The notes under the pieces: generated by a model
What the model was told of the DNA's origin: nothing
Database searches by the model: none
The model's input: the letters and a program-made list of their open reading frames with translations, nothing else
Shown: one piece after another, positions 1 through 64,000 of the stretch
Numbering within the stretch: the first letter of the stretch is position 1
Layout: every line of letters begins with the position of its first letter
Assembly (NCBI RefSeq): GCF_001885215.1
Contig: NZ_CP018091.1
Coordinates: 868,001-932,000 of the forward strand
From: Synechococcus sp. SynAce01
GTDB taxonomy: Bacteria > Cyanobacteriota > Cyanobacteriia > PCC-6307 > Cyanobiaceae
Reading direction: 5' to 3'
DNA length: 64,000 bases
Position numbers and translations under genes: made by a program

Positions 1-2
1 GC

Positions 3-530
3 GCAAGCGGCGTCGGAGCGGCTCCTGCCCAGCCCTTCAAGTTCAATGTGGCCACCATGGCCGTGCTCGCCGGCGTGCTGGTGGTTGGCATCGGCATCGG
101 CACCGCCCTCTCCAGCAACACGGTGGGCAACCAGGGCAACATCGCCAGCAGCCAGCAGCTCGACCTCGCCGTCCCGGATCCGGAGTTCTGCAAGCAGTGG
201 GGTGCGAGTGCCTTCGTGAACGACATCGAGCTCTACACGACCATGAACCCGAGCAGCAGTTTCGTGACCCAGCCGACCCTGCAGGCCGGTTGCGTGATCC
301 GCCGGGAAAACTGGAGCGTGTTGCAGAAGGAAGGCGCCGTGACCGCCGAGCAGATGCGCCAGTGCAAGCAGCGCATGAACACCTTTGCCTACATCGGCTC
401 GATCCGGGACAGCCCAGTGGTCCGCTGCGTCTACCAGACCGACATCAGCGGCAACAAATTCCAGACCCGCGGCATCGCCGGAGCCGCCGATGACGCCGTC
501 GGGATCACCCCCGAAGGGGATCAGTTCTGA
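3..530 (+). CDS. DUF3172 family protein, 5' end outside window
   Basis: The frame is open to the left window edge, so the true start lies upstream; the GTG at 48 is probably internal. What is visible is one hydrophobic segment ([17 protein letters not shown]) followed by an exported or lumenal-looking domain of about 120 residues with four cysteines. The FKFN lead-in, the transmembrane helix and the conserved C-terminal stretch ([13 protein letters not shown] ... MNTFAYIGS) match what I know of the cyanobacterial DUF3172 family, whose function is unknown. It is convergent with rbcR, and the two stop regions overlap by 10 bases. Confidence 0.75.
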
Positions 531-1531
531 GCCGCTGCGCTCTGGGCCGTCGCTGCAGCCAGCACTTCGGGGCTGGCTGCAGGCTTGGCTGGCTGGCGTA
601 GGGGGCTATCCGGGCTGGCGAACTCAGGCAGCACTTCGCGGCGGAAAGCTTCAGAGGCCCTGGAGCAATAGCGGGCTGGGTGGGTGATCAACTTCAGCTG
701 ACGCCGCACCAGCAAGTCGGCCACGGGGAGCCGTTGCAGGCTGCCGGTCGCCAGCTCCCGCTCGATCGAGACCACCGGCAGGAAGGCCGCTCCCAGACCA
801 GACTGGACAGCATTTTTGATCGCCTCAAAGGAGTTGAGCTCCATCTCGATCTTGAGACGTTGCAACTCCAGGCCGGAGCGCGAGAGCAGATGGTCCACCA
901 TTTTCCGGGTGGTCGACTGGGCATCAAGGCAGACGAAGCCAAGGCGGTAGAGGTCGTCTTTGTGCAGCTCGCTCAGGCGCGACAACGGATGCTTGACCGG
1001 CAGTACCAGGGCAAGTTCATCGTTGGCGTAGGGAACCACCTGCAGCAGGTCGTTGAGCTCAGACGGCAGCTCGCCGCCGATGATCGCCAGATCCACCTGG
1101 CCATTGGCCACGCTCCAGCTGGTGCGCCGGGTGCTGTGCACCTGCAGCTGCACCGCCACATCGGGATACTTCTGGCGGAACAGGCCGATCATCCGCGGCA
1201 TCAGATAGGTGCCCGTGGTCTGGCTGGCACCCACCACCAACGACCCCCCCTTGAGGTTGTGGAGATCCTCGATTGAGCGGCAGGCCTCCTGACACTGGCC
1301 GAGGATCCGGTCGCAGTAGCTCAACAGAAGGTGGCCGGCTTCGGTGAGCTGGGCCTTGCGGCCGCCCCGATCAAACAGGGAAACATCCAGCTGCTTCTCC
1401 AGATTCTGGATCTGCAGGCTGACCGCCGGCTGGGTCACGTAGAGGCTGTCCGCCGCCTTCTTGAAGCTGCCCTCGCTGGCAATGGCCCGCAGGATGCGCA
1501 GCTGATCGAGGGTGAAGGGCAGATCAGCCAT
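521..1531 (-). CDS. rbcR: LysR-type regulator RbcR (CbbR-like)
   Basis: A 336-residue LysR-type regulator. The N-terminal winged helix (residues 1-65; motif [23 protein letters not shown]) is typical, followed by a periplasmic-binding-type effector domain. The closeness to plastid Ycf30/RbcR and cyanobacterial regulators of carbon fixation genes, and the position beside NnrU-ndhF-ndhD, support RbcR. The ATG at 1531 is chosen because the family begins just before the [13 protein letters not shown] helix; the frame stays open for 29 further codons upstream, which look non-homologous. The C-terminal Ala/Pro tail overlaps a strong inverted repeat at 553-582. RbcR senses carbon status in relatives; the effector cannot be read from the sequence. 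Confidence 0.88.
553..582. terminator. Perfect 11-bp inverted repeat between convergent genes
   Basis: CTGCAGCCAGC pairs perfectly with GCTGGCTGCAG across an 8-base loop. It lies just past the DUF3172 stop and within the last codons of rbcR, the right place for a bidirectional transcription terminator. There is no T tract, so an intrinsic terminator role is inferred from position and stem strength only. Confidence 0.45.
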
Positions 1532-1686
1532 GGAATGACCCGTGGGGCTTGCTCCAGCTGAGTGGGCGAACTCTAAGGGAAACCTTGCGGGTGAACCAAG
1601 CGGAGCAGCAGAGGGCAACAGGCCGTCAGAATCCGCCCAGCTGCGGCCGTTGCTTGCCCCTTGCAGACCACCAGTCCAGCCTGGAG

Positions 1687-2388
1687 ATGCTGGCCCTCCT
1701 GTTCGCTTTCGCCGTAATCCACAGCGGCGGTGCGGCCCTGCGCGTCTGGGGGGAGAAGCGGATTGGCGCCCGGGCCTGGCGGCTGCTGTTCGCCGCGCTC
1801 AGCATTCCATCGGCCGTGCTGGTGATCGGCTATTTCCTCGCCCATCGCTACGACGGCGTGCGGCTCTGGAACCTGCAGGGCAGCGCCGGGCTGATCCCCC
1901 TGATCTGGATCGGCACGGCGATCAGCTTCTTCTTCCTCTATCCGGCCACCTACAACCTGCTGGAGATCCCGGCGCTGCTCAAACCTGAGCAGCGGCTCTA
2001 TGCCACCGGCATCATCCGGATCAGCCGCCACCCCCAGGCCGTTGGCCAGGTGCTCTGGTGTGCGACCCACCTGCTCTGGATCGGCAGCAGTTTCACGCTG
2101 GTCACCTGTGTGGGGCTGATCGCCCATCACCTGTTCGCCATCTGGCACGGCGATCGGCGCCTGGCTGCCCGCTACGGACCGGCCTTCGCTGCCGTCAAGG
2201 CCAACACCTCGGTGCTTCCGTTTCGAGCCGTGCTCGATGGGCGCCAGTCGCTGGTGCCCGCTGAATTCCTGCGGCCCTCCCAGCTGGGCATCGCCATCGC
2301 CATCGGCGGGCTCTGGTGGAGCCATCGCTACATCGGCCTTGCCGCCAGCAGCTTCAGCGACGGTCCGCTCGGCGCTGCCCTGGGCTGA
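1687..2388 (+). CDS. NnrU family membrane protein
   Basis: A polytopic membrane protein of 233 residues from the ATG at 1687. The frame stays open upstream and a TTG at 1654 would add 11 residues (ADHQSSLE) resembling the start of relatives as I remember them. Motifs: [12 protein letters not shown] near the N-terminus and the conserved [13 protein letters not shown] around the middle, typical of the NnrU/isoprenylcysteine methyltransferase-like fold. The plant enzyme 15-cis-zeta-carotene isomerase (Z-ISO) belongs to the same superfamily, so a carotenoid role is possible but unproven. It lies between divergently oriented rbcR and ndhF, an arrangement kept in marine picocyanobacteria. Confidence 0.8.
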
Positions 2389-2410
2389 GCGCGGTCGCTC
2401 ACACAGCCCG

Positions 2411-2432
2411 AAGCAGACCTGGAGGTCTGCTT
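2411..2432. promoter_or_regulatory. 22-bp perfect palindrome upstream of ndhF
   Basis: Arms AAGCAGACCT and AGGTCTGCTT are separated by only two bases (GG), with no mismatch. The site starts 22 bases after the NnrU stop and ends 28 bases before the ndhF ATG. Such a tight palindrome suits a dimeric repressor operator better than an RNA hairpin, since a 2-base loop is strained; a terminator after NnrU is the alternative. Confidence 0.45.
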
Positions 2433-2460
2433 ACACTCCGGGGGACTGCCCAGGGACTGG

Positions 2461-4473
2461 ATGACATCGGCCTCGGAACTCGCCTGGTTGATTCCAGTGC
2501 TACCCCTGCTGGGGGCAGCGCTGATCGGCCTCAGCCTGATCAGCTTCAATCGCACCATCAACAGGTTGCGCAAACCTGTTGCTGTTTTCCTGATCAGCTG
2601 CGTCGGGGCCGCCGCCGTGCTCAGTTACGCGGTGCTGATCGAGCAGATCGGCGGCGCGCCGCCCACGGAAGTGCTGTTCGACTGGGCCAGTGCCGGCAGC
2701 TTCAATCTGCAGATGGGCTTCCGGGTCGATGCGCTTGGCGCCGTGATGCTGGCCCTGGTGACCACCATCGCCGTGCTGGTGATGGTGTACTCGGATGGCT
2801 ACATGGCCCATGACAAGAGTTATGTGCGCTTTTTCACCTATCTGGCCCTTTTCAGCAGCTCGATGCTGGGCCTGGTGATCAGCCCCAACCTGCTCGAGAT
2901 CTACGTGTTCTGGGAGCTGGTGGGCATGAGCTCCTACCTGCTGATCGGCTTCTGGTATGACCGCGATGGTGCCGCCAACGCCGCCCAGAAGGCCTTTGTG
3001 GTCAACCGGGTGGGTGATTTCGGCCTGCTGCTCGGCATCCTCGGCCTGTTCTGGGCCACCGGCAGCTTCGGCTTCGAGGACATCGGCCTCCGCCTCAGCC
3101 AGGCCCTGGCCGATGGCAGCGTCTCTCACCCGGCGGCGGTGATCCTCTGCCTGTTGGTGTTCATGGGGCCGATGGCCAAATCGGCCCAGTTCCCGCTTCA
3201 TGTCTGGTTGCCCGACGCCATGGAGGGGCCCACCCCGATCTCCGCCCTGATCCATGCGGCCACGATGGTGGCGGCCGGCGTGTTCCTGGTGGCCCGCCTT
3301 CAGCCGATCTACATCCAGTTCGAGGAGGTGCAGGCCTTCATTGCCGTGATCGGCACGATCACCTGTTTCCTGGGCGCCTCGATCGCCCTCACCCAGATGG
3401 ATCTGAAGAAGGGCCTGGCCTACAGCACGGTGTCCCAGCTGGGCTACATGGTCTTAGCGATGGGATGCGGCGCCCCGGTGGCCGGGATGTTCCACCTCGT
3501 GACCCACGCCTTCTTCAAGGCCATGTTGTTCCTCTGTTCAGGCTCGGTGATCCACGCCATGGAGGAGGTGGTGGGCCACGAACCGGTTCTCGCCCAGGAC
3601 ATGCGCCTGATGGGAGGTCTGCGCAAGCACATGCCCGTGACGGCCACCACCTTCCTGATCGGCTGCGTGGCGATCAGCGGCATCCCTCCTTTGGCGGGCT
3701 TCTGGAGCAAGGACGAGATCCTCGGCCAGGCCTTCAACGCCTTCCCCCTGCTCTGGGCGGTGGGCTTCCTCACCGCCGGCATGACCGCCTTCTACATGTT
3801 CCGGCTCTACTTCCTCACCTTTGAGGGGCCGTTCCGAGGCACCGATGCCGCCTTGAAAGCCCAGGTGCTGGCCGATGCCGGCCGGGTGGCAATGGAGGAA
3901 GAAGGCCAGGAAGGGCATGGCCAGCACGCCAGCGTTCCCCACGAATCGGGCTGGCAGATGGCAGCCCCGCTTGCGGTTTTGGCGGTGCCTTCCGTGCTGA
4001 TCGGCCTGCTTGGGACCCCCTGGAACAACCGCTTCGCCAACCTGCTTGACCCCAGTGAGGCCGCCGAGATGGCCGAGCAGTTCAGTTGGGGCGACTTTTT
4101 ACCTCTGGCCGGCGCCTCGGTGGTGATCTCGCTCACCGGGATCACCGTGGCGGTCCTGGCCTACTCCCTACACAAGCTGGATCTGGCCACGGCCGTGGCG
4201 GGCCGCTTCCCCCGCCTCAACGCCTTTCTGGCCAACAAGTGGTACCTCGACGACATCAACGATCGAATTTTCGTCAAGGGCAGCCGCAAGCTCGCTCGCC
4301 AGGTGCTGGAGGTTGACGCCAAGGTGGTGGACGGGGTGGTCAACCTCACCGGCCTGCTCACCCTCGGCAGCGGCGAGGGTCTCAAGTACTTCGAAACCGG
4401 CCGCGCCCAATTCTATGCACTGATCGTCTTCGGAGGCGTGATTGCCCTGGTGGTGCTGTTCAGCAGCTTCTAG
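2461..4473 (+). CDS. ndhF: NDH-1 subunit F (NuoL-like)
   Basis: 670 residues, the normal size for cyanobacterial NdhF1. This proton-pumping membrane subunit of the photosynthetic NDH-1 complex serves respiration and cyclic electron flow around photosystem I. The antiporter-like core is clear: [14 protein letters not shown], a proton-channel segment [34 protein letters not shown] and the [15 protein letters not shown] region, ending in the long lateral helix and final transmembrane segment typical of subunit 5. The ATG at 2461 has AGGGA a few bases upstream. ndhD follows after about 90 bases, suggesting co-transcription. The 22-bp palindrome at 2411 lies in its leader. Confidence 0.95.
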
Positions 4474-4564
4474 GCCTGCCGCCACTGTGTGTGTCAACCC
4501 GTATCTGGGGAGCTCAAGCGCGGCCTGTATTTCTACACTCCGCCCAGAACTGCTTCCGAGGTCT

Positions 4565-6232
4565 GTGCCGCTGGATTTCTCCGTTGCTCCAGGCGCCCTG
4601 GCGGTCCTGGGCGGCGATCACGCAGGGGCCTTCCCCTGGCTCAGCGTCTCGATCCTGATGCCGATCGTGGCCGGGCTGTTGATCCCGTTCATTCCTGATC
4701 CCGGCGACGGCAAGACGATTCGCTGGTACGCCCTGGGCGTCGCCCTGCTCACCTTCCTGGTCACCGTTGGGGCCTACCTCAACGGCTACGACCCCTCAGA
4801 GGCCGGCCTGCAGCTGATCGAGCGGGTGGAATGGCTGCCCGATCTCGGCCTGGCCTGGTCGGTCGGTGCCGACGGGCTCTCGATGCCCCTGATCCTGCTC
4901 ACCAGCTTCATCACCGCCCTGGCGGTGCTGGCCGCCTGGCCGGTCACCTTCAAACCGCGGCTGTTCTTCTTCCTGATCCTGGCGATGGATGGCGGCCAGA
5001 TCGCCGTCTTCGCCGTTCAGGACATGCTTCTGTTCTTCCTGGCCTGGGAGCTGGAACTGCTGCCGGTGTACCTGTTGTTGGCGATCTGGGGGGCCAAGAA
5101 GCGCCAGTACGCTGCCACCAAGTTCATCCTTTACACCGCCGGCGGCTCGGTGTTCATCCTGCTGGCGGCCCTGGCCATGGGCTTCCAGGGTGGCGGCCCC
5201 CCCAGCTTTGAATACACAGCCCTGGCGGCCAAGGATTTCGGCACGCGCTTTGAGCTGCTGGCCTACGCCGGCCTGCTGATCGCCTTTGGGGTGAAACTGC
5301 CGATCGTGCCGCTGCACACCTGGCTGCCTGACGCCCACGGCGAAGCGACCGCGCCCGTGCACATGTTGCTGGCCGGCATCCTGCTGAAGATGGGGGGCTA
5401 TGCCCTGCTGCGCTTCAACGTGCAGCTGCTGCCCGCAGCCCACGCCCAGTTTGCGCCGTTGCTGGTGGTTCTGGGGGTGGTCAACATCATCTACGCCGCC
5501 CTCACCTCCTTCGCCCAGCGCAACCTCAAACGCAAGATCGCCTACAGCTCGATCAGCCACATGGGCTTCGTGCTGATTGGCATCGGCAGCTTCAGCGCCC
5601 TCGGCACCAGCGGCGCCATGTTGCAGATGGTCAGCCATGGCCTGATCGGTGCCAGCCTCTTCTTCCTGGTGGGCGCCACCTACGACCGCACCCACACCCT
5701 GCAGCTCGATGAGATGGGCGGCGTGGGCCAGAAGATGCGCAAGATGTTCGCCCTCTGGACCGTCTGTTCGCTGGCCTCGCTGGCCCTACCGGGCATGAGC
5801 GGTTTCGTCTCGGAGCTGATGGTGTTTGTGGGCTTCGTCACCAGCGAGGCCTACTCTCTCAGCTTCCGCATCGTCATGGCAGGCCTGGCGGCGGTGGGGG
5901 TGATTCTGACGCCGATCTACCTGCTCTCCATGCTGCGGGAGATCTTCTTCGGCAAGGAGAACCCCGAGCTGGCGGCCCACAACACCCAGCTGGTGGATGC
6001 CGAGCCCCGCGAGATCTACGTGATCTCCTGCCTGCTGGTGCCGATCATCGGCATTGGTCTGTACCCCAGGATCGTCACCGACACCTACCGCGCCTCCATC
6101 GAGGCCCTGGTGCTACGCGAGCAATCGGTGATGGCCCGGGTGCTGTCTCCTCCGGAGAACGGGCTGATCCGCAACGCCCAGCCGGTCGAGTGGATGGCCC
6201 CCGCCCTGCTCCAGGCCCCGGCCCTGGGCTGA
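4565..6232 (+). CDS. ndhD: NDH-1 subunit D (NuoM-like, NdhD1 type)
   Basis: About 555 residues. The proton-pumping subunit 4 of NDH-1, recognisable from [74 protein letters not shown] and the [13 protein letters not shown] stretch. It resembles the NdhD1 form used with NdhF1 in the respiratory/cyclic complex. The GTG at 4565 is chosen because homology begins soon after ([12 protein letters not shown]) and GAGG lies 3 bases upstream; the frame is open further upstream to 4442, overlapping the end of ndhF, but that part is not family-like. It forms a likely transcription unit with ndhF. Confidence 0.93.
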
Positions 6233-6354
6233 AAGCGCCCGGGGCGCCTGCCTCTGAGCGGTTACGAAACCCTGCGGTTGCCGGCAGCGGATTGCAGAAC
6301 CAGATCGCCCTGCCTACGCTCCCTGCCAGCAACCAAGACCAGCTGAATCGAGCC

Positions 6355-6726
6355 ATGCGACAGCTGAATTTTCTGTTGATCTTCAGCTTCGGGCTGGCCA
6401 CGGTGATGTTCACCCTGGAAAACACAGCCCCAACCACCGTTCAGTTCCTGCCGGGCGTGTCAACCACCCTGCCACTGGCGGCCATGTTGCTCGTGGTTGG
6501 CGGGATCGGCGCCACGGCCGCCTGGGTGTTCGCCGTCTGGACCGGCGTGGTCAAGAAGGTGGAGCTGGTCCAGTCCCAGAGCGATCGAGAAGCCCAGCGG
6601 GTGAAGATCACCGAGCTGGAAGCCGACATTCAGCGCTATCGGGCCACCGTGGATGCCCAGCTAGGCCTGCTGCCAGCAGCTGGGGAGAGTTCCGCACCGG
6701 CCGCCGAAGCCGTCACAACCGATTGA
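6355..6726 (+). CDS. LapA/DUF1049-type small membrane protein
   Basis: 123 residues from the ATG at 6355. Two hydrophobic segments (residues about 4-22 and 38-60) surround a short loop containing FTLENTAPTTVQFLPG. This TLxN...VxFLxG pattern is the signature of the LapA/DUF1049 fold. A charged, coiled-coil-prone tail (VKKVELVQSQSDREAQRV...ELEADIQRYRATVDAQL) follows. In enterobacteria LapA helps lipopolysaccharide assembly control; the cyanobacterial proteins are uncharacterised, so I give only family and topology. It follows ndhD by about 120 bases and precedes scpA. Confidence 0.7.
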   Translation: MRQLNFLLIFSFGLATVMFTLENTAPTTVQFLPGVSTTLPLAAMLLVVGGIGATAAWVFAVWTGVVKKVELVQSQSDREAQRVKITELEADIQRYRATVDAQLGLLPAAGESSAPAAEAVTTD

Positions 6727-6741
6727 GCCCATTGGTCCGCC

Positions 6742-6764
6742 AGCCAGCTGAGTTCCAGCTGGCT
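6742..6764. terminator. Stem-loop after the LapA-like gene
   Basis: AGCCAGCTG and CAGCTGGCT form a perfect 9-bp stem with an AGTTC loop, starting 15 bases after the stop at 6726 and ahead of scpA. Position and stem strength suggest a terminator for the ndhF-ndhD-lapA unit; the following bases (TCTGGCTGC) are only weakly T-rich. Confidence 0.4.
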
Positions 6765-6815
6765 TCTGGCTGCAGCCGGCCAAACCGGGTACGTTGCCCC
6801 TAGCGAGGGGAAGGA

Positions 6816-7742
6816 GTGGCAGACGCAGGCGCCAGGCTGGCCATTCGCCTGCTTCAGGACGCCGCTGAACGTGGCGACATCGACCCGTGGGACGTCGATG
6901 TGATCGCCGTTGTGGACGGCTTTCTTGACCAGCTGCGCGGACGCATCGAGGTGCCCCGCCTGATCGCGGCCACCCAGGCCGGACGGGGCGGCAGTTACGA
7001 ACAGGACTTGGCCGCCTCCAGCGAGGCCTTCCTGGCTGCGGCCGTGCTGGTGGGCCTGAAGGCCGAGGTGCTGGAGCGACAGACGTTCCCAGCGCCGCAG
7101 CTGATCGAGGATCCCTTCGGCTGTGATCCGGATGATGAGGACGCAGATTTCGCGGGTTTTGTGTTGCCACGCCGGCCGGAGAGGCAACTCTGGCGCCGGC
7201 CGGTGGCACCCCCTCCACTGCAACGGCCGGTCAGCCTCGGTGAACTGATCAGCCAGCTCGAGGACATCGCCGCGCGGCTGGAGCAGGATGGTGGCCGCAA
7301 CCGCCCCAAACCCAGGAGCCGGCCCTACAGCGAGCGGGAGGCCATCGAACAAGTGGCCTCCCTGGCCCACCGCGAGAAACTGCCAGAAACCACCGCGGCC
7401 CTGAGCCTGTTTCTGCAGCAGTGGCCCGCGGCCCTCGCATGGGTCGACTTCGAGCAGCTTGTTGCGGCCTGGGCAGCGTCGGCACCCGCCGATCTCGATC
7501 ACGATCGGGTGGGGGTGTTCTGGGCCTTGCTGTTTCTCTGCTCCCAGGGCCGACTCGACCTGCAGCAGGAGGGTGGGCTCTTTGGTCCGCTTCAGATCAA
7601 GCGGCTGCAGGAGGTGGACCACCTGGAGACTCGGCGGCAGCAACAGCAGCAGCGAACCGACAACGACCCGGCCCCTGTGCTGGAACGCCAACGCACAGCT
7701 GGGCCAGCTCCCTTGCCGGCTCGATTGCCAGAGGCCGCCTGA
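6816..7742 (+). CDS. scpA: Segregation and condensation protein A
   Basis: 308 residues from a GTG at 6816, preceded by GAGGGG at a good distance. ScpA is the kleisin that bridges the SMC dimer in chromosome condensation. The N-terminal kleisin domain is clear: RLAIRLLQDAAERGDIDPWDVDVIAVVDGFLDQL, then a helical segment with AAVLVGLKAEVL. A C-terminal winged helix ends the family; here the region FWALLFLCSQGRLDLQQEGGLFGPLQI fits it. The middle is divergent and charged, as in other cyanobacterial ScpA. scpB is not in the window. Confidence 0.82.
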   Translation: MADAGARLAIRLLQDAAERGDIDPWDVDVIAVVDGFLDQLRGRIEVPRLIAATQAGRGGSYEQDLAASSEAFLAAAVLVGLKAEVLERQTFPAPQLIEDPFGCDPDDEDADFAGFVLPRRPERQLWRRPVAPPPLQRPVSLGELISQLEDIAARLEQDGGRNRPKPRSRPYSEREAIEQVASLAHREKLPETTAALSLFLQQWPAALAWVDFEQLVAAWAASAPADLDHDRVGVFWALLFLCSQGRLDLQQEGGLFGPLQIKRLQEVDHLETRRQQQQQRTDNDPAPVLERQRTAGPAPLPARLPEAA

Positions 7743-7792
7743 TTTTCTTTCATATAGTGATGTCTTGAAGTAACAAATTAAGGAAGGCGCCC

Positions 7793-8977
7793 ATGAAGGC
7801 GATGATCCTCGCGGCCGGCAAGGGTACCCGCGTGCGTCCTATTACGCACACCATTCCCAAACCGATGATCCCGATCCTTCAGAAACCCGTCATGGAGTTT
7901 CTGCTGGAATTGTTGCGGCAACACGGATTTGACGAGGTGATGGTCAATGTCTCCCACCTGTCCGAAGAAATTGAAAATTATTTTCGCGACGGCCAGCGAT
8001 TCGGTGTACAGATTGCTTACAGCTTTGAGGGGCGCATCGAAGATGGCGAACTGATCGGCGCCGCCCTTGGCTCGGCTGGAGGAATCAAAAAAGTTCAAAC
8101 CTTTCAGAAATTTTTTGATGACACCTTTGTGGTGCTCTGCGGCGATGCCCTGATCGATCTTGACCTGACTGAAGCTGTTCGGCGCCACAAGGAAAAGGGT
8201 GCAATCGCCAGTCTGGTGACCAAGCGAGTGCCGAAGGATCAAGTCAGCAGCTATGGCGTCGTCGTCACCGATGAAGATTCCAGGGTGGTGACCTTCCAGG
8301 AGAAGCCCTCTCTGGAAGATGCCGCCAGCGACATGATCAACACTGGTATTTATATTTTCGAGCCCGAAGTACTCGATCACATCCCCGAAGGTGTTCCCTT
8401 CGATATCGGCGCCGACCTTTTCCCAAGGCTGACAGCTGTGGGCGCACCCTTTTATGCCCTGCCGATGGATTTTGAATGGGTCGACATCGGCAAGGTGCCC
8501 GACTACTGGCAGGCGATCCGCAGCGTGCTGCTCGGCGATGTTCGCCAGGTGCAGATCCCCGGACGGGAAGTGCGGCCTGGGATCTACGTGGGCCTGAACG
8601 TGGCGGCGGACTGGGATCAGATTGATGTGCGCGGCCCGGTCTACGTGGGAGGGATGAGCCGGATTGAACCGGGTGTGACAATCATTGGCCCAGCGATGAT
8701 CGGCCCGAGCTGCCACATCTGCGAAGGTGCCACAATCGATAACTCGATCATTTTTGAATACTCCCGGATTGGCGCTGGCGTGCGCTTGGTCGAAAAATTG
8801 GTGTTCGGGCGCTATTGCGTCGATCGCAATGGTGACCACTTCGATCTTCAAGAAGCAGCCCTGGATTGGCTGATCACCGATGTGCGGCGCCAGGATGTCG
8901 CCCAACCCTCCCCCCATCAGAAGGCTTTGGCCGAGCTGCTCGGCACCGATTTCAGCCTCAGCCAGGGCGGAGTCTGA
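7793..8977 (+). CDS. Sugar nucleotidyltransferase (mannose-1-phosphate guanylyltransferase-like)
   Basis: 394 residues. The nucleotide-binding signature LAAGKGTRVRPITHTIPKPMIPI is at residues 6-28, followed by a GDALIDLDL metal-binding strand near residue 120 and SYGVVVTDEDSRV..FQEKP. The C-terminal third has left-handed beta-helix (hexapeptide) spacing (IGPAMIGPSCHICEGATIDNSIIFEYSRIGAGV). The family makes NDP-sugars; substrate choice (mannose or glucose phosphate, GTP or UTP) cannot be settled by eye. The ATG at 7793 has AAGGAAGG upstream, and a TATAGT box at 7753 may be its -10 element. The 3' end overlaps metF, which is convergent, by 20 bases. Confidence 0.82.
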   Translation: MKAMILAAGKGTRVRPITHTIPKPMIPILQKPVMEFLLELLRQHGFDEVMVNVSHLSEEIENYFRDGQRFGVQIAYSFEGRIEDGELIGAALGSAGGIKKVQTFQKFFDDTFVVLCGDALIDLDLTEAVRRHKEKGAIASLVTKRVPKDQVSSYGVVVTDEDSRVVTFQEKPSLEDAASDMINTGIYIFEPEVLDHIPEGVPFDIGADLFPRLTAVGAPFYALPMDFEWVDIGKVPDYWQAIRSVLLGDVRQVQIPGREVRPGIYVGLNVAADWDQIDVRGPVYVGGMSRIEPGVTIIGPAMIGPSCHICEGATIDNSIIFEYSRIGAGVRLVEKLVFGRYCVDRNGDHFDLQEAALDWLITDVRRQDVAQPSPHQKALAELLGTDFSLSQGGV

Positions 8978-9869
8978 GCGACAGCGGCTCAACTGGAGCA
9001 ACACCGGCCTTGGCCAGAATCATCGGGATTCGCTCTTCCGCTTTCACCGCCATCAGGTGCACCCCTTGGGCGATCGATTGATAGGTTGCCACCTGTTCGG
9101 CGGCGATGTTGATCCCTTCGGCAGCCGGATCTTCAGCGGCGGCGAGACGATCGATCAAGGCCTGGGGAATCAGTGCTCCTGGCACCATCCGGTTCACAAA
9201 GGCGGCATTGCGCGCCGACTTCAGCAGAAACACCCCCGCCAGCACCGGCAGACCCAGTGGTGCGGCGATCTCGCCACAGAAGCGCTTCAGGGCCTCCGGT
9301 TGCATCACCATCTGCGTCTGCAGAAAGCGGGCACCGGCGGCCTTTTTGCGCCCGACCCTGGTCTTCAGGCCGCTCCAACTGGGCGACTGCGGATCGGCAG
9401 CCGCGCCAGCGAACAGGCTGGTGGGGCCGTCGTTCAGCAAGCCTTTGACGGGGTCTTCCCCCGCATTGAAACCTCTGACCAGCTGCAACAGACGCACCGC
9501 TTCCAGCTCATTCACGGGGCGAGCCCCGGGTTGATCGCCGGCGCCGACAGGGTCACCGGTCAAGCAGAGCAGATTGCGAATGCCGAGGGCATGGGCTCCG
9601 AGCAGTTCGGCCTGGAGGGCAATGCGGTTGCGGTCGCGGCAGGAGAGTTGCAAGACGGGCTCCAGGCCGATGTCAAGCAGCAGGCGGCAGAGGGCCAGGC
9701 TGCTCATGCGCATCACCGCCCGGCTGCCATCGGTGACATTGACGGCATGAACAAGGCCTTTCAACCCCGCCGCCACCCTCAAGGTGCGGCCGGGGTCGCC
9801 GCCACGCGGCGGCATGACCTCCGCGGTGATCGCGAAGCGACCATCGGCAAGCGCCTGTTGCAGCAACAA
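8958..9869 (-). CDS. metF: Methylenetetrahydrofolate reductase
   Basis: 303 residues, the size of bacterial MetF. It reduces 5,10-methylene-THF to 5-methyl-THF for methionine synthesis using FAD. Visible family elements include the start AITAEVMPPRGGD with the catalytic Glu, the HAVNVTDGSRAVMRMSSLALC strand-helix, LLCLTGDP and the FLQTQMVM segment. It is convergent with the nucleotidyltransferase and divergent from the small LuxR-type gene, with about 95 bases between the two starts. A MetF/LuxR pair in this arrangement also occurs in marine picocyanobacteria. Confidence 0.88.
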   Translation of the reverse strand: MLLQQALADGRFAITAEVMPPRGGDPGRTLRVAAGLKGLVHAVNVTDGSRAVMRMSSLALCRLLLDIGLEPVLQLSCRDRNRIALQAELLGAHALGIRNLLCLTGDPVGAGDQPGARPVNELEAVRLLQLVRGFNAGEDPVKGLLNDGPTSLFAGAAADPQSPSWSGLKTRVGRKKAAGARFLQTQMVMQPEALKRFCGEIAAPLGLPVLAGVFLLKSARNAAFVNRMVPGALIPQALIDRLAAAEDPAAEGINIAAEQVATYQSIAQGVHLMAVKAEERIPMILAKAGVAPVEPLSLRLRPG

Positions 9870-9963
9870 AGAAACGGGAGAATCAGACGCTGCCCATCAT
9901 GCGGCAACAGTGGTCCGGGCGCTTTGGTTGCTTAGAGTGAATCCCCGGAGGCTGGGATCCTTG

Positions 9964-10224
9964 ATGTCCGTACCAGATGGTCTAGCCCAGCTGCCTGGCC
10001 CCATTCTTTCCGCGCGTGAGATCGAGATCATCGAGCTGGTGGCCACCGGCCTAACCAACCAGGAAATTGCCTTGCGCTTGATGATCAGCAAACGCACGGT
10101 CGATAATCACGTCAGCAATATCTTCAGCAAAACCGGCGCCAAGAACCGGGTCGCCCTGTTGAATTGGGCGATGGATCACGGCAAGATCTGCCGCGATGGC
10201 TTCAACTGCTGCAACCTTCCCTGA
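9964..10224 (+). CDS. Very small LuxR-type DNA-binding protein (PedR-like)
   Basis: Only 86 residues, almost entirely a LuxR/NarL helix-turn-helix: ILSAREIEIIELVATGLTNQEIALRLMISKRTVDNHVSNIFSKTG at residues 14-58. There is no receiver domain. The C-terminal tail holds Cys76, Cys82 and Cys83 (KICRDGFNCCNLP). Size, domain and a cysteine near residue 80 match the description of Synechocystis PedR, a redox regulator inactivated through thioredoxin at Cys80. That identity is an inference; the symbol is left blank. The ATG at 9964 is used because the frame upstream has no family similarity. Confidence 0.8.
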   Translation: MSVPDGLAQLPGPILSAREIEIIELVATGLTNQEIALRLMISKRTVDNHVSNIFSKTGAKNRVALLNWAMDHGKICRDGFNCCNLP

Positions 10225-10265
10225 GCCTCAACCAGCCTGAAGGCGCCGATTCAGCAACCCCGCAC

Positions 10266-10427
10266 TCAGTTGATGCCGGATTGTGACTCCGAGTGTTCGT
10301 CAGCGGATAACGCCTGCAGGCAATAGCCGTCGGGAGTGAGCCCGAACAATTCGGCGTAATCCAGGCAGGCAAGGGTGTCCCGTCCAGAGAAACGCAACAT
10401 ACCTTGATCGTCGTAGAGACCGATCAT
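10266..10427 (-). CDS. Small conserved-looking hypothetical protein (53 residues)
   Basis: Starting at the ATG at 10427, the product reads MIGLYDDQGMLRFSGRDTLACLDYAELFGL and continues into a short acidic tail. The pattern of a short beta hairpin (LYD.G.LRFSG) followed by a helix (CLDYAELF) resembles short hypotheticals I have seen in picocyanobacteria, but I cannot name a family. The frame is open far upstream into the CYTH gene, which I treat as non-coding for this product. No ribosome binding site is visible. It may be co-transcribed with the upstream CYTH gene. Confidence 0.45.
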   Translation of the reverse strand: MIGLYDDQGMLRFSGRDTLACLDYAELFGLTPDGYCLQALSADEHSESQSGIN

Positions 10428-10503
10428 GGAAGGAGACAAGCCGGCAAAGGCAAACAAGGATAAAACCTTAAGACATGGGCTGAAGAGCCCCGCGGCCACC
10501 GAG

Positions 10504-11037
10504 TCATTGTTGATGTGAGCCATCTGGATTTGGTCCGTGTTGATCGGACCAGACAGGTCCGTGTTGATCGGACCAGCAGCTGTAGGGATGGGCTGCCAGG
10601 GCCGCATTGCTCCATGGACCTTGGCCGGTCAGCTCAATCCCGCACCACTCTGGCAAGGACAGAGGCTGCTCTGCGTGCTCGAGTTCCACCTCGGCGAGCA
10701 CCAGAGGCGCATTCTCCGCCTCGAACACATCGACCACCCAGTCACCACCGGGACAATCAAGGCCAAAGCGCTGTTTGCTGAGGCGATGCGCCGCGAGAGC
10801 GAGCAGCGCTTCGCCATCGCCAAATGGAATCGGGTACTCGAACTCGTGGCGGGCGATCCCCGTCGCTGCGGCCTTGAGTGTGAGCCAGGCCTGGCCGTCA
10901 TCACTGAGCCTCACCCGAACGGTAAATCCCTGCTCCGACGACACCAGGTAGCCCTGGCGGAACTGCTGCTGCCAGCAGATGTGCTCGCGCCAGCTGTTCC
11001 CCTCAACAAGAAAGCGTCGTTCGATCTCCAGTGCCAT
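10504..11037 (-). CDS. CYTH domain phosphatase/cyclase-like protein
   Basis: 177 residues. The diagnostic ExExK-like start MALEIERRFLV is at the N-terminus, and charged strands typical of the triphosphate tunnel fold follow (FTVRVRLSDDGQAWLTLKAA, RHEFEYPIPFGDGEALL, LVLAEVELEHAEQPL). Bacterial single-domain members are mostly inorganic triphosphatases. The ATG at 11037 is preferred over 11055 because it directly precedes the EIERRF motif and has AGGCGG upstream. The last about 20 codons are made by a tandem palindromic repeat (10531-10574), translated as two WSDQHGP units; this tail is unlikely to be part of the fold. It lies downstream of nadK. Confidence 0.8.
   Translation of the reverse strand: MALEIERRFLVEGNSWREHICWQQQFRQGYLVSSEQGFTVRVRLSDDGQAWLTLKAAATGIARHEFEYPIPFGDGEALLALAAHRLSKQRFGLDCPGGDWVVDVFEAENAPLVLAEVELEHAEQPLSLPEWCGIELTGQGPWSNAALAAHPYSCWSDQHGPVWSDQHGPNPDGSHQQ
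10531..10574. repeat. Tandem palindromic repeat, two units, 24-base period
   Basis: The 19-base unit GGTCCG-N7-CGGACC (N7 = TGTTGAT) occurs at 10532-10550 and again at 10556-10574 with identical sequence, separated by five bases. Each unit is itself a perfect inverted repeat; the first extends to 7-bp arms (TGGTCCG/CGGACCA). It lies inside the predicted 3' end of the CYTH gene. Confidence 0.8.
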
Positions 11038-11115
11038 CAGACCGCCTGCTTCCAACGCATCGGTCCATCCTGGCCGCCGGCGGCAGGCAGCTCGCTCCCT
11101 TGGCCGATCACACGA

Positions 11116-12057
11116 TCAATTGTTCGATGGTTCACCGGAGGTCAGGTCACCTGCCCAGTGGAGCTTGTGGGTCAAGGTCCGGTAATAGGACGGGCTCTGC
11201 TCGAGCACCACCATCAGGGCGGAGTGCTCACAGCGTCGCACCAAGCAGCGGTCGCCAGGTTCCAGCACGGTGGCGTGGGCCCCGTCTTTCCAGAGCTTCA
11301 CCCGGCGACTGGCCTCACCCAGGGGCAACACCACCAGGGTCGAACCGGGGGGGACCACCAGGGGGCGGCTGGAGAGGCTCATCGGACAGATCGGATTGAC
11401 CACAATGGCATCGATGCCAGGGTGCAGGATCGGTCCACCCGCCGCCATCGAATAGCCAGTGGAGCCGGTCGGCGTGGAAATGATCAGGCCATCGCCGCGG
11501 AACTGGTCCACCACCTCCCCATCGATCTCCAGCTCCAACAGGCAGGTGGGTGCAACTTCCTCCAGGCAAGGACGGAAATAGAAGTCATTGAGGGCACGAT
11601 GCAGCCCTTGCCCGTCAGGCAGGCTGCGGTCGTCGGGCGCGCCATCACCGTGGTCGACGACAGCCTCGAGCATCATGCGGCGCTCCAGGGCAAAGCGGTC
11701 ATCACGCAGCCGCTGCCAGAGATTGTCCGGGGTGCTGGGCGAAAGAACCAGCAACTGGCGCGCCTGCGTGAGAAAACCGAAGTGGCCACCCACGTTGAAG
11801 CTGAGGATCGGCACCCCCAAGGGGCCCAGGTGCCTGGCGGCGCCCAGCACCGTGCCATCACCGCCGAGCAGAACGGTGAGATCTGGCAGGCGCGGTTCTG
11901 TGGCCAGCAGGCCGGGGAACGGGTTGGCGGCCAGACCACTGGTGGCGACCGTGACCTCAATGCCCTGGCCCTTGAGATCGGCCGCACAGAGTCGGCCCTG
12001 TCGCTGGGCCTCCTGACTATTGCTACGCAGGATCAGCCAGACCCTCTCAAGCTGCAT
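11116..12057 (-). CDS. nadK: NAD kinase
   Basis: 313 residues. NAD kinase phosphorylates NAD to NADP. The catalytic [11 protein letters not shown] motif is near residue 65, with the conserved GHFGFLTQ strand after it and the [23 protein letters not shown] stretch about two thirds along, both hallmarks of the family. It follows ndhE on the same strand after 15 bases, so it probably belongs to the ndhA-I-G-E transcription unit, linking NADP supply to the NDH-1 genes. The same neighbourhood is seen in marine picocyanobacteria. Confidence 0.93.
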
Positions 12058-12072
12058 GAAGAGGTTGAGAGA

Positions 12073-12402
12073 TCACCAGCGCAGCAGGTTAAAGCGCTCC
12101 ATATCGACGGTTTCGCGGTTCCGATAGAGAGAGAGCAGGATCGCCAGGCCCACAGCCGCTTCAGCCGCCGCCACGGTGATCACAAAGATGGCAAACACCT
12201 GACCACGGATCAGCTGGCCATCGATGTAGCTGGAGAAGGCCATCAGGTTGATGTTGACGGCGTTGAGCATCAACTCGATACTCATCAGCACCCGCACAGC
12301 ATTGCGGCTGTTGATCAGACCCCACACCCCTGTGCAGAAGAGAATCGCCGCTAGCACCAGATAGGCTTGCAGGGGCACATCAATCGAATTGGTCGTCATC
12401 AT
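12073..12402 (-). CDS. ndhE: NDH-1 subunit E (NuoK-like)
   Basis: 109 residues with three transmembrane helices, the standard size for NuoK/NdhE. The conserved membrane glutamates are in [14 protein letters not shown] and in [21 protein letters not shown]. Its start overlaps the ndhG stop by 4 bases (ATGA), implying translational coupling. It forms part of the membrane arm of NDH-1, between the Q-site subunits and the pump subunits. Confidence 0.95.
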
Positions 12403-13028
12403 CGTCTGGTCTCCAGAGCGGTGGGTTCAGCTGGGGGGGTCTCGATCAGCAGGGGAGTTCTGGACTTCTCGATCAGGGCCTGATCGGCATCATCACCGGT
12501 GACGATGTCGACACTGAAGACATCGCGCCTGGCCAGCACAATTGCACCGATCATCGACATCAGCAGCAACACCGAAGCCAACTCAAAAGGAAGGAGATAG
12601 TCGGTGAAGAGATGGATGCCAATCCGGACGGTGGCGTCATCGCCGATCGGACTGGGGCCAGGCACCGCCCATGGCGTGGTGAGATCGACCCGCAGCAGCA
12701 ACAGGAAGAGGCCGAGGCAAACACCACCGGAGAGCAGGCGACGCAAAGCTAGACCTGGAATGTCCGCCATCGCCTCCTTCTTGTTGACCAGCATGATCGC
12801 AAACAGGATCAGCACGTTGACCGCGCCGACGTAGACCAGCACCTGGGCAGCAGCAACGAAACTGGCGTTGAGCATCAGATAGAGGCCCGCCACCGACAGA
12901 AAAACGCCGCCGAGCAGAAAGGCCGAATAGACGATGTTGGGCAGCAGAACCACGCCGAGTGAACCGAACACCACGGCGGCCGACAGAATAAGGAAACAAA
13001 TTCCCTGGGTGGTGGAAGCGATCGTCAT
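12399..13028 (-). CDS. ndhG: NDH-1 subunit G (NuoJ-like)
   Basis: 209 residues. Five hydrophobic segments and the conserved [28 protein letters not shown] region identify NuoJ/NdhG. The hydrophilic C-terminal tail after about residue 165 is typical of cyanobacterial members. The start ATG overlaps the ndhI stop by one base (TGATG) and the stop overlaps ndhE by four, so the three genes are translated as a coupled unit. Confidence 0.94.
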
Positions 13029-13633
13029 CAGGCTGACTCCCCATTTGAACCGGCCTTGAGTTCAGCCAGCACCTGTTCGGGCAGCTTGCCGGCCCGGGGC
13101 CGGGCTGGATCGACGCCGTGGGGATCCATCTCACCTTTGGGCAGATAGGCCAGCTCTTTGAAGGCGGTGACGGCCGGATCACTGGTGACGCTGGTTGGCA
13201 GCCGGCCAAGGGCCACATTGTCGAAGTTGAGGCTGTGGCGATCAAAGGCCGCCAGCTCATACTCTTCGGTCATGGAGAGGCAATTGGTGGGGCAATACTC
13301 CACGCAGTTGCCGCAGAAGATGCAAACACCAAAATCGATTGAGTAGTTACTCAGCTCTTTCTTCTTGGTTTGCTTGTTCATCGCCCAATCCACCACCGGC
13401 AGGTTGATCGGACACACCCGCACACACACTTCACAAGCGATGCACTTGTCGAACTCGAAGTGGATCCGGCCCCGGTAACGCTCTGACGGGATCAGCTTCT
13501 CGTAGGGGTACTGAACGGTGATCGGCCGCCGGCTCAGGTGGTCAAAGGTGACCGACAGGCCTTGGGTGATGTAGGAGGCGGCGCTAACAGCCTCTTTGGT
13601 GTAATCGCCGACCTTTTGGAGGAATCCGAACAT
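13028..13633 (-). CDS. ndhI: NDH-1 subunit I, 2x[4Fe-4S] ferredoxin-like
   Basis: 201 residues. Two complete [4Fe-4S] motifs are visible: [12 protein letters not shown] at about residues 64-75 and [12 protein letters not shown] at about 103-114. The preceding sequence ([30 protein letters not shown]) matches NdhI. It carries electrons toward the plastoquinone site in the peripheral arm; in cyanobacteria ferredoxin is the electron donor to NDH-1. It lies about 140 bases downstream of ndhA; that gap shows no other gene. Confidence 0.95.
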
Positions 13634-13776
13634 GGCTGGAGAAGTCGGAAGGTGAGAGGGGAGAGGGGCTACCCGGGCAACCCGAAAGCTGTAACTGAGC
13701 CCGCCTGCGGAAACGGAGTTTTGGAGGGAGTTCTGGAGAAGGTACTTCTACTCACTCATGATGGACGAACGCTGCC

Positions 13777-14952
13777 TTAACCGCCGAAGAAGGCAGGAAA
13801 GGCCAGCTTCAATCCGGCGGTGACCAGCAGATTGACCAGGGCGATCGGCAGCAGGAACTTCCAGCCCAGATCGAGCAGTTGGTCAATCCGCACCCGGGGC
13901 AGGGTCCAGCGCAGCAGGATCGCGATGAACACCAGCAGGTAGGCCTTGAGCACGGTCATGACGATACCCAGCGAGCCCGTGATCACCTGCACGACAGGGG
14001 CATCGACGGACTGGCCAATCGCCCCGGCTAACCACTCCACCGGAATCGGGAAGCCCCAGCCGCCTAGATAGAGCACCGCCACCAACAGGGCCGAGAGCAC
14101 CAGATTGATGTAGCTGCCCAGGTAGAAAAGGGCGAACTTCATGCCGGAATATTCCGTCTGGTATCCGGCCACCAGCTCCTCTTCTGCCTCGGGAAGGTCG
14201 AAAGGGAGGCGCTCGCATTCGGCCAGGGCGCAGATCCAGAAGATCAGGAAGCCCACGGGCTGGCGCCAGATGTTCCAGCTGAGGATGCCGGCCGTGTTCT
14301 GCTGGTTGACGATGTCGATGGTGCTGAGCGAGTTGCTCATCATCACCACCGCCAGCACCGCCAGGGCAAGGGGAATCTCGTAGCTGATCGACTGGGCCGC
14401 CGCCCGCAGCCCACCAAGAAGCGAATACTTGTTATTGCTGGCGTAGCCACTCATCAGCAGGCCGATCGGCTGGATGCTGCTGAGGGCGATCCAGAGGAAC
14501 ACGCCGATGCCCACATCGCTGATGAGCATGTTCTGGCCGAAGGGGATCACCAGCCAGGAGAGGATCACCGGGATCAGCACCAGGATCGGGCCGAGGGTGA
14601 ACAGCAGGCCATCGGCCTTCGCCGGGATGATGTCTTCCTTCCAGAGCAGCTTGAGGCCGTCGGCGAGGGGCTGCAGCACCCCAAGGGCGCCGGCATATTC
14701 CGGACCGATGCGCTGCTGAACGGCGGCGGAGATCTTGCGCTCCAGCCAGACGTTGACCAGTACGCCGATCACCGCGGCGACCAGCACCAGCAGCATGGGC
14801 AGGGGCAGCCAGAGCAGGTGGGCGGTGCCCGGAGTGAGGCCGAAGCCCTCCATGGCCGTGGTGAAGCTGCCTTGAAGGTCAAGGCCCGTACTGACCGCCG
14901 CCAGCGGAGATCTCAGCATTGTCATGGACTCTGGCGCGGTCATCATCACCAC
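13777..14952 (-). CDS. ndhA: NDH-1 subunit A (NuoH-like)
   Basis: 391 residues with eight hydrophobic segments. NuoH/NdhA forms the quinone-site membrane subunit. Clear motifs are [39 protein letters not shown] near residue 70 and [34 protein letters not shown] near residue 240, the conserved acidic loop facing the quinone cavity. Several ATG codons lie at the start (residues 1, 3, 4 and 10), so the exact N-terminus is uncertain by up to about ten residues. It is first gene of the ndhA-I-G-E-nadK unit. Confidence 0.94.
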
Positions 14953-14988
14953 AGCGTCAACTGCCGAATCGGATCCGGTGCATGCAAG

Positions 14989-16218
14989 TTAACCGCCACC
15001 CGCGGCATTTCGGGCATCCAGGGGCACCCAGCTTCTGCCGGAACTGCCGGTATAGATCTGGGTGGGCCGGTAAATCCGATTGGCACCGAGCTGCTCCTTC
15101 CAGTGGGCCAGCCAGCCCGCCACCCGGGCGATCGCGAAGATCGGCGTGAACAGGTCGCGGGGGATGCCGAGCTTGCGGTAGACGAGGCCTGAATAAAAAT
15201 CGACATTGGGGTAGATGCCCTTCGGCCCCAGCCGCGTGGCGGCCGCCTCCTCAAGGCGACGGGCCAGGTCGTACATCGAATCGTGGCCGAAGCGGTTGAA
15301 GAGTTGCTCGGCCAGGTCTTGCAGGATCACGGCGCGGGGATCCTTCACCTTGTATTCGCGGTGACCAAAGCCCATGATCTTCTGCTTTTCAGCGATGGCC
15401 CTATCCAGGTAGGGCTCCACCTGGTCTTCCGTGCCGATCTGCTCGAGCATGGCGAGCACGTCTTCATTGGCGCCGCCATGCAGGGGGCCAGCCAGGGTTC
15501 CCACTGCCGAGGCCACCACCGCGTAGGGGTCGGTGAGGGTGCTGGCGGTGACCCGGGCGCTGAAGGTGCTGGCGTTGAGGCTGTGCTCGGCGTGAAGGAT
15601 CAGGCAGGCGTCGAAGATCCGAGCGGCGAGGGGATCGGGCTCCCGCTCGGTGATCATGTAGAGGAAATTGGCCGAATAGGGGAGATCGTCGCGGGGCTGG
15701 ATGGGATCTTGGCCTTTGCGGATCAGCTGGTAGGCCGCCACCATCGTGGGGATCTTGGCGATCAGTCGCATCACCGCGTCAACGATGTAATCGGGATCGT
15801 CGAGGGCGCGGCGTGAATAGAAGAGCCCAAGAGAGGCGGCGCTCGACTGGAGCGCATCCATCGGGTGGCCGTCCGCCGGGAAGCACTTCATCATGTCGCG
15901 GATACGGAAGCTCACCCGACGGTGCATCTGGACATCGTTCTCGAAAGCGCGCAGCTGATCGAAGCTGGGCAGATCGCCCCAGATCAGCAGATAGGCCGTT
16001 TCCAGGAAGCTGCTGTTGGCCGCCAGCTCATCGACGCCATAGCCGCGGTAGGTGAGTAGACCCTTCTGGCCATCGATGTCGCAGATGGACGACTGCGTGG
16101 CCGGGACGCCTTCAAGTCCGGGCCGGAAGGCCTGGGCGGCTGGGGCCGCAGATTTCTCTGCCGCAGATGTATCTGCCGCAGTCTGCGCTGCATCCACCAC
16201 CATCGCCAACGCCACCAA
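14989..16218 (-). CDS. gltA: Citrate synthase
   Basis: 409 residues. Condenses acetyl-CoA with oxaloacetate, the entry to the cyanobacterial TCA branch that feeds 2-oxoglutarate to nitrogen assimilation. Catalytic surroundings are visible: LHAEHSLNASTFSARV (first His), PLHGGANEDVLAML (second His) and GHREYKVKDPRAVIL, with the catalytic Asp in the C-terminal small domain near NVDFYSGLVYRKLGIP. An Ala-rich N-terminal extension of about 30 residues precedes the core, and the start may be the internal ATG at residue 6. It ends 36 bases before ndhA begins, on the same strand, so could be co-transcribed with it. Confidence 0.93.
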   Translation of the reverse strand: MVALAMVVDAAQTAADTSAAEKSAAPAAQAFRPGLEGVPATQSSICDIDGQKGLLTYRGYGVDELAANSSFLETAYLLIWGDLPSFDQLRAFENDVQMHRRVSFRIRDMMKCFPADGHPMDALQSSAASLGLFYSRRALDDPDYIVDAVMRLIAKIPTMVAAYQLIRKGQDPIQPRDDLPYSANFLYMITEREPDPLAARIFDACLILHAEHSLNASTFSARVTASTLTDPYAVVASAVGTLAGPLHGGANEDVLAMLEQIGTEDQVEPYLDRAIAEKQKIMGFGHREYKVKDPRAVILQDLAEQLFNRFGHDSMYDLARRLEEAAATRLGPKGIYPNVDFYSGLVYRKLGIPRDLFTPIFAIARVAGWLAHWKEQLGANRIYRPTQIYTGSSGRSWVPLDARNAAGGG

Positions 16219-16244
16219 TGGGAGTCGAATTTAGGGCCAGCTCC

Positions 16245-16790
16245 TCAGGGGCGCCGTAGCGGCGCTGACAGGCTGCGGGGCGTGAGCAGGAGCATCAGGC
16301 AGGCCCGGCCGAGACATCCATCCGGCTCCGGACTGCCGGCAGGAAGCTCCAGCAGCGCCACTCCGGCTTTGCGCAGCCGCAGGGCTCCAGGCGGCGCCCC
16401 GCACAACCGGGCGGCCAGGCCGCTCAGATCCGGCTCATGGCCCACCAGGCAGAGCCGCCGCCAGCCTGGCAGGGGCGGCTGCGCCCCCAGCCAGGGCAAC
16501 AACAGATCGAGGGGATCGGCCTCCGGTGCCAGTTCAGGCGTCTGCTTCAGGCGGGGGGCCAAGCCGCCCGCGAGGGCAAGATCCGCGGTTTCGCTGGCGC
16601 GCAGCAGGGGGCTCGAAAGGATCTGATCGCAGCCCAGTCCCAGGCCCACCAACTTTTCAACCACCCAGGCGGTGCGTTGGCGTCCCTCCTCAGTGAGAGG
16701 CCGCTGCTGATCGGCCAGGCCCAAACGCCCGGCCAGCTCCCGGTCGAGAGCAAGCCCATGGCGCAGCAGCAGCAACTGGGATGTCCCCAT
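16245..16790 (-). CDS. SixA-type phosphohistidine phosphatase
   Basis: 181 residues from the ATG at 16790. The histidine phosphatase signature LLLLRHGLALDRE lies at residues 6-18, and a second catalytic His is in CLVGHEPDLSGLAARL. Size and lack of a cap domain fit SixA, which removes phosphate from histidine residues of phosphorelay proteins. The frame extends upstream through the end of the DUF3352 gene, but that part is a shadow. The start lies four bases after the DUF3352 stop, implying an operon with it. Confidence 0.82.
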   Translation of the reverse strand: MGTSQLLLLRHGLALDRELAGRLGLADQQRPLTEEGRQRTAWVVEKLVGLGLGCDQILSSPLLRASETADLALAGGLAPRLKQTPELAPEADPLDLLLPWLGAQPPLPGWRRLCLVGHEPDLSGLAARLCGAPPGALRLRKAGVALLELPAGSPEPDGCLGRACLMLLLTPRSLSAPLRRP

Positions 16791-16794
16791 CGGC

Positions 16795-18504
16795 TCAGCC
16801 CAGCTCCAGCCGGCCCCGCAGCCGCAGGGCCGGTTCGGCCTCTGTGTCTGCGGGAGCCTCCGCTTCCAGGCTGAAGGCGAGACCGTCGATCGTGTTGGCC
16901 AATGGGCTGCCGGCAAGCCCGGTGAGCAAGCGCCAGGGCTGCCACAGGGCCAGCAGCCTGCGGGCGGGCTCTGGGGCCAGGGCCGCTTGAAGCGGAGCCA
17001 GGGGCGACCCCAGGGCCTGCAACTGAAGGAGCCGCTCCTTGGGAGGCTGACGCCCTTCAAGCTGGGCGTCGAGTACGCCCAGCCCTTCCGCCCACCAGGC
17101 CACGCCGTTCTGAACGGCTCGGGTGCCGGCCACGCTGGCCTGGAGCTGGTCCGCGTTGCCTTGACGAGGGGCCGCCTCCAGCCGGGTCCAGACCTGCAGA
17201 GGCATCCGCTCGGAGCGGATCAGGGGGGCAGAGATCAGGCCATCGGCGCTGAGCGAGGGTTGGAGCTGGGCGGCGCTGGCGGAATCGCGGCTCGTTGCCA
17301 GCAACCAGCCTTTGGCCTGCTCGGCCCAGAGCAAGGGGCCCTGATCGTGACGGCTGACAAGGGCGGGAAGGGGTCCGGCCAATCCGAGCAGGCTTTGGTG
17401 CAGCAGCGGAGCCAGCAGGCGCTGCCAGAGCGCGAAATCAGTGGCCACAGCCTCGGCATCGAAGCGGTCCTGCTCGCTGCCAAGCGCACGCTCCTCGCTG
17501 CTCGCTGGCTGTGGTGAACCCGATGCGTTCGGGGGCTGCGATTCCTGCAACAGCAGGGCCGGGTTCTGGATCAGGGCAAGGCTGCTGGCCGGACTGCGCA
17601 GTTCCGAGAGCAAGGGCGGCTGGAGCTCGAGCTGAAGCGACGGCAGGGCTTGGCGCAGGTCGATGTCGGACTCAAGCCGTAACGCCCGACCCGAGGGAGA
17701 AAGGGCCGCCACCAGACCAACCACGTCTGGATCGGCCCCAATCTCCGCCGGAATCCCCAGCCAATCGGCGAAGACGTCGGGCCGGGCCGTGATCAGGGCA
17801 ATGCCCTGGCCAAGACGTTGCAGATCGGCGGCCAGTCGTGGGTTTTCCGCCTGGTTGAGCTCGGCGATCTGGGAGACATCCAGGGCCTGCTCGAGCACAC
17901 CGCGACCTGAGGCCACCAGGACCAGCCGGTCATGGATCAAGGCCGTGGCGAGGGGCCTGGCCCGCTCGCCCGTCACGCCGCCACGACCGCTGATCAGCCC
18001 CATGCCGCGATAGCTGCTGATCTGCAGTTCCGTGCCCGCCAGGCTGCGGGTCTGCCAGAAGCGCTGCAGGAAGAGGCGGGCCCCCTCCGCATCACGACTT
18101 TCCATGGCGAGCAGCCAGCCCGTCGGGCCAGCGGGGCCCTCGGGAGCCATCAGGGCCAGGCTGGTCTGGGAGCCCAGCCAATCGGCCAGCTCACTGGCGT
18201 AATCCAGTCCTGCAGCTGCAAAGGCGCCATCACGCAGGCGCTCGACCGCGGCCACTGCCCGGCGCCGCTGCCTTGCTGGAGCCATGACCCTGGTGTAGGC
18301 CACCAGCCCATCAGGATTGGTCAACAGATGGAGGCTGAGAGGGGCGGTGCGGGGAATGAACCGCGCCGCCTCAGGCATCGGCAGGCTGCGATGTTGCAGG
18401 TTGAGCGGGCTCTGCCGCACCACCAGCCACCAACCGCCGACGCCGATGGCGAGCAGGGTCAGGGCCACGGTCAGCACCAGCACCAGGAAGGGGCGCCCCT
18501 TCAT
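16795..18504 (-). CDS. DUF3352 family protein, membrane anchored
   Basis: 569 residues. A short basic N-terminus and one transmembrane helix (residues 5-28) anchor a large soluble domain. The text PEAARFIPRTAPLSLHLLTNP and repeated phrases about L.DRLVLVASGRGVLEQAL match the cyanobacterial DUF3352 family, whose function is unknown. Composition is rich in Ala, Leu, Gln and Ser. It is directly upstream of sixA and divergent from the rhodanese gene. Confidence 0.75.
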   Translation of the reverse strand: MKGRPFLVLVLTVALTLLAIGVGGWWLVVRQSPLNLQHRSLPMPEAARFIPRTAPLSLHLLTNPDGLVAYTRVMAPARQRRRAVAAVERLRDGAFAAAGLDYASELADWLGSQTSLALMAPEGPAGPTGWLLAMESRDAEGARLFLQRFWQTRSLAGTELQISSYRGMGLISGRGGVTGERARPLATALIHDRLVLVASGRGVLEQALDVSQIAELNQAENPRLAADLQRLGQGIALITARPDVFADWLGIPAEIGADPDVVGLVAALSPSGRALRLESDIDLRQALPSLQLELQPPLLSELRSPASSLALIQNPALLLQESQPPNASGSPQPASSEERALGSEQDRFDAEAVATDFALWQRLLAPLLHQSLLGLAGPLPALVSRHDQGPLLWAEQAKGWLLATSRDSASAAQLQPSLSADGLISAPLIRSERMPLQVWTRLEAAPRQGNADQLQASVAGTRAVQNGVAWWAEGLGVLDAQLEGRQPPKERLLQLQALGSPLAPLQAALAPEPARRLLALWQPWRLLTGLAGSPLANTIDGLAFSLEAEAPADTEAEPALRLRGRLELG

Positions 18505-18646
18505 GCGTCCAAGGCAGGATTCGCCTCATCCTTATGCATCCAGGCTGCTTTGCTCGCGCTAGCGGTGGTCTTCTCAGGCATCCGGCCTGACCTCGTAGGA
18601 CCATCCAGCCTCGCTTCTGGCCCCTCACTCCCGGGAAACCCCTTCG

Positions 18647-19006
18647 ATGAACCCTTCCAAACCCCATCCCCCCTCCAGCCTGCGGGCCCAGGAGCTGCAG
18701 GCCAGGCTCGCTCGAGGAGAGGCGCTGCAGTTGGTGGATGTGCGTGAAGACGCCGAACTGGTCCAGGCCAACCTGGGTGAGGGCGTGATCCACCTGCCCC
18801 TGAGCCGCTCGCAGGAGTGGATGTCTCAGATCGGCTTGCTGCTGGATCGGGACCGGGAGGTGGTGGTGTTCTGCCATGCGGGGATTCGCAGCTGGCAGTT
18901 CGGCTGCTGGCTGATCGAAACCCAGGGATTCGATCAGGTCTGGAACCTGCAGGGCGGCATCGACGCCTGGAGCGTGGAGGTGGATCGCTCGGTGGCCCGC
19001 TACTGA
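18647..19006 (+). CDS. Single-domain rhodanese
   Basis: 119 residues, one rhodanese domain. LVDVREDAEL opens the fold and the active-site loop CHAGIRS carries the persulfide-forming Cys at about residue 84; the ending NLQGGIDAWSVEVD is typical. Rhodanese-type proteins move sulfane sulfur; the partner is not evident, although a cysteine desulfurase lies 10 kb away. The gene is divergent from DUF3352 with 142 bases between the starts, enough for two promoters. Confidence 0.87.
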   Translation: MNPSKPHPPSSLRAQELQARLARGEALQLVDVREDAELVQANLGEGVIHLPLSRSQEWMSQIGLLLDRDREVVVFCHAGIRSWQFGCWLIETQGFDQVWNLQGGIDAWSVEVDRSVARY

Positions 19007-19196
19007 AACCCGCCACCAACCAGCCTTGCCGACCTGCAGCTTGCAACAGGGGAAGCAATACGATCCCCACGACTTACACAAAACCCAAAAGACTGTTCGC
19101 AATAAAGCAAAGCAAGAAGCTGGATTCATCCAGGGCAAAGTGCTGATAAAGGGCACGTTATTCACCCAAGTCCTTCTCTGCCGGCCAAGTGAAGAA

Positions 19197-19233
19197 GGCA
19201 CAGCTTAAAATCACATAGCGCAGAAGCTGTGCC
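19197..19233. promoter_or_regulatory. 10-bp inverted repeat upstream of hrcA
   Basis: GGCACAGCTT and AAGCTGTGCC are perfect complements separated by 17 bases, ending 19 bases before the hrcA start codon. A TAGAAT box at 19242 may be a -10 element. The sequence differs from the CIRCE element (TTAGCACTC-N9-GAGTGCTAA), so this is either an operator for another regulator or a leader RNA hairpin. Confidence 0.5.
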
Positions 19234-19252
19234 ATAGAGACTAGAATCCAAT

Positions 19253-20323
19253 TTGAATCAGTTCAATCACCAAACGTTGCCAGACCTGACACGGCGGGAC
19301 CAACAGGTGCTAAGTGCAACCATTCAGCACTACGTCGACACGGTGGAGCCCGTGGGTAGTCAGACCCTGGTGAAGCGTTTCGATTTCCCGGCCAGCCCCG
19401 CCACAGTGCGTACCGCCATGGGGGTGCTGGAGCAGAAAGGTCTGCTGGTCCAGCCCCACATCTCCGCCGGCCGGGTTCCGAGCCAGCTGGGCTACAGGTT
19501 GTTTGTTGACGATCTGCTGCCAGCCCCCGGCGCCGGCGCCCTTCAGCTGGAGCGTGAACTGCTGGCTATGAGCCTGAAATGGGCGGCACTGGATGATCTC
19601 CTGATTCATCTGGCCCGGCGGCTGGCCGATCTCACCGGACTGCTCAGCCTGATCACCCGCCCACAACGCCTGCAGTCGCGGCTGCAGGCAACGCGGCTGG
19701 TGGCGGCCGGTGATCGGCTGCTGATCTTTTTGGTCGAGAACGGAGGGGTGGCCTGCAGCCTCAATGTGCGGCTGCAGGCCGGAACCGAACCGGAACTGCC
19801 TGCCCTAGAGCGCTGGGTGAATGATCAGCTCCGAAACAATCCCGATTCCACCATCCGCTGGCAGAGGCTCCCTCCCCAGCTGCAAACCAGTGGCCGGGTG
19901 GTGCTCCAAGCCCTGAGCAGCCATCAACTGGCCCGCAGGGCGGATGGCGAAGGAGCCGTGGCCCTTGGCCTCGGTGGCCTGCTGGGCCAACCGGAGTTCA
20001 GCCGCACCGCCAGCTTGCGGCCGCTGATTCAGCTGGTGGAAGAAGACCCCCAGAAACTGCTGCGTCGCGACGTCAGCGATCGCGACGGAATCCCTGCTTC
20101 GCTGATGGCCCTGCCCATGGCGATTCCCCTCGACGGGGTGTGGATCGGCGCCGAACACCCCCACCCGGCGCTCAACCAGTGCGCGGTCGTGCAGGCCACC
20201 TACGAGGCGGGCGATGGCAGCCGCGGCCAGGTTGCCCTGGTCGGGCCGATGCGGATGGCCTACGCCACCGCCCGCGCGGCGGTGCGCTCAGTCGCCAGTA
20301 GCCTGCAGCGCCTGCTCAGCTGA
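19253..20323 (+). CDS. hrcA: Heat-inducible transcription repressor HrcA
   Basis: 356 residues. The winged helix is at the N-terminus (LTRRDQQVLSATIQHYVDTVEPVGSQTLVKRF..SPATVRTAMGVLEQKGLLVQPHISAGRVPSQLGYR), the strongest family signature; the rest resembles the GAF-like and dimerisation parts of HrcA, ending in the VGPMRMAYATARAAVRSVA stretch. HrcA represses groESL/dnaK-type genes at CIRCE sites and needs GroEL to fold. The start is TTG at 19253; a second TTG at 19274 (PDLTRRDQQ) would also fit. Anbu follows 11 bases after the stop. Confidence 0.9.
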   Translation: MNQFNHQTLPDLTRRDQQVLSATIQHYVDTVEPVGSQTLVKRFDFPASPATVRTAMGVLEQKGLLVQPHISAGRVPSQLGYRLFVDDLLPAPGAGALQLERELLAMSLKWAALDDLLIHLARRLADLTGLLSLITRPQRLQSRLQATRLVAAGDRLLIFLVENGGVACSLNVRLQAGTEPELPALERWVNDQLRNNPDSTIRWQRLPPQLQTSGRVVLQALSSHQLARRADGEGAVALGLGGLLGQPEFSRTASLRPLIQLVEEDPQKLLRRDVSDRDGIPASLMALPMAIPLDGVWIGAEHPHPALNQCAVVQATYEAGDGSRGQVALVGPMRMAYATARAAVRSVASSLQRLLS

Positions 20324-20334
20324 GGCCACGAGCA

Positions 20335-21144
20335 TTGACCTATTGCGTCGGTTTTTATCTGGAGGATGGGCTGGTGATGGCCTCAGACTCCCGGACCAAT
20401 GCCGGTGTGGATTACATCTCCAGCTATCGGAAGCTGCATGTGTTCCAGCCCAGCCCCGATCGCCTGTTCATCCTGCTGGCGGCCGGCAACCTGGCCACCA
20501 CCCAGGCCTGTTTGAACTGGATCAGCCGCGATCTCGACCAAGCTCGCCTGGACGGTTCAAAGCCCAAGCCGCAGGCCTCGCCCGAAGCCGGCACGCCCCC
20601 CGACCTGCTGAGCGCAACCTATCTGTTTGAAGCCGCGGCCTACATCGGTCGGATCAGCGTGGCGGTGCAGGAGGCGAATCACTCGGCCCTGCGGCAGGCG
20701 GGCGCCAGCGGTGAGGCCACCTTCATCCTCGGTGGGCAGATCGCCGGACAAAGCCACGGGCTTTATCAGATCTATCCCCAGGGCAACGCGATCATGGCCA
20801 CGCCGGAAACACCATTCCTGCAGATCGGTGAGAGCAAATACGGCAAGCCTCCCCTCGATGGCGTGGGCCATCACAAACTCTCACTCGAAGACGCCGCCCG
20901 GCTCTGCCTGGTGTCGCAGGTGATCACCCGTCGCTCCAATCTGACCGTCGGCCCCCCCTTCGAAGTGGCGCTCTATCGCCGCGACAGCCTGGAGATCGCC
21001 CATCAGCTCAAACTGGAGCGCGGCCATCCCGAGATCAGCCAGATCAACAAGGCCTGGATCGAGAGTCAGCGGCAGGCCCTCCAGCAGTTGCCCCGCTTTG
21101 CCTGGGAAGCCGAAGCCGACTCCCAGGCCTCCGCCACCCGCTGA
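20335..21144 (+). CDS. Anbu-type proteasome-like peptidase
   Basis: 269 residues from a TTG at 20335. The start TYCVGFYLEDGLVMASDSRTNAGVDYISSYRKL is that of Anbu/BPH peptidases, relatives of HslV and 20S proteasome beta subunits. After removal of Met, Thr would be the N-terminal nucleophile; Asp and Lys partners (SDSRT, RKL) are in their expected places. Anbu often sits with transglutaminase-like, alpha-E and ATP-grasp genes; none of them is here. Instead it follows hrcA after 11 bases, suggesting co-expression with the heat-shock repressor. Substrates are unknown. Confidence 0.82.
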   Translation: MTYCVGFYLEDGLVMASDSRTNAGVDYISSYRKLHVFQPSPDRLFILLAAGNLATTQACLNWISRDLDQARLDGSKPKPQASPEAGTPPDLLSATYLFEAAAYIGRISVAVQEANHSALRQAGASGEATFILGGQIAGQSHGLYQIYPQGNAIMATPETPFLQIGESKYGKPPLDGVGHHKLSLEDAARLCLVSQVITRRSNLTVGPPFEVALYRRDSLEIAHQLKLERGHPEISQINKAWIESQRQALQQLPRFAWEAEADSQASATR

Positions 21145-21172
21145 GCGGTCCCCCGTCCCCACCCACGCACCT

Positions 21173-21349
21173 ATGCAATCGGTGTCCAGCGGGATCTCCA
21201 CAGGGCATCTGCCCGATACCGACGTGGTGCAGGAGCTGGTGCGCGAAGCCCACCGGCGCTTTGGCCCCATCAACGAAGGGCTGGTCGCCGATTACATCCC
21301 TGCCCTGGCAGCCGCCGCTGCCGATCACTTCGGCATCTGCGTGGCCGGC
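21173..21349 (+). pseudogene. N-terminal remnant of a glutaminase-like gene
   Basis: Starting at ATG 21173 the frame encodes VVQELVREAHRRFGP.NEGLVADYIPALAA...DHFGICVAG. The motif G.VADYIPALA...P..FGI is the beginning of serine-dependent beta-lactamase-type glutaminases (GlsA). After about 59 residues similarity stops and the frame runs antisense through trpB. A real glutaminase needs about 300 residues, so this is a truncated relic. The call rests on a short motif recognised by eye. Confidence 0.5.
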
Positions 21350-21409
21350 AGCATGACCGCCGTGGCCCCCGGCAACGGCGCGTGCGGCCAGCTCACCGCC
21401 CGTTTCCTC

Positions 21410-22669
21410 TCAACCGGCCATCGCATCGCCGAGCCGCTCGGCCACAGTGGTCACATCCTTGTCGCCGCGGCCAGAGAGGTTGATCACCACCTCCGTGCCC
21501 GGCGCCAGCGTCGGACAGAGCGACTCCAGCCAGGCAAAGGCATGGGCCGTTTCAAGCGCCGGGATGATGCCTTCGAGCTCGCTGACCCGCTGCAGGGCAT
21601 CCAGGGCCTCCTGGTCGGTGACGGCGGCGTATTCGGCCCGGCCGAGCTCCTTGAGATAGCTGTGTTCCGGCCCGACGCCGGGATAGTCGAGGCCGGCGCT
21701 GATCGAATGGGCCTCCTGGACCTGACCCTCGGCGTCCTGGAGCAGCAGGCTCATGGCCCCGTGCAGCACGCCGACGCGGCCCTCGGTGATCGTGGCGGCG
21801 TGGCGCCCGGTGGCCACCCCCTCACCGGCAGCCTCCACACCGATCAGGCGCACGGAAGGGTCGTTCACGAACGGATGGAACAGCCCCATCGCATTGGAGC
21901 CGCCACCGACGCAGGCCAGCAGCACATCAGGCAGGCGACCGAAAGCCTCGGCGCACTGCCGCTTGGTTTCGTGGCCGATCACGGCGTGGAAATCGCGCAC
22001 CAGCATCGGGTAGGGGTGGGGGCCGGCCACCGAGCCGAGGATGTAGTGGGTGCTCTCCACGTTGGTCACCCAATCGCGGATGGCTTCACTGGTGGCGTCC
22101 TTGAGGGTGGCCGTGCCGGCTGTCACCGGCTGCACCCTGGCTCCCAGCAGGCGCATGCGGAAAACGTTGAGGGCCTGGCGGCGCATGTCCTCGGCGCCCA
22201 TGTAGACCACGCATTCCAGCCCGAAGCGAGCGCAGACGGTGGCAGTGGCCACGCCGTGCTGGCCAGCGCCAGTTTCAGCAATGATCCGCTTCTTGCCCAT
22301 ACGCAGGGCCAGCAGGGCCTGGCCAAGCGCGTTGTTGATCTTGTGGGCGCCGGTGTGGTTGAGGTCTTCGCGCTTCAGCCAGAGGCGCGGGCCGCCCTCG
22401 GGGCGCTGGTAGTGGGCGGTGAGTCGCTCAGCTTCATAGAGCGGGGTGGGCCGGCCCACGTAGGTACGCAGCAGGTGATCCAGGCGGGCGGTGAAGGCGG
22501 GATCGGCCCAGGCCGCCGCTGCTGCCGCTTCCAGCTCCGCCAGGGCCGGCATCAGCGTTTCCGGCACGTACTGGCCGCCGAAGCGACCGAAGCGACCGGC
22601 CGCCGTTGGCCGCACCGATGCGGCCAGGGTGGCGGGATCCGGATGGACGGAGGGGAGCGTGCTGGTCAC
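21410..22669 (-). CDS. trpB: Tryptophan synthase beta subunit
   Basis: 419 residues from the GTG at 22669. Joins indole and serine to give tryptophan with [26 protein letters not shown] contains the PLP lysine, [14 protein letters not shown] and [14 protein letters not shown] (phosphate loop) are intact, and the end [10 protein letters not shown] is typical. The open frame extends to 22801, but homology starts near [15 protein letters not shown], so a start at 22669 or nearby is preferred; no clear ribosome binding site is visible. It is divergent from sui1. Confidence 0.94.
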
Positions 22670-22780
22670 CGGAAGAGGGGCGTGATAAGTCCAGCCTAGG
22701 AAGCTGGCTTCAACGCTTCGCTGGCGATACCGGCGGCTGGGCCGTTGCGCTGTGATGGAGGCGTCGCGACAACGGGCGCC

Positions 22781-23107
22781 ATGGGCAAGGGAGGTTGGCA
22801 AGAATTCAGCAGGCCCGAGAGCACCGAAAGGGCGGGCAGCTCAGGCGCCGGTGCGGCGGCCCGATCCCAGCAGCGGGTGCGGGTGCAGCGCACCAAGGCC
22901 GGCAAAGGCGGTAAAACCGTAACTGTGATCACCGGGTTGGAGCTCAGCGACAGCGAAGCCAGCGGTCTGCTCAAGCGGCTCAAGACCTCCGCCGGCAGCG
23001 GCGGCACCCTCAAGCAGGGCCAGATCGAGCTGCAGGGAGATCAGCTGGCCATCGCCTTGGCGACGCTCAGCCAGGAGGGCTTCCGGCCAAAGCAGGCCGG
23101 CGGCTGA
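22781..23107 (+). CDS. SUI1/eIF1-like translation factor (YciH type)
   Basis: 108 residues from the ATG at 22781. The SUI1 fold is visible as [57 protein letters not shown], including the KxGKxVTxIxG and GGT motifs. Bacterial relatives (YciH) influence start-codon discrimination. The neighbourhood trpB-sui1-...-purE is shared with marine picocyanobacteria. It is convergent with the AI-2E transporter gene, with 25 bases between the stops. Confidence 0.88.
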
Positions 23108-23132
23108 CGTGGGCATCGGTGTGTGAATCGGC

Positions 23133-24248
23133 TCAGGGCCCGCGAACGTCCAGGCCGGCCTCACGGCCACGGATTTCGCCAGGCTCAGGCAGTCCCAGGC
23201 GGCAGGCGAGCTCATCGAGAAAGGTTTTCAGGCAGCTCGCCACCGGCACCGCCAGCAGCAGGCCAAGCAGGCCGCCGAGGCCGAGCAAGCTGCCGATACG
23301 GGCGCCGATCGGCAGGCTGACCAGCAGCCAGGCCGGCTGCAAGCCAACGATCTGACCCATCAGCCTGGGCTGGATGATCTGGTCGACCACCTGACCCACC
23401 GTGATCGCCGCCACCAGCACCTCAAGACCCGTGCGGGGATCATCGAGAGCCAGAAGGCCACTCACCAGGACGATCGTGAAGGCGCTGGCATAGGGAATCA
23501 AGGTGGTGAACCCGATCGCCACGGCGAAGAGCACGCCGTAGGGGATGGCCAGCAGGGCGAAGACCACAATCTGGGCAGCGCTGAGGATCAAGGCCAGCAC
23601 CACCTGGCCGGCGAAATAGCCGCGGAAGGTGCGATACAACGTGCCCAGCACCATCGCTCTCCAGCTGGCCGGCAGCCAGCGTCCGAGCCCACGGCTGATC
23701 GACTCACCACCGATCAGCAGGAACACGGCCAGCACGATCACAACCAGCGTGTTGATCGTCAAGGTGAGCGTGGCGCCCAGCAGGCTGAGCAACCGCTGGC
23801 TGAGCTGGCTGGCGAGCTGGGTGGAGCGGGTGAGCAGCTCACTGCTGAGATCGCCGAAGTCGGCCGGCAGACCATGGGCCGTCGCCCAGCTCTGGGCCTC
23901 ATTCAGCAGCAATTCACCTTGAACCAGCCAGCGGGGCAAGGCCTTGAGCAGATCGCCCAGCTGGTCTACCAGGCGCGGCACCAGCACCAGCGACACCAGC
24001 ACCAGCAAGCCCAGCCCCAAGCCGAGCACCAGGGCAAGCGCCAGCAGGCGGGGCACCCCGCGACCCGTGAGCCAGCGGCTGGGGATGTCGAGCAGGAAGG
24101 CGATCAGGGCGGCCGTGAGGATCAGGGCCGGGAACGGCGCCAGCGGCAGCAGCAGCTGGCGCAGCACGAACACATTGAGCACCAGCAGCGGCAGGGCCAG
24201 CCCCAGACGCAGGGACATCGGCACCGTCACGGTCGCAGCCTTGGTCAT
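23133..24248 (-). CDS. AI-2E family transporter (PerM-like)
   Basis: 371 residues. Seven to eight hydrophobic segments and the typical mid-protein cytoplasmic/periplasmic helical part ([30 protein letters not shown]) followed by [16 protein letters not shown]-like text ([20 protein letters not shown]) identify the AI-2E exporter/PerM family. The substrate in cyanobacteria is unknown. Its start overlaps the purE stop by four bases (ATGA), so it is translated with purE. Confidence 0.85.
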
Positions 24249-24835
24249 GACGGGGGGGCCTCCATCGCCCGGAGGTAGGCCGCCATCCCGAACGCTTCAA
24301 GACTGGAATCCTTCGCCCTCACCTGATCATGCAGTTCGGCCCTGTAGGCCATCAGCTGTTCGCCCAGGACGGGATCCGCCGTGGCCAGGATCTGGGCCGC
24401 CAACAGGCCGGCGTTGCTGCCGTTGCCGATCGCCACGGTGGCCACGGGAATGCCAGCCGGCATCTGCACGATCGAAAGCAGGGAGTCGAACCCCGAGAGG
24501 GCGCGGCTCTGCACCGGCACCCCAATCACCGGCAGGGGGGTGAGCGCCGCCACCATCCCCGGCAGATGGGCCGCCCCGCCGGCACCGGCAATGATCACCT
24601 TCAGGCCCCGGCCGTGGGCCCCGGTGGCGAACTCCACCATCGCCAGCGGCGTGCGGTGGGCCGAGAGCACCCGCACCTCCACCGCCATTCCGAAGCGCTC
24701 CAGGATCTGGACCGCCGGCGCCATGGTGGGCAGGTCGGAATCGCTGCCCATCACCACCGCGACCTGACAGGCGCCAGGTTCCGTTGCTGGCCGGGGTGTG
24801 GGGATGGCCGCAGCAGGCCTGGGCTCAACGTCCAA
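24245..24835 (-). CDS. purE: N5-carboxyaminoimidazole ribonucleotide mutase
   Basis: The core starts at [14 protein letters not shown] and continues with [17 protein letters not shown] (catalytic His), [27 protein letters not shown] and [17 protein letters not shown], so PurE of purine biosynthesis is certain. The N-terminus is not: there is no ATG near the core. TTG at 24835 gives about 22 extra residues and is used here; ATG at 24895 would overlap the nagA start codon on the other strand. The stop overlaps the AI-2E gene (ATGA). Confidence 0.9.
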
Positions 24836-24893
24836 GGGAGGAGGGCAGCGAAGATGGCATTCTCCCGCTCCTGGCGCCTCGCCGCCGAAGGTC

Positions 24894-26090
24894 ATGCGCT
24901 GGCTCAGCAACGTCCGCCTTCCAGGCGCCGGCTCCAGCGCGGGCAACGACGACCAGCGCTGGCGGATCGGTGTCGATGAGCAGGGTCAGATCGCCTGCGT
25001 GCGGCCGCTGCAGCCCGGCAGCAAGGCTGCCGGCGACGACTGGCAGGGGAACTGGCTCAGCCCAGCCGGCGTCGACCTGCAGATCAACGGCGGCCTGGGC
25101 CTGGCCTTCCCGGAGCTCCAGCCCCACGAACTGCCCCGCCTGCTGGAGCTGCTGGAGCTGCTCTGGCGTGATGGGGTCGAGGCGATCTGCCCAACCCTGG
25201 TGACCTGCGCGGTGGAGCCCCTGCGCCAGGCCCTGGCCGTGCTGGGGCAAGCCCGCGCCCAGCACCGGCCGGGCCGCTGCCTGCTGCTCGGCGCCCACCT
25301 GGAGGGCCCGTTCCTGGCCACGGCCCGCCGCGGCGCCCACCCCGAGCAGCACCTCTGCCCGCCCAGCCTGGCGGCGCTCCAGCAGCGGATCGGCGGCTTT
25401 GAAGACAGCATCGATCTGGTCACCCTGGCCCCGGAACTCCCCGGCGCCGGCGCCGTGATCGAGGCCCTGCGTGCCCGGGGCATCGTGGTGAGCCTGGGTC
25501 ACAGCGCCGCCACAGAAGCCGAAGCCGACGCCGCCTTCACCGCAGGCGTTTCGATGCTCACCCACAGCTTCAACGCGATGCCCGGCCTGCACCACCGGGC
25601 GGCGGGTCCGATCGGCGCGGCACTGCGGCGCGGCGACATCAGCCTCGGGCTGATCGCCGATGGGGTGCATGTGACCCCCACCATGGCGGTGCTGTTGCAG
25701 CGGCTGGCGCCCCGGCACGTGGTGCTGGTCAGTGATGCCCTCGCTCCCTACGGGCTCGAGGAAGGCCGTCACCGCTGGGATGAGCGGACGTTGCTGGTGG
25801 AAGGCGGCAGCTGCCGGCTGGAGGACGGCACCCTGGCCGGCGTCACCCTGCCGCTGCTGGAGGGGGTGGTGCGGCTGGCCCGCTGGAGCGGCGCCCCGGG
25901 GCGGGCGATCGCCGCAGCCACCGTGCTGCCACGGTGGGTGCTGGGCGATGACCGGCCAGTAGAAGCGATGCTGGTGGGCCTTCCCCTGGGCGAGGCCCTG
26001 CGCTGGAGCCGCCCGGCGCCAGGCGATCTGCGCTGGCGGCGGGCCGGGGCCAGCTGGGGCGGGGCCGGCTGGGGCGGGGAGTCTCCTTAA
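24894..26090 (+). CDS. nagA: N-acetylglucosamine-6-phosphate deacetylase
   Basis: 398 residues from the ATG at 24894. Amidohydrolase fold with metal-binding and catalytic motifs: [50 protein letters not shown] and VSDALAPYG. It deacetylates GlcNAc-6-phosphate in amino sugar recycling. An upstream extension to 24798 is open but not family-like and overlaps purE. chlM follows after 26 bases on the same strand. Confidence 0.9.
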
Positions 26091-26116
26091 GATTCGGCCG
26101 GTTGCACCCTGTCTCG

Positions 26117-26827
26117 ATGTCCGCTGAACCGTTGCTGGAGAAGGCTCTGGAGAAAGCGGAGGTCCGCGACTACTTCAACAGCACGGGCTTTGAGCGCTGG
26201 AATCGCATCTACAGCGACAGCGACGAAGTGAACAAGGTGCAGCGGAACATCCGCATCGGCCACCAGAAAACCGTGGATCAGGTGCTGCTGTGGCTGCAGG
26301 AGGAGGGCAACCTGGCTGGGCGCAGCTTCCTCGATGCCGGCTGTGGCGTCGGCAGCCTCAGCCTTCCCCTGGCCCAGCTCGGTGCCGGCAGCATCGCCGC
26401 CAGCGACCTCTCCGAGGCGATGGTGAACGAGGCGGGCCGCCGGGCCGCAGCGGCTGATCTCGGCCCAGAGCGCATCCAATTCAGCGCCTCCGATCTCGAA
26501 AGCCTCAGCGGCCGCTACGACACGGTGATCTGCCTGGATGTGTTCATCCACTACCCCCAGGAGCCCGCCGAGCAGATGGTGCGCCACCTGGCCTCGATGG
26601 CCGAGCGCCGGCTGCTGGTCAGCTTCGCCCCCTACACCCCCTTGCTGGCCGCGCTGAAATCGATCGGTCAGCTCTTCCCCGGCCCCAGCAAGACCACCCG
26701 CGCCTACACCCTGCGCGAAGACGGCATCGTGGCGGCAGCGGCAACGGCAGGATTCCAGCCCTTACGCCGCAGCCTCAACACGGCCCCGTTTTACTTCTCG
26801 CGGCTGATCGAATTTGGCCGGAGCTGA
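26117..26827 (+). CDS. chlM: Magnesium protoporphyrin IX methyltransferase
   Basis: 236 residues. SAM-dependent methyltransferase with motif I LDAGCGVGSLSLPLA at about residue 72 and ICLDVFIHYPQEPAEQMVRHL further on. The start EKAEVRDYFNSTGFERWNRIYSDSDEVNKVQRNIRIGHQKTVDQVLLWL is specific to ChlM, which methylates Mg-protoporphyrin IX in chlorophyll synthesis. The ATG at 26117 is preferred to 26102. The 3' end overlaps the convergent pseudouridine synthase gene by 53 bases, unusually long for two full genes. Confidence 0.93.
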   Translation: MSAEPLLEKALEKAEVRDYFNSTGFERWNRIYSDSDEVNKVQRNIRIGHQKTVDQVLLWLQEEGNLAGRSFLDAGCGVGSLSLPLAQLGAGSIAASDLSEAMVNEAGRRAAAADLGPERIQFSASDLESLSGRYDTVICLDVFIHYPQEPAEQMVRHLASMAERRLLVSFAPYTPLLAALKSIGQLFPGPSKTTRAYTLREDGIVAAAATAGFQPLRRSLNTAPFYFSRLIEFGRS

Positions 26828-27776
26828 GCAGGGCCGCCGGCAAGGGCGCCTCCAGCGCCAGCTCCTCCCCCCCCGGCAGTAACAGACGCAAGCGGTGGGC
26901 CCGCAGGGTGTACCCACCTTCGCCGGGGAGGGCCTCATCGCGAGCCCCGCCGCCAGCTCGATACAGCGGATCGCCCAGCAAGGGCGCCCCGAGGCTGGCG
27001 GTGTGGATGCGGATCTGATGGGGCCGTCCGGTCACGATCGCCACCTCCACCAGATCAGCCTCAGGGCGGCTCTCGATCAGGGTCAGCTGGCTGAGGGCCG
27101 TCAGGGCTCCGGGAGCCTCCGGCGGCACGGCGCACCAGACCTGGCCCAGCCGGGGATGGGGCACGCGCCCGATCGCGGCGTGGATCCAGCGGCTGAAACC
27201 GGGCTGCTGTGGCAGCACCCCGGGCCTGATCAGGGCGCGATAAAACTTGCGGCAAGAGGCCGGATCGCTCTTGCGCAGCTGGGCACTGAGCCAGGCCCGG
27301 GTGGCGGAGCGGCGCGCGCAGACCAGCAGCCCGGAGGTGAAGCGGCCGAGGCGATGCACGGGCCTGGGAGCTGGCCCTGAACCCTGGCCGCCAAAGCGGC
27401 GCTCCAGCAGGCGCAACAGCGTGTGCTCCAGGTACCCACCCGCCGGCAGCACCGGCAGCCCGCTGGGCTTGTCGATCACCAGCAGGTCGCCGTCATCGTG
27501 GATGACCTCCCAGTGATCCGGCACCGACGCTTCCAGCCAGGGGGGCCGCTGCCACTGCAGGCGATCACCGCTGGATAGGGTGAAATCGCTGCGCAGGCGC
27601 TGGCCGTTGCACAAGACTTCGCCGGCCGCGAGACGCTGCGCCCAGACGCCCTGATCGGAATGGGCGTAGCGGCCGGCGTAGAACGCGCTGAGGCTGGAGC
27701 CGGCCTCAGCGGGCCCGATCCGGTCGCGGTAGGTCCAGCCGTTGTTGGCCACAGCCGGCCGCCACTGCTCAGACAA
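26775..27776 (-). CDS. RluA-family pseudouridine synthase
   Basis: 333 residues. An S4-like N-terminal region (VWAQRLAAGEVLCNGQRLRSDFTLSSGDRLQW) precedes the synthase domain with VIDKPSGLPVLP and PVHRLGRFTSGLLVCARRS; the family motif usually has HRLDxxTSG, and here the position is HRLGRFTSG, so the catalytic Asp appears to be replaced by Gly. VTGRPHQIRIH is intact. The start overlaps the response regulator stop by eight bases. The target RNA is unknown, and if the replacement is real the enzyme may lack activity. Confidence 0.85.
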   Translation of the reverse strand: MSEQWRPAVANNGWTYRDRIGPAEAGSSLSAFYAGRYAHSDQGVWAQRLAAGEVLCNGQRLRSDFTLSSGDRLQWQRPPWLEASVPDHWEVIHDDGDLLVIDKPSGLPVLPAGGYLEHTLLRLLERRFGGQGSGPAPRPVHRLGRFTSGLLVCARRSATRAWLSAQLRKSDPASCRKFYRALIRPGVLPQQPGFSRWIHAAIGRVPHPRLGQVWCAVPPEAPGALTALSQLTLIESRPEADLVEVAIVTGRPHQIRIHTASLGAPLLGDPLYRAGGGARDEALPGEGGYTLRAHRLRLLLPGGEELALEAPLPAALLSSGQIRSAARSKTGPC

Positions 27777-28563
27777 CCAGGCCGTTCTCCAGGGCGTAAC
27801 GCACCAGTTCGGTGCGGCTGGTGGTGCTGGTTTTGATGAACAGCCGGCTCACGTACTTCTCGACGTTGCGGATGGAAGTTTCCAGCCGTCTGGCGATTTC
27901 CTTGTTCATCAGGCCCTCGGCCACCAGCTGCAGCACGCTTGCTTCGCGGGGAGTGAACTCATGGCGCACTGGAGCCGCCGCCTTCTTGGCACCACCGAGC
28001 TGCAACAGGGAGCGGATCTCGGTGATCTGGCGAGCCATCTGGCCGATGTCGGCATCGGCGTAACGGGCGGCCTCCGCCAGCAAACGCTCCTGGCGCCGCA
28101 CCACGTTGCGCACCCGGGCCACCAGCTCGTCGGGATCAAAAGGTTTGGGGATGTAATCGTCGACGCCGGCCTGGAAGCCCTCAATGCGATCGGCCGTCAT
28201 GCCCTTGGCGGTGAGAAAGATCACCGGCGTACCGCCCAGCCGTTCATCGGAGCGCAGGCGCCGCAACAGCTCATAGCCGTCGCAGCGGGGCATCATCACG
28301 TCGCTGATCACCAGATCGGGCAGCAGCTCCTGGGCTGCCGCCCAGCCCTGGTCGCCATCGCTGGCGGTGGTGACATCAAAGCCCTCGTCCTCCAGGTAGG
28401 CCTGGACGGCGTTGCGCAGACCCGGTTCGTCATCGACCAGCAGCAGCCGGGCCGGCGGCAGGGCCGCTTCAACGGGTGCCTCTGATGCCGTGCCCTCAGA
28501 AGAAGTGCCCTCTGACGCCGTTGTTGCCGCGTCCTGGGGAAGGGCGGGGATGTCTTGGCTCAT
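27769..28563 (-). CDS. Response regulator, receiver plus LuxR-type HTH (Ycf29-like)
   Basis: 264 residues. After a Ser/Thr/Ala-rich leader of about 38 residues comes a receiver domain (LLLVDDEPGLRNAV; phospho-Asp in DLVISDVMMPRCDG; Lys in FDPDE-preceding YIPKP), then a linker and a NarL-type helix-turn-helix (TPREASVLQLVAEGLMNKEIARRLETSIRNVEKYVSRLFIKTSTTSRTELVRYAL). This architecture resembles plastid Ycf29 and its cyanobacterial counterparts. No histidine kinase gene is nearby. The stop overlaps the start of the pseudouridine synthase gene. Confidence 0.88.
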   Translation of the reverse strand: MSQDIPALPQDAATTASEGTSSEGTASEAPVEAALPPARLLLVDDEPGLRNAVQAYLEDEGFDVTTASDGDQGWAAAQELLPDLVISDVMMPRCDGYELLRRLRSDERLGGTPVIFLTAKGMTADRIEGFQAGVDDYIPKPFDPDELVARVRNVVRRQERLLAEAARYADADIGQMARQITEIRSLLQLGGAKKAAAPVRHEFTPREASVLQLVAEGLMNKEIARRLETSIRNVEKYVSRLFIKTSTTSRTELVRYALENGLVV

Positions 28564-28602
28564 GAACCCAGAAGCACATGTTGGGAATCTATCCAGTAGG
28601 GC

Positions 28603-29151
28603 TCAGGGGAAGCCCAGAGGCAGCACCGTCTCCCGCTCGACCCGATGGCCGCTGTAGCCGAGCTGGAGAGCCAACGGACGCAGGCCGGCGGGATCCTTGC
28701 CGGCCTGCTCGGGAAAACAGGTGGCCCACCAGACCAGATGGTCGATCCGGTTGACCGAGGAGATCGCCCCACCGGGGTTGAGTTCGCGCAGGATCAAAGA
28801 GCGGCCGTTATTGGTCACCCGCGTCGGCGCCGAGGGGGAGCAGCGGATCGTTTCGCTGCGCACCTTCACGTCGTCGGGGACTTCCTCCCAAACCTTGATC
28901 CGCCAGAGGTCTGGCTGTGATGGATCCGGCGTGATCCCGAACACCCCCAGCGCCTCGGGACCACCGCGGATGGTGCGCTCCATCAGCAACGCCATGCCCG
29001 CAGGACGGTTCTGGGCCGGGATGCCGACCCTGGTGCCCTGGGCGACGGCAGGAACCAGCGCGGCCCCCAGGCCCAGCAGGGCCGTGATCACGCCAACGGG
29101 CCACAGTTGGCTCAGCGACGGCCGGCTGCGATTGATCCTGTTCCCTGCCAT
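28603..29151 (-). CDS. Hypothetical exported protein
   Basis: 182 residues from the ATG at 29151. A signal peptide is likely: basic NRINRSRP, hydrophobic LWPVGVITALLGLGAALV, then AVAQG with a possible cleavage after AVA. The mature part (MALLMERTIRGGPEALGVFGITPDPSQPDLWRIKVWEEVPDD ... VWWATCFPEQAG) has two Cys, possibly a disulfide. I do not recognise a family. The frame is open far upstream, antisense to the cysteine desulfurase, and ATG 29187 is another possible start. It is divergent from the desulfurase. Confidence 0.6.
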   Translation of the reverse strand: MAGNRINRSRPSLSQLWPVGVITALLGLGAALVPAVAQGTRVGIPAQNRPAGMALLMERTIRGGPEALGVFGITPDPSQPDLWRIKVWEEVPDDVKVRSETIRCSPSAPTRVTNNGRSLILRELNPGGAISSVNRIDHLVWWATCFPEQAGKDPAGLRPLALQLGYSGHRVERETVLPLGFP

Positions 29152-29217
29152 CGGATGGCTCCACCAAGGCAGACGTGTTGTCAGCATGGAACGGTTCGTC
29201 TCTGTTGAAAAGGCCGG

Positions 29218-30411
29218 ATGGCACGCCGGGGCGCTCCAGCGGACGGTTCGCTCCAGGGTGCACCGCCCCCCTATCTCGATCACCAGGCCACCACGCCCTG
29301 TGATCCTGCCGTGGTCGCGGCGATGGCGCCCTACTGGAGTGAGACCTTCGCCAACCCGGCCAGCCGCCTGCACCGGCCAGGGCTGGCGGCGGCGGCGGCG
29401 GTGGAGCGGGCCCGCCAGCAGCTGGGGTTCCTGTTGGGGGTGGGGCCTGAGCAGGTGGTGTTCACCAGCGGCGCCACCGAAGCGAACAACCTGGCCCTCA
29501 AGGGCTTGGCCGAGGCGCGGCTGAGCCGGGGCCGCCACCTGGTCTGCCTGGCCAGCGAGCACCGGGCCGTGCTCGATCCGCTGCGCTACCTGGCCGGCCA
29601 CGGCTTTTCACTCACCGTGCTGCCCGTAGGGGCCGATGGCCTGGTGGACCTGGAGCAGCTGGAGGCCGCCCTGCGGCCCGACACTGTGCTGGTCAGCGTG
29701 ATGGCCGCCAACAACGAGATCGGGGTGCTTCAGCCCCTGGCCTCGATCGCTGCGCTCTGTCGCCGGCGGGACATCGCCTTTCACTGTGACGGCGCCCAGG
29801 CCTTCGGCCAGATCCCCCTGCAGCCGGCGGAGCTGGGCATCGATCTGCTCAGCCTCAGCGGCCACAAGATCTACGGGCCCAAGGGGATCGGCGCCCTGGT
29901 GATCGATCCAGCCCTGAACCTGGCCCCCCAACAGCATGGCGGCGGCCAGGAAGGGGGCCTGCGCGGCGGCACCCTGCCCGTTCCCCTGATCGTGGGGCTG
30001 GCGGTGGCCGCGGAGCTGGCTATGGCCGACCGCGAGAGCCGCCGGGTGCGGCTCGGCGGCCTGCGCGACCGGCTGCTGGCCAGGCTGCTGGCCCTTGGCG
30101 GGGTGCGGCTCAACGGCAGCCTGGAGGCGCGCCTGGCCCACAACCTCAACCTCAGCTTTGACGGGGTGGATGGCAACCGCCTGCACAGCCTGCTGCGGCG
30201 GCGGCTGGCGGTGAGCGGCGGTTCGGCCTGCAGCAGCGGCAACCCCTCCCACGTGCTGGCCGCCCTGGGTCGCAGCCGGGCGGAGGCGGCGGCATCGATT
30301 CGCTTTGGCCTGGGGCGCAGCACCACGGCAGAGGAGATCGATTCGGCCGCCGCCGCTGTGATCGAGAGCGTGGAAACCTTGCGCCACAACCCGATGACAA
30401 CCGGCCCATAA
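29218..30411 (+). CDS. Cysteine desulfurase, NifS/IscS family
   Basis: 397 residues. PLP fold type I with YLDHQATTPCDPAV, TSGATEANNLALKG, the PLP lysine in LSGHKIYGPKGIGAL and the persulfide cysteine in SGGSACSSGNPSHVLAALG. The short active-site loop region and sequence fit the IscS/NifS group rather than SufS. It supplies sulfur for Fe-S clusters and tRNA thiolation. No iscU or scaffold gene is adjacent; the next gene is a membrane protein of unknown role. Confidence 0.9.
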   Translation: MARRGAPADGSLQGAPPPYLDHQATTPCDPAVVAAMAPYWSETFANPASRLHRPGLAAAAAVERARQQLGFLLGVGPEQVVFTSGATEANNLALKGLAEARLSRGRHLVCLASEHRAVLDPLRYLAGHGFSLTVLPVGADGLVDLEQLEAALRPDTVLVSVMAANNEIGVLQPLASIAALCRRRDIAFHCDGAQAFGQIPLQPAELGIDLLSLSGHKIYGPKGIGALVIDPALNLAPQQHGGGQEGGLRGGTLPVPLIVGLAVAAELAMADRESRRVRLGGLRDRLLARLLALGGVRLNGSLEARLAHNLNLSFDGVDGNRLHSLLRRRLAVSGGSACSSGNPSHVLAALGRSRAEAAASIRFGLGRSTTAEEIDSAAAAVIESVETLRHNPMTTGP

Positions 30412-30437
30412 GCTGGTTTTAAGCTCGCCAACAGCTG

Positions 30438-31466
30438 ATGCCGCTCGTCCAGGGAATCGACGGCCAGCCTCCGATTGAAGGCCGTCCGGCCGAAGCGGGA
30501 GAGCGAGCGGCAGCGCAGCCCCTGCAACAGCGCCGACTCCGTTTCCTTGGCGTCGCTCTGAATCGCCTGCTGGGCCTGCTCGGCACGGCCATGTTGTTGT
30601 CTGCGGCTGGCCGGAGTTTGGGGGTGGATGGCAGCCAGGCCACCACGGTTCAAGGGGTCGTGGCGCTCTGCGGTCTGGTGCTGCTGGTGGCCGCCATCCG
30701 GCGCAGCGGCCTGGGCCTGCTCGCGGCCGCTGAACGGCCAGCCGGGCGCAGCCGTCTGATCCAGGCCATCGGGCTGTTTCCCTTCCCGGCGATGGGCGCC
30801 TTCGTGATCTATCGCCTCGGCGTCACCGACATTGAGGCCTACCAACCGCTCGTGAGCGAGGGGAGCCTGGTGGAGTGGCTGAGTTTCCTGCTCTTCCTGG
30901 CGGCAGGCGTGATCGGCCTGCTCAGTGCCAGGGCGGAATGGCGCTCCGGCCAGGCTCTGCTGGCGGGCGTGTTCCTCGGATTCGCCCTGCTCTGCCTGTT
31001 CGTGGGCCTGGAGGAAATGAGCTGGGGTCAGACGATCTTCAACTGGGACACCCCGGAGCTGTTCAACGAGGTCAATGCCCAGAAAGAGACGAACCTGCAC
31101 AACCATGTGGGGTTCAAGGACAAGCTCTGGGCCAGCACTGCGGCGGCCTTCCTGGTGATCACCCTGCTGATACCGCTGCGCTGGCTGCTGCAACGGCAGG
31201 GCTGGCTGCGCTCCTGGTCGGCCGTGGATGCGGCCTTACCGGTGGGCTGTCTGATCGGCTACTTCCTGCTCGCCACGGCCATTTACATCCCGGTGGCGCT
31301 GGAGAAGGGAGGCCTCGACGTGCCGGTTCTGGTCACCCGCGACCAGGAAGTGGCGGAGCTGCTCTTCGCCTTGGGAGTGTTGCTGCACGCCTGCAGAAAC
31401 TACCTGCACTGGGCCGCTCCGATCCGCAGCAAAACCAGGCTCAGCCCGGCAGCAGCACAGCGCTGA
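30438..31466 (+). CDS. Membrane protein of unknown function with EEMSWGQ motif
   Basis: 342 residues and about seven transmembrane helices after a hydrophilic N-terminus. The most conserved-looking piece lies near residues 190-220: GLEEMSWGQTIFNWDTPELFNEVNAQKETNLHNHVG. A cluster of Glu, Trp, Gln and Asn in and next to membrane helices resembles a family of uncharacterised bacterial proteins I have met without a name. The first 30 residues are less certain. It runs with the desulfurase (26-base gap) and is convergent with the DUF456 gene, overlapping its end by 26 bases. Confidence 0.65.
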   Translation: MPLVQGIDGQPPIEGRPAEAGERAAAQPLQQRRLRFLGVALNRLLGLLGTAMLLSAAGRSLGVDGSQATTVQGVVALCGLVLLVAAIRRSGLGLLAAAERPAGRSRLIQAIGLFPFPAMGAFVIYRLGVTDIEAYQPLVSEGSLVEWLSFLLFLAAGVIGLLSARAEWRSGQALLAGVFLGFALLCLFVGLEEMSWGQTIFNWDTPELFNEVNAQKETNLHNHVGFKDKLWASTAAAFLVITLLIPLRWLLQRQGWLRSWSAVDAALPVGCLIGYFLLATAIYIPVALEKGGLDVPVLVTRDQEVAELLFALGVLLHACRNYLHWAAPIRSKTRLSPAAAQR

Positions 31467-32013
31467 GCAGCACGAAACCAACCACCCCCAGTACCGCCAG
31501 CAGGGCCTGGGCCACCCGGCTGACCAGCATGCCGGCGACCACCGCCAGGCCCACCAGCAAGGAGCGGCGCAGGCGCAGCAGTCCGAGGGGCCCCAAGGCG
31601 CTGGGCGCGCTGATCAGCTCCCCCAGCGAGGCTCCCGCCAGCGGCCCCACCAGGGCTCCCAGCAGCGGGCCGCCCACAGGCAGGGCCGGCAGCAGGCCGA
31701 ACAACCCCACCACCAGGCCCAGGGCCGCACCGATGTAGGCCCAGCGGGTGGCCTGCAGGCGCGCCGCCCCCAGCACCACCCCGAGGGCATCGGCCCCCCA
31801 GCCCAGCAGCAGGATCAAGCTGGCGAAGCCGATCTCTGGCCAGGCGGTGGCCCAACCCACACCCCAGACCCAGAGCCCGGCCCCGAGCGGCAGAAAGATC
31901 AATCCGGGCAGAACCGGCAGCAGGGTGCCGGGGATCGCCAGCAGCTGGATCAGCAGCGCCGCCCACCAGAGCAGGTCGCTGCGCGAGAGCTCCGGCAGGG
32001 AAAGGTCGATCAC
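31441..32013 (-). CDS. DUF456 family membrane protein
   Basis: 190 residues from a GTG at 32013. Repeated Gly-rich hydrophobic segments ([69 protein letters not shown]) are typical of DUF456, a small membrane family of unknown function. The GTGA overlap with the rsmH stop at 32010 indicates translational coupling and fixes the start. Confidence 0.8.
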
Positions 32014-32912
32014 GGCAAGCGTCGCGCCAGACGCAGCTTGGCCGATCGGCTGCGGGGATTGGCCTCCTGTTCGGCTGCGGAGGCCACCAGCGGCTTCCTG
32101 GTGATCCGCTCCAGGCGTCCATCGCCCAGGAAGGCCGTTTTGACGCGCCGGTCTTCGAGCGAGTGGAAGCTGATCACGGCCAGAACCCCTCCGGGTTGCA
32201 GCCAGTCGGGGGCGCGCAGCAGCCACTGATCTAGGGCGGCGAGTTCATCGTTGACGGCGATGCGCAGGGCCTGAAAGGTGCGGGTGGCTGGATGGAGGCG
32301 GCCGCGGCGGGCCTTGGGGGGATAGCAGCCGGCCACCAGATAGGCCAGAGCAGCGGTGCCCTGCGAAGAGCCGCTCCAGGGCCGCTTCTCGACGATCCGC
32401 CGGGCGATCCGCCGGGAAAGGCGCTCCTCGCCGTAGGCATAGATCAGATCGGCCAGCTCGGTTTCGCTGAGACGATCAATCAGCTCGGCGGCCGTTTCCC
32501 CGCTCTGGGGATCCATGCGCATGTCGAGGGGGCCATCGGCGCGGAAGCTGAACCCCCGTTGGGCTTGATCCAGCTGCGGACTGCTCACGCCCAGGTCGGC
32601 CAGCACGCCCCGCACCGGCCAGGGCGGTGTGAACGCCGCGAAATTGGAGGCCACCAGCCGCTGCCGATCGCCGAAGGGGGCCAGCCGATCGGCAGCGGCA
32701 GCCAGGGCGGCGGGGTCGCGGTCGAGGCCGATCAGGCCCAGGGCGGGGTGGGCCTCCAACAGCAGGGCGCTGTGGCCGCCGCCGCCAACGGTGGCATCGA
32801 TCAGCCAGTCGGCAGGGGGGGGCGCAGGGACAGGCCCAGCGGCGCAGACCTCGGCAAAAGCCGCGATCAACGCTTCGGCCAGAACTGGAACGTGATCAAA
32901 CGACTGAACCAT
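32010..32912 (-). CDS. rsmH: 16S rRNA (cytosine1402-N4)-methyltransferase
   Basis: 300 residues. N-terminal [16 protein letters not shown] motif [55 protein letters not shown] and the ending [14 protein letters not shown] are all standard for RsmH (MraW). It fine-tunes decoding at the ribosomal P site. It lies divergent from ndhH with 47 bases between the starts, so promoters must be compact. Confidence 0.95.
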
Positions 32913-32959
32913 GGGTTCCTTCCTAAGATCCCGGCATTCGCCAGCAGTTCTGGGACCCC

Positions 32960-34144
32960 ATGACGCAGCTCGAAACCCGCACCGAGCCGATGGTGGTCAA
33001 CTTCGGCCCCCATCACCCCTCGATGCACGGAGTGTTGCGGCTTGTGGTGACCCTCGATGGCGAAGACGTGGTGGACTGCGAGCCGGTGATCGGCTATCTG
33101 CACCGCGGCATGGAGAAGATCGCCGAAAACCGCACGAACGTGATGTTCGTGCCCTATGTGAGCCGCTGGGACTATGCCGCCGGCATGTTCAACGAGGCGA
33201 TCACGGTGAACGCCCCTGAGCGGCTGGCGGACATCACGGTGCCGAAGCGGGCCAGCCACATCCGGGTGTTGATGCTGGAGCTCAACCGGATCGCCAACCA
33301 CCTGCTCTGGCTTGGTCCATTCCTGGCGGATGTGGGCGCCCAGACCCCCTTCTTTTACATCTTCCGCGAGCGGGAGATGATCTATGACCTCTGGGAAGCA
33401 GCCACAGGCCAGCGGCTGATCAACAACAACTATTTCCGCATCGGTGGCGTGGCGGCCGATCTCCCCTACGGCTGGTTGGAGAAATGCCTCGATTTTTGCG
33501 ACTACTTCGGGCCAAAAATCGATGAATACGAGAAGCTGATCACCAACAATCCGATCTTCAAACGCCGCATTGAGGGTCTGGGGGTGATCAGCCGTGAGAT
33601 GGCGATCAACTGGAGCCTTTCCGGGCCGATGCTGCGCGCCTCTGGAGTGCCTTGGGATCTGCGCAAGGTGGATCACTACGAGTGCTACGACGATTTCGAG
33701 TGGGACGTGGCTACCGCCAGCGAAGGCGACTGCTACGCCCGCTATCGGGTGCGGATCGAGGAAATGCGCCAGTCGCTGAGGATCCTCAAGCAGGCCGCCA
33801 AGGCCATCCCCGGCGGTCCTACCGAGAATCTCGAAGCCAAGCGGATGATGGAAGGCAAGGGCGGCGATTCCTCTGGCTTCGATTACCAGTACATCGCCAA
33901 GAAAGTGGCTCCAACCTTCAAGATTCCAGGCGGTGAACTCTACGCGCGGCTGGAATCCGGAAAAGGAGAACTGGGCGTGTTCATCATGGGCAATGATGAT
34001 GTCACTCCCTGGCGTTGGAAGATCCGGGCGGCCGATTTCAACAACCTCCAGATCCTCCCCCACATCCTGACCGGAGCCAAGGTCGCCGACATCATGGCGA
34101 TCCTCGGTTCGATCGATGTGATCATGGGCTCCGTCGACCGCTAA
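32960..34144 (+). CDS. ndhH: NDH-1 subunit H (NuoD-like)
   Basis: 394 residues, normal for NdhH. This 49-kDa-type subunit lines the plastoquinone pocket. [24 protein letters not shown] and [20 protein letters not shown] at the N-terminus, [24 protein letters not shown], and the C-terminal [29 protein letters not shown] identify it. In other picocyanobacteria it is also followed by the DHNA-CoA thioesterase, with which this window agrees apart from a DUF2752 gene and the IS insertion. Confidence 0.96.
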
Positions 34145-34149
34145 CGGCT

Positions 34150-34593
34150 GTGTCCCAGACGGTTGGGCCTCTGAAATCAGCTCGTCGCCGTCGTTCAGCG
34201 TTCCTGAACCGATTGCGGGCCTCGGGCTATTGGGTCCCGGCTCTGCTGACCGGCTACCTGGCGCTCAAGGGCCTGCACCCGGATCTGCCTGGCTTGGCCT
34301 GTCCCTTCCGCGCCCTGACAGGCATTCCATGCCCCACCTGCTATCTGACCCGATCCATCAGCGCCAGCCTGGTCGCTGACTTCGGAGAATCCCTGGCGCT
34401 GCATGCCCTCGGCCCGCTCGCCGCGGCAGGACTGATTCTTTGGTCGCTGCAGGCGATCCGCCAACGGGAACTGTGGCCTAGGGGGATCTCATCTCCCCGG
34501 CTGGTGGCTGCCGCAGCCCTGCTGGCCGGCTACTGGGCGTTCCGCATCGGCATGACCTACGGCGCCGGAATCAATCTGTTTCCGGCGTTCTGA
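34150..34593 (+). CDS. DUF2752 family membrane protein
   Basis: 147 residues from a GTG at 34150, six bases after the ndhH stop. Three hydrophobic segments surround the diagnostic CPFRALTGIPCPTCYLTRSISA motif (C-P-F-x(4)-G-x-P-C-P-x-C), the mark of DUF2752. Function is unknown; the paired cysteines suggest metal or redox chemistry near the membrane face. Proximity suggests co-transcription with ndhH. Confidence 0.8.
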   Translation: MSQTVGPLKSARRRRSAFLNRLRASGYWVPALLTGYLALKGLHPDLPGLACPFRALTGIPCPTCYLTRSISASLVADFGESLALHALGPLAAAGLILWSLQAIRQRELWPRGISSPRLVAAAALLAGYWAFRIGMTYGAGINLFPAF

Positions 34594-34602
34594 ACCTGGG
34601 GA

Positions 34603-34794
34603 TCAACGCACCAGACCCTTGTAATAAACAGCGTTTTGAAGATAGAAGCTGGAAACAGGAACAGCCACCAGGGCGCCAAGGCCGCAGGTACACAGGGAGA
34701 CCACAACGGTGACCGCCCAGACGATCACCTGCAGCCCCACGAACGAAAGGCCATCGGGAGATTTATAAACGGCCTGAAACGAAGAGGTGAAGGC
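34603..34794 (-). pseudogene. 3' part of a membrane-protein gene split by an IS element
   Basis: Encodes the C-terminus AFTSSFQAVYKSPDGLSFVGLQVIVWAVTVVVSLCTCGLGALVAVPVSSFYLQNAVYYKGLVR in the same frame as the 5' part at 36062-36580. Bases 34792-34794 (GGC) are the duplicated target site. Removing the IS and one GGC restores an uninterrupted gene of 235 codons' worth of protein. Without its own start this part is probably not expressed as native protein. Confidence 0.85.
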
Positions 34795-36061
34795 TGAGGT
34801 GGTCTGGGTTTTCTGGACAGGCCCCATCGTTAACCTTTGAGGCGGGGCACCGCCCCTGAAAGGGGCTCCTACCGATGAGCAAACGCCGTACCCACAGCCC
34901 AGAATTCAAGTCCAAGGTCGCCATGGAAGCGATCAGTGGCCGCAGGACGCTCCAGGAGATCGCTGCAGACCACGCGGTGCACCCGATCCAGGTGAGCCAA
35001 TGGAAGAAGCAGCTCCTGGAAGGAGCCAGTGAGCTTTTCGCCAAGGGCAAAAAGACTCAAGGCAAAGACGAGAGCCAGGCCAAGGAAGGCGAACTGTTCC
35101 AGCAGATTGGCAAGCTCCAGATGGAACTGGAGTGGCTTAAAAAAAAGTCACAGCTGCTCTGATGCCCGTGAATTGCGAAAGCTGGTCGATCACGACCAAC
35201 GAGAAATCACGATCAGCCGTCAGTGCGAGCTCCTGGGGCTACCCAGATCCACGCTGTACTACAAGCCCATCCCTGTGCCTGAATCCACCCTGGGGATCAT
35301 GGCCAGGATCGATGCGCTGTATTTGGAGGATCCAACCTCTGGAAGCCGTCGGATGGTTCAGTATTTGGCCCGAGAAGGGATCCCGATCAGCCGTGACCGT
35401 GTCCGAAACCTCATGCGGTGCATGGGTTTACGGGCCATCTACCAGAAGCCACGCACCACGGTGCCAGGTGACCCATCGGAGCGCTTTCCCTGCCTGGTGG
35501 ACCTCAAGGAGGTCACGGAAGTGGATCAGGTTTGGGCAACAGATATTACCTATATCCCATTACGGAAGGGCTTCCTCTACCTGGTGGCCGTTGTGGATCT
35601 GTTCTCCCGGAATGTTCTCAGCTGGAAACTTTCCAACAGCCTTGACATGGAATTCTGCTTGGAGGCCTTGGAAATTGCTCTTACCGTTGGGCGAAAGCCA
35701 CAGATCTTCCACTCCGATCAGGGGTGTCAGTTCACCTCCGGTGACTTCGTGGCAAGGCTCAAGACAGAGGAGATCAAGATCAGCTGGTCTGGTAGAGGGC
35801 GCTGCTACGACAACATCCTGGTGGAGAGACTATGGAGGACAGTCAAATATGAGGAGGTGTACCTGCGCGCCTACAGCGATGGCTGGGAAGCTGAAATCAG
35901 CTTGTCCCGATTCCTATGGAGGTACTGCCATGTAAGACCCCATAGCTCATTGGGTGGCAAAACTCCCAATGAGGTCTACAATCAAATTGAACCCTGTCCC
36001 TCCCCGCCCGAGGTTAACGATGTCAGGGGCCAGATCTGTCCAATAAAAGCCATCCACCTCA
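34795..36061 (+). mobile_element. IS3-family insertion sequence, copy 1 (1267 bp)
   Basis: Ends begin TGAGGTGG and finish CCACCTCA; the imperfect inverted repeats continue inward for about 30 bases (including TGGACAG and GCCCC blocks). The element is flanked by a 3-bp direct repeat GGC (34792-34794 and 36062-36064), the usual target duplication length for IS3. It carries orfA and orfB and is the same length as the element at 50703-51969, with identical translated ORFs. Overlapping alternative hairpins (GGGGC/GCCCC/GGGGC at 34844-34866) precede orfA. Confidence 0.93.
34875..35162 (+). CDS. IS3-family transposase OrfA, copy 1
   Basis: 95 residues. A helix-turn-helix (RRTHSPEFKSKVAMEAISGRRTLQEIAADHAVHPIQVSQWKKQLLEGA) binds the IS ends, followed by a leucine-zipper-like heptad stretch (GELFQQIGKLQMELEWLKKKSQLL). 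Near its end it crosses eight consecutive A residues (35139-35146), where the fusion with OrfB must arise. The stop is at 35160. No clear ribosome binding site precedes the ATG. Confidence 0.9.
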   Translation: MSKRRTHSPEFKSKVAMEAISGRRTLQEIAADHAVHPIQVSQWKKQLLEGASELFAKGKKTQGKDESQAKEGELFQQIGKLQMELEWLKKKSQLL

Positions 36062-36090
36062 GGCTTCGATCACCGTGGCATCGCCGTTAA
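35140..36090 (+). CDS. IS3-family transposase OrfB (integrase core), copy 1
   Basis: The catalytic domain of a DDE recombinase. Asp in WATDITYIPL, Asp in FHSDQGCQFTS and Glu in ILVERLWRTVKYEEVY form the triad, with an HTH_21-like region (SGSRRMVQYLAREGIPISRDRVRNLMRCMGL) before. The frame is +1 relative to orfA. No stop codon occurs before the IS end at 36061; translation continues into host DNA for nine more residues and stops at TAA 36088-36090. The start shown is nominal, at the A run; independent initiation is not apparent. Confidence 0.88.
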   Translation, partial: KKSHSCSDARELRKLVDHDQREITISRQCELLGLPRSTLYYKPIPVPESTLGIMARIDALYLEDPTSGSRRMVQYLAREGIPISRDRVRNLMRCMGLRAIYQKPRTTVPGDPSERFPCLVDLKEVTEVDQVWATDITYIPLRKGFLYLVAVVDLFSRNVLSWKLSNSLDMEFCLEALEIALTVGRKPQIFHSDQGCQFTSGDFVARLKTEEIKISWSGRGRCYDNILVERLWRTVKYEEVYLRAYSDGWEAEISLSRFLWRYCHVRPHSSLGGKTPNEVYNQIEPCPSPPEVNDVRGQICPIKAIHLRLRSPWHRR

Positions 36091-36580
36091 AGATCTTGTT
36101 GACATACACAGGGGCAACCAGTGCCACGGCAATGCCTGGAAGGACACAAAGCAGCAGCCCAATTGCCGAGGTCAGCGCAAAAAGAAGGCCTGCCAGAAAA
36201 TAGCGTTTAGGACGTTCAAGCAGCGTTTTAAAAGCCTGCCTTGGCGCGATCGTCTCACCCGTTGAATAATGCAGCGCCGGCACCGCAACCAATAACACAC
36301 CAACCAGACTGGAGAGTATCGAGAACGGCAGCTGCCCGACCTGGCCCAACACCAGACCAATCGATGCGGCAGTGTCCACCTCCGGCCCGCCAGCAACTGC
36401 AAGACCAAGCAGGCTGAACAGGAAGTAAACGAATACGCCAACAGCGGAGATGGCAATCGTGGCCACCCAGATCAGCAGGATGGTTGGGACATGGGGGATG
36501 AAGGCTGTCCACGCCTTGTTGATCGTGGGAGCCTCGTAGGCAATTGGATCAGCCAAAGATCGATAGACGCACGACTGCAA
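36062..36580 (-). pseudogene. 5' part of the membrane-protein gene split by the IS
   Basis: 173 codons encoding a membrane protein with at least three long hydrophobic segments (IPTILLIWVATIAISAVGVFVYFLFSLLGLAV; LPFSILSSLVGVLLVAV; YFLAGLLFALTSAIGLLLCVLPGIAVALVAPVYV). The frame now ends at a TGA supplied by the first three bases of the IS. With the 3' part it would form a protein of 235 residues with about five helices. I do not recognise the family beyond a resemblance to small integral proteins with duplicated helices. The truncated product could still insert in the membrane. Confidence 0.8.
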
Positions 36581-36706
36581 ACCTACTGGAGGCTCCTGTG
36601 CGCAGCAACGGCGAAGCTGAAGGCAAGAGGGCGGAGTCAGGCTCGATTAGATTTCCACTCTCCAGCGGCTCAACACAGCGGCTCAACACCTGCGATCGAA
36701 CAGCCT

Positions 36707-37174
36707 TTGACCAGCCCCGCACCCTGGCTTTCCCAGCAGCGCACCGTTCGCTTCGGCGACACCGATGCCGCCGGCGTCATGCACTTCCATCAGCTGTTGC
36801 GCTGGTGCCACGAGGCCTACGAGCAAAGCCTGGAACAATTCGGCATCCAGGCCACCGCCCTGTTTCCCAGCCCGAATGGAGGCGTGGCCGTGGCCCTGCC
36901 GATCATTCACTGCAGCGCCGATTTCCTCAGGCCCCTGGCCTGCGGTGACAAGCTTTCGGTTCAGCTCACGCCCCTGCCGCTTGACTCCGGCCGCTTTGAG
37001 GTCGCCTATGTCTTCCGCCGCAGCACCGATGACAGCCAGGAAGTGGCCCGCGGCCTCACACGCCATCTGGCGATCGACACCTCCAGCCGGCGCCGCTGCC
37101 TGCTGCCGCCAGCCATCGATCAATGGCTGCAAGGCTCCACGGCCAAGGCCCAAGCCGAAGTCAAGATGGCCTAG
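36707..37174 (+). CDS. Hotdog thioesterase, probable DHNA-CoA hydrolase
   Basis: 155 residues from the TTG at 36707 (the open frame extends further up without similarity and there is no nearby ATG). The catalytic Asp of 4-hydroxybenzoyl-CoA thioesterase-type enzymes is in VRFGDTDAAGVMHFHQLLRWCHEAYEQSLEQFG. In cyanobacteria the equivalent enzyme hydrolyses 1,4-dihydroxy-2-naphthoyl-CoA in phylloquinone synthesis. Position downstream of ndhH agrees with picocyanobacterial gene order, but menE and menC, which usually follow there, are replaced by other genes. Confidence 0.78.
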   Translation: MTSPAPWLSQQRTVRFGDTDAAGVMHFHQLLRWCHEAYEQSLEQFGIQATALFPSPNGGVAVALPIIHCSADFLRPLACGDKLSVQLTPLPLDSGRFEVAYVFRRSTDDSQEVARGLTRHLAIDTSSRRRCLLPPAIDQWLQGSTAKAQAEVKMA

Positions 37175-37213
37175 GGCCTTCGCCCCAACACGGCCTCGCG
37201 CACGGATTTGAGG

Positions 37214-38518
37214 ATGTCCCAGGCTCTTTGCTTACTGGCGCACCCATCCCAGCTTGAGGCCCTGCTGGCCTGGATGGATCAGTACAAGCCAGCGATCACC
37301 GCCTTTGCGCTGCTCACAACACCGGAGCTGGCCCAGGCCTTTCGCCAGGATCCAAGAACCGCCTCTCTCAAGACCACAGAGCTAAGGCCCCTGAAGACCG
37401 GCGGTGATATCGAGCTGGCCGGCAAGGTGCTGGCCGCCGAAGTGGCCGCCATCATCTTCTTTCCTGAGATTGGGGGCACGGTGCAGTTGGCCTCGGAGCT
37501 GCCGCTGTTGATCCGGGCCTGTGCCATCGAGAACACACCGCTGGCTCTCAATGAAGCCACCGCCGATCTGGCGATGCACGGGCTGGCGCACAGCCGCGTG
37601 GCCTATCTGATCTTCAACCCCGTGGCCGGGCAGGGAGATCCCAATCAGGAACTCGCCCAGATCCGCTATCTCCTGGAGCCGCAGATTCTGCTGAATGTGG
37701 TGATGACCAAGATCGATGTCGATCCCACCGACCAGGCCAGCGCCATCGTCGCCAGAATCGCAGCCCAACCCGAGAGTGATCCGGGCAGCACGATGATCAT
37801 CGCCTCGGGTGGAGATGGCACCGTGTCTGCGGTGGCGGGCGCGGTGATCGGCACCGGGATCCCCCTGGGGATCATCCCGCGGGGCACCGCCAATGCCTTT
37901 GCGGCTGGCCTTGGCATTCCCTTCGATCTTCGCGGAGCCTGCCGGACGATCCTGGCGGGGAACACCCATGTGATCGATGCGGCCCGCTGCAATGCCAAGC
38001 CGATGATTCTGCTGGCCGGACTGGGTTTTGAAGCCGGGATGGTGAGCCGGGCGACCCGGGAGCTCAAGAACCTGCTGGGCACCCTGGCCTATCTGCTGGC
38101 GGGTGCCCAGCAGCTGGCCAATCAGGCCACCTTTAAAGCCAGCCTGACAATCGATGGCGAACTGATTGAACTTGAATCCGCCGCAATCACAGTGGCGAAT
38201 GTGGCACCATCGAGTTCTGTTCTGGCCCAGGGATTCGGCCGGGTCATCCCCGACGACGGCCTGCTGGAGGTCACCATCGCCACACCAGCGAACCCTCTGC
38301 AGAGCCTCAATGCCCTGGCCTCGCTGGCGGCTTCAGCCGTGGTGCAGACGCCGACAGATCGCGAGGATCTGCTCTGCTTCCGGGCCCGCACAATCACGAT
38401 CGAAACCGATCCGGCCCAGCTCCTTGTGATCGATGGCGAAATCGTCGAGGCCAACCCGATCACCTTTGAATGTCTGCCCGGCAGTCTCACGATTTACGCC
38501 CCCTTGCCCTCGCCTTAG
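37214..38518 (+). CDS. MGS-like domain fused to a diacylglycerol/sphingosine-kinase-type domain
   Basis: About 434 residues from ATG 37214 (TTG at 37208 possible). Residues 1-125 resemble methylglyoxal synthase (LLAHPSQLEALLAWMDQYKPAI, the LKTGGDIELAG phosphate/Asp loop, NTPLALNEATADLAMHG). Residues 130-434 are a lipid kinase domain: LIFNPVAGQGDPNQEL, ASGGDGTVSAVAGAVIGTGIPLGIIPRGTANAFAAGLGIP and DGELIE. The fusion occurs in other cyanobacteria to my knowledge. The kinase half has its signature loops. The MGS half keeps GGD but lacks other expected catalytic residues, so it may be regulatory. Confidence 0.85.
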   Translation: MSQALCLLAHPSQLEALLAWMDQYKPAITAFALLTTPELAQAFRQDPRTASLKTTELRPLKTGGDIELAGKVLAAEVAAIIFFPEIGGTVQLASELPLLIRACAIENTPLALNEATADLAMHGLAHSRVAYLIFNPVAGQGDPNQELAQIRYLLEPQILLNVVMTKIDVDPTDQASAIVARIAAQPESDPGSTMIIASGGDGTVSAVAGAVIGTGIPLGIIPRGTANAFAAGLGIPFDLRGACRTILAGNTHVIDAARCNAKPMILLAGLGFEAGMVSRATRELKNLLGTLAYLLAGAQQLANQATFKASLTIDGELIELESAAITVANVAPSSSVLAQGFGRVIPDDGLLEVTIATPANPLQSLNALASLAASAVVQTPTDREDLLCFRARTITIETDPAQLLVIDGEIVEANPITFECLPGSLTIYAPLPSP

Positions 38519-38524
38519 CCGCTG

Positions 38525-40120
38525 ATGCAGCTGATTCAAGAACCGACGATTCCCGTCAAGATGCACGCCATGCAGCAACGGGTGTGCTGGCAGGATCCGG
38601 CAATCACCAGTCGGCAGATCGATCAGACGCAACTGGCCTTCAGCTCCGAACTCGGACCAGAGGATCCATTCAGTTTTCTGGTGCTGGGCGACAGCGGTAC
38701 CGGGAGTGGCACTGGGCGCCATCGCCGGCGCAGGCCCCAGTGCCAGGTGGCCAAGCTATTGATGGAGCAGGGCAACGGTGCCAGTTTCGTGCTGCACACC
38801 GGAGATCTGGTCTATCAGGTGGGCTCCAGTGAGCAATACCGCCGAAATTTCATTCGTCCCTACCGGGATTGGTTGGTGGGCGGTGATCAACCGAAGAGAA
38901 TCGCCTATGACCAGATGACCTTCAAGCTGCCTTTCTTTCCCGTTCTCGGTAATCACGACTATTACGATCTGCCCCTGCTGCTCGGACTGCTCTCTGGGAT
39001 CACCGGCCCGCTGCAATGGCTGTTGCGCTCTTTGATCAACCTGGATGTGGGCTGGCATGGCTCCCACCGCGGGGATGCCTTCGCCCGCGCCTTTCTCGAT
39101 TACCTCAAGGGCCGTCCCAAACACTCGCTGGGCGACCATCTCGACCAGCACTACACCAGCAGGGTGGATGACAGGCGCTGCCTCACCTACCGGCCCGGCA
39201 ACTTCACGCGGCTGCCGAATCGTTACTACAGCTTCCGCCATGCCGGCATTGATGTCTTCGCGCTCGACTCCAACACTTTCAACCAACCCTTGCCGGGACA
39301 GGGCTCCGGTAAGGGGGGCCAAAAGCGGCAGGATTGGCTGGCCGAACGGGCTGAACTCCACCAGCAGAAGGCCGAACGACTCAAGGCCATCGGCCTGGAA
39401 TTGCTGCCTTCGTTGCAGAACACGGAACCGGGCGATCGCGCTGATGATCTCGCTGGTGAGATCGAGGCGATCGACGAACAACTCCTCGATATCGAGAAGC
39501 GCCTGAACAGCGGGGATGGCGCCGACAGTGTCGATCAGGAGCAACTTGACTGGCTCCGGGATCGGTTGGTGGCCTCCTGGCGCAACCCGGCCGTGCGCGG
39601 GCGCGTCCTGGTGCTTCACCATCCGCCGTATGTGACCGAGGCGACCAAGTGGTTCCAGGGGCAGACCCTGGCCGTACGCCATCAACTCCGCCGGGTGCTC
39701 GATCAGGTGGCCGCGGAACTGGAGGAAGCACAGGTTCAGCAAGGGCAGAAGCAACCCCTGCTGGATCTGGTGCTGAGCGGCCACGCCCACTGCCTGGAGC
39801 TGCTGCGCAGCGGCGACACCGGCCATGGCGACGCCCACATTCCCTGGCTGATCTGTGGGGGCAGCGGCTACAGCCTGCGCCGTCAGCGGCCCGAAGGAGC
39901 GGACCTGCAGGAGCGGATCGAAGCGGCTGACTGCACGGTGGCGTACTCGCAGCTGTTCATCGGCCGCAGTGGCAAGGGCAGCAGCCTGCGGCGCCCCTAT
40001 TCGGCTGTGCGGCTGGAGGTCTCAGCCGGCCGCCCCCCCCGATTCACGCTTCGACCGTTGGTGGCCGAACGCCGGCAGCATCGCTGGGAGAGCCCTGAAC
40101 TGGAGCCCATCACGTTCTGA
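38525..40120 (+). CDS. Metallophosphoesterase with a long helical insertion
   Basis: 531 residues. Calcineurin-like phosphoesterase motifs in order: FLVLGDSGTG (residue 50), VLHTGDLVYQVG (about 90), LGNHDYYD (about 141), then a 200-residue insertion ending in a charged coiled coil (AERAELHQQKAERLKAI; EIEAIDEQLLDIEKRLNSG), LVLHHPPYV and LSGHAHCLELL. All five metal-binding blocks are intact. The substrate is unknown. It starts seven bases after the previous stop, so the two genes likely form an operon. Confidence 0.85.
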   Translation: MQLIQEPTIPVKMHAMQQRVCWQDPAITSRQIDQTQLAFSSELGPEDPFSFLVLGDSGTGSGTGRHRRRRPQCQVAKLLMEQGNGASFVLHTGDLVYQVGSSEQYRRNFIRPYRDWLVGGDQPKRIAYDQMTFKLPFFPVLGNHDYYDLPLLLGLLSGITGPLQWLLRSLINLDVGWHGSHRGDAFARAFLDYLKGRPKHSLGDHLDQHYTSRVDDRRCLTYRPGNFTRLPNRYYSFRHAGIDVFALDSNTFNQPLPGQGSGKGGQKRQDWLAERAELHQQKAERLKAIGLELLPSLQNTEPGDRADDLAGEIEAIDEQLLDIEKRLNSGDGADSVDQEQLDWLRDRLVASWRNPAVRGRVLVLHHPPYVTEATKWFQGQTLAVRHQLRRVLDQVAAELEEAQVQQGQKQPLLDLVLSGHAHCLELLRSGDTGHGDAHIPWLICGGSGYSLRRQRPEGADLQERIEAADCTVAYSQLFIGRSGKGSSLRRPYSAVRLEVSAGRPPRFTLRPLVAERRQHRWESPELEPITF

Positions 40121-40171
40121 CGACAGAGAAGCCGCTGCCTACAGTTCGCTGGTGTTTGATTCAAGCCTCCG

Positions 40172-40705
40172 GTGAGCCTGACGGTTGCCCTGCTCACCGT
40201 TTCCGATCGGCGCAGCGCCGACCCCGCCAGCGGCGATCCCTCCGGCGATCTGCTGAGCGATCGGCTGAAAGCCGCCGGTCACCGGCTGGTGGATCGCGCC
40301 CTGCTTCCCGATAACCGCTATGCCATCCGTGCCGCGATCAGCGGCTGGATTGCCGATCCGGCCGTGCAGGTGGTGATCAGCAGTGGTGGAACCGGCCTCA
40401 CCGGCCGCGACGGCAGCCCTGAGGCCGTCGCACCTCTGCTCGACAAAACAATCGAGGGCTTCGGGGAGCTGTTCCGGGTGCTCTCCTTTGAGACGATCGG
40501 TACCAGCAGCCTGCAGAGCCGCTGCCTGGCCGGCGTGGCCAACGGCACCGTGATCTTCGTGTTGCCGGGATCACCCGATGCGGTGACAACAGCCTGGGAC
40601 CGGCTGATCAGCGCCCAACTCGATGGCGGCACCCGCCCCTGCAATTTGGTGCAACTGCTGCCACGGCTGCTGGAAGACCCTGAGCAAGCTGAATTGGCTC
40701 CCTAG
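40172..40705 (+). CDS. moaB: Molybdenum cofactor biosynthesis protein B
   Basis: 177 residues from a GTG at 40172. The MoaB/Mog fold is recognised from VALLTVSDRRSADPASGDPSGDLLSDRLKAAGH and VVISSGGTGLTGRDGSPEAVAPLLDKTIEGFGELFRVLSFETIGTSSLQSR, with the GGTG loop and GSPDAV later. The role is adenylylation of molybdopterin, or a closely related step. It would supply cofactor to nitrate reductase; the only nitrate-linked gene here is nrtA, 5 kb away. Confidence 0.88.
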   Translation: MSLTVALLTVSDRRSADPASGDPSGDLLSDRLKAAGHRLVDRALLPDNRYAIRAAISGWIADPAVQVVISSGGTGLTGRDGSPEAVAPLLDKTIEGFGELFRVLSFETIGTSSLQSRCLAGVANGTVIFVLPGSPDAVTTAWDRLISAQLDGGTRPCNLVQLLPRLLEDPEQAELAP

Positions 40706-40754
40706 GAGCCTTGTAGATGCTCAGCAATGAAGAAGCCCCAAGCGATACGAAAAC

Positions 40755-41690
40755 ATGCAGACTTTAATTCAGTGGGTCAGCTCTTTATTGGCCGATCCCC
40801 TCGTCTCGAAGCTATTCATTGCTGTGGCCGGACTTCTGGTCATCAGCCTATTGATTCGCTCATTTCAATATTCACTAACACGTTATCTCAAAGATTCTGA
40901 TAGCCGCTACTACGGGCGCAAACTCATTACTTTTTCTGGATATCTTGCGGGCTTTGTCTTCATTACGATCGTCTTCAAGGATCGGCTGGGTGGCTTGACC
41001 GTTGCCATTGGTGTTGCGAGCGCAGGCATTACCTTTTCCTTGCAGGAAGTGATTGCCAGCGTGGCAGGCTGGATTGCGATTTCAGCTGGTGGCTTTTACA
41101 ACCCGGGGGATCGGGTCCAGATAGGAGGCAGTAAAGGGGATGTCATTGATATCGGCATACTTCGAACAACGTTGATGGAACTGGGCGAGTGGGTGGAATC
41201 TGACCTTTACACGGGAAGGATTGTCCGCATCGCCAACAGCTTTGTGTTCAAGGCGCCAGTCTTCAATTACTCGGGCGACTTTCCCTATTTATGGGACGAG
41301 ATCAAAATCCCTGTGAAGTACGGAAGCGATCATCGCTTGGCACGATCCATCCTTGAACAAGTGATTGCAGAGATGATTCCAACCAATACAACAGCGAATG
41401 TCAAAGCCGCCTGGCAAGTGATGTTCAGGAAGTATTTAATTGAAGATGCCAGAATTGACCCCGTCGTCAGCCTCGTTCTCACTGACAACTGGATAGAATT
41501 CACCATTCGCTACGTGGTTGACTACAAAACCCGACGCCTGATCAAGGATCAGCTGTTCACGCGAATTCTCGATGAGTTTGCAAGGACAGAACAACGCGTC
41601 AACATTGCATCCACCACGATTCAGTTAACCGAAGCCCCCACGCTTAACGTGAAATTAGACAACAATCGGCCAGAGAACAATCGGCTATGA
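40755..41690 (+). CDS. MscS-type mechanosensitive channel
   Basis: 311 residues. Two N-terminal helices, then the pore-lining TM3 region (LGGLTVAIGVASAGITFSLQEVIASVAGWIAISAGGFYNPGDRVQIGG) and the beta domain with GDVIDIGILRTTLMEL, followed by a C-terminal vestibule. These are hallmarks of small-conductance channels that release solutes at low osmolarity. It is clearly richer in A and T than genes before 40.7 kb, suggesting acquisition or relaxed codon use, as in the next two genes. Confidence 0.88.
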   Translation: MQTLIQWVSSLLADPLVSKLFIAVAGLLVISLLIRSFQYSLTRYLKDSDSRYYGRKLITFSGYLAGFVFITIVFKDRLGGLTVAIGVASAGITFSLQEVIASVAGWIAISAGGFYNPGDRVQIGGSKGDVIDIGILRTTLMELGEWVESDLYTGRIVRIANSFVFKAPVFNYSGDFPYLWDEIKIPVKYGSDHRLARSILEQVIAEMIPTNTTANVKAAWQVMFRKYLIEDARIDPVVSLVLTDNWIEFTIRYVVDYKTRRLIKDQLFTRILDEFARTEQRVNIASTTIQLTEAPTLNVKLDNNRPENNRL

Positions 41691-41727
41691 ATACAGAGCT
41701 GCTTGGAAAAGAGTAGTGGCTACACGC

Positions 41728-42219
41728 CTACTCACGCTCGGCACTGGTTGCTGGAGCGACTTCAAGGACGGTAATCGGCTTGCCCTCCACCCCCGCATAG
41801 ACCATCACGATCTCGGCGGTTTCCGTGCCGTTATTGGTGCCGTAGTGGGGCTGGTTCACCATCTCGATTATTCCATCGCCCGCCTTGAGTTGTTTGGAGG
41901 GGCCCGCCTCACTGATCACCAGCAGCTGGCCGCGGATCAGCATGCCGGCGTTGATCACCGGGTGGATGTGCATCGGCAGCTTCACCCCCGGGGGAATCGT
42001 GATGTGCAGCACGGTGAGCTCCGGCTCACCTCTGGGATAGGCGGGCAGGCGCGTGCCGTTCCACGCCTGGCCGGATCGGACCAGCGTTTGCACCTGGACC
42101 CCAGCGGGCTCGCCATCCGCCACTGCCTTCAGGCTTGTCAGCAGAAGACTGCCACCAAGCAGCAGCAGGGCCAACAAGTGCTTCTGGTGCTTCTGGAAAA
42201 ACGGTTTTGTCTGAAGCAT
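41728..42219 (-). CDS. Exported cupin-domain protein
   Basis: 163 residues. A signal peptide is visible (HQKHLLALLLLGGSLLLTSLKAVADG). The mature cupin has LPMHIHPVINAGMLIRGQLLV, in which the Glu that usually follows HxH appears missing, and the second motif around GDGIIEMVNQPHYGTNNG. A metal site with three histidines is possible. The function cannot be assigned; many such periplasmic cupins are of unknown role. Composition is more typical of the genome than its neighbours. Confidence 0.78.
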   Translation of the reverse strand: MLQTKPFFQKHQKHLLALLLLGGSLLLTSLKAVADGEPAGVQVQTLVRSGQAWNGTRLPAYPRGEPELTVLHITIPPGVKLPMHIHPVINAGMLIRGQLLVISEAGPSKQLKAGDGIIEMVNQPHYGTNNGTETAEIVMVYAGVEGKPITVLEVAPATSAERE

Positions 42220-42778
42220 CGTCTGTCAACTCTCGGGCTAGCAGCAGAAGTTAGCCGACGAAACGGAAAGAGACAGGCACTGCTGCATCAGTTTTAATGC
42301 GGAGCGAAGAAGCCATTAGCGCCTCAAGACAGTGGACCGCAATCTGGTTGCTGGCATGGTCGGAATCTACGTTCATGTTAGATAGCGGCAGCTCCAGCAC
42401 TGGTGAAACTTTCTTCCTTAACGACAACATCCATGTATTTCCAGCAAGCTATTTTATAAGCCGCTCTTTAAGCGCTAGCAAAAGCATCGACCACCTGAAT
42501 ATTAAGCCGAATTTCAACCGCTCAGCCCTAAGATCGCAAACTCCAATCAGCGCGCTGGCCGCCGCACGCCGAAGGCTTCAACATGGGCTCACGAGATCAA
42601 CACACAAAATGGTAAGATGTAAGGCTGAGCTCATGAATGAGATTTCAAGCGATCGCAATGTGCTATTTTATTATCAAATATTGTAAAGTGTAAGCCTTAA
42701 GCCACAGTCACCAAGGCTGGAGAACTAAAAGTTCCAGTCATTTTTGAGTTAACCAAAAAGCAAGTCTTAGGCAACTGG
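42220..42778. other. AT-rich intergenic stretch, no convincing gene
   Basis: 559 bases between the cupin and glycosyltransferase genes. An open frame of 129 codons (42297-42686, plus strand) is present, but its product has unbiased composition, no recognisable motif, and no ribosome binding site, so I do not call it a gene. A HIP1 octamer is at 42649-42656. Several A/T tracts could hold promoters for the glycosyltransferase. Confidence 0.6.
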
Positions 42779-43579
42779 ATGACTGTTAGCGTTATTACTC
42801 CAACCAGGCTATTGCCAGATCGGCTGAGCATGTTGGTGGAATTAAATCAAAGCCTACAAAACAATGATTGTGTGGTTGAACACGTTATTGTCGTTGATGG
42901 CCAAAGCGGTGAAGCCCTGCCAAGCGAGATCCGCAAGACATCCACAGTCATCAAGACAGAGCGACCGATTGGCCAGGCCGCAGCACGCAATTTAGGCCTG
43001 GCGATTGCCCGAGGCGGTTGGATCACAAGTGCCGATGACGATGATTGGCTCTATCCACACTCCATTGACAAAAGACTAGCCGCGTTAAAAGGGCAACATG
43101 GTGCTCTTTGGTCAGCCGGATATTGCACAGATGATTGCAAGATTGATCCAGCAATCGTGCCAGCAGGGCCCAGCTCTCCTGGAGACATCTGGCGTAGTTG
43201 GCCAACACCAAAAGCCAGTATTCCACTAGGGCCGACAACCTTGTTGGTGGATGCCAATCTTCTGAAAAAAGCTGGCGGATGGATGGGCCTGCCCCAAGGC
43301 GAAGACATTGGCATGATGATTGCCGTAACCTGTATGGCGCCAGGCATTGTGATTAAAGACTATGTCTATCATATTCGCTTGCATGAGGGGCAGATGACAA
43401 AGACAAAATGGTTTGACGATTTAGAACTCCTGTCAAGGCGATGCGCCTGGGAGCGGGGTGAACAGATTATTTCGCATACGCCGATCGGCAGCCATCCATG
43501 GAGTGGCGCAACCGCTCCTAACTACAGCTCAGCAAGAAAGGGCAATCAGGCAACAACAGCCAAGCTCCTTTCCGTATAA
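42779..43579 (+). CDS. Family 2 glycosyltransferase
   Basis: 266 residues. GT-A fold: SVITPTRLLPDRLSML at the start, VIVVDGQSGE, GQAAARNLGLAIARGGWITSADDDDWLYP (the metal-binding DxD-type acidic run) and later GWMGLPQGEDIGMMI. It transfers a sugar from an NDP donor, for polysaccharide or glycolipid. The rest of a cell-surface cluster is missing from the window. A/T-richer sequence and isolated position suggest transfer from elsewhere. Confidence 0.85.
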   Translation: MTVSVITPTRLLPDRLSMLVELNQSLQNNDCVVEHVIVVDGQSGEALPSEIRKTSTVIKTERPIGQAAARNLGLAIARGGWITSADDDDWLYPHSIDKRLAALKGQHGALWSAGYCTDDCKIDPAIVPAGPSSPGDIWRSWPTPKASIPLGPTTLLVDANLLKKAGGWMGLPQGEDIGMMIAVTCMAPGIVIKDYVYHIRLHEGQMTKTKWFDDLELLSRRCAWERGEQIISHTPIGSHPWSGATAPNYSSARKGNQATTAKLLSV

Positions 43580-43760
43580 ACAAATTACATAACTACTAAA
43601 AACCGCAGCAAAAGCCCACAAAAAATTATATCGCAAAGCGGTCTATTTTCTTGTATTTTTAAAGAAGTAAGGTGCCATCAACGCTTGTGTTCTGTTTGTT
43701 CCACTTGTTCTGTCACTGCCCTGGTGGCTCGCAGGCCCCGCCACTCGGCATACTTTCTCC

Positions 43761-44756
43761 ATGACCTCCTCCGGCACCAGCGTCGCCTCCGGCGGCAGCC
43801 CAATCACCACCCAGCTGGGTCAGCAGGGCCTGGGGCAGCAGCCCTGGTGGGTGGAGCAGTGGATGGAGCTGATCAACTCCTACCGCTACAAGAAACGGCT
43901 GGAGCGCGCCTGGACCTACGCCCGCTCCGGCAACGTGCTTTCGATCCGCTTTGAGGGGCGCCGGGTCCATGCCCGGGTGCAGGGCACCGAAGCTGAGCCC
44001 TACAAGGTGAAGCTCTGGCTCGACACCCTCTCCGACGAAGACTGGGGCTACGTGCTCGAAGCGCTCGGCCAGAAGGCCCGCTGGTCGGCCCAGTTGCTGG
44101 CTGGCGTGATGCCCCAGGACATCGAGCGGGCCTTTGCCGCCAGCGGCAAGCGCCTGTTCCCCTTCAAACTGCAAGAGGTGCGCTGCGAGTGCAGCTGCCC
44201 GGACAAGGCCGCCCCCTGCAAACACGTCAGCGCCGTCTACTTCCTGATGGGCGACCGCTTCAGCGAAGACCCCTTCGTGCTCTTCCAGATGCGGGGGCGC
44301 AGCCGCAGCCAGCTGCTCGCCGATCTGGCTGTGCAGCGCCGCAAATTGCTGGTGTCCAGGGCCGCCAGCGCCAAAGCCGCCGCCAAAACTGCTGCCAAAG
44401 CAGAGGCCAAAGCAGAAGCCAAGGGGCGCTCCAAAGCTGGAGGCAAGGGCCAGGCCCCAGCCCCGGTGCCCGCTGAGCCGCTCGCCGCCCAGGCGCCGCA
44501 CCCGGTTCATGCCGCCATCACCGACCCGAGCCTGTGGTGGTCGTACGCCGCTGCCCTCGATCCGGATCTGGTCGTGATCACCCAGGCGATGGAAGGCGAA
44601 ACGGGCCTGGATGAGGCGGGCGAACTACCGCTCGCCGCCGAACCCCTCTTCCCAGAAGCCAACCGCCTTTTCCTGGAGCAGCTCAAGGCCCAGGGCAACC
44701 GGCTCGGCAAGGCGGCCATGGCCCAGGCGATGGGCAGTGGCCCTGATCCCGGTTGA
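43761..44756 (+). CDS. SWIM zinc-finger protein with Ala/Lys-rich linker
   Basis: 331 residues. The SWIM motif CxCxnCxH is present in EVRCECSCPDKAAPCKHVSAVYFLM around residues 139-163. Residues 194-230 are a low-complexity, histone-H1-like stretch (SAKAAAKTAAKAEAKAEAKG). N-terminal GNVLSIRFEGRRVHARVQGTEAEPYKVKLWLD is a family-typical strand region. Such proteins often pair with SNF2 helicases; none is adjacent here. The stop overlaps the TTG start of the MEKHLA gene. Confidence 0.85.
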   Translation: MTSSGTSVASGGSPITTQLGQQGLGQQPWWVEQWMELINSYRYKKRLERAWTYARSGNVLSIRFEGRRVHARVQGTEAEPYKVKLWLDTLSDEDWGYVLEALGQKARWSAQLLAGVMPQDIERAFAASGKRLFPFKLQEVRCECSCPDKAAPCKHVSAVYFLMGDRFSEDPFVLFQMRGRSRSQLLADLAVQRRKLLVSRAASAKAAAKTAAKAEAKAEAKGRSKAGGKGQAPAPVPAEPLAAQAPHPVHAAITDPSLWWSYAAALDPDLVVITQAMEGETGLDEAGELPLAAEPLFPEANRLFLEQLKAQGNRLGKAAMAQAMGSGPDPG

Positions 44757-45268
44757 TACCGGTTGATGCCCGTTTGTTCCTCACGCCTGAGCCGCTGCCG
44801 GCGGAGTCCCCCTGGCTCAGCCCTGCCGCCCTGGAGTTCGCCGAGGCCTTGCTCGCCGCGTTCCACAGCGGTTTCGGCCGGCCCCTGATCGCCAGCCAGG
44901 CCAGCCACTCCCGTGGCCGCGCCCAGGACCTGTTCGCCGCCTCTGCCGTGGTGCTCGCCCATGGCGGCGGCGACGATCCCCGGCTGATCTATGCCAACGC
45001 CGCGGCGCTTGGCCTCTGGCGCCGGCCCTGGAGCGCCATGGTCGGGATGCCGTCGCGGCTCACCGCCGAAGCCTCCGAGCGCCCAGGGCGCGCCGAGCTG
45101 CTGGCCACGGCACGGCGGCAGGAAGCCATCAGCGGCTACAGCGGCATTCGCATCGACAGCCAGGGCCGCCGCTTCCGCATCGAGTCAGCCCGGCTCTGGA
45201 CCGTGCGCAACGCCAGCGGTGCGGCCTGCGCCCAGGCGGCCTGCTTTTCCCGATGGTGGTGGCTCTGA
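44753..45268 (+). CDS. MEKHLA-domain protein
   Basis: 171 residues from a TTG at 44753 whose bases overlap the SWIM gene stop (TTGA), implying translational coupling. The central text FGRPLIASQA, LIYANAAALGLWRRPWSAMVGMPSRLTAEASERPGRAELLATARRQ and GYSGIRIDSQGRRFRIESARLWTV matches the MEKHLA domain, a PAS-like fold found in plant HD-ZIP III proteins and bacteria. The ligand is unknown. The start codon is unusual, but the overlap and lack of alternatives support it. Confidence 0.78.
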   Translation: MIPVDARLFLTPEPLPAESPWLSPAALEFAEALLAAFHSGFGRPLIASQASHSRGRAQDLFAASAVVLAHGGGDDPRLIYANAAALGLWRRPWSAMVGMPSRLTAEASERPGRAELLATARRQEAISGYSGIRIDSQGRRFRIESARLWTVRNASGAACAQAACFSRWWWL

Positions 45269-45466
45269 GTGAACGCGGCCTGCCTGCTGGTGATTGGCAA
45301 GGCGTTCGGTTCTCCGTTCTGGCGTGGAGGGTAGACCGACCGAGGCGTAGACACCGTACCGAATGGATCGGTTTTCGCCGGCTTGGTTGGCATCAAAAGG
45401 CGCCACATTGGCTTGGCGGGTGATCCATAACCCACCCGAATTCATCAATCCGTAGAGGACATCACC

Positions 45467-45901
45467 ATGCTGACCCTGCGCCATTCCCCCTTCGAACTGT
45501 TGGAGCGCCTGGAGCAACAGGTGCGCCAGACCGATCTCGTTCCTGCCGCCGAAGTGCAGGAAAGCCAGACCTCCTACACGGTGGTCTTGGAACTCCCCGG
45601 CGTCGATCGCGGATCGATCGATGTTCAAGCCAGCGACCGCTCCCTGGTGATCAGCGCCAAGCGCGAATCCCAGACTCCTGCCACGGACAGTGGCGACGCT
45701 CAGCAGGCCCAGAGCAACGAAGCCAAGCAGGCGACTCCCCTGCACAGCGAGTTCAACTACGGCCTCTTGAAGCGCAGCTTCCAGTTCCCCGTTCCGCTTG
45801 AGCGCACCGGCCTCCAGGCCCGTTACCGCGACGGCCTGCTCACCGTCACCGCCCCCAAAGCCCAGACCCACACTCCCGTGACCGTACGGGTAGAGGACTG
45901 A
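45467..45901 (+). CDS. Small heat-shock protein, Hsp20/alpha-crystallin family
   Basis: 144 residues. An alpha-crystallin domain at about residues 35-140: SYTVVLELPGVDRGSIDVQASDRSLVISAKRE, ending ARYRDGLLTVTAPKA (the A-x-x-x-x-G-x-L motif). The insert SQTPATDSGDAQQAQSNEAKQATP is longer than usual. ATP-independent holdase. GAGG lies shortly before the ATG at 45467. No CIRCE element is seen in the 198 bases upstream. Confidence 0.9.
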   Translation: MLTLRHSPFELLERLEQQVRQTDLVPAAEVQESQTSYTVVLELPGVDRGSIDVQASDRSLVISAKRESQTPATDSGDAQQAQSNEAKQATPLHSEFNYGLLKRSFQFPVPLERTGLQARYRDGLLTVTAPKAQTHTPVTVRVED

Positions 45902-45931
45902 CGGGGCTGGAGCCTGCCTGCGCAGGCAGGC

Positions 45932-47260
45932 TCAGCGCTTGATCTTCAGGCTGTCGAGATAGGCCTGGGGATTCTCCGGATCAAAGACGATGCCGTCAAA
46001 GAAGGTTTCCTTGCCCCGCGAGGAACCGCTGGGAATGTCGGCAGCGGGAACGCCCACCTCAATGGCCGCTTGACGCCAGAGATCTTCGCGGACCACCTTG
46101 TCAACAAGGGCCTTCGCCTGGGCGATGGTATCGAGCTGTCCGGGGTGGAACTTCCAGCGGATCGATTCCACCAGGAACCAGAGATTGAGGCTCTTGTAGG
46201 GGTAGGAAATCACACCGCGATCGCTGTTCCAGTAGAGCGGACCAAGCTTGGGATCGTTGGAGGTCTTCAGGTCGGCACCGAGCTTGTACTGGGCCTTGAG
46301 GGCCGGCTCAAGCACGGAAACCGGCGTGTTGAAGTAGGCCCGGGAGCTGAGCATCTGGGCGAGCGCCATCTTGTTCTCGGGCTTGTCGGCCCACTGCTGC
46401 GCCTCGATCAGTCCCTTGAGCAGGGCGATGGTGGCCTGCGGGTGCTTGTCGACCCAGTCAGCGCGCACAGCCAGGAATTCCTCCGGGTGAACGGGCCAGA
46501 TCTCGGCGGTGAGCGCGGCGATGTAGCCGATATTGTCGGCCACGATCCGGAACGGCCAGGGATCACCGGTGCTGAAGGCTTCCATCGAGCCGTTGCGCAT
46601 CCCCTGCAGCGTTTCAGTGGAGGGCACCGTCAGCAGCTCGATGTCCTTGTCGGGGTCGATGCCGCCTGCACCAAGCCAGTAGCGAATCCAGAGATCCTGA
46701 TTGGCATTGGCAAAGGTGTGGGCAGCCCGGAACTTGCGCCCATCGGTCTTGGGGAAGCCAAGGATGATCGCAGCAGCAGGGGTCAGGTTGACCCGCAGAT
46801 TGGCCTCCTTCAAGGAGTTGGACACGGCAATTCCATTGCCCTGGCTGCTCAGCTGCGCCAGCACGTACATCGGCACCTTCTTGCCGTTGGTGATGAGGCC
46901 CTCAGTGATCAGGTGCGGCATCGGCAATTGCCACTGGCCGCCGTCAATGCCGCCACCGGCTGAGCCGATCACCACGTTTTCACTGGCGTCGGGCCAGCTG
47001 GCCTGCTTGGCCAAGGTCACCTCAAGGCCATGCTTGGCAAAGAAGCCTTGTTCCACACCGGCCACCAGGGCAGCGGCCTCCAGGATCGGGACATAGCCAA
47101 GCGTGATCGACCTGGTTTCGAGCTTGGCCGCGGCCGTCGAATTAGAGCTGGCTCCATCAGCAAGTCCGCCCCGATCAGGAGCGTTCCCACAGGCGTTGAG
47201 CACCAGGGTGCTCGCCAGGGTGGCGCTGAAAATGGAGAGAAATCTGCGGCGACGCGGCAT
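45932..47260 (-). CDS. Nitrate/bicarbonate ABC transporter binding lipoprotein (NrtA/CmpA family)
   Basis: About 442 residues from the ATG at 47260. A lipobox ([12 protein letters not shown]) anchors it to the membrane. [64 protein letters not shown] and [26 protein letters not shown] mark the NrtA/CmpA family. Nitrate and bicarbonate members cannot be separated by eye. The permease and ATPase genes (nrtB, C, D or cmp) are not adjacent: hsp20 lies downstream in the opposite direction and a Crp-type regulator lies upstream. Confidence 0.88.
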
Positions 47261-47638
47261 GGTCAGGCTGACAAGAGAAAGAAGGGGAGAAAAATGGAAG
47301 CCAACAGAAAAACGACGCAATATCTCGCTCTTTGGCTGTGAAATTCTATAAACCTCGCGTCAGCGAGGTGGCCAGATCAGGATGCAGCCACGCCAGTCCA
47401 AGCGCCAAATCAAGCCCCGAATCAAGCGGGTTGGGGAAGGGATTGCTGGTCTCCATTCCTGCGGCCAGGGCTGCGGCTGCAGGACCCTAAGGCCGCTTGG
47501 GACGACGAAGCGAGAGAGTTGAATCATTGATTGTCTTTGTCATGCACGAGCGCGAATGGCAGCGATCAGCTCCGCCCATCCAGCCAATAAGGAAGGAAAC
47601 GAGGCAGAAGCGATCCAGCCAAGCTCAACCCGGCCGAG
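47261..47638. promoter_or_regulatory. Leader region of the NrtA-like gene with a stem-loop
   Basis: 378 bases without a gene between the NrtA-like start and the upstream Crp/Fnr gene. A perfect 7-bp stem ACCTCGC/GCGAGGT with a GTCA loop lies at 47352-47369. I looked for the NtcA consensus GTA-N8-TAC and saw none. Open frames here are short and look random. Confidence 0.5.
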
Positions 47639-48214
47639 CTAGAGGTGCCAGGGGTGCCCGTGGATTCCATGGGGAAGCAGCAGATCGACATCTCTCCTGG
47701 TCACGATCAGACCGCTGGCTTTGAAACGGCTCAAGGCTTTGGTCACGCTTACCCGGGTCATGCCGGTGAGATCAGCCAACATGCGATGGGTCAGGTTCAT
47801 TTCCTGCAGCGATACCACGGTGCCCTGACTGCTGATCATGCCAAAGCGTGCTCCGATCCAGTGCAGCAGATGGATCAGCCTGGAATCAACAGGCCGGAGC
47901 CTGCCGATCTGGAGCAGGCTGATGGCCTGGGCCATCTGGTGATGAAGACAGGCGGACAGCTCCTCATTCGACGGGCTGACTTCCTCCACACTGACCCTTG
48001 TCAGGCAGACTCTTTCCATGGCTTGCCCCTTCGAATTCAGGGGAGCAATCAGATCACCGGGACCGGCCAATCCGATCGTCACAACATCGCCATCCAGCGT
48101 CCAGGTATTGGCGCGGATGTAGCCATCGACCAATCTCCAGCAGAGATGGGACGGCAGGATGCTGGCTGCATCCAGCGTGAGCTGAAGTTTTTCTACGGTC
48201 AGGCTGTTGATCAT
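47639..48214 (-). CDS. Crp/Fnr-family transcription regulator
   Basis: About 191 residues from the ATG at 48214. A cupin-like effector domain (WRLVDGYIRANTWTLDGDVVTIGLAGPGDLIAPL) is joined to a Crp-type helix-turn-helix (NLTHRMLADLTGMTRVSVTKALSRFKASGLIVTRRDVDLLLP). Cyanobacterial relatives include NtcA and CysR-like proteins; the sequence is not NtcA-like enough to name it. The same orientation upstream of the NrtA-like gene makes a link with nitrogen or carbon supply plausible but not shown. Confidence 0.8.
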   Translation of the reverse strand: MINSLTVEKLQLTLDAASILPSHLCWRLVDGYIRANTWTLDGDVVTIGLAGPGDLIAPLNSKGQAMERVCLTRVSVEEVSPSNEELSACLHHQMAQAISLLQIGRLRPVDSRLIHLLHWIGARFGMISSQGTVVSLQEMNLTHRMLADLTGMTRVSVTKALSRFKASGLIVTRRDVDLLLPHGIHGHPWHL

Positions 48215-48478
48215 GAACCCAAGCAAAGGATGGAGTAATGAGAAAGAGGGAGTGAACCCCATCGGCAAGGGATCAACACGGCAAACATTTGTTTTGTTTT
48301 TCGTCTTTTTGCTGATGCCGAACCCTAGGGACTTGAGCGTGGACTTGGATCAATTCTGGCTAAAGGGTTCTTAATCCAGGCAATCAGCTGTCGTGATCGG
48401 ATTGACGCACTGTTGCTCCTTTCCCTGTGGATTGATGAACCGGCGTAAATTATTGATTCCATTGATTTCGCCAGCAGC

Positions 48479-49366
48479 GTGAGCCCTGGGCTTGGACCTG
48501 ATTTTTCTGCCCCTGGCTGGCTGGGCTGGGGTCGGCGGGTGAGCCTCGCCACCCGGCACGGCAAGGAGAAGGTGATCGCCAGGCCTTTCCGCAAGGGTCT
48601 GGGGGCGGAATTGGTGCTCGCCAGCGGCTTTGACACCGACAGCCTCGGCAGCTTCAGTGGCGAGCGGCCCCGGCTCAGCGATGCCGAAACCACCTGTCGC
48701 CTTAAGGCCGAAGCGGGAATGGCAGAAACCGGGCTGGATCTGGGCCTGGCCAGCGAAGGCAGCTTCGGGCCGCACCCGGCCCTGCCCTTTCTGCCCCTGG
48801 CGATGGAATGGATGGCCTGGGTGGACCGGGCCCAAGGCCTGGTGATCACCGAGCAGCTGGTCGGCTGTCGCACCAACTTCGACCATTGCACCGCCAGTCC
48901 CGGCGCGGATTTGGATCCGTGGCTGGACCGGATCGGCTTCCCCACCCACGCCGTGATTGTGCAACCCCATCGGGCTCGCGCGAAACCCTGCCTGAGCAAG
49001 GGCCTCGGCGCCGTGGCCGAACTGCGCGAGGCGATCGAGCAGGCCAGCCGTGCCTCCAGCGATGGGCTGGCCCTGCTGGAAACGGACATGCGCGCCCACC
49101 AAAATCCCACCCGGATGGCCTCGATCCGGGTGCTGGCCTTCAAGTTGGTGCGCCGGATCGCCAGTCCCTGCCCAACCTGCGGGGCCCCGGGCTGGGGAAG
49201 GGTCGACGTGCTGCTGGGGCTGCCCTGTGACTGGTGCGGCACGGCCACAGACCTGGTGCGCAGCGAGCGCTTCGGCTGCGTGAGTTGCTCAGCCAGTGAG
49301 GAGCGGCCGCGCGCCGATGGGCTCACCAAGGCCGATCCGCAGTTCTGCCCGCTCTGCAATCCCTGA
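48479..49366 (+). CDS. DUF6671-like protein with C-terminal zinc-ribbon cysteines
   Basis: 295 residues from a GTG at 48479. The segment ATRHGKEKVIARPFRKGLGAEL, GSFSGERPRLSDAETTCRLKAEAGM, LGLASEGSFGPHPALPFLPLAMEWMAWVD and TNFDH resembles DUF6671, a family of unknown function. The C-terminal third holds four CxxC pairs (CPTC, CDWC, CVSC, CPLC), a double zinc-ribbon arrangement. It is convergent with the Nramp-like gene. I do not know what it does. Confidence 0.65.
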   Translation: MSPGLGPDFSAPGWLGWGRRVSLATRHGKEKVIARPFRKGLGAELVLASGFDTDSLGSFSGERPRLSDAETTCRLKAEAGMAETGLDLGLASEGSFGPHPALPFLPLAMEWMAWVDRAQGLVITEQLVGCRTNFDHCTASPGADLDPWLDRIGFPTHAVIVQPHRARAKPCLSKGLGAVAELREAIEQASRASSDGLALLETDMRAHQNPTRMASIRVLAFKLVRRIASPCPTCGAPGWGRVDVLLGLPCDWCGTATDLVRSERFGCVSCSASEERPRADGLTKADPQFCPLCNP

Positions 49367-49390
49367 ACGGTTGACCCAGGATCCGTGGCC

Positions 49391-50689
49391 TCAGCGGCTG
49401 AGGCCAGTGACGGCGAAGAGCAGCACGAAGCCGCCAAGAACCAGCAGTCCCAGCCGCGCCACGGTGAGCAGAGCGGGGCCCAGCCGGCGGTCCGGCGGCA
49501 CCTGGCGGCCCTGGATCACCTGCAGATTCATCCAGCCGAGCAGGGGGGTGGTCACGAACGACACCACCATCGCCAGCTGCACCAAGGTGCCCATCGAGCT
49601 GGCGGAGAAGAGCAGAATCCCGGCGGCAGCAAAGCCATGAAGCCCGATCCAGAGGCTGTGGTCGCTCTGGTTCTGAACGTCGCGGCCCCGGAATCCCCGC
49701 AGCAGCCGCAGCCCGGCCGAAGCCGAACGGGGATAGCCATCCAGGCAGGTGAGGGTGGTGCTGAACATCGTGGTGAAGGCCGCCAGGGCAATCAGGAGAT
49801 AGGCCCACCCCCCCAGGCTGGCGGTATAGAGCTCGATCAGTTGCTGCGCAAAAACGGCACCGGCCGGCGAAAAGCTGCGGCCGGTGCCGTGCATCACCCA
49901 GGCCCCCAGGACCAGGAACAGCACCGCCATCAGCACAGTGGCGCCGTAGCCGATGTTGAAATCGGCCTCCAGCTCCGCTTGGCTGCCTTGATGGCCGGAA
50001 TCCTCGCTGCGCGCAAAGATCCACAGCGATGACCAGGCCGCCAGATCAAGCGGACAGGGCATCCAGCCCATCAGGGCAATCAGGAACGGCAGGGCCGGCA
50101 GGGTCCAGGGGCTGGGGCTGAACATCGCGGCGATCGGAGCCCCGGAGACAGGCCCTTGAAGCAGGGCGGCCAGGGTGGCGGCGGTGGTGCTCAGCACCAG
50201 GATCGCCACCACCAGCTTGCTCAACCGATCCAGGCTGCGGTAGTGCCCCCAGAGCAACAGCAGTAGAGAGAGAACCAGCAGCAGCACGGCCAGGTTGGTG
50301 GCACTCAGCAACGCCCCGATCGAGGCCGGCAGCAAGCTGGTGGCCAGGCTGCCGCTCACCGCTGCCACCGCCACGATGTTGGCCACGCCGGTGGCGGCGG
50401 TGATCAGCAGGAACAGGGGCAGATACCACCGTCCCTGGCGTTGGTAACCCTCCAGCAGGCTCAGTCCGGTGGCGGCGGTGAATCGCGTGCCGACCAACAA
50501 AAAGGGGTACTTGATCAGGTTGATCAGCAGCACCAGCGCCAGCAACCCGAGGCCGTAGCGGGCCCCCGCCTGGGTGGAGGCGACCAGGTGTGAACCACCG
50601 ATCGCGGCGCCGGCCAACAAAATGCCGGGTCCAAGGCTCTGGCGCAGACCAGCCAGGCGGGGGCGCGTCGAAGCGGCGGTAGGGATCAT
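49391..50689 (-). CDS. Nramp-related membrane transporter lacking the DPGN motif
   Basis: About 432 residues and 11 hydrophobic segments from the ATG at 50689 (TTG at 50698 possible). The start GPGILLAGAAIGGSHLVASTQAGARYGLGLL aligns with Nramp TM1, but the metal-binding DPGN is replaced by IGGSH; the TM6 motif MPH is replaced by GWMPCPLDLAAWSSLW. These features match Nramp-related proteins that do not use the classical metal site, so a substrate is not assigned. The IS element ends 13 bases before this ATG, and its orfB stop overlaps the start codon. Confidence 0.8.
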   Translation of the reverse strand: MIPTAASTRPRLAGLRQSLGPGILLAGAAIGGSHLVASTQAGARYGLGLLALVLLINLIKYPFLLVGTRFTAATGLSLLEGYQRQGRWYLPLFLLITAATGVANIVAVAAVSGSLATSLLPASIGALLSATNLAVLLLVLSLLLLLWGHYRSLDRLSKLVVAILVLSTTAATLAALLQGPVSGAPIAAMFSPSPWTLPALPFLIALMGWMPCPLDLAAWSSLWIFARSEDSGHQGSQAELEADFNIGYGATVLMAVLFLVLGAWVMHGTGRSFSPAGAVFAQQLIELYTASLGGWAYLLIALAAFTTMFSTTLTCLDGYPRSASAGLRLLRGFRGRDVQNQSDHSLWIGLHGFAAAGILLFSASSMGTLVQLAMVVSFVTTPLLGWMNLQVIQGRQVPPDRRLGPALLTVARLGLLVLGGFVLLFAVTGLSR

Positions 50690-51624
50690 GGCAGCCAAAG
50701 GCTGAGGTGGATGGCTTTTATTGGACAGATCTGGCCCCTGACATCGTTAACCTCGGGCGGGGAGGGACAGGGTTCAATTTGATTGTAGACCTCATTGGGA
50801 GTTTTGCCACCCAATGAGCTATGGGGTCTTACATGGCAGTACCTCCATAGGAATCGGGACAAGCTGATTTCAGCTTCCCAGCCATCGCTGTAGGCGCGCA
50901 GGTACACCTCCTCATATTTGACTGTCCTCCATAGTCTCTCCACCAGGATGTTGTCGTAGCAGCGCCCTCTACCAGACCAGCTGATCTTGATCTCCTCTGT
51001 CTTGAGCCTTGCCACGAAGTCACCGGAGGTGAACTGACACCCCTGATCGGAGTGGAAGATCTGTGGCTTTCGCCCAACGGTAAGAGCAATTTCCAAGGCC
51101 TCCAAGCAGAATTCCATGTCAAGGCTGTTGGAAAGTTTCCAGCTGAGAACATTCCGGGAGAACAGATCCACAACGGCCACCAGGTAGAGGAAGCCCTTCC
51201 GTAATGGGATATAGGTAATATCTGTTGCCCAAACCTGATCCACTTCCGTGACCTCCTTGAGGTCCACCAGGCAGGGAAAGCGCTCCGATGGGTCACCTGG
51301 CACCGTGGTGCGTGGCTTCTGGTAGATGGCCCGTAAACCCATGCACCGCATGAGGTTTCGGACACGGTCACGGCTGATCGGGATCCCTTCTCGGGCCAAA
51401 TACTGAACCATCCGACGGCTTCCAGAGGTTGGATCCTCCAAATACAGCGCATCGATCCTGGCCATGATCCCCAGGGTGGATTCAGGCACAGGGATGGGCT
51501 TGTAGTACAGCGTGGATCTGGGTAGCCCCAGGAGCTCGCACTGACGGCTGATCGTGATTTCTCGTTGGTCGTGATCGACCAGCTTTCGCAATTCACGGGC
51601 ATCAGAGCAGCTGTGACTTTTTTT
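50686..51624 (-). CDS. IS3-family transposase OrfB, copy 2
   Basis: The same DDE integrase core as copy 1 through KAIHL at the IS end. No stop lies inside the element; translation continues SLWLP and ends at TGA 50688-50686. Those bases overlap the ATG of the Nramp-related gene (ATGA), so the transposase and the transporter become translationally coupled. The start shown is nominal at the A run. Confidence 0.88.
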   Translation of the reverse strand, partial: KKSHSCSDARELRKLVDHDQREITISRQCELLGLPRSTLYYKPIPVPESTLGIMARIDALYLEDPTSGSRRMVQYLAREGIPISRDRVRNLMRCMGLRAIYQKPRTTVPGDPSERFPCLVDLKEVTEVDQVWATDITYIPLRKGFLYLVAVVDLFSRNVLSWKLSNSLDMEFCLEALEIALTVGRKPQIFHSDQGCQFTSGDFVARLKTEEIKISWSGRGRCYDNILVERLWRTVKYEEVYLRAYSDGWEAEISLSRFLWRYCHVRPHSSLGGKTPNEVYNQIEPCPSPPEVNDVRGQICPIKAIHLSLWLP

Positions 51625-51969
51625 TAAGCCACTCCAGTTCCATCTGGAGCTTGCCAATCTGCTGGAACAGTTCGCCTTCCTTGGCCTGGCTCTCGTCTTT
51701 GCCTTGAGTCTTTTTGCCCTTGGCGAAAAGCTCACTGGCTCCTTCCAGGAGCTGCTTCTTCCATTGGCTCACCTGGATCGGGTGCACCGCGTGGTCTGCA
51801 GCGATCTCCTGGAGCGTCCTGCGGCCACTGATCGCTTCCATGGCGACCTTGGACTTGAATTCTGGGCTGTGGGTACGGCGTTTGCTCATCGGTAGGAGCC
51901 CCTTTCAGGGGCGGTGCCCCGCCTCAAAGGTTAACGATGGGGCCTGTCCAGAAAACCCAGACCACCTCA
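50703..51969 (-). mobile_element. IS3-family insertion sequence, copy 2 (1267 bp)
   Basis: Same length, same end sequences and same translated ORFs as the copy at 34795-36061, but on the minus strand. The flanks are GGC on both sides (50700-50702 and 51970-51972), so the 3-bp target duplication is intact. Both copies have AAGGC before the left flank in the plus orientation. It interrupts the leader of the Nramp-related gene. Confidence 0.93.
51602..51889 (-). CDS. IS3-family transposase OrfA, copy 2
   Basis: 95 residues, identical in translation to copy 1. The A8 run is on the minus strand at 51625-51618. Confidence 0.9.
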   Translation of the reverse strand: MSKRRTHSPEFKSKVAMEAISGRRTLQEIAADHAVHPIQVSQWKKQLLEGASELFAKGKKTQGKDESQAKEGELFQQIGKLQMELEWLKKKSQLL

Positions 51970-52102
51970 GGCAGCCATCAGTTTGACCAATCGGCCAGCC
52001 GCCAGACCATCCGCAAAGCACAGAGTTGGCCCCTGCTGGCGGCGCCAATGTGGGTGATGCCGAATCACGATTTGGCCACAGCCATCAAGGCACCACGAAA
52101 TG
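51970..52102. other. Native upstream DNA of the Nramp-like gene, now displaced
   Basis: These bases originally joined the Nramp-like start at 50702 before the IS inserted. They would have contained its promoter and leader. No gene is seen. Confidence 0.5.
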
Positions 52103-52136
52103 AAAAATCCCGGCCATGTACAGACACACAGCCGGG
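52103..52136 (-). terminator. Intrinsic terminator of the sbtA-sbtB unit
   Basis: On the minus strand CCCGGC and GCCGGG form a 6-bp stem around a 16-base loop, followed by ATTTTT. It starts 29 bases after the sbtB stop, in the correct orientation. Confidence 0.65.
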
Positions 52137-52164
52137 AACACAAAACAGCTTGGATCAGATCAGG

Positions 52165-52479
52165 TCAGAACTTGTGATCGCGCAGGGCTTCCACCTGGTA
52201 GATATAAGTGATGATCGAGTAGTCCGCGTAAAACTTGGCTTCGATCTCATGGATGATCTTGTCAGCCAGCTCGCGGGTGCCAGTGAGGACCTCGATTTTC
52301 ACATTAGAGAGAGTGTGCGAGACGATTGGATCTCCCGTGGAGCGCACATTGCGGCTGCCTTCCCCACCAGCTGAATTCACAGTGTACCCGGTGGCACCTG
52401 CCGCTTTGATGAGCTTGATGAGTTTCTTGGAGAGGATTTCCTCCCCAACAATCACCAACTTCCAAACTTGCTGACTCAT
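52165..52479 (-). CDS. sbtB: PII-like regulator of bicarbonate transport
   Basis: 104 residues with a ferredoxin-like PII fold: [39 protein letters not shown], then [50 protein letters not shown]. SbtB proteins bind adenine nucleotides including cAMP and form trimers on SbtA. The short form here ends in DHKF and lacks the C-terminal CGPxGC-type redox motif found in some SbtB. It follows sbtA on the same strand after about 35 bases. Confidence 0.93.
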
Positions 52480-52514
52480 AGCTTTAACTCGCGATTGGTT
52501 TTGATTTTAAAAGC

Positions 52515-53510
52515 TTAACCACCGATCATCTGAGCAATCCCGATGAAGAGCGGAATGCCGATGGCGATCGCCACTGGAGTTCCGATGGCGGTGGAGGCAC
52601 CAATGTAGGCGGAGGGATTCGCCGTGGGAATGCCAGCTCGCAGGGTCGGAGGACCCGAAATATCAGAGCTGGAAGCAGCGATCACAGCCAGCACCACAGC
52701 GCCACCGATGCTGAAGCCGGTGATCTTGTGAATGAGCAGGCCAACACCAAAACCGATGAAACCATGCACCAGCGGTGCGATAAAAGCATAGATGGCAAAC
52801 CATTGGGCCACTTTGCGCAGCTCATTCATGCGCTGTGCAGCCTCCATACCCATGATGATCATGAGAACGGAGAGGAAGCCCCGGAAAAGCAGATCGTAAA
52901 AGCCTTTATAAACAGATTCAGGCCTGGTCAAAATGCCGAGTGCAACGCCAAGGAGCATGGCCGTGACAGCAGAGCTCTGAAGACTTTCTTTGATGATTGG
53001 CCAGATCTCAACATTGTCAGATGCGTCAGCGGATTTACGGCTGGTGTAGATGCTTGCCACCACGATCGCCGTCACCAGCGCCGGAATGTCCATGAACGGA
53101 TAAAGGGCAGCACTCCAGGCCTCAAATGGGATTTTTGACGCTTCCAGCTGGGGCAGAACAGCGGCGAGGGTGGAACCACTCACGGCACCAAACAATCCAC
53201 CTGTTGCTATCGCATCGGTGAATCTGATTCCCGGTAATCGCGCCAAGGTGAATTGGCTGATTAACACGATCAGGATGCCTATCAGCACAGCTCCCAGTGC
53301 CGGGAGAAGGATCTCAGTGAGGTTGGAATTGCGAATGGCGATGCCTGCGCTCAAGCCGATCTTCAAAAGCAAGAAGAAAGTGATGAACTTGTACATGGCA
53401 TCTGGGATCGCCAATTGGCTGCCGAATGAGGCAACGACGATGCCGCCGATCAGAAAACCTAGAGTTGGAGACTGAATCTGCTTAATAAAAAGCTCAAAGA
53501 AGTCGGACAA
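52515..53510 (-). CDS. sbtA: Sodium-dependent bicarbonate transporter
   Basis: 331 residues from a TTG at 53510, chosen because AGAGGA lies six bases upstream and the family starts with DF..FI.QIQSPTLGFLIGG; the ATG at 53591 would add 27 unusual residues. Ten hydrophobic segments with FTDAIATGGLFGAVSGSTLAAVLP and SSDISGPPTLRAGIPTANPSAYIGASTAIGTPVAIAIGIPLF near the end are distinctive of SbtA. It concentrates bicarbonate using the Na+ gradient. Expression of relatives is induced by low CO2; a TTA-N7-TAA site lies at 53723. Confidence 0.94.
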   Translation of the reverse strand: MSDFFELFIKQIQSPTLGFLIGGIVVASFGSQLAIPDAMYKFITFFLLLKIGLSAGIAIRNSNLTEILLPALGAVLIGILIVLISQFTLARLPGIRFTDAIATGGLFGAVSGSTLAAVLPQLEASKIPFEAWSAALYPFMDIPALVTAIVVASIYTSRKSADASDNVEIWPIIKESLQSSAVTAMLLGVALGILTRPESVYKGFYDLLFRGFLSVLMIIMGMEAAQRMNELRKVAQWFAIYAFIAPLVHGFIGFGVGLLIHKITGFSIGGAVVLAVIAASSSDISGPPTLRAGIPTANPSAYIGASTAIGTPVAIAIGIPLFIGIAQMIGG

Positions 53511-53721
53511 TTCAAATCCTCTGGTGTTTTGGAAAATGAGGTTGCTGGGAGAATTAAAGGGGATTGGACCTAATTCGGACCAAGCCTGCAACCAGACTGA
53601 TGTGTTTCAGCCCGTGTGTTCCAGGACACATGCGACTGCTCGAGCTGATGCCATCGCCATAGGCAAGAAAAACCACACGAGGTGATTTTGATGCCTGACA
53701 GGCACACAAGACCCCAAAAAC

Positions 53722-53736
53722 GTTAATGAAATTAAC
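53722..53736. promoter_or_regulatory. LysR-type site TTA-N7-TAA upstream of sbtA
   Basis: GTTAAT-GAA-ATTAAC is a perfect 15-bp inverted repeat that contains TTA-N7-TAA, the spacing reported for the LysR regulator CmpR. It lies about 213 bases upstream of the sbtA TTG. Confidence 0.5.
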
Positions 53737-54176
53737 CTTTAATGCGGATCCCGTTCTTGGTCAGGGCGAACGGGTGAACCTTGAGCGTGAAGGCCTGACC
53801 TCACGCTTGGTTTTTGACAACAGCTGCGAAGCTGACCTCCCCAATCAAAAGTCCAGGCGCAAGAGACTGCGGCTGCGCGACACCAATCTCCTCGGAAAAT
53901 TCGGACGAAATGTCCAGTTGGTGATGTCTCGTCAGTGAAGTGCCATGGGTTGGGAGAGGACCTGAAAGAGATCAGATTGATGGTCTATGCCATCAACCGA
54001 TAGAAACGGAAGATTGACCAGGGTGCTTAGGCCCAGATAGGAGCGCAAGGGACGAATCCCCTGAGGGATCAAAAGCGCTCAGCAGGGAGACATAAAGGAT
54101 TGATGTATTGGTTGCGTGACGTTAATTCCATCACGATGGCACTGGGTGCCTGCTGGACAAAGAGTTGCAAATCCTA

Positions 54177-54197
54177 CAGATAAGCTGGGATTATCTG
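54177..54197. promoter_or_regulatory. Inverted repeat in the flv3 leader or promoter
   Basis: CAGATAA and TTATCTG, seven bases apart, are perfect complements about 206 bases before the flv3 ATG. The spacing of seven matches the sbtA site, although the arm sequence differs. Confidence 0.45.
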
Positions 54198-54402
54198 ACG
54201 GCGATCTGATCGGCATATTGCGGGGGGAAACCATAACGATTGCCGGCTTCCGTAACGGCTGGGCGTGAAATCTGCCGGTGGCCCAAGCCCTGCCTATGGC
54301 GGCCATCAGATGGCCGAATCGGCCCGGACAGGCCCGGACGGCTCTGGAGCCAGGGAAATCCCAGCGGAGTTTCTAGAGTCGGTGTCCTTGCAGACGCCGT
54401 CG

Positions 54403-56142
54403 ATGACTGTCGCCACCGCTGCACCCCCCCGCCTTTCGCTCCAGTGCGAGGCGATCGGCGCCGATACCACCACGATCCGCTCCCTCGACTGGGACCGCAG
54501 CCGCTTCGACATCGAATTTGGCCTGCGCAACGGCACCACCTACAACGCCTTTCTGGTGCGGGGTGAGCGCACCGCCCTGATCGACACCAGCCACGCCAAA
54601 TTCGCCGACACCTGGCTACCACTGCTCGAAGGGCAGATCGATCCAGCCACGATCGACTACTTGATCGTTTCCCACACCGAGCCCGACCACTCCGGCCTGA
54701 TCGGAGCCGTGCTGGAGCGCAACCCGGAGATTGAGATCGTCGGCTCGAAGGTGGCGATCGCCTACCTGGCCGACCAGGTGCACCGGCCGTTCAAGAGCCG
54801 GGCTGTCAAGAGCGGCGAAGTTCTCGATCTCGGCACCAACCCCAGCAGCGGCGTGGCGCACCGCTTCGAGTTCCTCAGTGCTCCCAACCTGCACTGGCCC
54901 GACACGATCTTCTCCTTCGATCACGGCACGGGCATCCTTTACACCTGCGATGCCTTCGGACTGCACTACTGCTCCGATGCCGTTTTTGATGTCGACCCCG
55001 GTGCCATCGCCCCAGACTTCCGCTTCTATTACGACTGCCTGATGGGCCCGAACGCCCGCAGCGTGTTGCAGGCCCTTAAGCGCATGGACGCCCTGCCTGA
55101 GGTCAGCCTGATCGCCACGGGCCACGGCCCCTTGCTGCGCGATCACCTCAACCTCTGGATCGGCGACTACCGCGACTGGAGCAGCCAGCGCAGTGCCGGC
55201 GAAACCTATGCGGCCGTCTGTTATCTGAGCCAGTACGGCTTCTGTGACCGGCTCAGCCAGGCCCTGGCCCGCGGCATCGGCAAGGCCGACAGCCAGGCCC
55301 AGCTGGTGGACCTGCGCTCCACCGACCCCCAGGAGCTCGCCGCCCTGATCGGCGAGGCCAGCGCCGTGTTGGTGCCCACCTGGCCAGCCAATCCCGATGT
55401 CGAAACCCAGCAGTCGATCGGCACGCTGCTGGCTGCCTTGCACGCCAAGCAGTGGGTGGCCGTCTACGACGCCTACGGCGGCAACGACCTGCCGATCGAC
55501 AGCATCGCCGCCAAGCTGCGCAGCCTGGGCCAAAAAGAAGCCTTCCCGCCGCTGCGGGTCAAAAAGGTGCCGGATGGCAACGACTATCAGCGCTTCGAGG
55601 AAGCCGGCACCGACCTGGGCCAGTTACTTGGCCGCGCCAAGACCATCGCAGCGATGAAGGCGCTCGACAGTGACCTCGACAAGGCGCTCGGGCGACTCAG
55701 CGGCGGCCTCTACATCGTGACGGCCCGCCAGGAGGAGCGCAGCAGCGCCATGGTGGCCAGCTGGGTGAGCCAGGCCAGCTTTGAGCCGCCGGGCCTCTCG
55801 ATCGCCGTAGCCAAAGACCGCGCCATTGAAACCCTGATGCAGGTGGGCGACCGCTTCGTGCTCAATGTGTTGCAGGAGGGTCAATACCAAGACTTGCTGC
55901 GCCATTTCCTGCGCCGCTTCCCGCCCGGTGCCGACCGCTTTGAAGGCGTGGCCACGTTGGAAGGGGCCGCCAGGGGCGGGCCTGTGCTCAGCGACGCCCT
56001 GGCCTTCCTGGGTTGCCAGGTGGTGCAGCGGATGGAAACCCCTGACCACTGGATCATCTATGCGGAGGTGGAGGAGGGCACCGTGGCCGATGCTGAGGGC
56101 AGCACGGCCGTGCACCATCGCAAGGTTGGCAACCACTACTGA
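54403..56142 (+). CDS. flv3: Flavodiiron protein, Flv3 type
   Basis: 579 residues in three domains: metallo-beta-lactamase-like (1-260), flavodoxin-like (about 265-405) and the flavin reductase extension specific to photosynthetic organisms (about 420-579). The diiron ligands H-x-E-x-D-H are intact as HTEPDHSG at residues 91-98, with the later ligands in the FSFDHGTGILYTCDAFGLHYC and ATGHGPLLRDH segments. Flv3 with Flv1 passes electrons downstream of photosystem I to oxygen, protecting in fluctuating light. It is followed by flv1 with a one-base stop/start overlap. Confidence 0.9.
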   Translation: MTVATAAPPRLSLQCEAIGADTTTIRSLDWDRSRFDIEFGLRNGTTYNAFLVRGERTALIDTSHAKFADTWLPLLEGQIDPATIDYLIVSHTEPDHSGLIGAVLERNPEIEIVGSKVAIAYLADQVHRPFKSRAVKSGEVLDLGTNPSSGVAHRFEFLSAPNLHWPDTIFSFDHGTGILYTCDAFGLHYCSDAVFDVDPGAIAPDFRFYYDCLMGPNARSVLQALKRMDALPEVSLIATGHGPLLRDHLNLWIGDYRDWSSQRSAGETYAAVCYLSQYGFCDRLSQALARGIGKADSQAQLVDLRSTDPQELAALIGEASAVLVPTWPANPDVETQQSIGTLLAALHAKQWVAVYDAYGGNDLPIDSIAAKLRSLGQKEAFPPLRVKKVPDGNDYQRFEEAGTDLGQLLGRAKTIAAMKALDSDLDKALGRLSGGLYIVTARQEERSSAMVASWVSQASFEPPGLSIAVAKDRAIETLMQVGDRFVLNVLQEGQYQDLLRHFLRRFPPGADRFEGVATLEGAARGGPVLSDALAFLGCQVVQRMETPDHWIIYAEVEEGTVADAEGSTAVHHRKVGNHY

Positions 56143-58001
56143 TGGGCAACTCCAGCTCCGCCACCCCCAGTGCTGATCGCAGCGTGATCCTGCTGCCGAT
56201 CGAGCCTGGTCTCGTCTGCCTGCGCGGCCTCAGTCCGAAGCGGCTGCGCTTTGAGGTGGAGTACGGCCTGGAGCGTGGCACCACGGCCAACGCCTATCTG
56301 TTCACCGACGGCGAGCATGAGGGCGCGCCGATCGGGCCGGTGCTGGTGCATCCGCCGGGCCAATCGTTCGCCGAGCCTTTCCTGGCGGCCCTGGCAGCTG
56401 AGCTGGAGGCCGCCGCCACCCGCGCCTTGCCCACCCCCTTGCCACCGCTGCGCTTGGTGGTGGGCTTCACCAACCCGAACCGGGTGGCTTTCCTGCGCCA
56501 GCTGGCCGCCCGCTGGCCCGATCTCAGCCTGATCGCCTCCAACGCCGGCGCCCGTCTGCTCGCCGACCTCTGGCCCCAGGTGAAACCGAGCGCGCCGGGC
56601 TCCAGCGAACCGCCAGCGGCGCTGCCACCGCTGCCGCCGATCACAATCGTCAAGGGAGAGGAGCTGCTGGAGCTGGGGCTGGGCCGCCAGTTGCGGCTGA
56701 TCCCGGTGCCCACCCCCCGCTGGCCCGGCGCCCTGGTGGCGTTTGAGGAGAGCAGCGGCCTGCTGATGAGCGGCAAATTCTTCGCCGCCCACCTCTGCAT
56801 CGAGGCCTTTGCCGAGGCCAACCGGGTGAGCAGCGAGGAAGACCGACGCCACTTCTACGACTGCCTGATGGCGCCGATGGCCCGCCAGGTTGAAACAGTC
56901 GTCGACCGGCTCGAAGACCTGCCGATCCGCACGATCGCCCCGGGCCACGGCCCGGCGATCAGCGAGAGCTGGCGCAGCCTGCTGGCCGACTACCGCCGCT
57001 GGGGCGAGAGCCAGGGGAAGGCGCAGCTGTCTGTGGCCCTGCTCTACGCCAGCGCCTACGGCAACACCGCCGCCATCGCCGATGCCCTGGCCCAGGGGGT
57101 TTCGCGCACGGGGGTGCGGGTCGAGAGCGTCAACTGCGAATTCGCCCCGCCCGAGCAACTGCTCGAAACCATCCGCCGCTGCGATGCCTTGCTGATCGGC
57201 TCGCCCACCCTGGGCGGCCATGCCCCCACCCCGATCGTTTCGGCCCTGGGCACCCTGCTGGCCGAAGCCGACCGGGCCAAGCCTGTGGGAGTGTTCGGCA
57301 GCTACGGCTGGAGCGGCGAGGCGATCGACCTGCTGGAAGCGAAATTGCGCGACGGCGGCTTCCGCTTCGCCTTCGAGACCATCCGGGTGAAGTTCAGCCC
57401 CGACGGCGCCACCCTCCAGCGCCTGGAGGAAACCGGCACGGCCCTGGGGAGGGAACTGCTGGGTCAGCAGCGCCGCAGCAAACGGATCGCCGCCGGTGGC
57501 CTCAGCCAGAGCCTCAGCAACACCGCGGTGCTGGCCCTGGGCCGGATTGTCGGCTCGCTCTGCGTGCTCACCACCCGCCGCGGCGAAGGCGAGGCCGCTG
57601 TGGGAAGTGCCATGGTGGCTAGCTGGGTGAGCCAGGCCAGCTTCACCCCGCCGGGCTTCACCGTGGCGGTGGCCAAGGACCGGGCCGTTGAAACCCTGCT
57701 GCATGTTGGCGATGCCTTCACGCTCAACGTGCTGGCTGAAGGGCGCCAGATGGGCCCGATGAAACAGTTTCTGCAGCGGTTTCCGCCCGGCGCCGACCGC
57801 TTCGCCGGCCTGGAGCTGGAGAGCAGCCCCTCGGGCCAGCCGGTGTTGCCCGAGGCGATGGCCTGGCTGGAGGCGCGGGTGAGCCAGCGGATGGAATGCG
57901 GCGACCACTGGCTGCTCTATGCCCAGGTGGACCATGGCGGCCTGCTCGATCCAGTCGCCCTCACCGCCGTGCACCAACGCCGCAGTGGCGCCAACTACTG
58001 A
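56142..58001 (+). CDS. flv1: Flavodiiron protein, Flv1 type
   Basis: 619 residues, same three-domain plan. The diiron site is non-canonical: where Flv3 has H-T-E-P-D-H, this protein has F-T-N-P-N-R (109-114), as in Flv1 proteins, which work as partners of Flv3. The Pro/Ser-rich insertion around residues 147-168 is unusual. The flavodoxin domain starts LLYASAYGNTAAIADALAQG, and the reductase domain repeats the MVASWVSQASFTPPGFTVAVAKDRAVETLLHVGD stretch. The start ATG overlaps the flv3 stop (TGATG). Confidence 0.9.
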   Translation: MGNSSSATPSADRSVILLPIEPGLVCLRGLSPKRLRFEVEYGLERGTTANAYLFTDGEHEGAPIGPVLVHPPGQSFAEPFLAALAAELEAAATRALPTPLPPLRLVVGFTNPNRVAFLRQLAARWPDLSLIASNAGARLLADLWPQVKPSAPGSSEPPAALPPLPPITIVKGEELLELGLGRQLRLIPVPTPRWPGALVAFEESSGLLMSGKFFAAHLCIEAFAEANRVSSEEDRRHFYDCLMAPMARQVETVVDRLEDLPIRTIAPGHGPAISESWRSLLADYRRWGESQGKAQLSVALLYASAYGNTAAIADALAQGVSRTGVRVESVNCEFAPPEQLLETIRRCDALLIGSPTLGGHAPTPIVSALGTLLAEADRAKPVGVFGSYGWSGEAIDLLEAKLRDGGFRFAFETIRVKFSPDGATLQRLEETGTALGRELLGQQRRSKRIAAGGLSQSLSNTAVLALGRIVGSLCVLTTRRGEGEAAVGSAMVASWVSQASFTPPGFTVAVAKDRAVETLLHVGDAFTLNVLAEGRQMGPMKQFLQRFPPGADRFAGLELESSPSGQPVLPEAMAWLEARVSQRMECGDHWLLYAQVDHGGLLDPVALTAVHQRRSGANY

Positions 58002-58036
58002 CTAGCAACACCGATCCCGCGATCAAACATTCTCCT

Positions 58037-58780
58037 GTGACCCGCAGAAGCAGCCAACCCTCCACCAAGGCTGCGGTCTTCCGCCCGGCCGCCGAGCGCT
58101 TCCTCAGCACACTTGACTGGCTGGAGAGCTGGCACAGCTTCTCCTTCGCCCACCACTACGACCCGGCCTGGCTGGGCTTCGGTCCGCTGCGGGTGATCAA
58201 CGACGACACGATCGCCGCCGGCCGTGGCTTCGGCCTGCACCCCCACCGGGACATGGAGATCATCACCGTGATGCTGGAGGGCGAGCTCAGCCACAGCGAT
58301 TCGATGGGCAACGGCGAGATGTTGCGGGCCGGCGAGGTGCAACGCATGAGTGCCGGCAGCGGCGTGGTTCACAGCGAGATCAACCGCGGCGCCGTGCCCT
58401 GCCGGCTGTTGCAGATCTGGATTGAACCGTCCAGCCACGGCAGCGCGCCGGCCTACGAGCAGAAGCCCTTCGCGTTGGGCGACGACTGGACCCTGCTGCT
58501 CGATCCCGAAGGCCGCCAGGGGGCGATGGCCTTGAACCGGCCCGTGCGGCTGTGGCGGGCCCGGCCTGCGGCCGGCAGCCGGCTGGGCCTGCCCCTGGCG
58601 GCTGGCCGCCAAAGCTGGCTGCAGCTGATCGATGGCAGCGTGCGGCTCGATTCCGGGCGCGCCCTGGAGCGTGGAGACGGCCTCGGCTTCGTGGCGGGTC
58701 CTGAAGCCCTCATCAGCGAAGCCGAAGGCCTGACAGCCGAGGCCGCCGGCGCCGATCTGCTGCTGTTCGAACTGGCTTGA
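58037..58780 (+). CDS. Pirin family protein
   Basis: 247 residues from a GTG at 58037. Double cupin: metal site in GFGLHPHRDMEIITVMLEGELSHSDSMGN and GEVQRMSAGSGVVHSEIN (His, His, His, Glu pattern). Some pirins have quercetin dioxygenase activity. The function in cyanobacteria is unknown. It starts about 35 bases after flv1 on the same strand. Confidence 0.9.
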   Translation: MTRRSSQPSTKAAVFRPAAERFLSTLDWLESWHSFSFAHHYDPAWLGFGPLRVINDDTIAAGRGFGLHPHRDMEIITVMLEGELSHSDSMGNGEMLRAGEVQRMSAGSGVVHSEINRGAVPCRLLQIWIEPSSHGSAPAYEQKPFALGDDWTLLLDPEGRQGAMALNRPVRLWRARPAAGSRLGLPLAAGRQSWLQLIDGSVRLDSGRALERGDGLGFVAGPEALISEAEGLTAEAAGADLLLFELA

Positions 58781-59060
58781 ATGGGACTGGCGAGAACGGC
58801 AGGACTGATGAACAGCTCCCAGCTGGAGCACTGCAGGCCAAAGCGGCAGAGATCCTGACCTTCTGGTTCGAGCAAACGGCGCCCCGAAGCTGGTTTGTCA
58901 AAGACCAGGCCTTTGATCGCTTCAGCAATGCCGACACCAGCCGCTTTGCCCGTCGGCACCGGGACGTGATCGCCTGATTGGGAATCGTTTTAGGGTCGAA
59001 TGGCTTGGCGTTCCGGAACCGGAGAGCCTGGCTCAGGAGGCTTCGCTGGAAGGGATGGGG
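58777..59060 (+). pseudogene. Remnant of a DUF924 gene with a large internal deletion
   Basis: The frame from 58777 to 58977 reads KAAEILTFWFEQTAPRSWFVKDQAFDRF, the beginning of DUF924, and is followed at once by RFARRHRDVIA, which in intact DUF924 proteins lies near the C-terminus (A.RHRDVIARFGRFPHRN). About 110 middle residues are therefore missing, and the frame stops right after; the next bases may hold a shifted continuation (VPEPESLAQEA). By eye this is a decayed copy; the end coordinate is approximate. Confidence 0.5.
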
Positions 59061-59270
59061 CCGGGTTGTGGAGGAGTTGAGAAGGAGTTGCGGAAGGGTT
59101 CTGGCCAGAGAAGGCCTTCGATCACAGCGGTTTCAAGGCCACACATCACCAAGATCGAGATCTTTTCTGAGACTGGCTTGAAGAGTTACGAAGAATACGG
59201 GTGAGTGCAGTGGTTGCTGCAGCATCCGGCGGCATCCATTCCTGTAATGAACTGAACCGTCCTGTCGACC

Positions 59271-59510
59271 ATGGTCCAGGTCCGAGAGTTTCCTGACCCC
59301 AGCCTTCCCATTCACGGCCAGGCTGCCAGTCGTCAGGGCCGGCGCTGGATGGTGCGCTACAGGGGGTTTGTGCTCATGCCCCAGCCCGATCTCAGCTGGC
59401 TGGTGCGGCCAGAGCGCAGCCCGATGGGAGTACTGCCCTTCCGCACACCTCCCAATTCCCTCGACGATGTCAAGGCCTTGGTGGACTGGCGCCTCAATCA
59501 GGCCGCCTGA
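59271..59510 (+). CDS. Small conserved hypothetical protein of picocyanobacteria
   Basis: 79 residues: MVQVREFPDPSLPIHGQAASRQGRRWMVRYRGFVLMPQPDLSWLVRPERSPMGVLPFRTPPNSLDDVKALVDWRL. The compact beta-rich pattern with WMVRYRG and SWLVRPERSP looks like a short conserved family I have met in cyanobacteria without a name. It ends overlapping the 3' end of the convergent gene by 13 bases. Confidence 0.65.
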   Translation: MVQVREFPDPSLPIHGQAASRQGRRWMVRYRGFVLMPQPDLSWLVRPERSPMGVLPFRTPPNSLDDVKALVDWRLNQAA

Positions 59511-59854
59511 GGCGGTGTTGGCGTTGGTGAGGCTTGGAACGGCAGCACCAGGGTGACCCAGCGATCCGGTCGTTCGGGCCTGGCACGCCGCGCCTGACGC
59601 ACACCAAACGGGACCCGCAGCACATTGGTGCCCTCAACGCGAAAGACCTCGCCGCGGGCGTGGGAATGGGCCATCGAACCGCGCAGGGGGGGAAGTTGGG
59701 GTTCGCGCCGCCTCGGAGTACTGCTCTGTGGAGTGCTGCCCTTCGAAGTGCTGCAACCCCTTGCATCAGCGCTGTCATCTGAGATGGCCAGGGCTGCCAG
59801 GTTCAGGTGACTGGGGGCGCGGGGGCCTTTGCTGCTGCCGTCGTTGTTGTTCAT
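59498..59854 (-). CDS. Hypothetical protein with basic C-terminal strand region
   Basis: 118 residues from the ATG at 59854. The first 70 residues are Ser/Pro/Arg-rich and probably disordered; the end HARGEVFRVEGTNVLRVPFGVRQARRARPERPDRWVTLVLPFQ looks structured and might be conserved. No family is recognised. The frame is open to 60325, antisense of gcvP, which I consider a shadow. Confidence 0.5.
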   Translation of the reverse strand: MNNNDGSSKGPRAPSHLNLAALAISDDSADARGCSTSKGSTPQSSTPRRREPQLPPLRGSMAHSHARGEVFRVEGTNVLRVPFGVRQARRARPERPDRWVTLVLPFQASPTPTPPQAA

Positions 59855-59999
59855 GATCCCGGGTGTGAGGAGCGGGCTGGCATGGGAGAACAACCGCACG
59901 GGGTTGCCCTGTTTGCCGGGAATGTAGCCCCCTTTCCAGTCGCCGGGTAGGGCGGAGATGCCGCCTACCTTTCCGGCTGAAGAAGTGACTGGATGATAC

Positions 60000-63101
<3,102 letters not shown>

Positions 63102-63174
63102 GGCCTGGCGCCCACGGGGAAGTGTGGGCAAGTGTAGGGATATTGGCCAGGCAGGCAGGCTCGCCCGAGCGCCC

Positions 63175-63564
63175 TCAGCCCCCTTCGACCTTGGCGCGGT
63201 ACCGGGCGGCATCCATCAGATCGTTGAGCTCGGCCGCCGCACTGGGACGCACCAACAGCAACCAGCCCTCGCCGAAGGGGTCGTTCTGGATCTCCTCCGG
63301 GCTGGCCAACACCGCCTCGTTGCGCACCTCAACGGTGCCGCTGATCGGGGCATAGACGTCTTCGACCGCCTTGACCGACTCCACCGAGCCAAAACTTGTG
63401 CCCCGCTCGAGGCTGGCGCCCACGTCGGGCAATTCGACAAAGACAATGTCGCCTAGTTGCTGCACGGCAAAGGCGCTGACACCCACCCGAACCAACTCTC
63501 CTTCGGCTCGGGCGTATTCGTGGCTCTCGGCGTAACGGCAGTCGTCGGGATAGGGGAGCGCCAT
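63175..63564 (-). CDS. gcvH: Glycine cleavage system H protein
   Basis: 129 residues from the ATG at 63564 (GTG at 63591 is open too). The lipoyl lysine is Lys65 in [18 protein letters not shown]. Starts [33 protein letters not shown] as in GcvH. It shuttles the aminomethyl group between P and T proteins. It is encoded upstream of gcvP on the same strand. I saw no glycine riboswitch in the 70-base leader. Confidence 0.94.
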
Positions 63565-63632
63565 CGCTGCCGGAATTTCATGGCTCCCCACTCTGGCGGA
63601 ACGGCGCCGGCCAGGGCAACAAGCCGGATGGC

Positions 63633-64000
63633 CTAGGGCAATCGGCTTGCGGAGGGCACCTGTCCTGCCGCCTCAAGGGCGGTGAGGGCCCGCTCCAGGG
63701 CCAGTTCGGCGTGGCAGTGATGGCTGCCGCCCTGGCTGAACAGCACGTAGGGCTCCCGCAGGGGCGCATCGGCGGAGAACTCGCTGGTGCTGCCGTCGAT
63801 GAAGCTGCCCCCGGCCATCACCAGCTCACTGGCGTAGCCGGGCATCGGCGCGGGCAGCGGATCGAGGTAGGAGCCCACCGGCGAGCAGGCCTGGAAGGCC
63901 CGGCAGACGGTTTGAAGCGGCCCCGCCGCGCCGAAGCGCACCGCCTGGATCACATCGCTGCGCTCTCCTCCCACCAAGGGTTGGATGGCGTAGCCAAGCG
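63633..64000 (-). CDS. Aluminium-resistance/methionine gamma-lyase family protein, C-terminal part
   Basis: The frame is open to the window edge; 122 residues are visible. The text LGYAIQPLVGGERSDVIQAVRFGAAGPLQTVCRAFQACSPVGSYLDPLPAPMPGYASELVMAGGSFIDGSTSEFSADAPLREPYVLFSQGGSHHCHAELALERAL matches the C-terminus of the cystathionine-lyase-like 'aluminium resistance' family, PLP enzymes of uncertain substrate. It ends 68 bases before the gcvH start on the same strand. Confidence 0.8.
   Translation of the reverse strand, partial: LGYAIQPLVGGERSDVIQAVRFGAAGPLQTVCRAFQACSPVGSYLDPLPAPMPGYASELVMAGGSFIDGSTSEFSADAPLREPYVLFSQGGSHHCHAELALERALTALEAAGQVPSASRLP

Follow-up and report, generated by a model that had tools for sequence, protein, structure and literature searches.

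A recent IS3-family insertion upstream of an Nramp-like gene: an ATGA junction with the transposase frame that is most likely coincidental

The window analyzed here, a 64,000-nucleotide stretch of DNA from Synechococcus sp. SynAce01, contains a minus-strand locus in which an insertion sequence (IS copy 2) lies between the genes sbtA and sbtB and a gene for an Nramp-like transporter. An identical element (IS copy 1) is found elsewhere in the window. The features referred to below are listed here, with the evidence for them in parentheses.

34795-36061, plus strand: IS copy 1, IS3 family, 1267 bp, identical to copy 2 (target-site duplication GGC)
49391-50689, minus strand: Nramp-like transporter gene, 432 amino acids (Pfam PF01566; orthologues)
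50686-50689, minus strand: ATGA overlap of the orfB stop and the Nramp-like start (sequence; IS-free relatives)
50686-51735, minus strand: orfB open frame (DDE transposase), which exits the IS and stops at TGA 50688-50686
50700-50702: target-site duplication of IS copy 2, GGC on the plus strand (GCC in the IS orientation)
50703-51969, minus strand: IS copy 2, an IS3-family insertion sequence of 1267 bp (identity to copy 1, inverted repeats, 3-bp target-site duplication)
50718-50720, minus strand: the TAA that usually ends orfB in this IS group, read past in copies 1 and 2
50759-50762, minus strand: C4 run whose one extra C, absent from copies 3–5 and from nearly all relatives, shifts the orfB tail
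51602-51889, minus strand: orfA of IS copy 2, 95 amino acids (Pfam HTH_Tnp_1)
51618-51625, minus strand: A8 run (T8 on the plus strand), where orfA changes to the +1 frame into orfB, presumably by slippage
51970-51972: target-site duplication of IS copy 2, other side
51970-51990, minus strand: native leader block TTGGTCAAACTGATGGCTGCC, which adjoins the start codon where relatives lack the IS and is now 1267 bp farther away (alignment; single occurrence in the genome)
52108-52137, minus strand: terminator-like hairpin after sbtB (z -3.2)
52165-52479, minus strand: sbtB-like PII protein gene (PF00543)
52515-53591, minus strand: sbtA bicarbonate transporter gene (PF05982, E 2.5e-87)

We take the gene at 52165-52479 to be sbtB from its position beside sbtA. 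The order sbtA-sbtB-Nramp is intact without the IS in two relatives (L075 and L093), and in a third (L074) another gene intervenes; a literature search found no work linking sbtA, sbtB and Nramp. The Nramp-like protein scores 37 bits against Pfam PF01566, above the cut-off of 29.8, but falls short of the NCBIfam cut-offs for metal transporters, and a sequence search of the PDB gave no match. It reads AAIGGSH where known Nramp metal transporters read DPGN, and its substrate is therefore uncertain. Its relatives found outside the cyanobacteria (L087-L106) are nearly all from Flavobacteria/Bacteroidetes, at ∼36–42% identity, a distribution suggesting transfer. In many relatives (L021, L027, L031, L083, L084, L085) the Nramp-like gene adjoins an oppositely oriented flavodiiron-protein gene, and this conserved neighbor could hint at the function of the transporter. 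In the window, sbtA and sbtB lie between the Nramp-like gene (49391-50689) and a flavodiiron-like gene (54265-56142).

Copies 1 and 2 of the IS match over all 1267 bases, and the genome (one contig, 2.75 Mb) contains two more full-length copies, 98% and 91% identical, plus fragments. Copy 2 is bounded by imperfect inverted repeats, TGAGGTGG...TGGACAG, and four copies are flanked by 3-bp target-site duplications (GGC, GCC and, for the 98% and 91% copies, CAC and TGC), in keeping with the inverted repeats and 3–5 bp duplications expected of the IS3 family. OrfB matches the NCBIfam model NF033516 (transpos_IS3; 254 bits, cut-off 160, E 2.6e-75) and also matches PF00665 (rve, the DDE integrase core), while OrfA matches PF01527 (HTH_Tnp_1, E 1.3e-8) and is the small helix-turn-helix protein expected of this family. 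The element is thus of a common type of bacterial jumping gene. One relative (L012, G000:C1:296238-299336) is a degenerate copy divided in two by ∼1.8 kb of other DNA, which may be a nested insertion.

In copy 2, orfB is read in the +1 frame of orfA, as it is in relatives with intact, separate frames that carry A8G or A9T. Within this picocyanobacterial IS3-type group the relation is found at the A8/A9 run, in the window at 51602-51735 and 35029-35162. In several relatives whose A run is shorter (A8T in L058, L063 and L067, for example), orfA is joined in frame to the start of orfB. Judged by sequence comparison, the pattern of A-run length and fusion would fit transcriptional slippage as in IS1447.

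The end of orfB differs among the copies. The C run near it reads TCCCGCCC in copies 3, 4 and 5 and TCCCCGCCC, one C longer, in copies 1 and 2. We compared 25 relatives, 77–84% identical, found in other genomes of the family. Of the 24 whose tail could be scored, 22 close orfB with a TAA that lies exactly 15 nt inside the IS end, usually as ...VQ-stop. This TAA is still present in copy 2 (50720-50718), out of frame and inside the right inverted repeat; orfB is open in copies 1 and 2 because the one extra C shifts its tail past the in-element stop. The possibility that the group is designed always to borrow a host stop was rejected, given the fixed internal stop in 22 of 24 scored relatives. 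The IS group thus has a stop of its own, copies 1 and 2 being a derived one-base variant. In copy 1 orfB likewise runs out of the IS, to a stop at 36090, so that the open frame is not specific to the site of copy 2. Copy 3 has a different, earlier orfB stop, and orfB of copy 4 is broken by an indel. Although both copies 1 and 2 carry the extra C, an assembly error could account for it. This C run has been expanded independently in the relative L064 (CTCCCCCGCCC), where orfB ends early at a different stop, and the run therefore seems prone to slip.

The right end of copy 2 lies 13 nt upstream of the Nramp-like ATG (50689-50687). The original prediction held that orfB reads through the IS without a stop and terminates at TGA 50688-50686, overlapping the ATG at 50689, and we confirm both coordinates and frame. 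It named as refuting findings a transcription start between the IS and 50689 and a different start codon well inside the gene. We found no promoter-like site in the 13 nt, and the ATG is supported by the IS-free orthologous loci, which share it: ATGATC in L074 (Synechococcus sp. CS-1329), ATGACC in L075 and L076, and ATGCAC in L093. The ATGA motif is therefore found in three of the four IS-free relatives, L093 having ATGC. When the flanks of copy 2 are joined with one target-site duplication, the resulting GGTCAAACTGATGGCTGCCTTTGGCTGCCATGA has the same length and the same start as GGTCAAACTGATGGCTGCCCAGGGCCGCCATGA in L074; the insertion is therefore a clean one, 13 nt upstream of an existing ATGA. 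Accordingly, the proposal that the insertion created a 4-base coupled junction survives for the geometry, which is of a kind that favors termination-reinitiation, but not for the motif: an IS-created ATGA is rejected by its presence in IS-free relatives. The ATGA is host sequence that predates the insertion, and the IS supplied the frame only.

The fate of the leader also differs from what had been proposed, namely that the insertion replaced it. The leader block, TTGRTCAAACTGWTGGCTG as aligned across leaders, begins with TTG in four of five cases (L093 has ATG there) and occurs once in this genome. IS copy 2 lies between the block and the Nramp-like ATG and does separate the gene from its leader, but the leader was displaced upstream by 1267 bp, neither replaced nor deleted. 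Because a terminator-like hairpin follows sbtB, the native promoter is probably within the ∼150 nt that preceded the Nramp-like gene, upstream of the insertion.

The most likely interpretation, to which we assign a probability of about 0.8, is that this is a real and recent IS3-family insertion that parted the gene from its leader, and that the overlap is a coincidence of frame and no selected regulatory device. An IS3-family element recently transposed, in the sense orientation, into the short leader between the sbtAB operon and the Nramp-like gene of a Synechococcus/Cyanobium-type cyanobacterium. The one-C insertion near the end of orfB would already have been in the transposing lineage, or would have been gained at one of the two identical copies. 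By putting the normal in-element stop out of frame, it lets orfB run into whatever flanks the element, and the first in-frame stop at the copy 2 site simply happens to be the TGA within the ancestral ATGA. The Nramp-like gene would probably be cut off from its own leader and expressed via read-through across the IS; read-through or weakened expression is more likely than coupled translation. We infer both that the junction is not under selection and what the insertion does to expression.

A coincidence of this kind is not rare. Of three possible exit frames at the copy 2 site, one gives the exact ATGA overlap. In a simulation that placed the same IS end 3–50 nt upstream of the first ATG of the 52 long ORFs of the window that start with ATG, a stop/start overlap arose in 10.8% of insertions, a crude figure with uncurated ORF starts. 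Given two copies that read out of their ends, one stop/start coincidence is unremarkable. Against coincidence, the extra C may have originated at this locus and then been copied to locus 1, which leaves room for local selection, and an overlap of 4 nt is known to support coupling.

It is quite possible, if at somewhat less than even odds, that the insertion is mainly disruptive and that the gene is silenced or strongly reduced, with its leader and promoter 1.27 kb upstream behind the IS. The severed conserved leader block argues for this, as does our failure to detect the Nramp-like gene in two near-complete genomes of the same genus, which indicates that it is dispensable in the genus. However, the sense orientation permits read-through from the native promoter, and we found no terminator-like site between the right end of the IS and the Nramp-like gene.

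An outward promoter carried by the IS is an unlikely source of Nramp-like expression. Transcription would then start inside the element, for example at GTGGCA-17 nt-TACAAT (50810-50782), a single consensus-like site with 9 of 12 matches ∼90 nt upstream of the ATG. Shuffled sequences, however, yield 0.9 such sites by chance, so that the site is not supported beyond chance, and by eye most other IS copies have different codons in place of the TAC AAT that forms its -10 (VYTE for VYNQ).

We consider it quite unlikely that the junction is functional, with ribosomes that end OrfAB or orfB at the ATGA reinitiating on the Nramp-like gene and expression following transposase translation. The extra C turns a 28-nt gap, from a stop ending at 50718 to the Nramp-like ATG at 50689, into a -4 overlap. 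Where gene pairs have been tested, a separation of ∼20 nt all but abolishes coupling, and a 4-nt stop/start geometry favors termination-reinitiation (PMC10666635); the conversion therefore makes coupled translation physically possible. A Shine-Dalgarno-like sequence was looked for in the orfB tail upstream of the Nramp-like ATG and was not found (best duplex -1.5 kcal/mol), and reinitiation could help such a start. The IS-free relatives, however, also have no clear Shine-Dalgarno sequence and need no coupling. Moreover, orfB is reached only via a +1 frame change in the A8 run, expected in a minority of transcripts or ribosomes (slippage in the +1 direction is ∼16% in IS1447; PMC6211511), and few ribosomes should therefore arrive at the junction. 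Copy 1 has the same out-reading frame with no such junction, and the junction of copy 2 is not conserved. Domesticated expression of the transporter under the IS, as originally suggested, is thus not favored by these comparisons. The fuller scenario, in which a one-base slip gave the element a stopless frame and the host transporter was captured by ATGA coupling, its translation tied to slippage-dependent transposase synthesis, is very unlikely.

If coupling were real, the locus would offer a clean natural case in which a transposon provides a host gene with both transcript and ribosomes. On the favored reading of a frame coincidence, a one-base slip in the IS together with a pre-existing start-codon motif can produce what looks like an operon at the edge of an IS, and such pseudo-operons matter for automated operon calls.

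Copy 2 shares with the IS3 family (NF033516) two overlapping frames with a helix-turn-helix OrfA and a DDE OrfB, 3-bp target-site duplications, terminal TG...CA repeats and a length of ∼1.27 kb, whereas copies 1 and 2 differ from it in having lost the in-element orfB stop. Members of the family commonly, though not universally, have orfB in the -1 frame of orfA and a shift site of the A6G type, whereas orfB of copy 2 is in the +1 frame. Because +1 variants have been reported within the IS3 family (PMC6211511, PMC5009743), we regard this as a subgroup difference that does not exclude the element from the family. The IS1447 group of the same family uses +1 transcriptional slippage in an A9 run and is reported to be enriched in Firmicutes (PMC6211511). 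Copy 2, in a cyanobacterial host, fits that group in the A8/A9 run at the orfA/orfB overlap and in the +1 frame relation, with slippage here presumed. Finally, the junction resembles ATGA termination-reinitiation gene pairs (PMC10666635) in its 4-nt stop/start overlap, but unlike in those pairs, what lies upstream is a newly inserted transposase frame that shares neither function nor conservation with the gene downstream.
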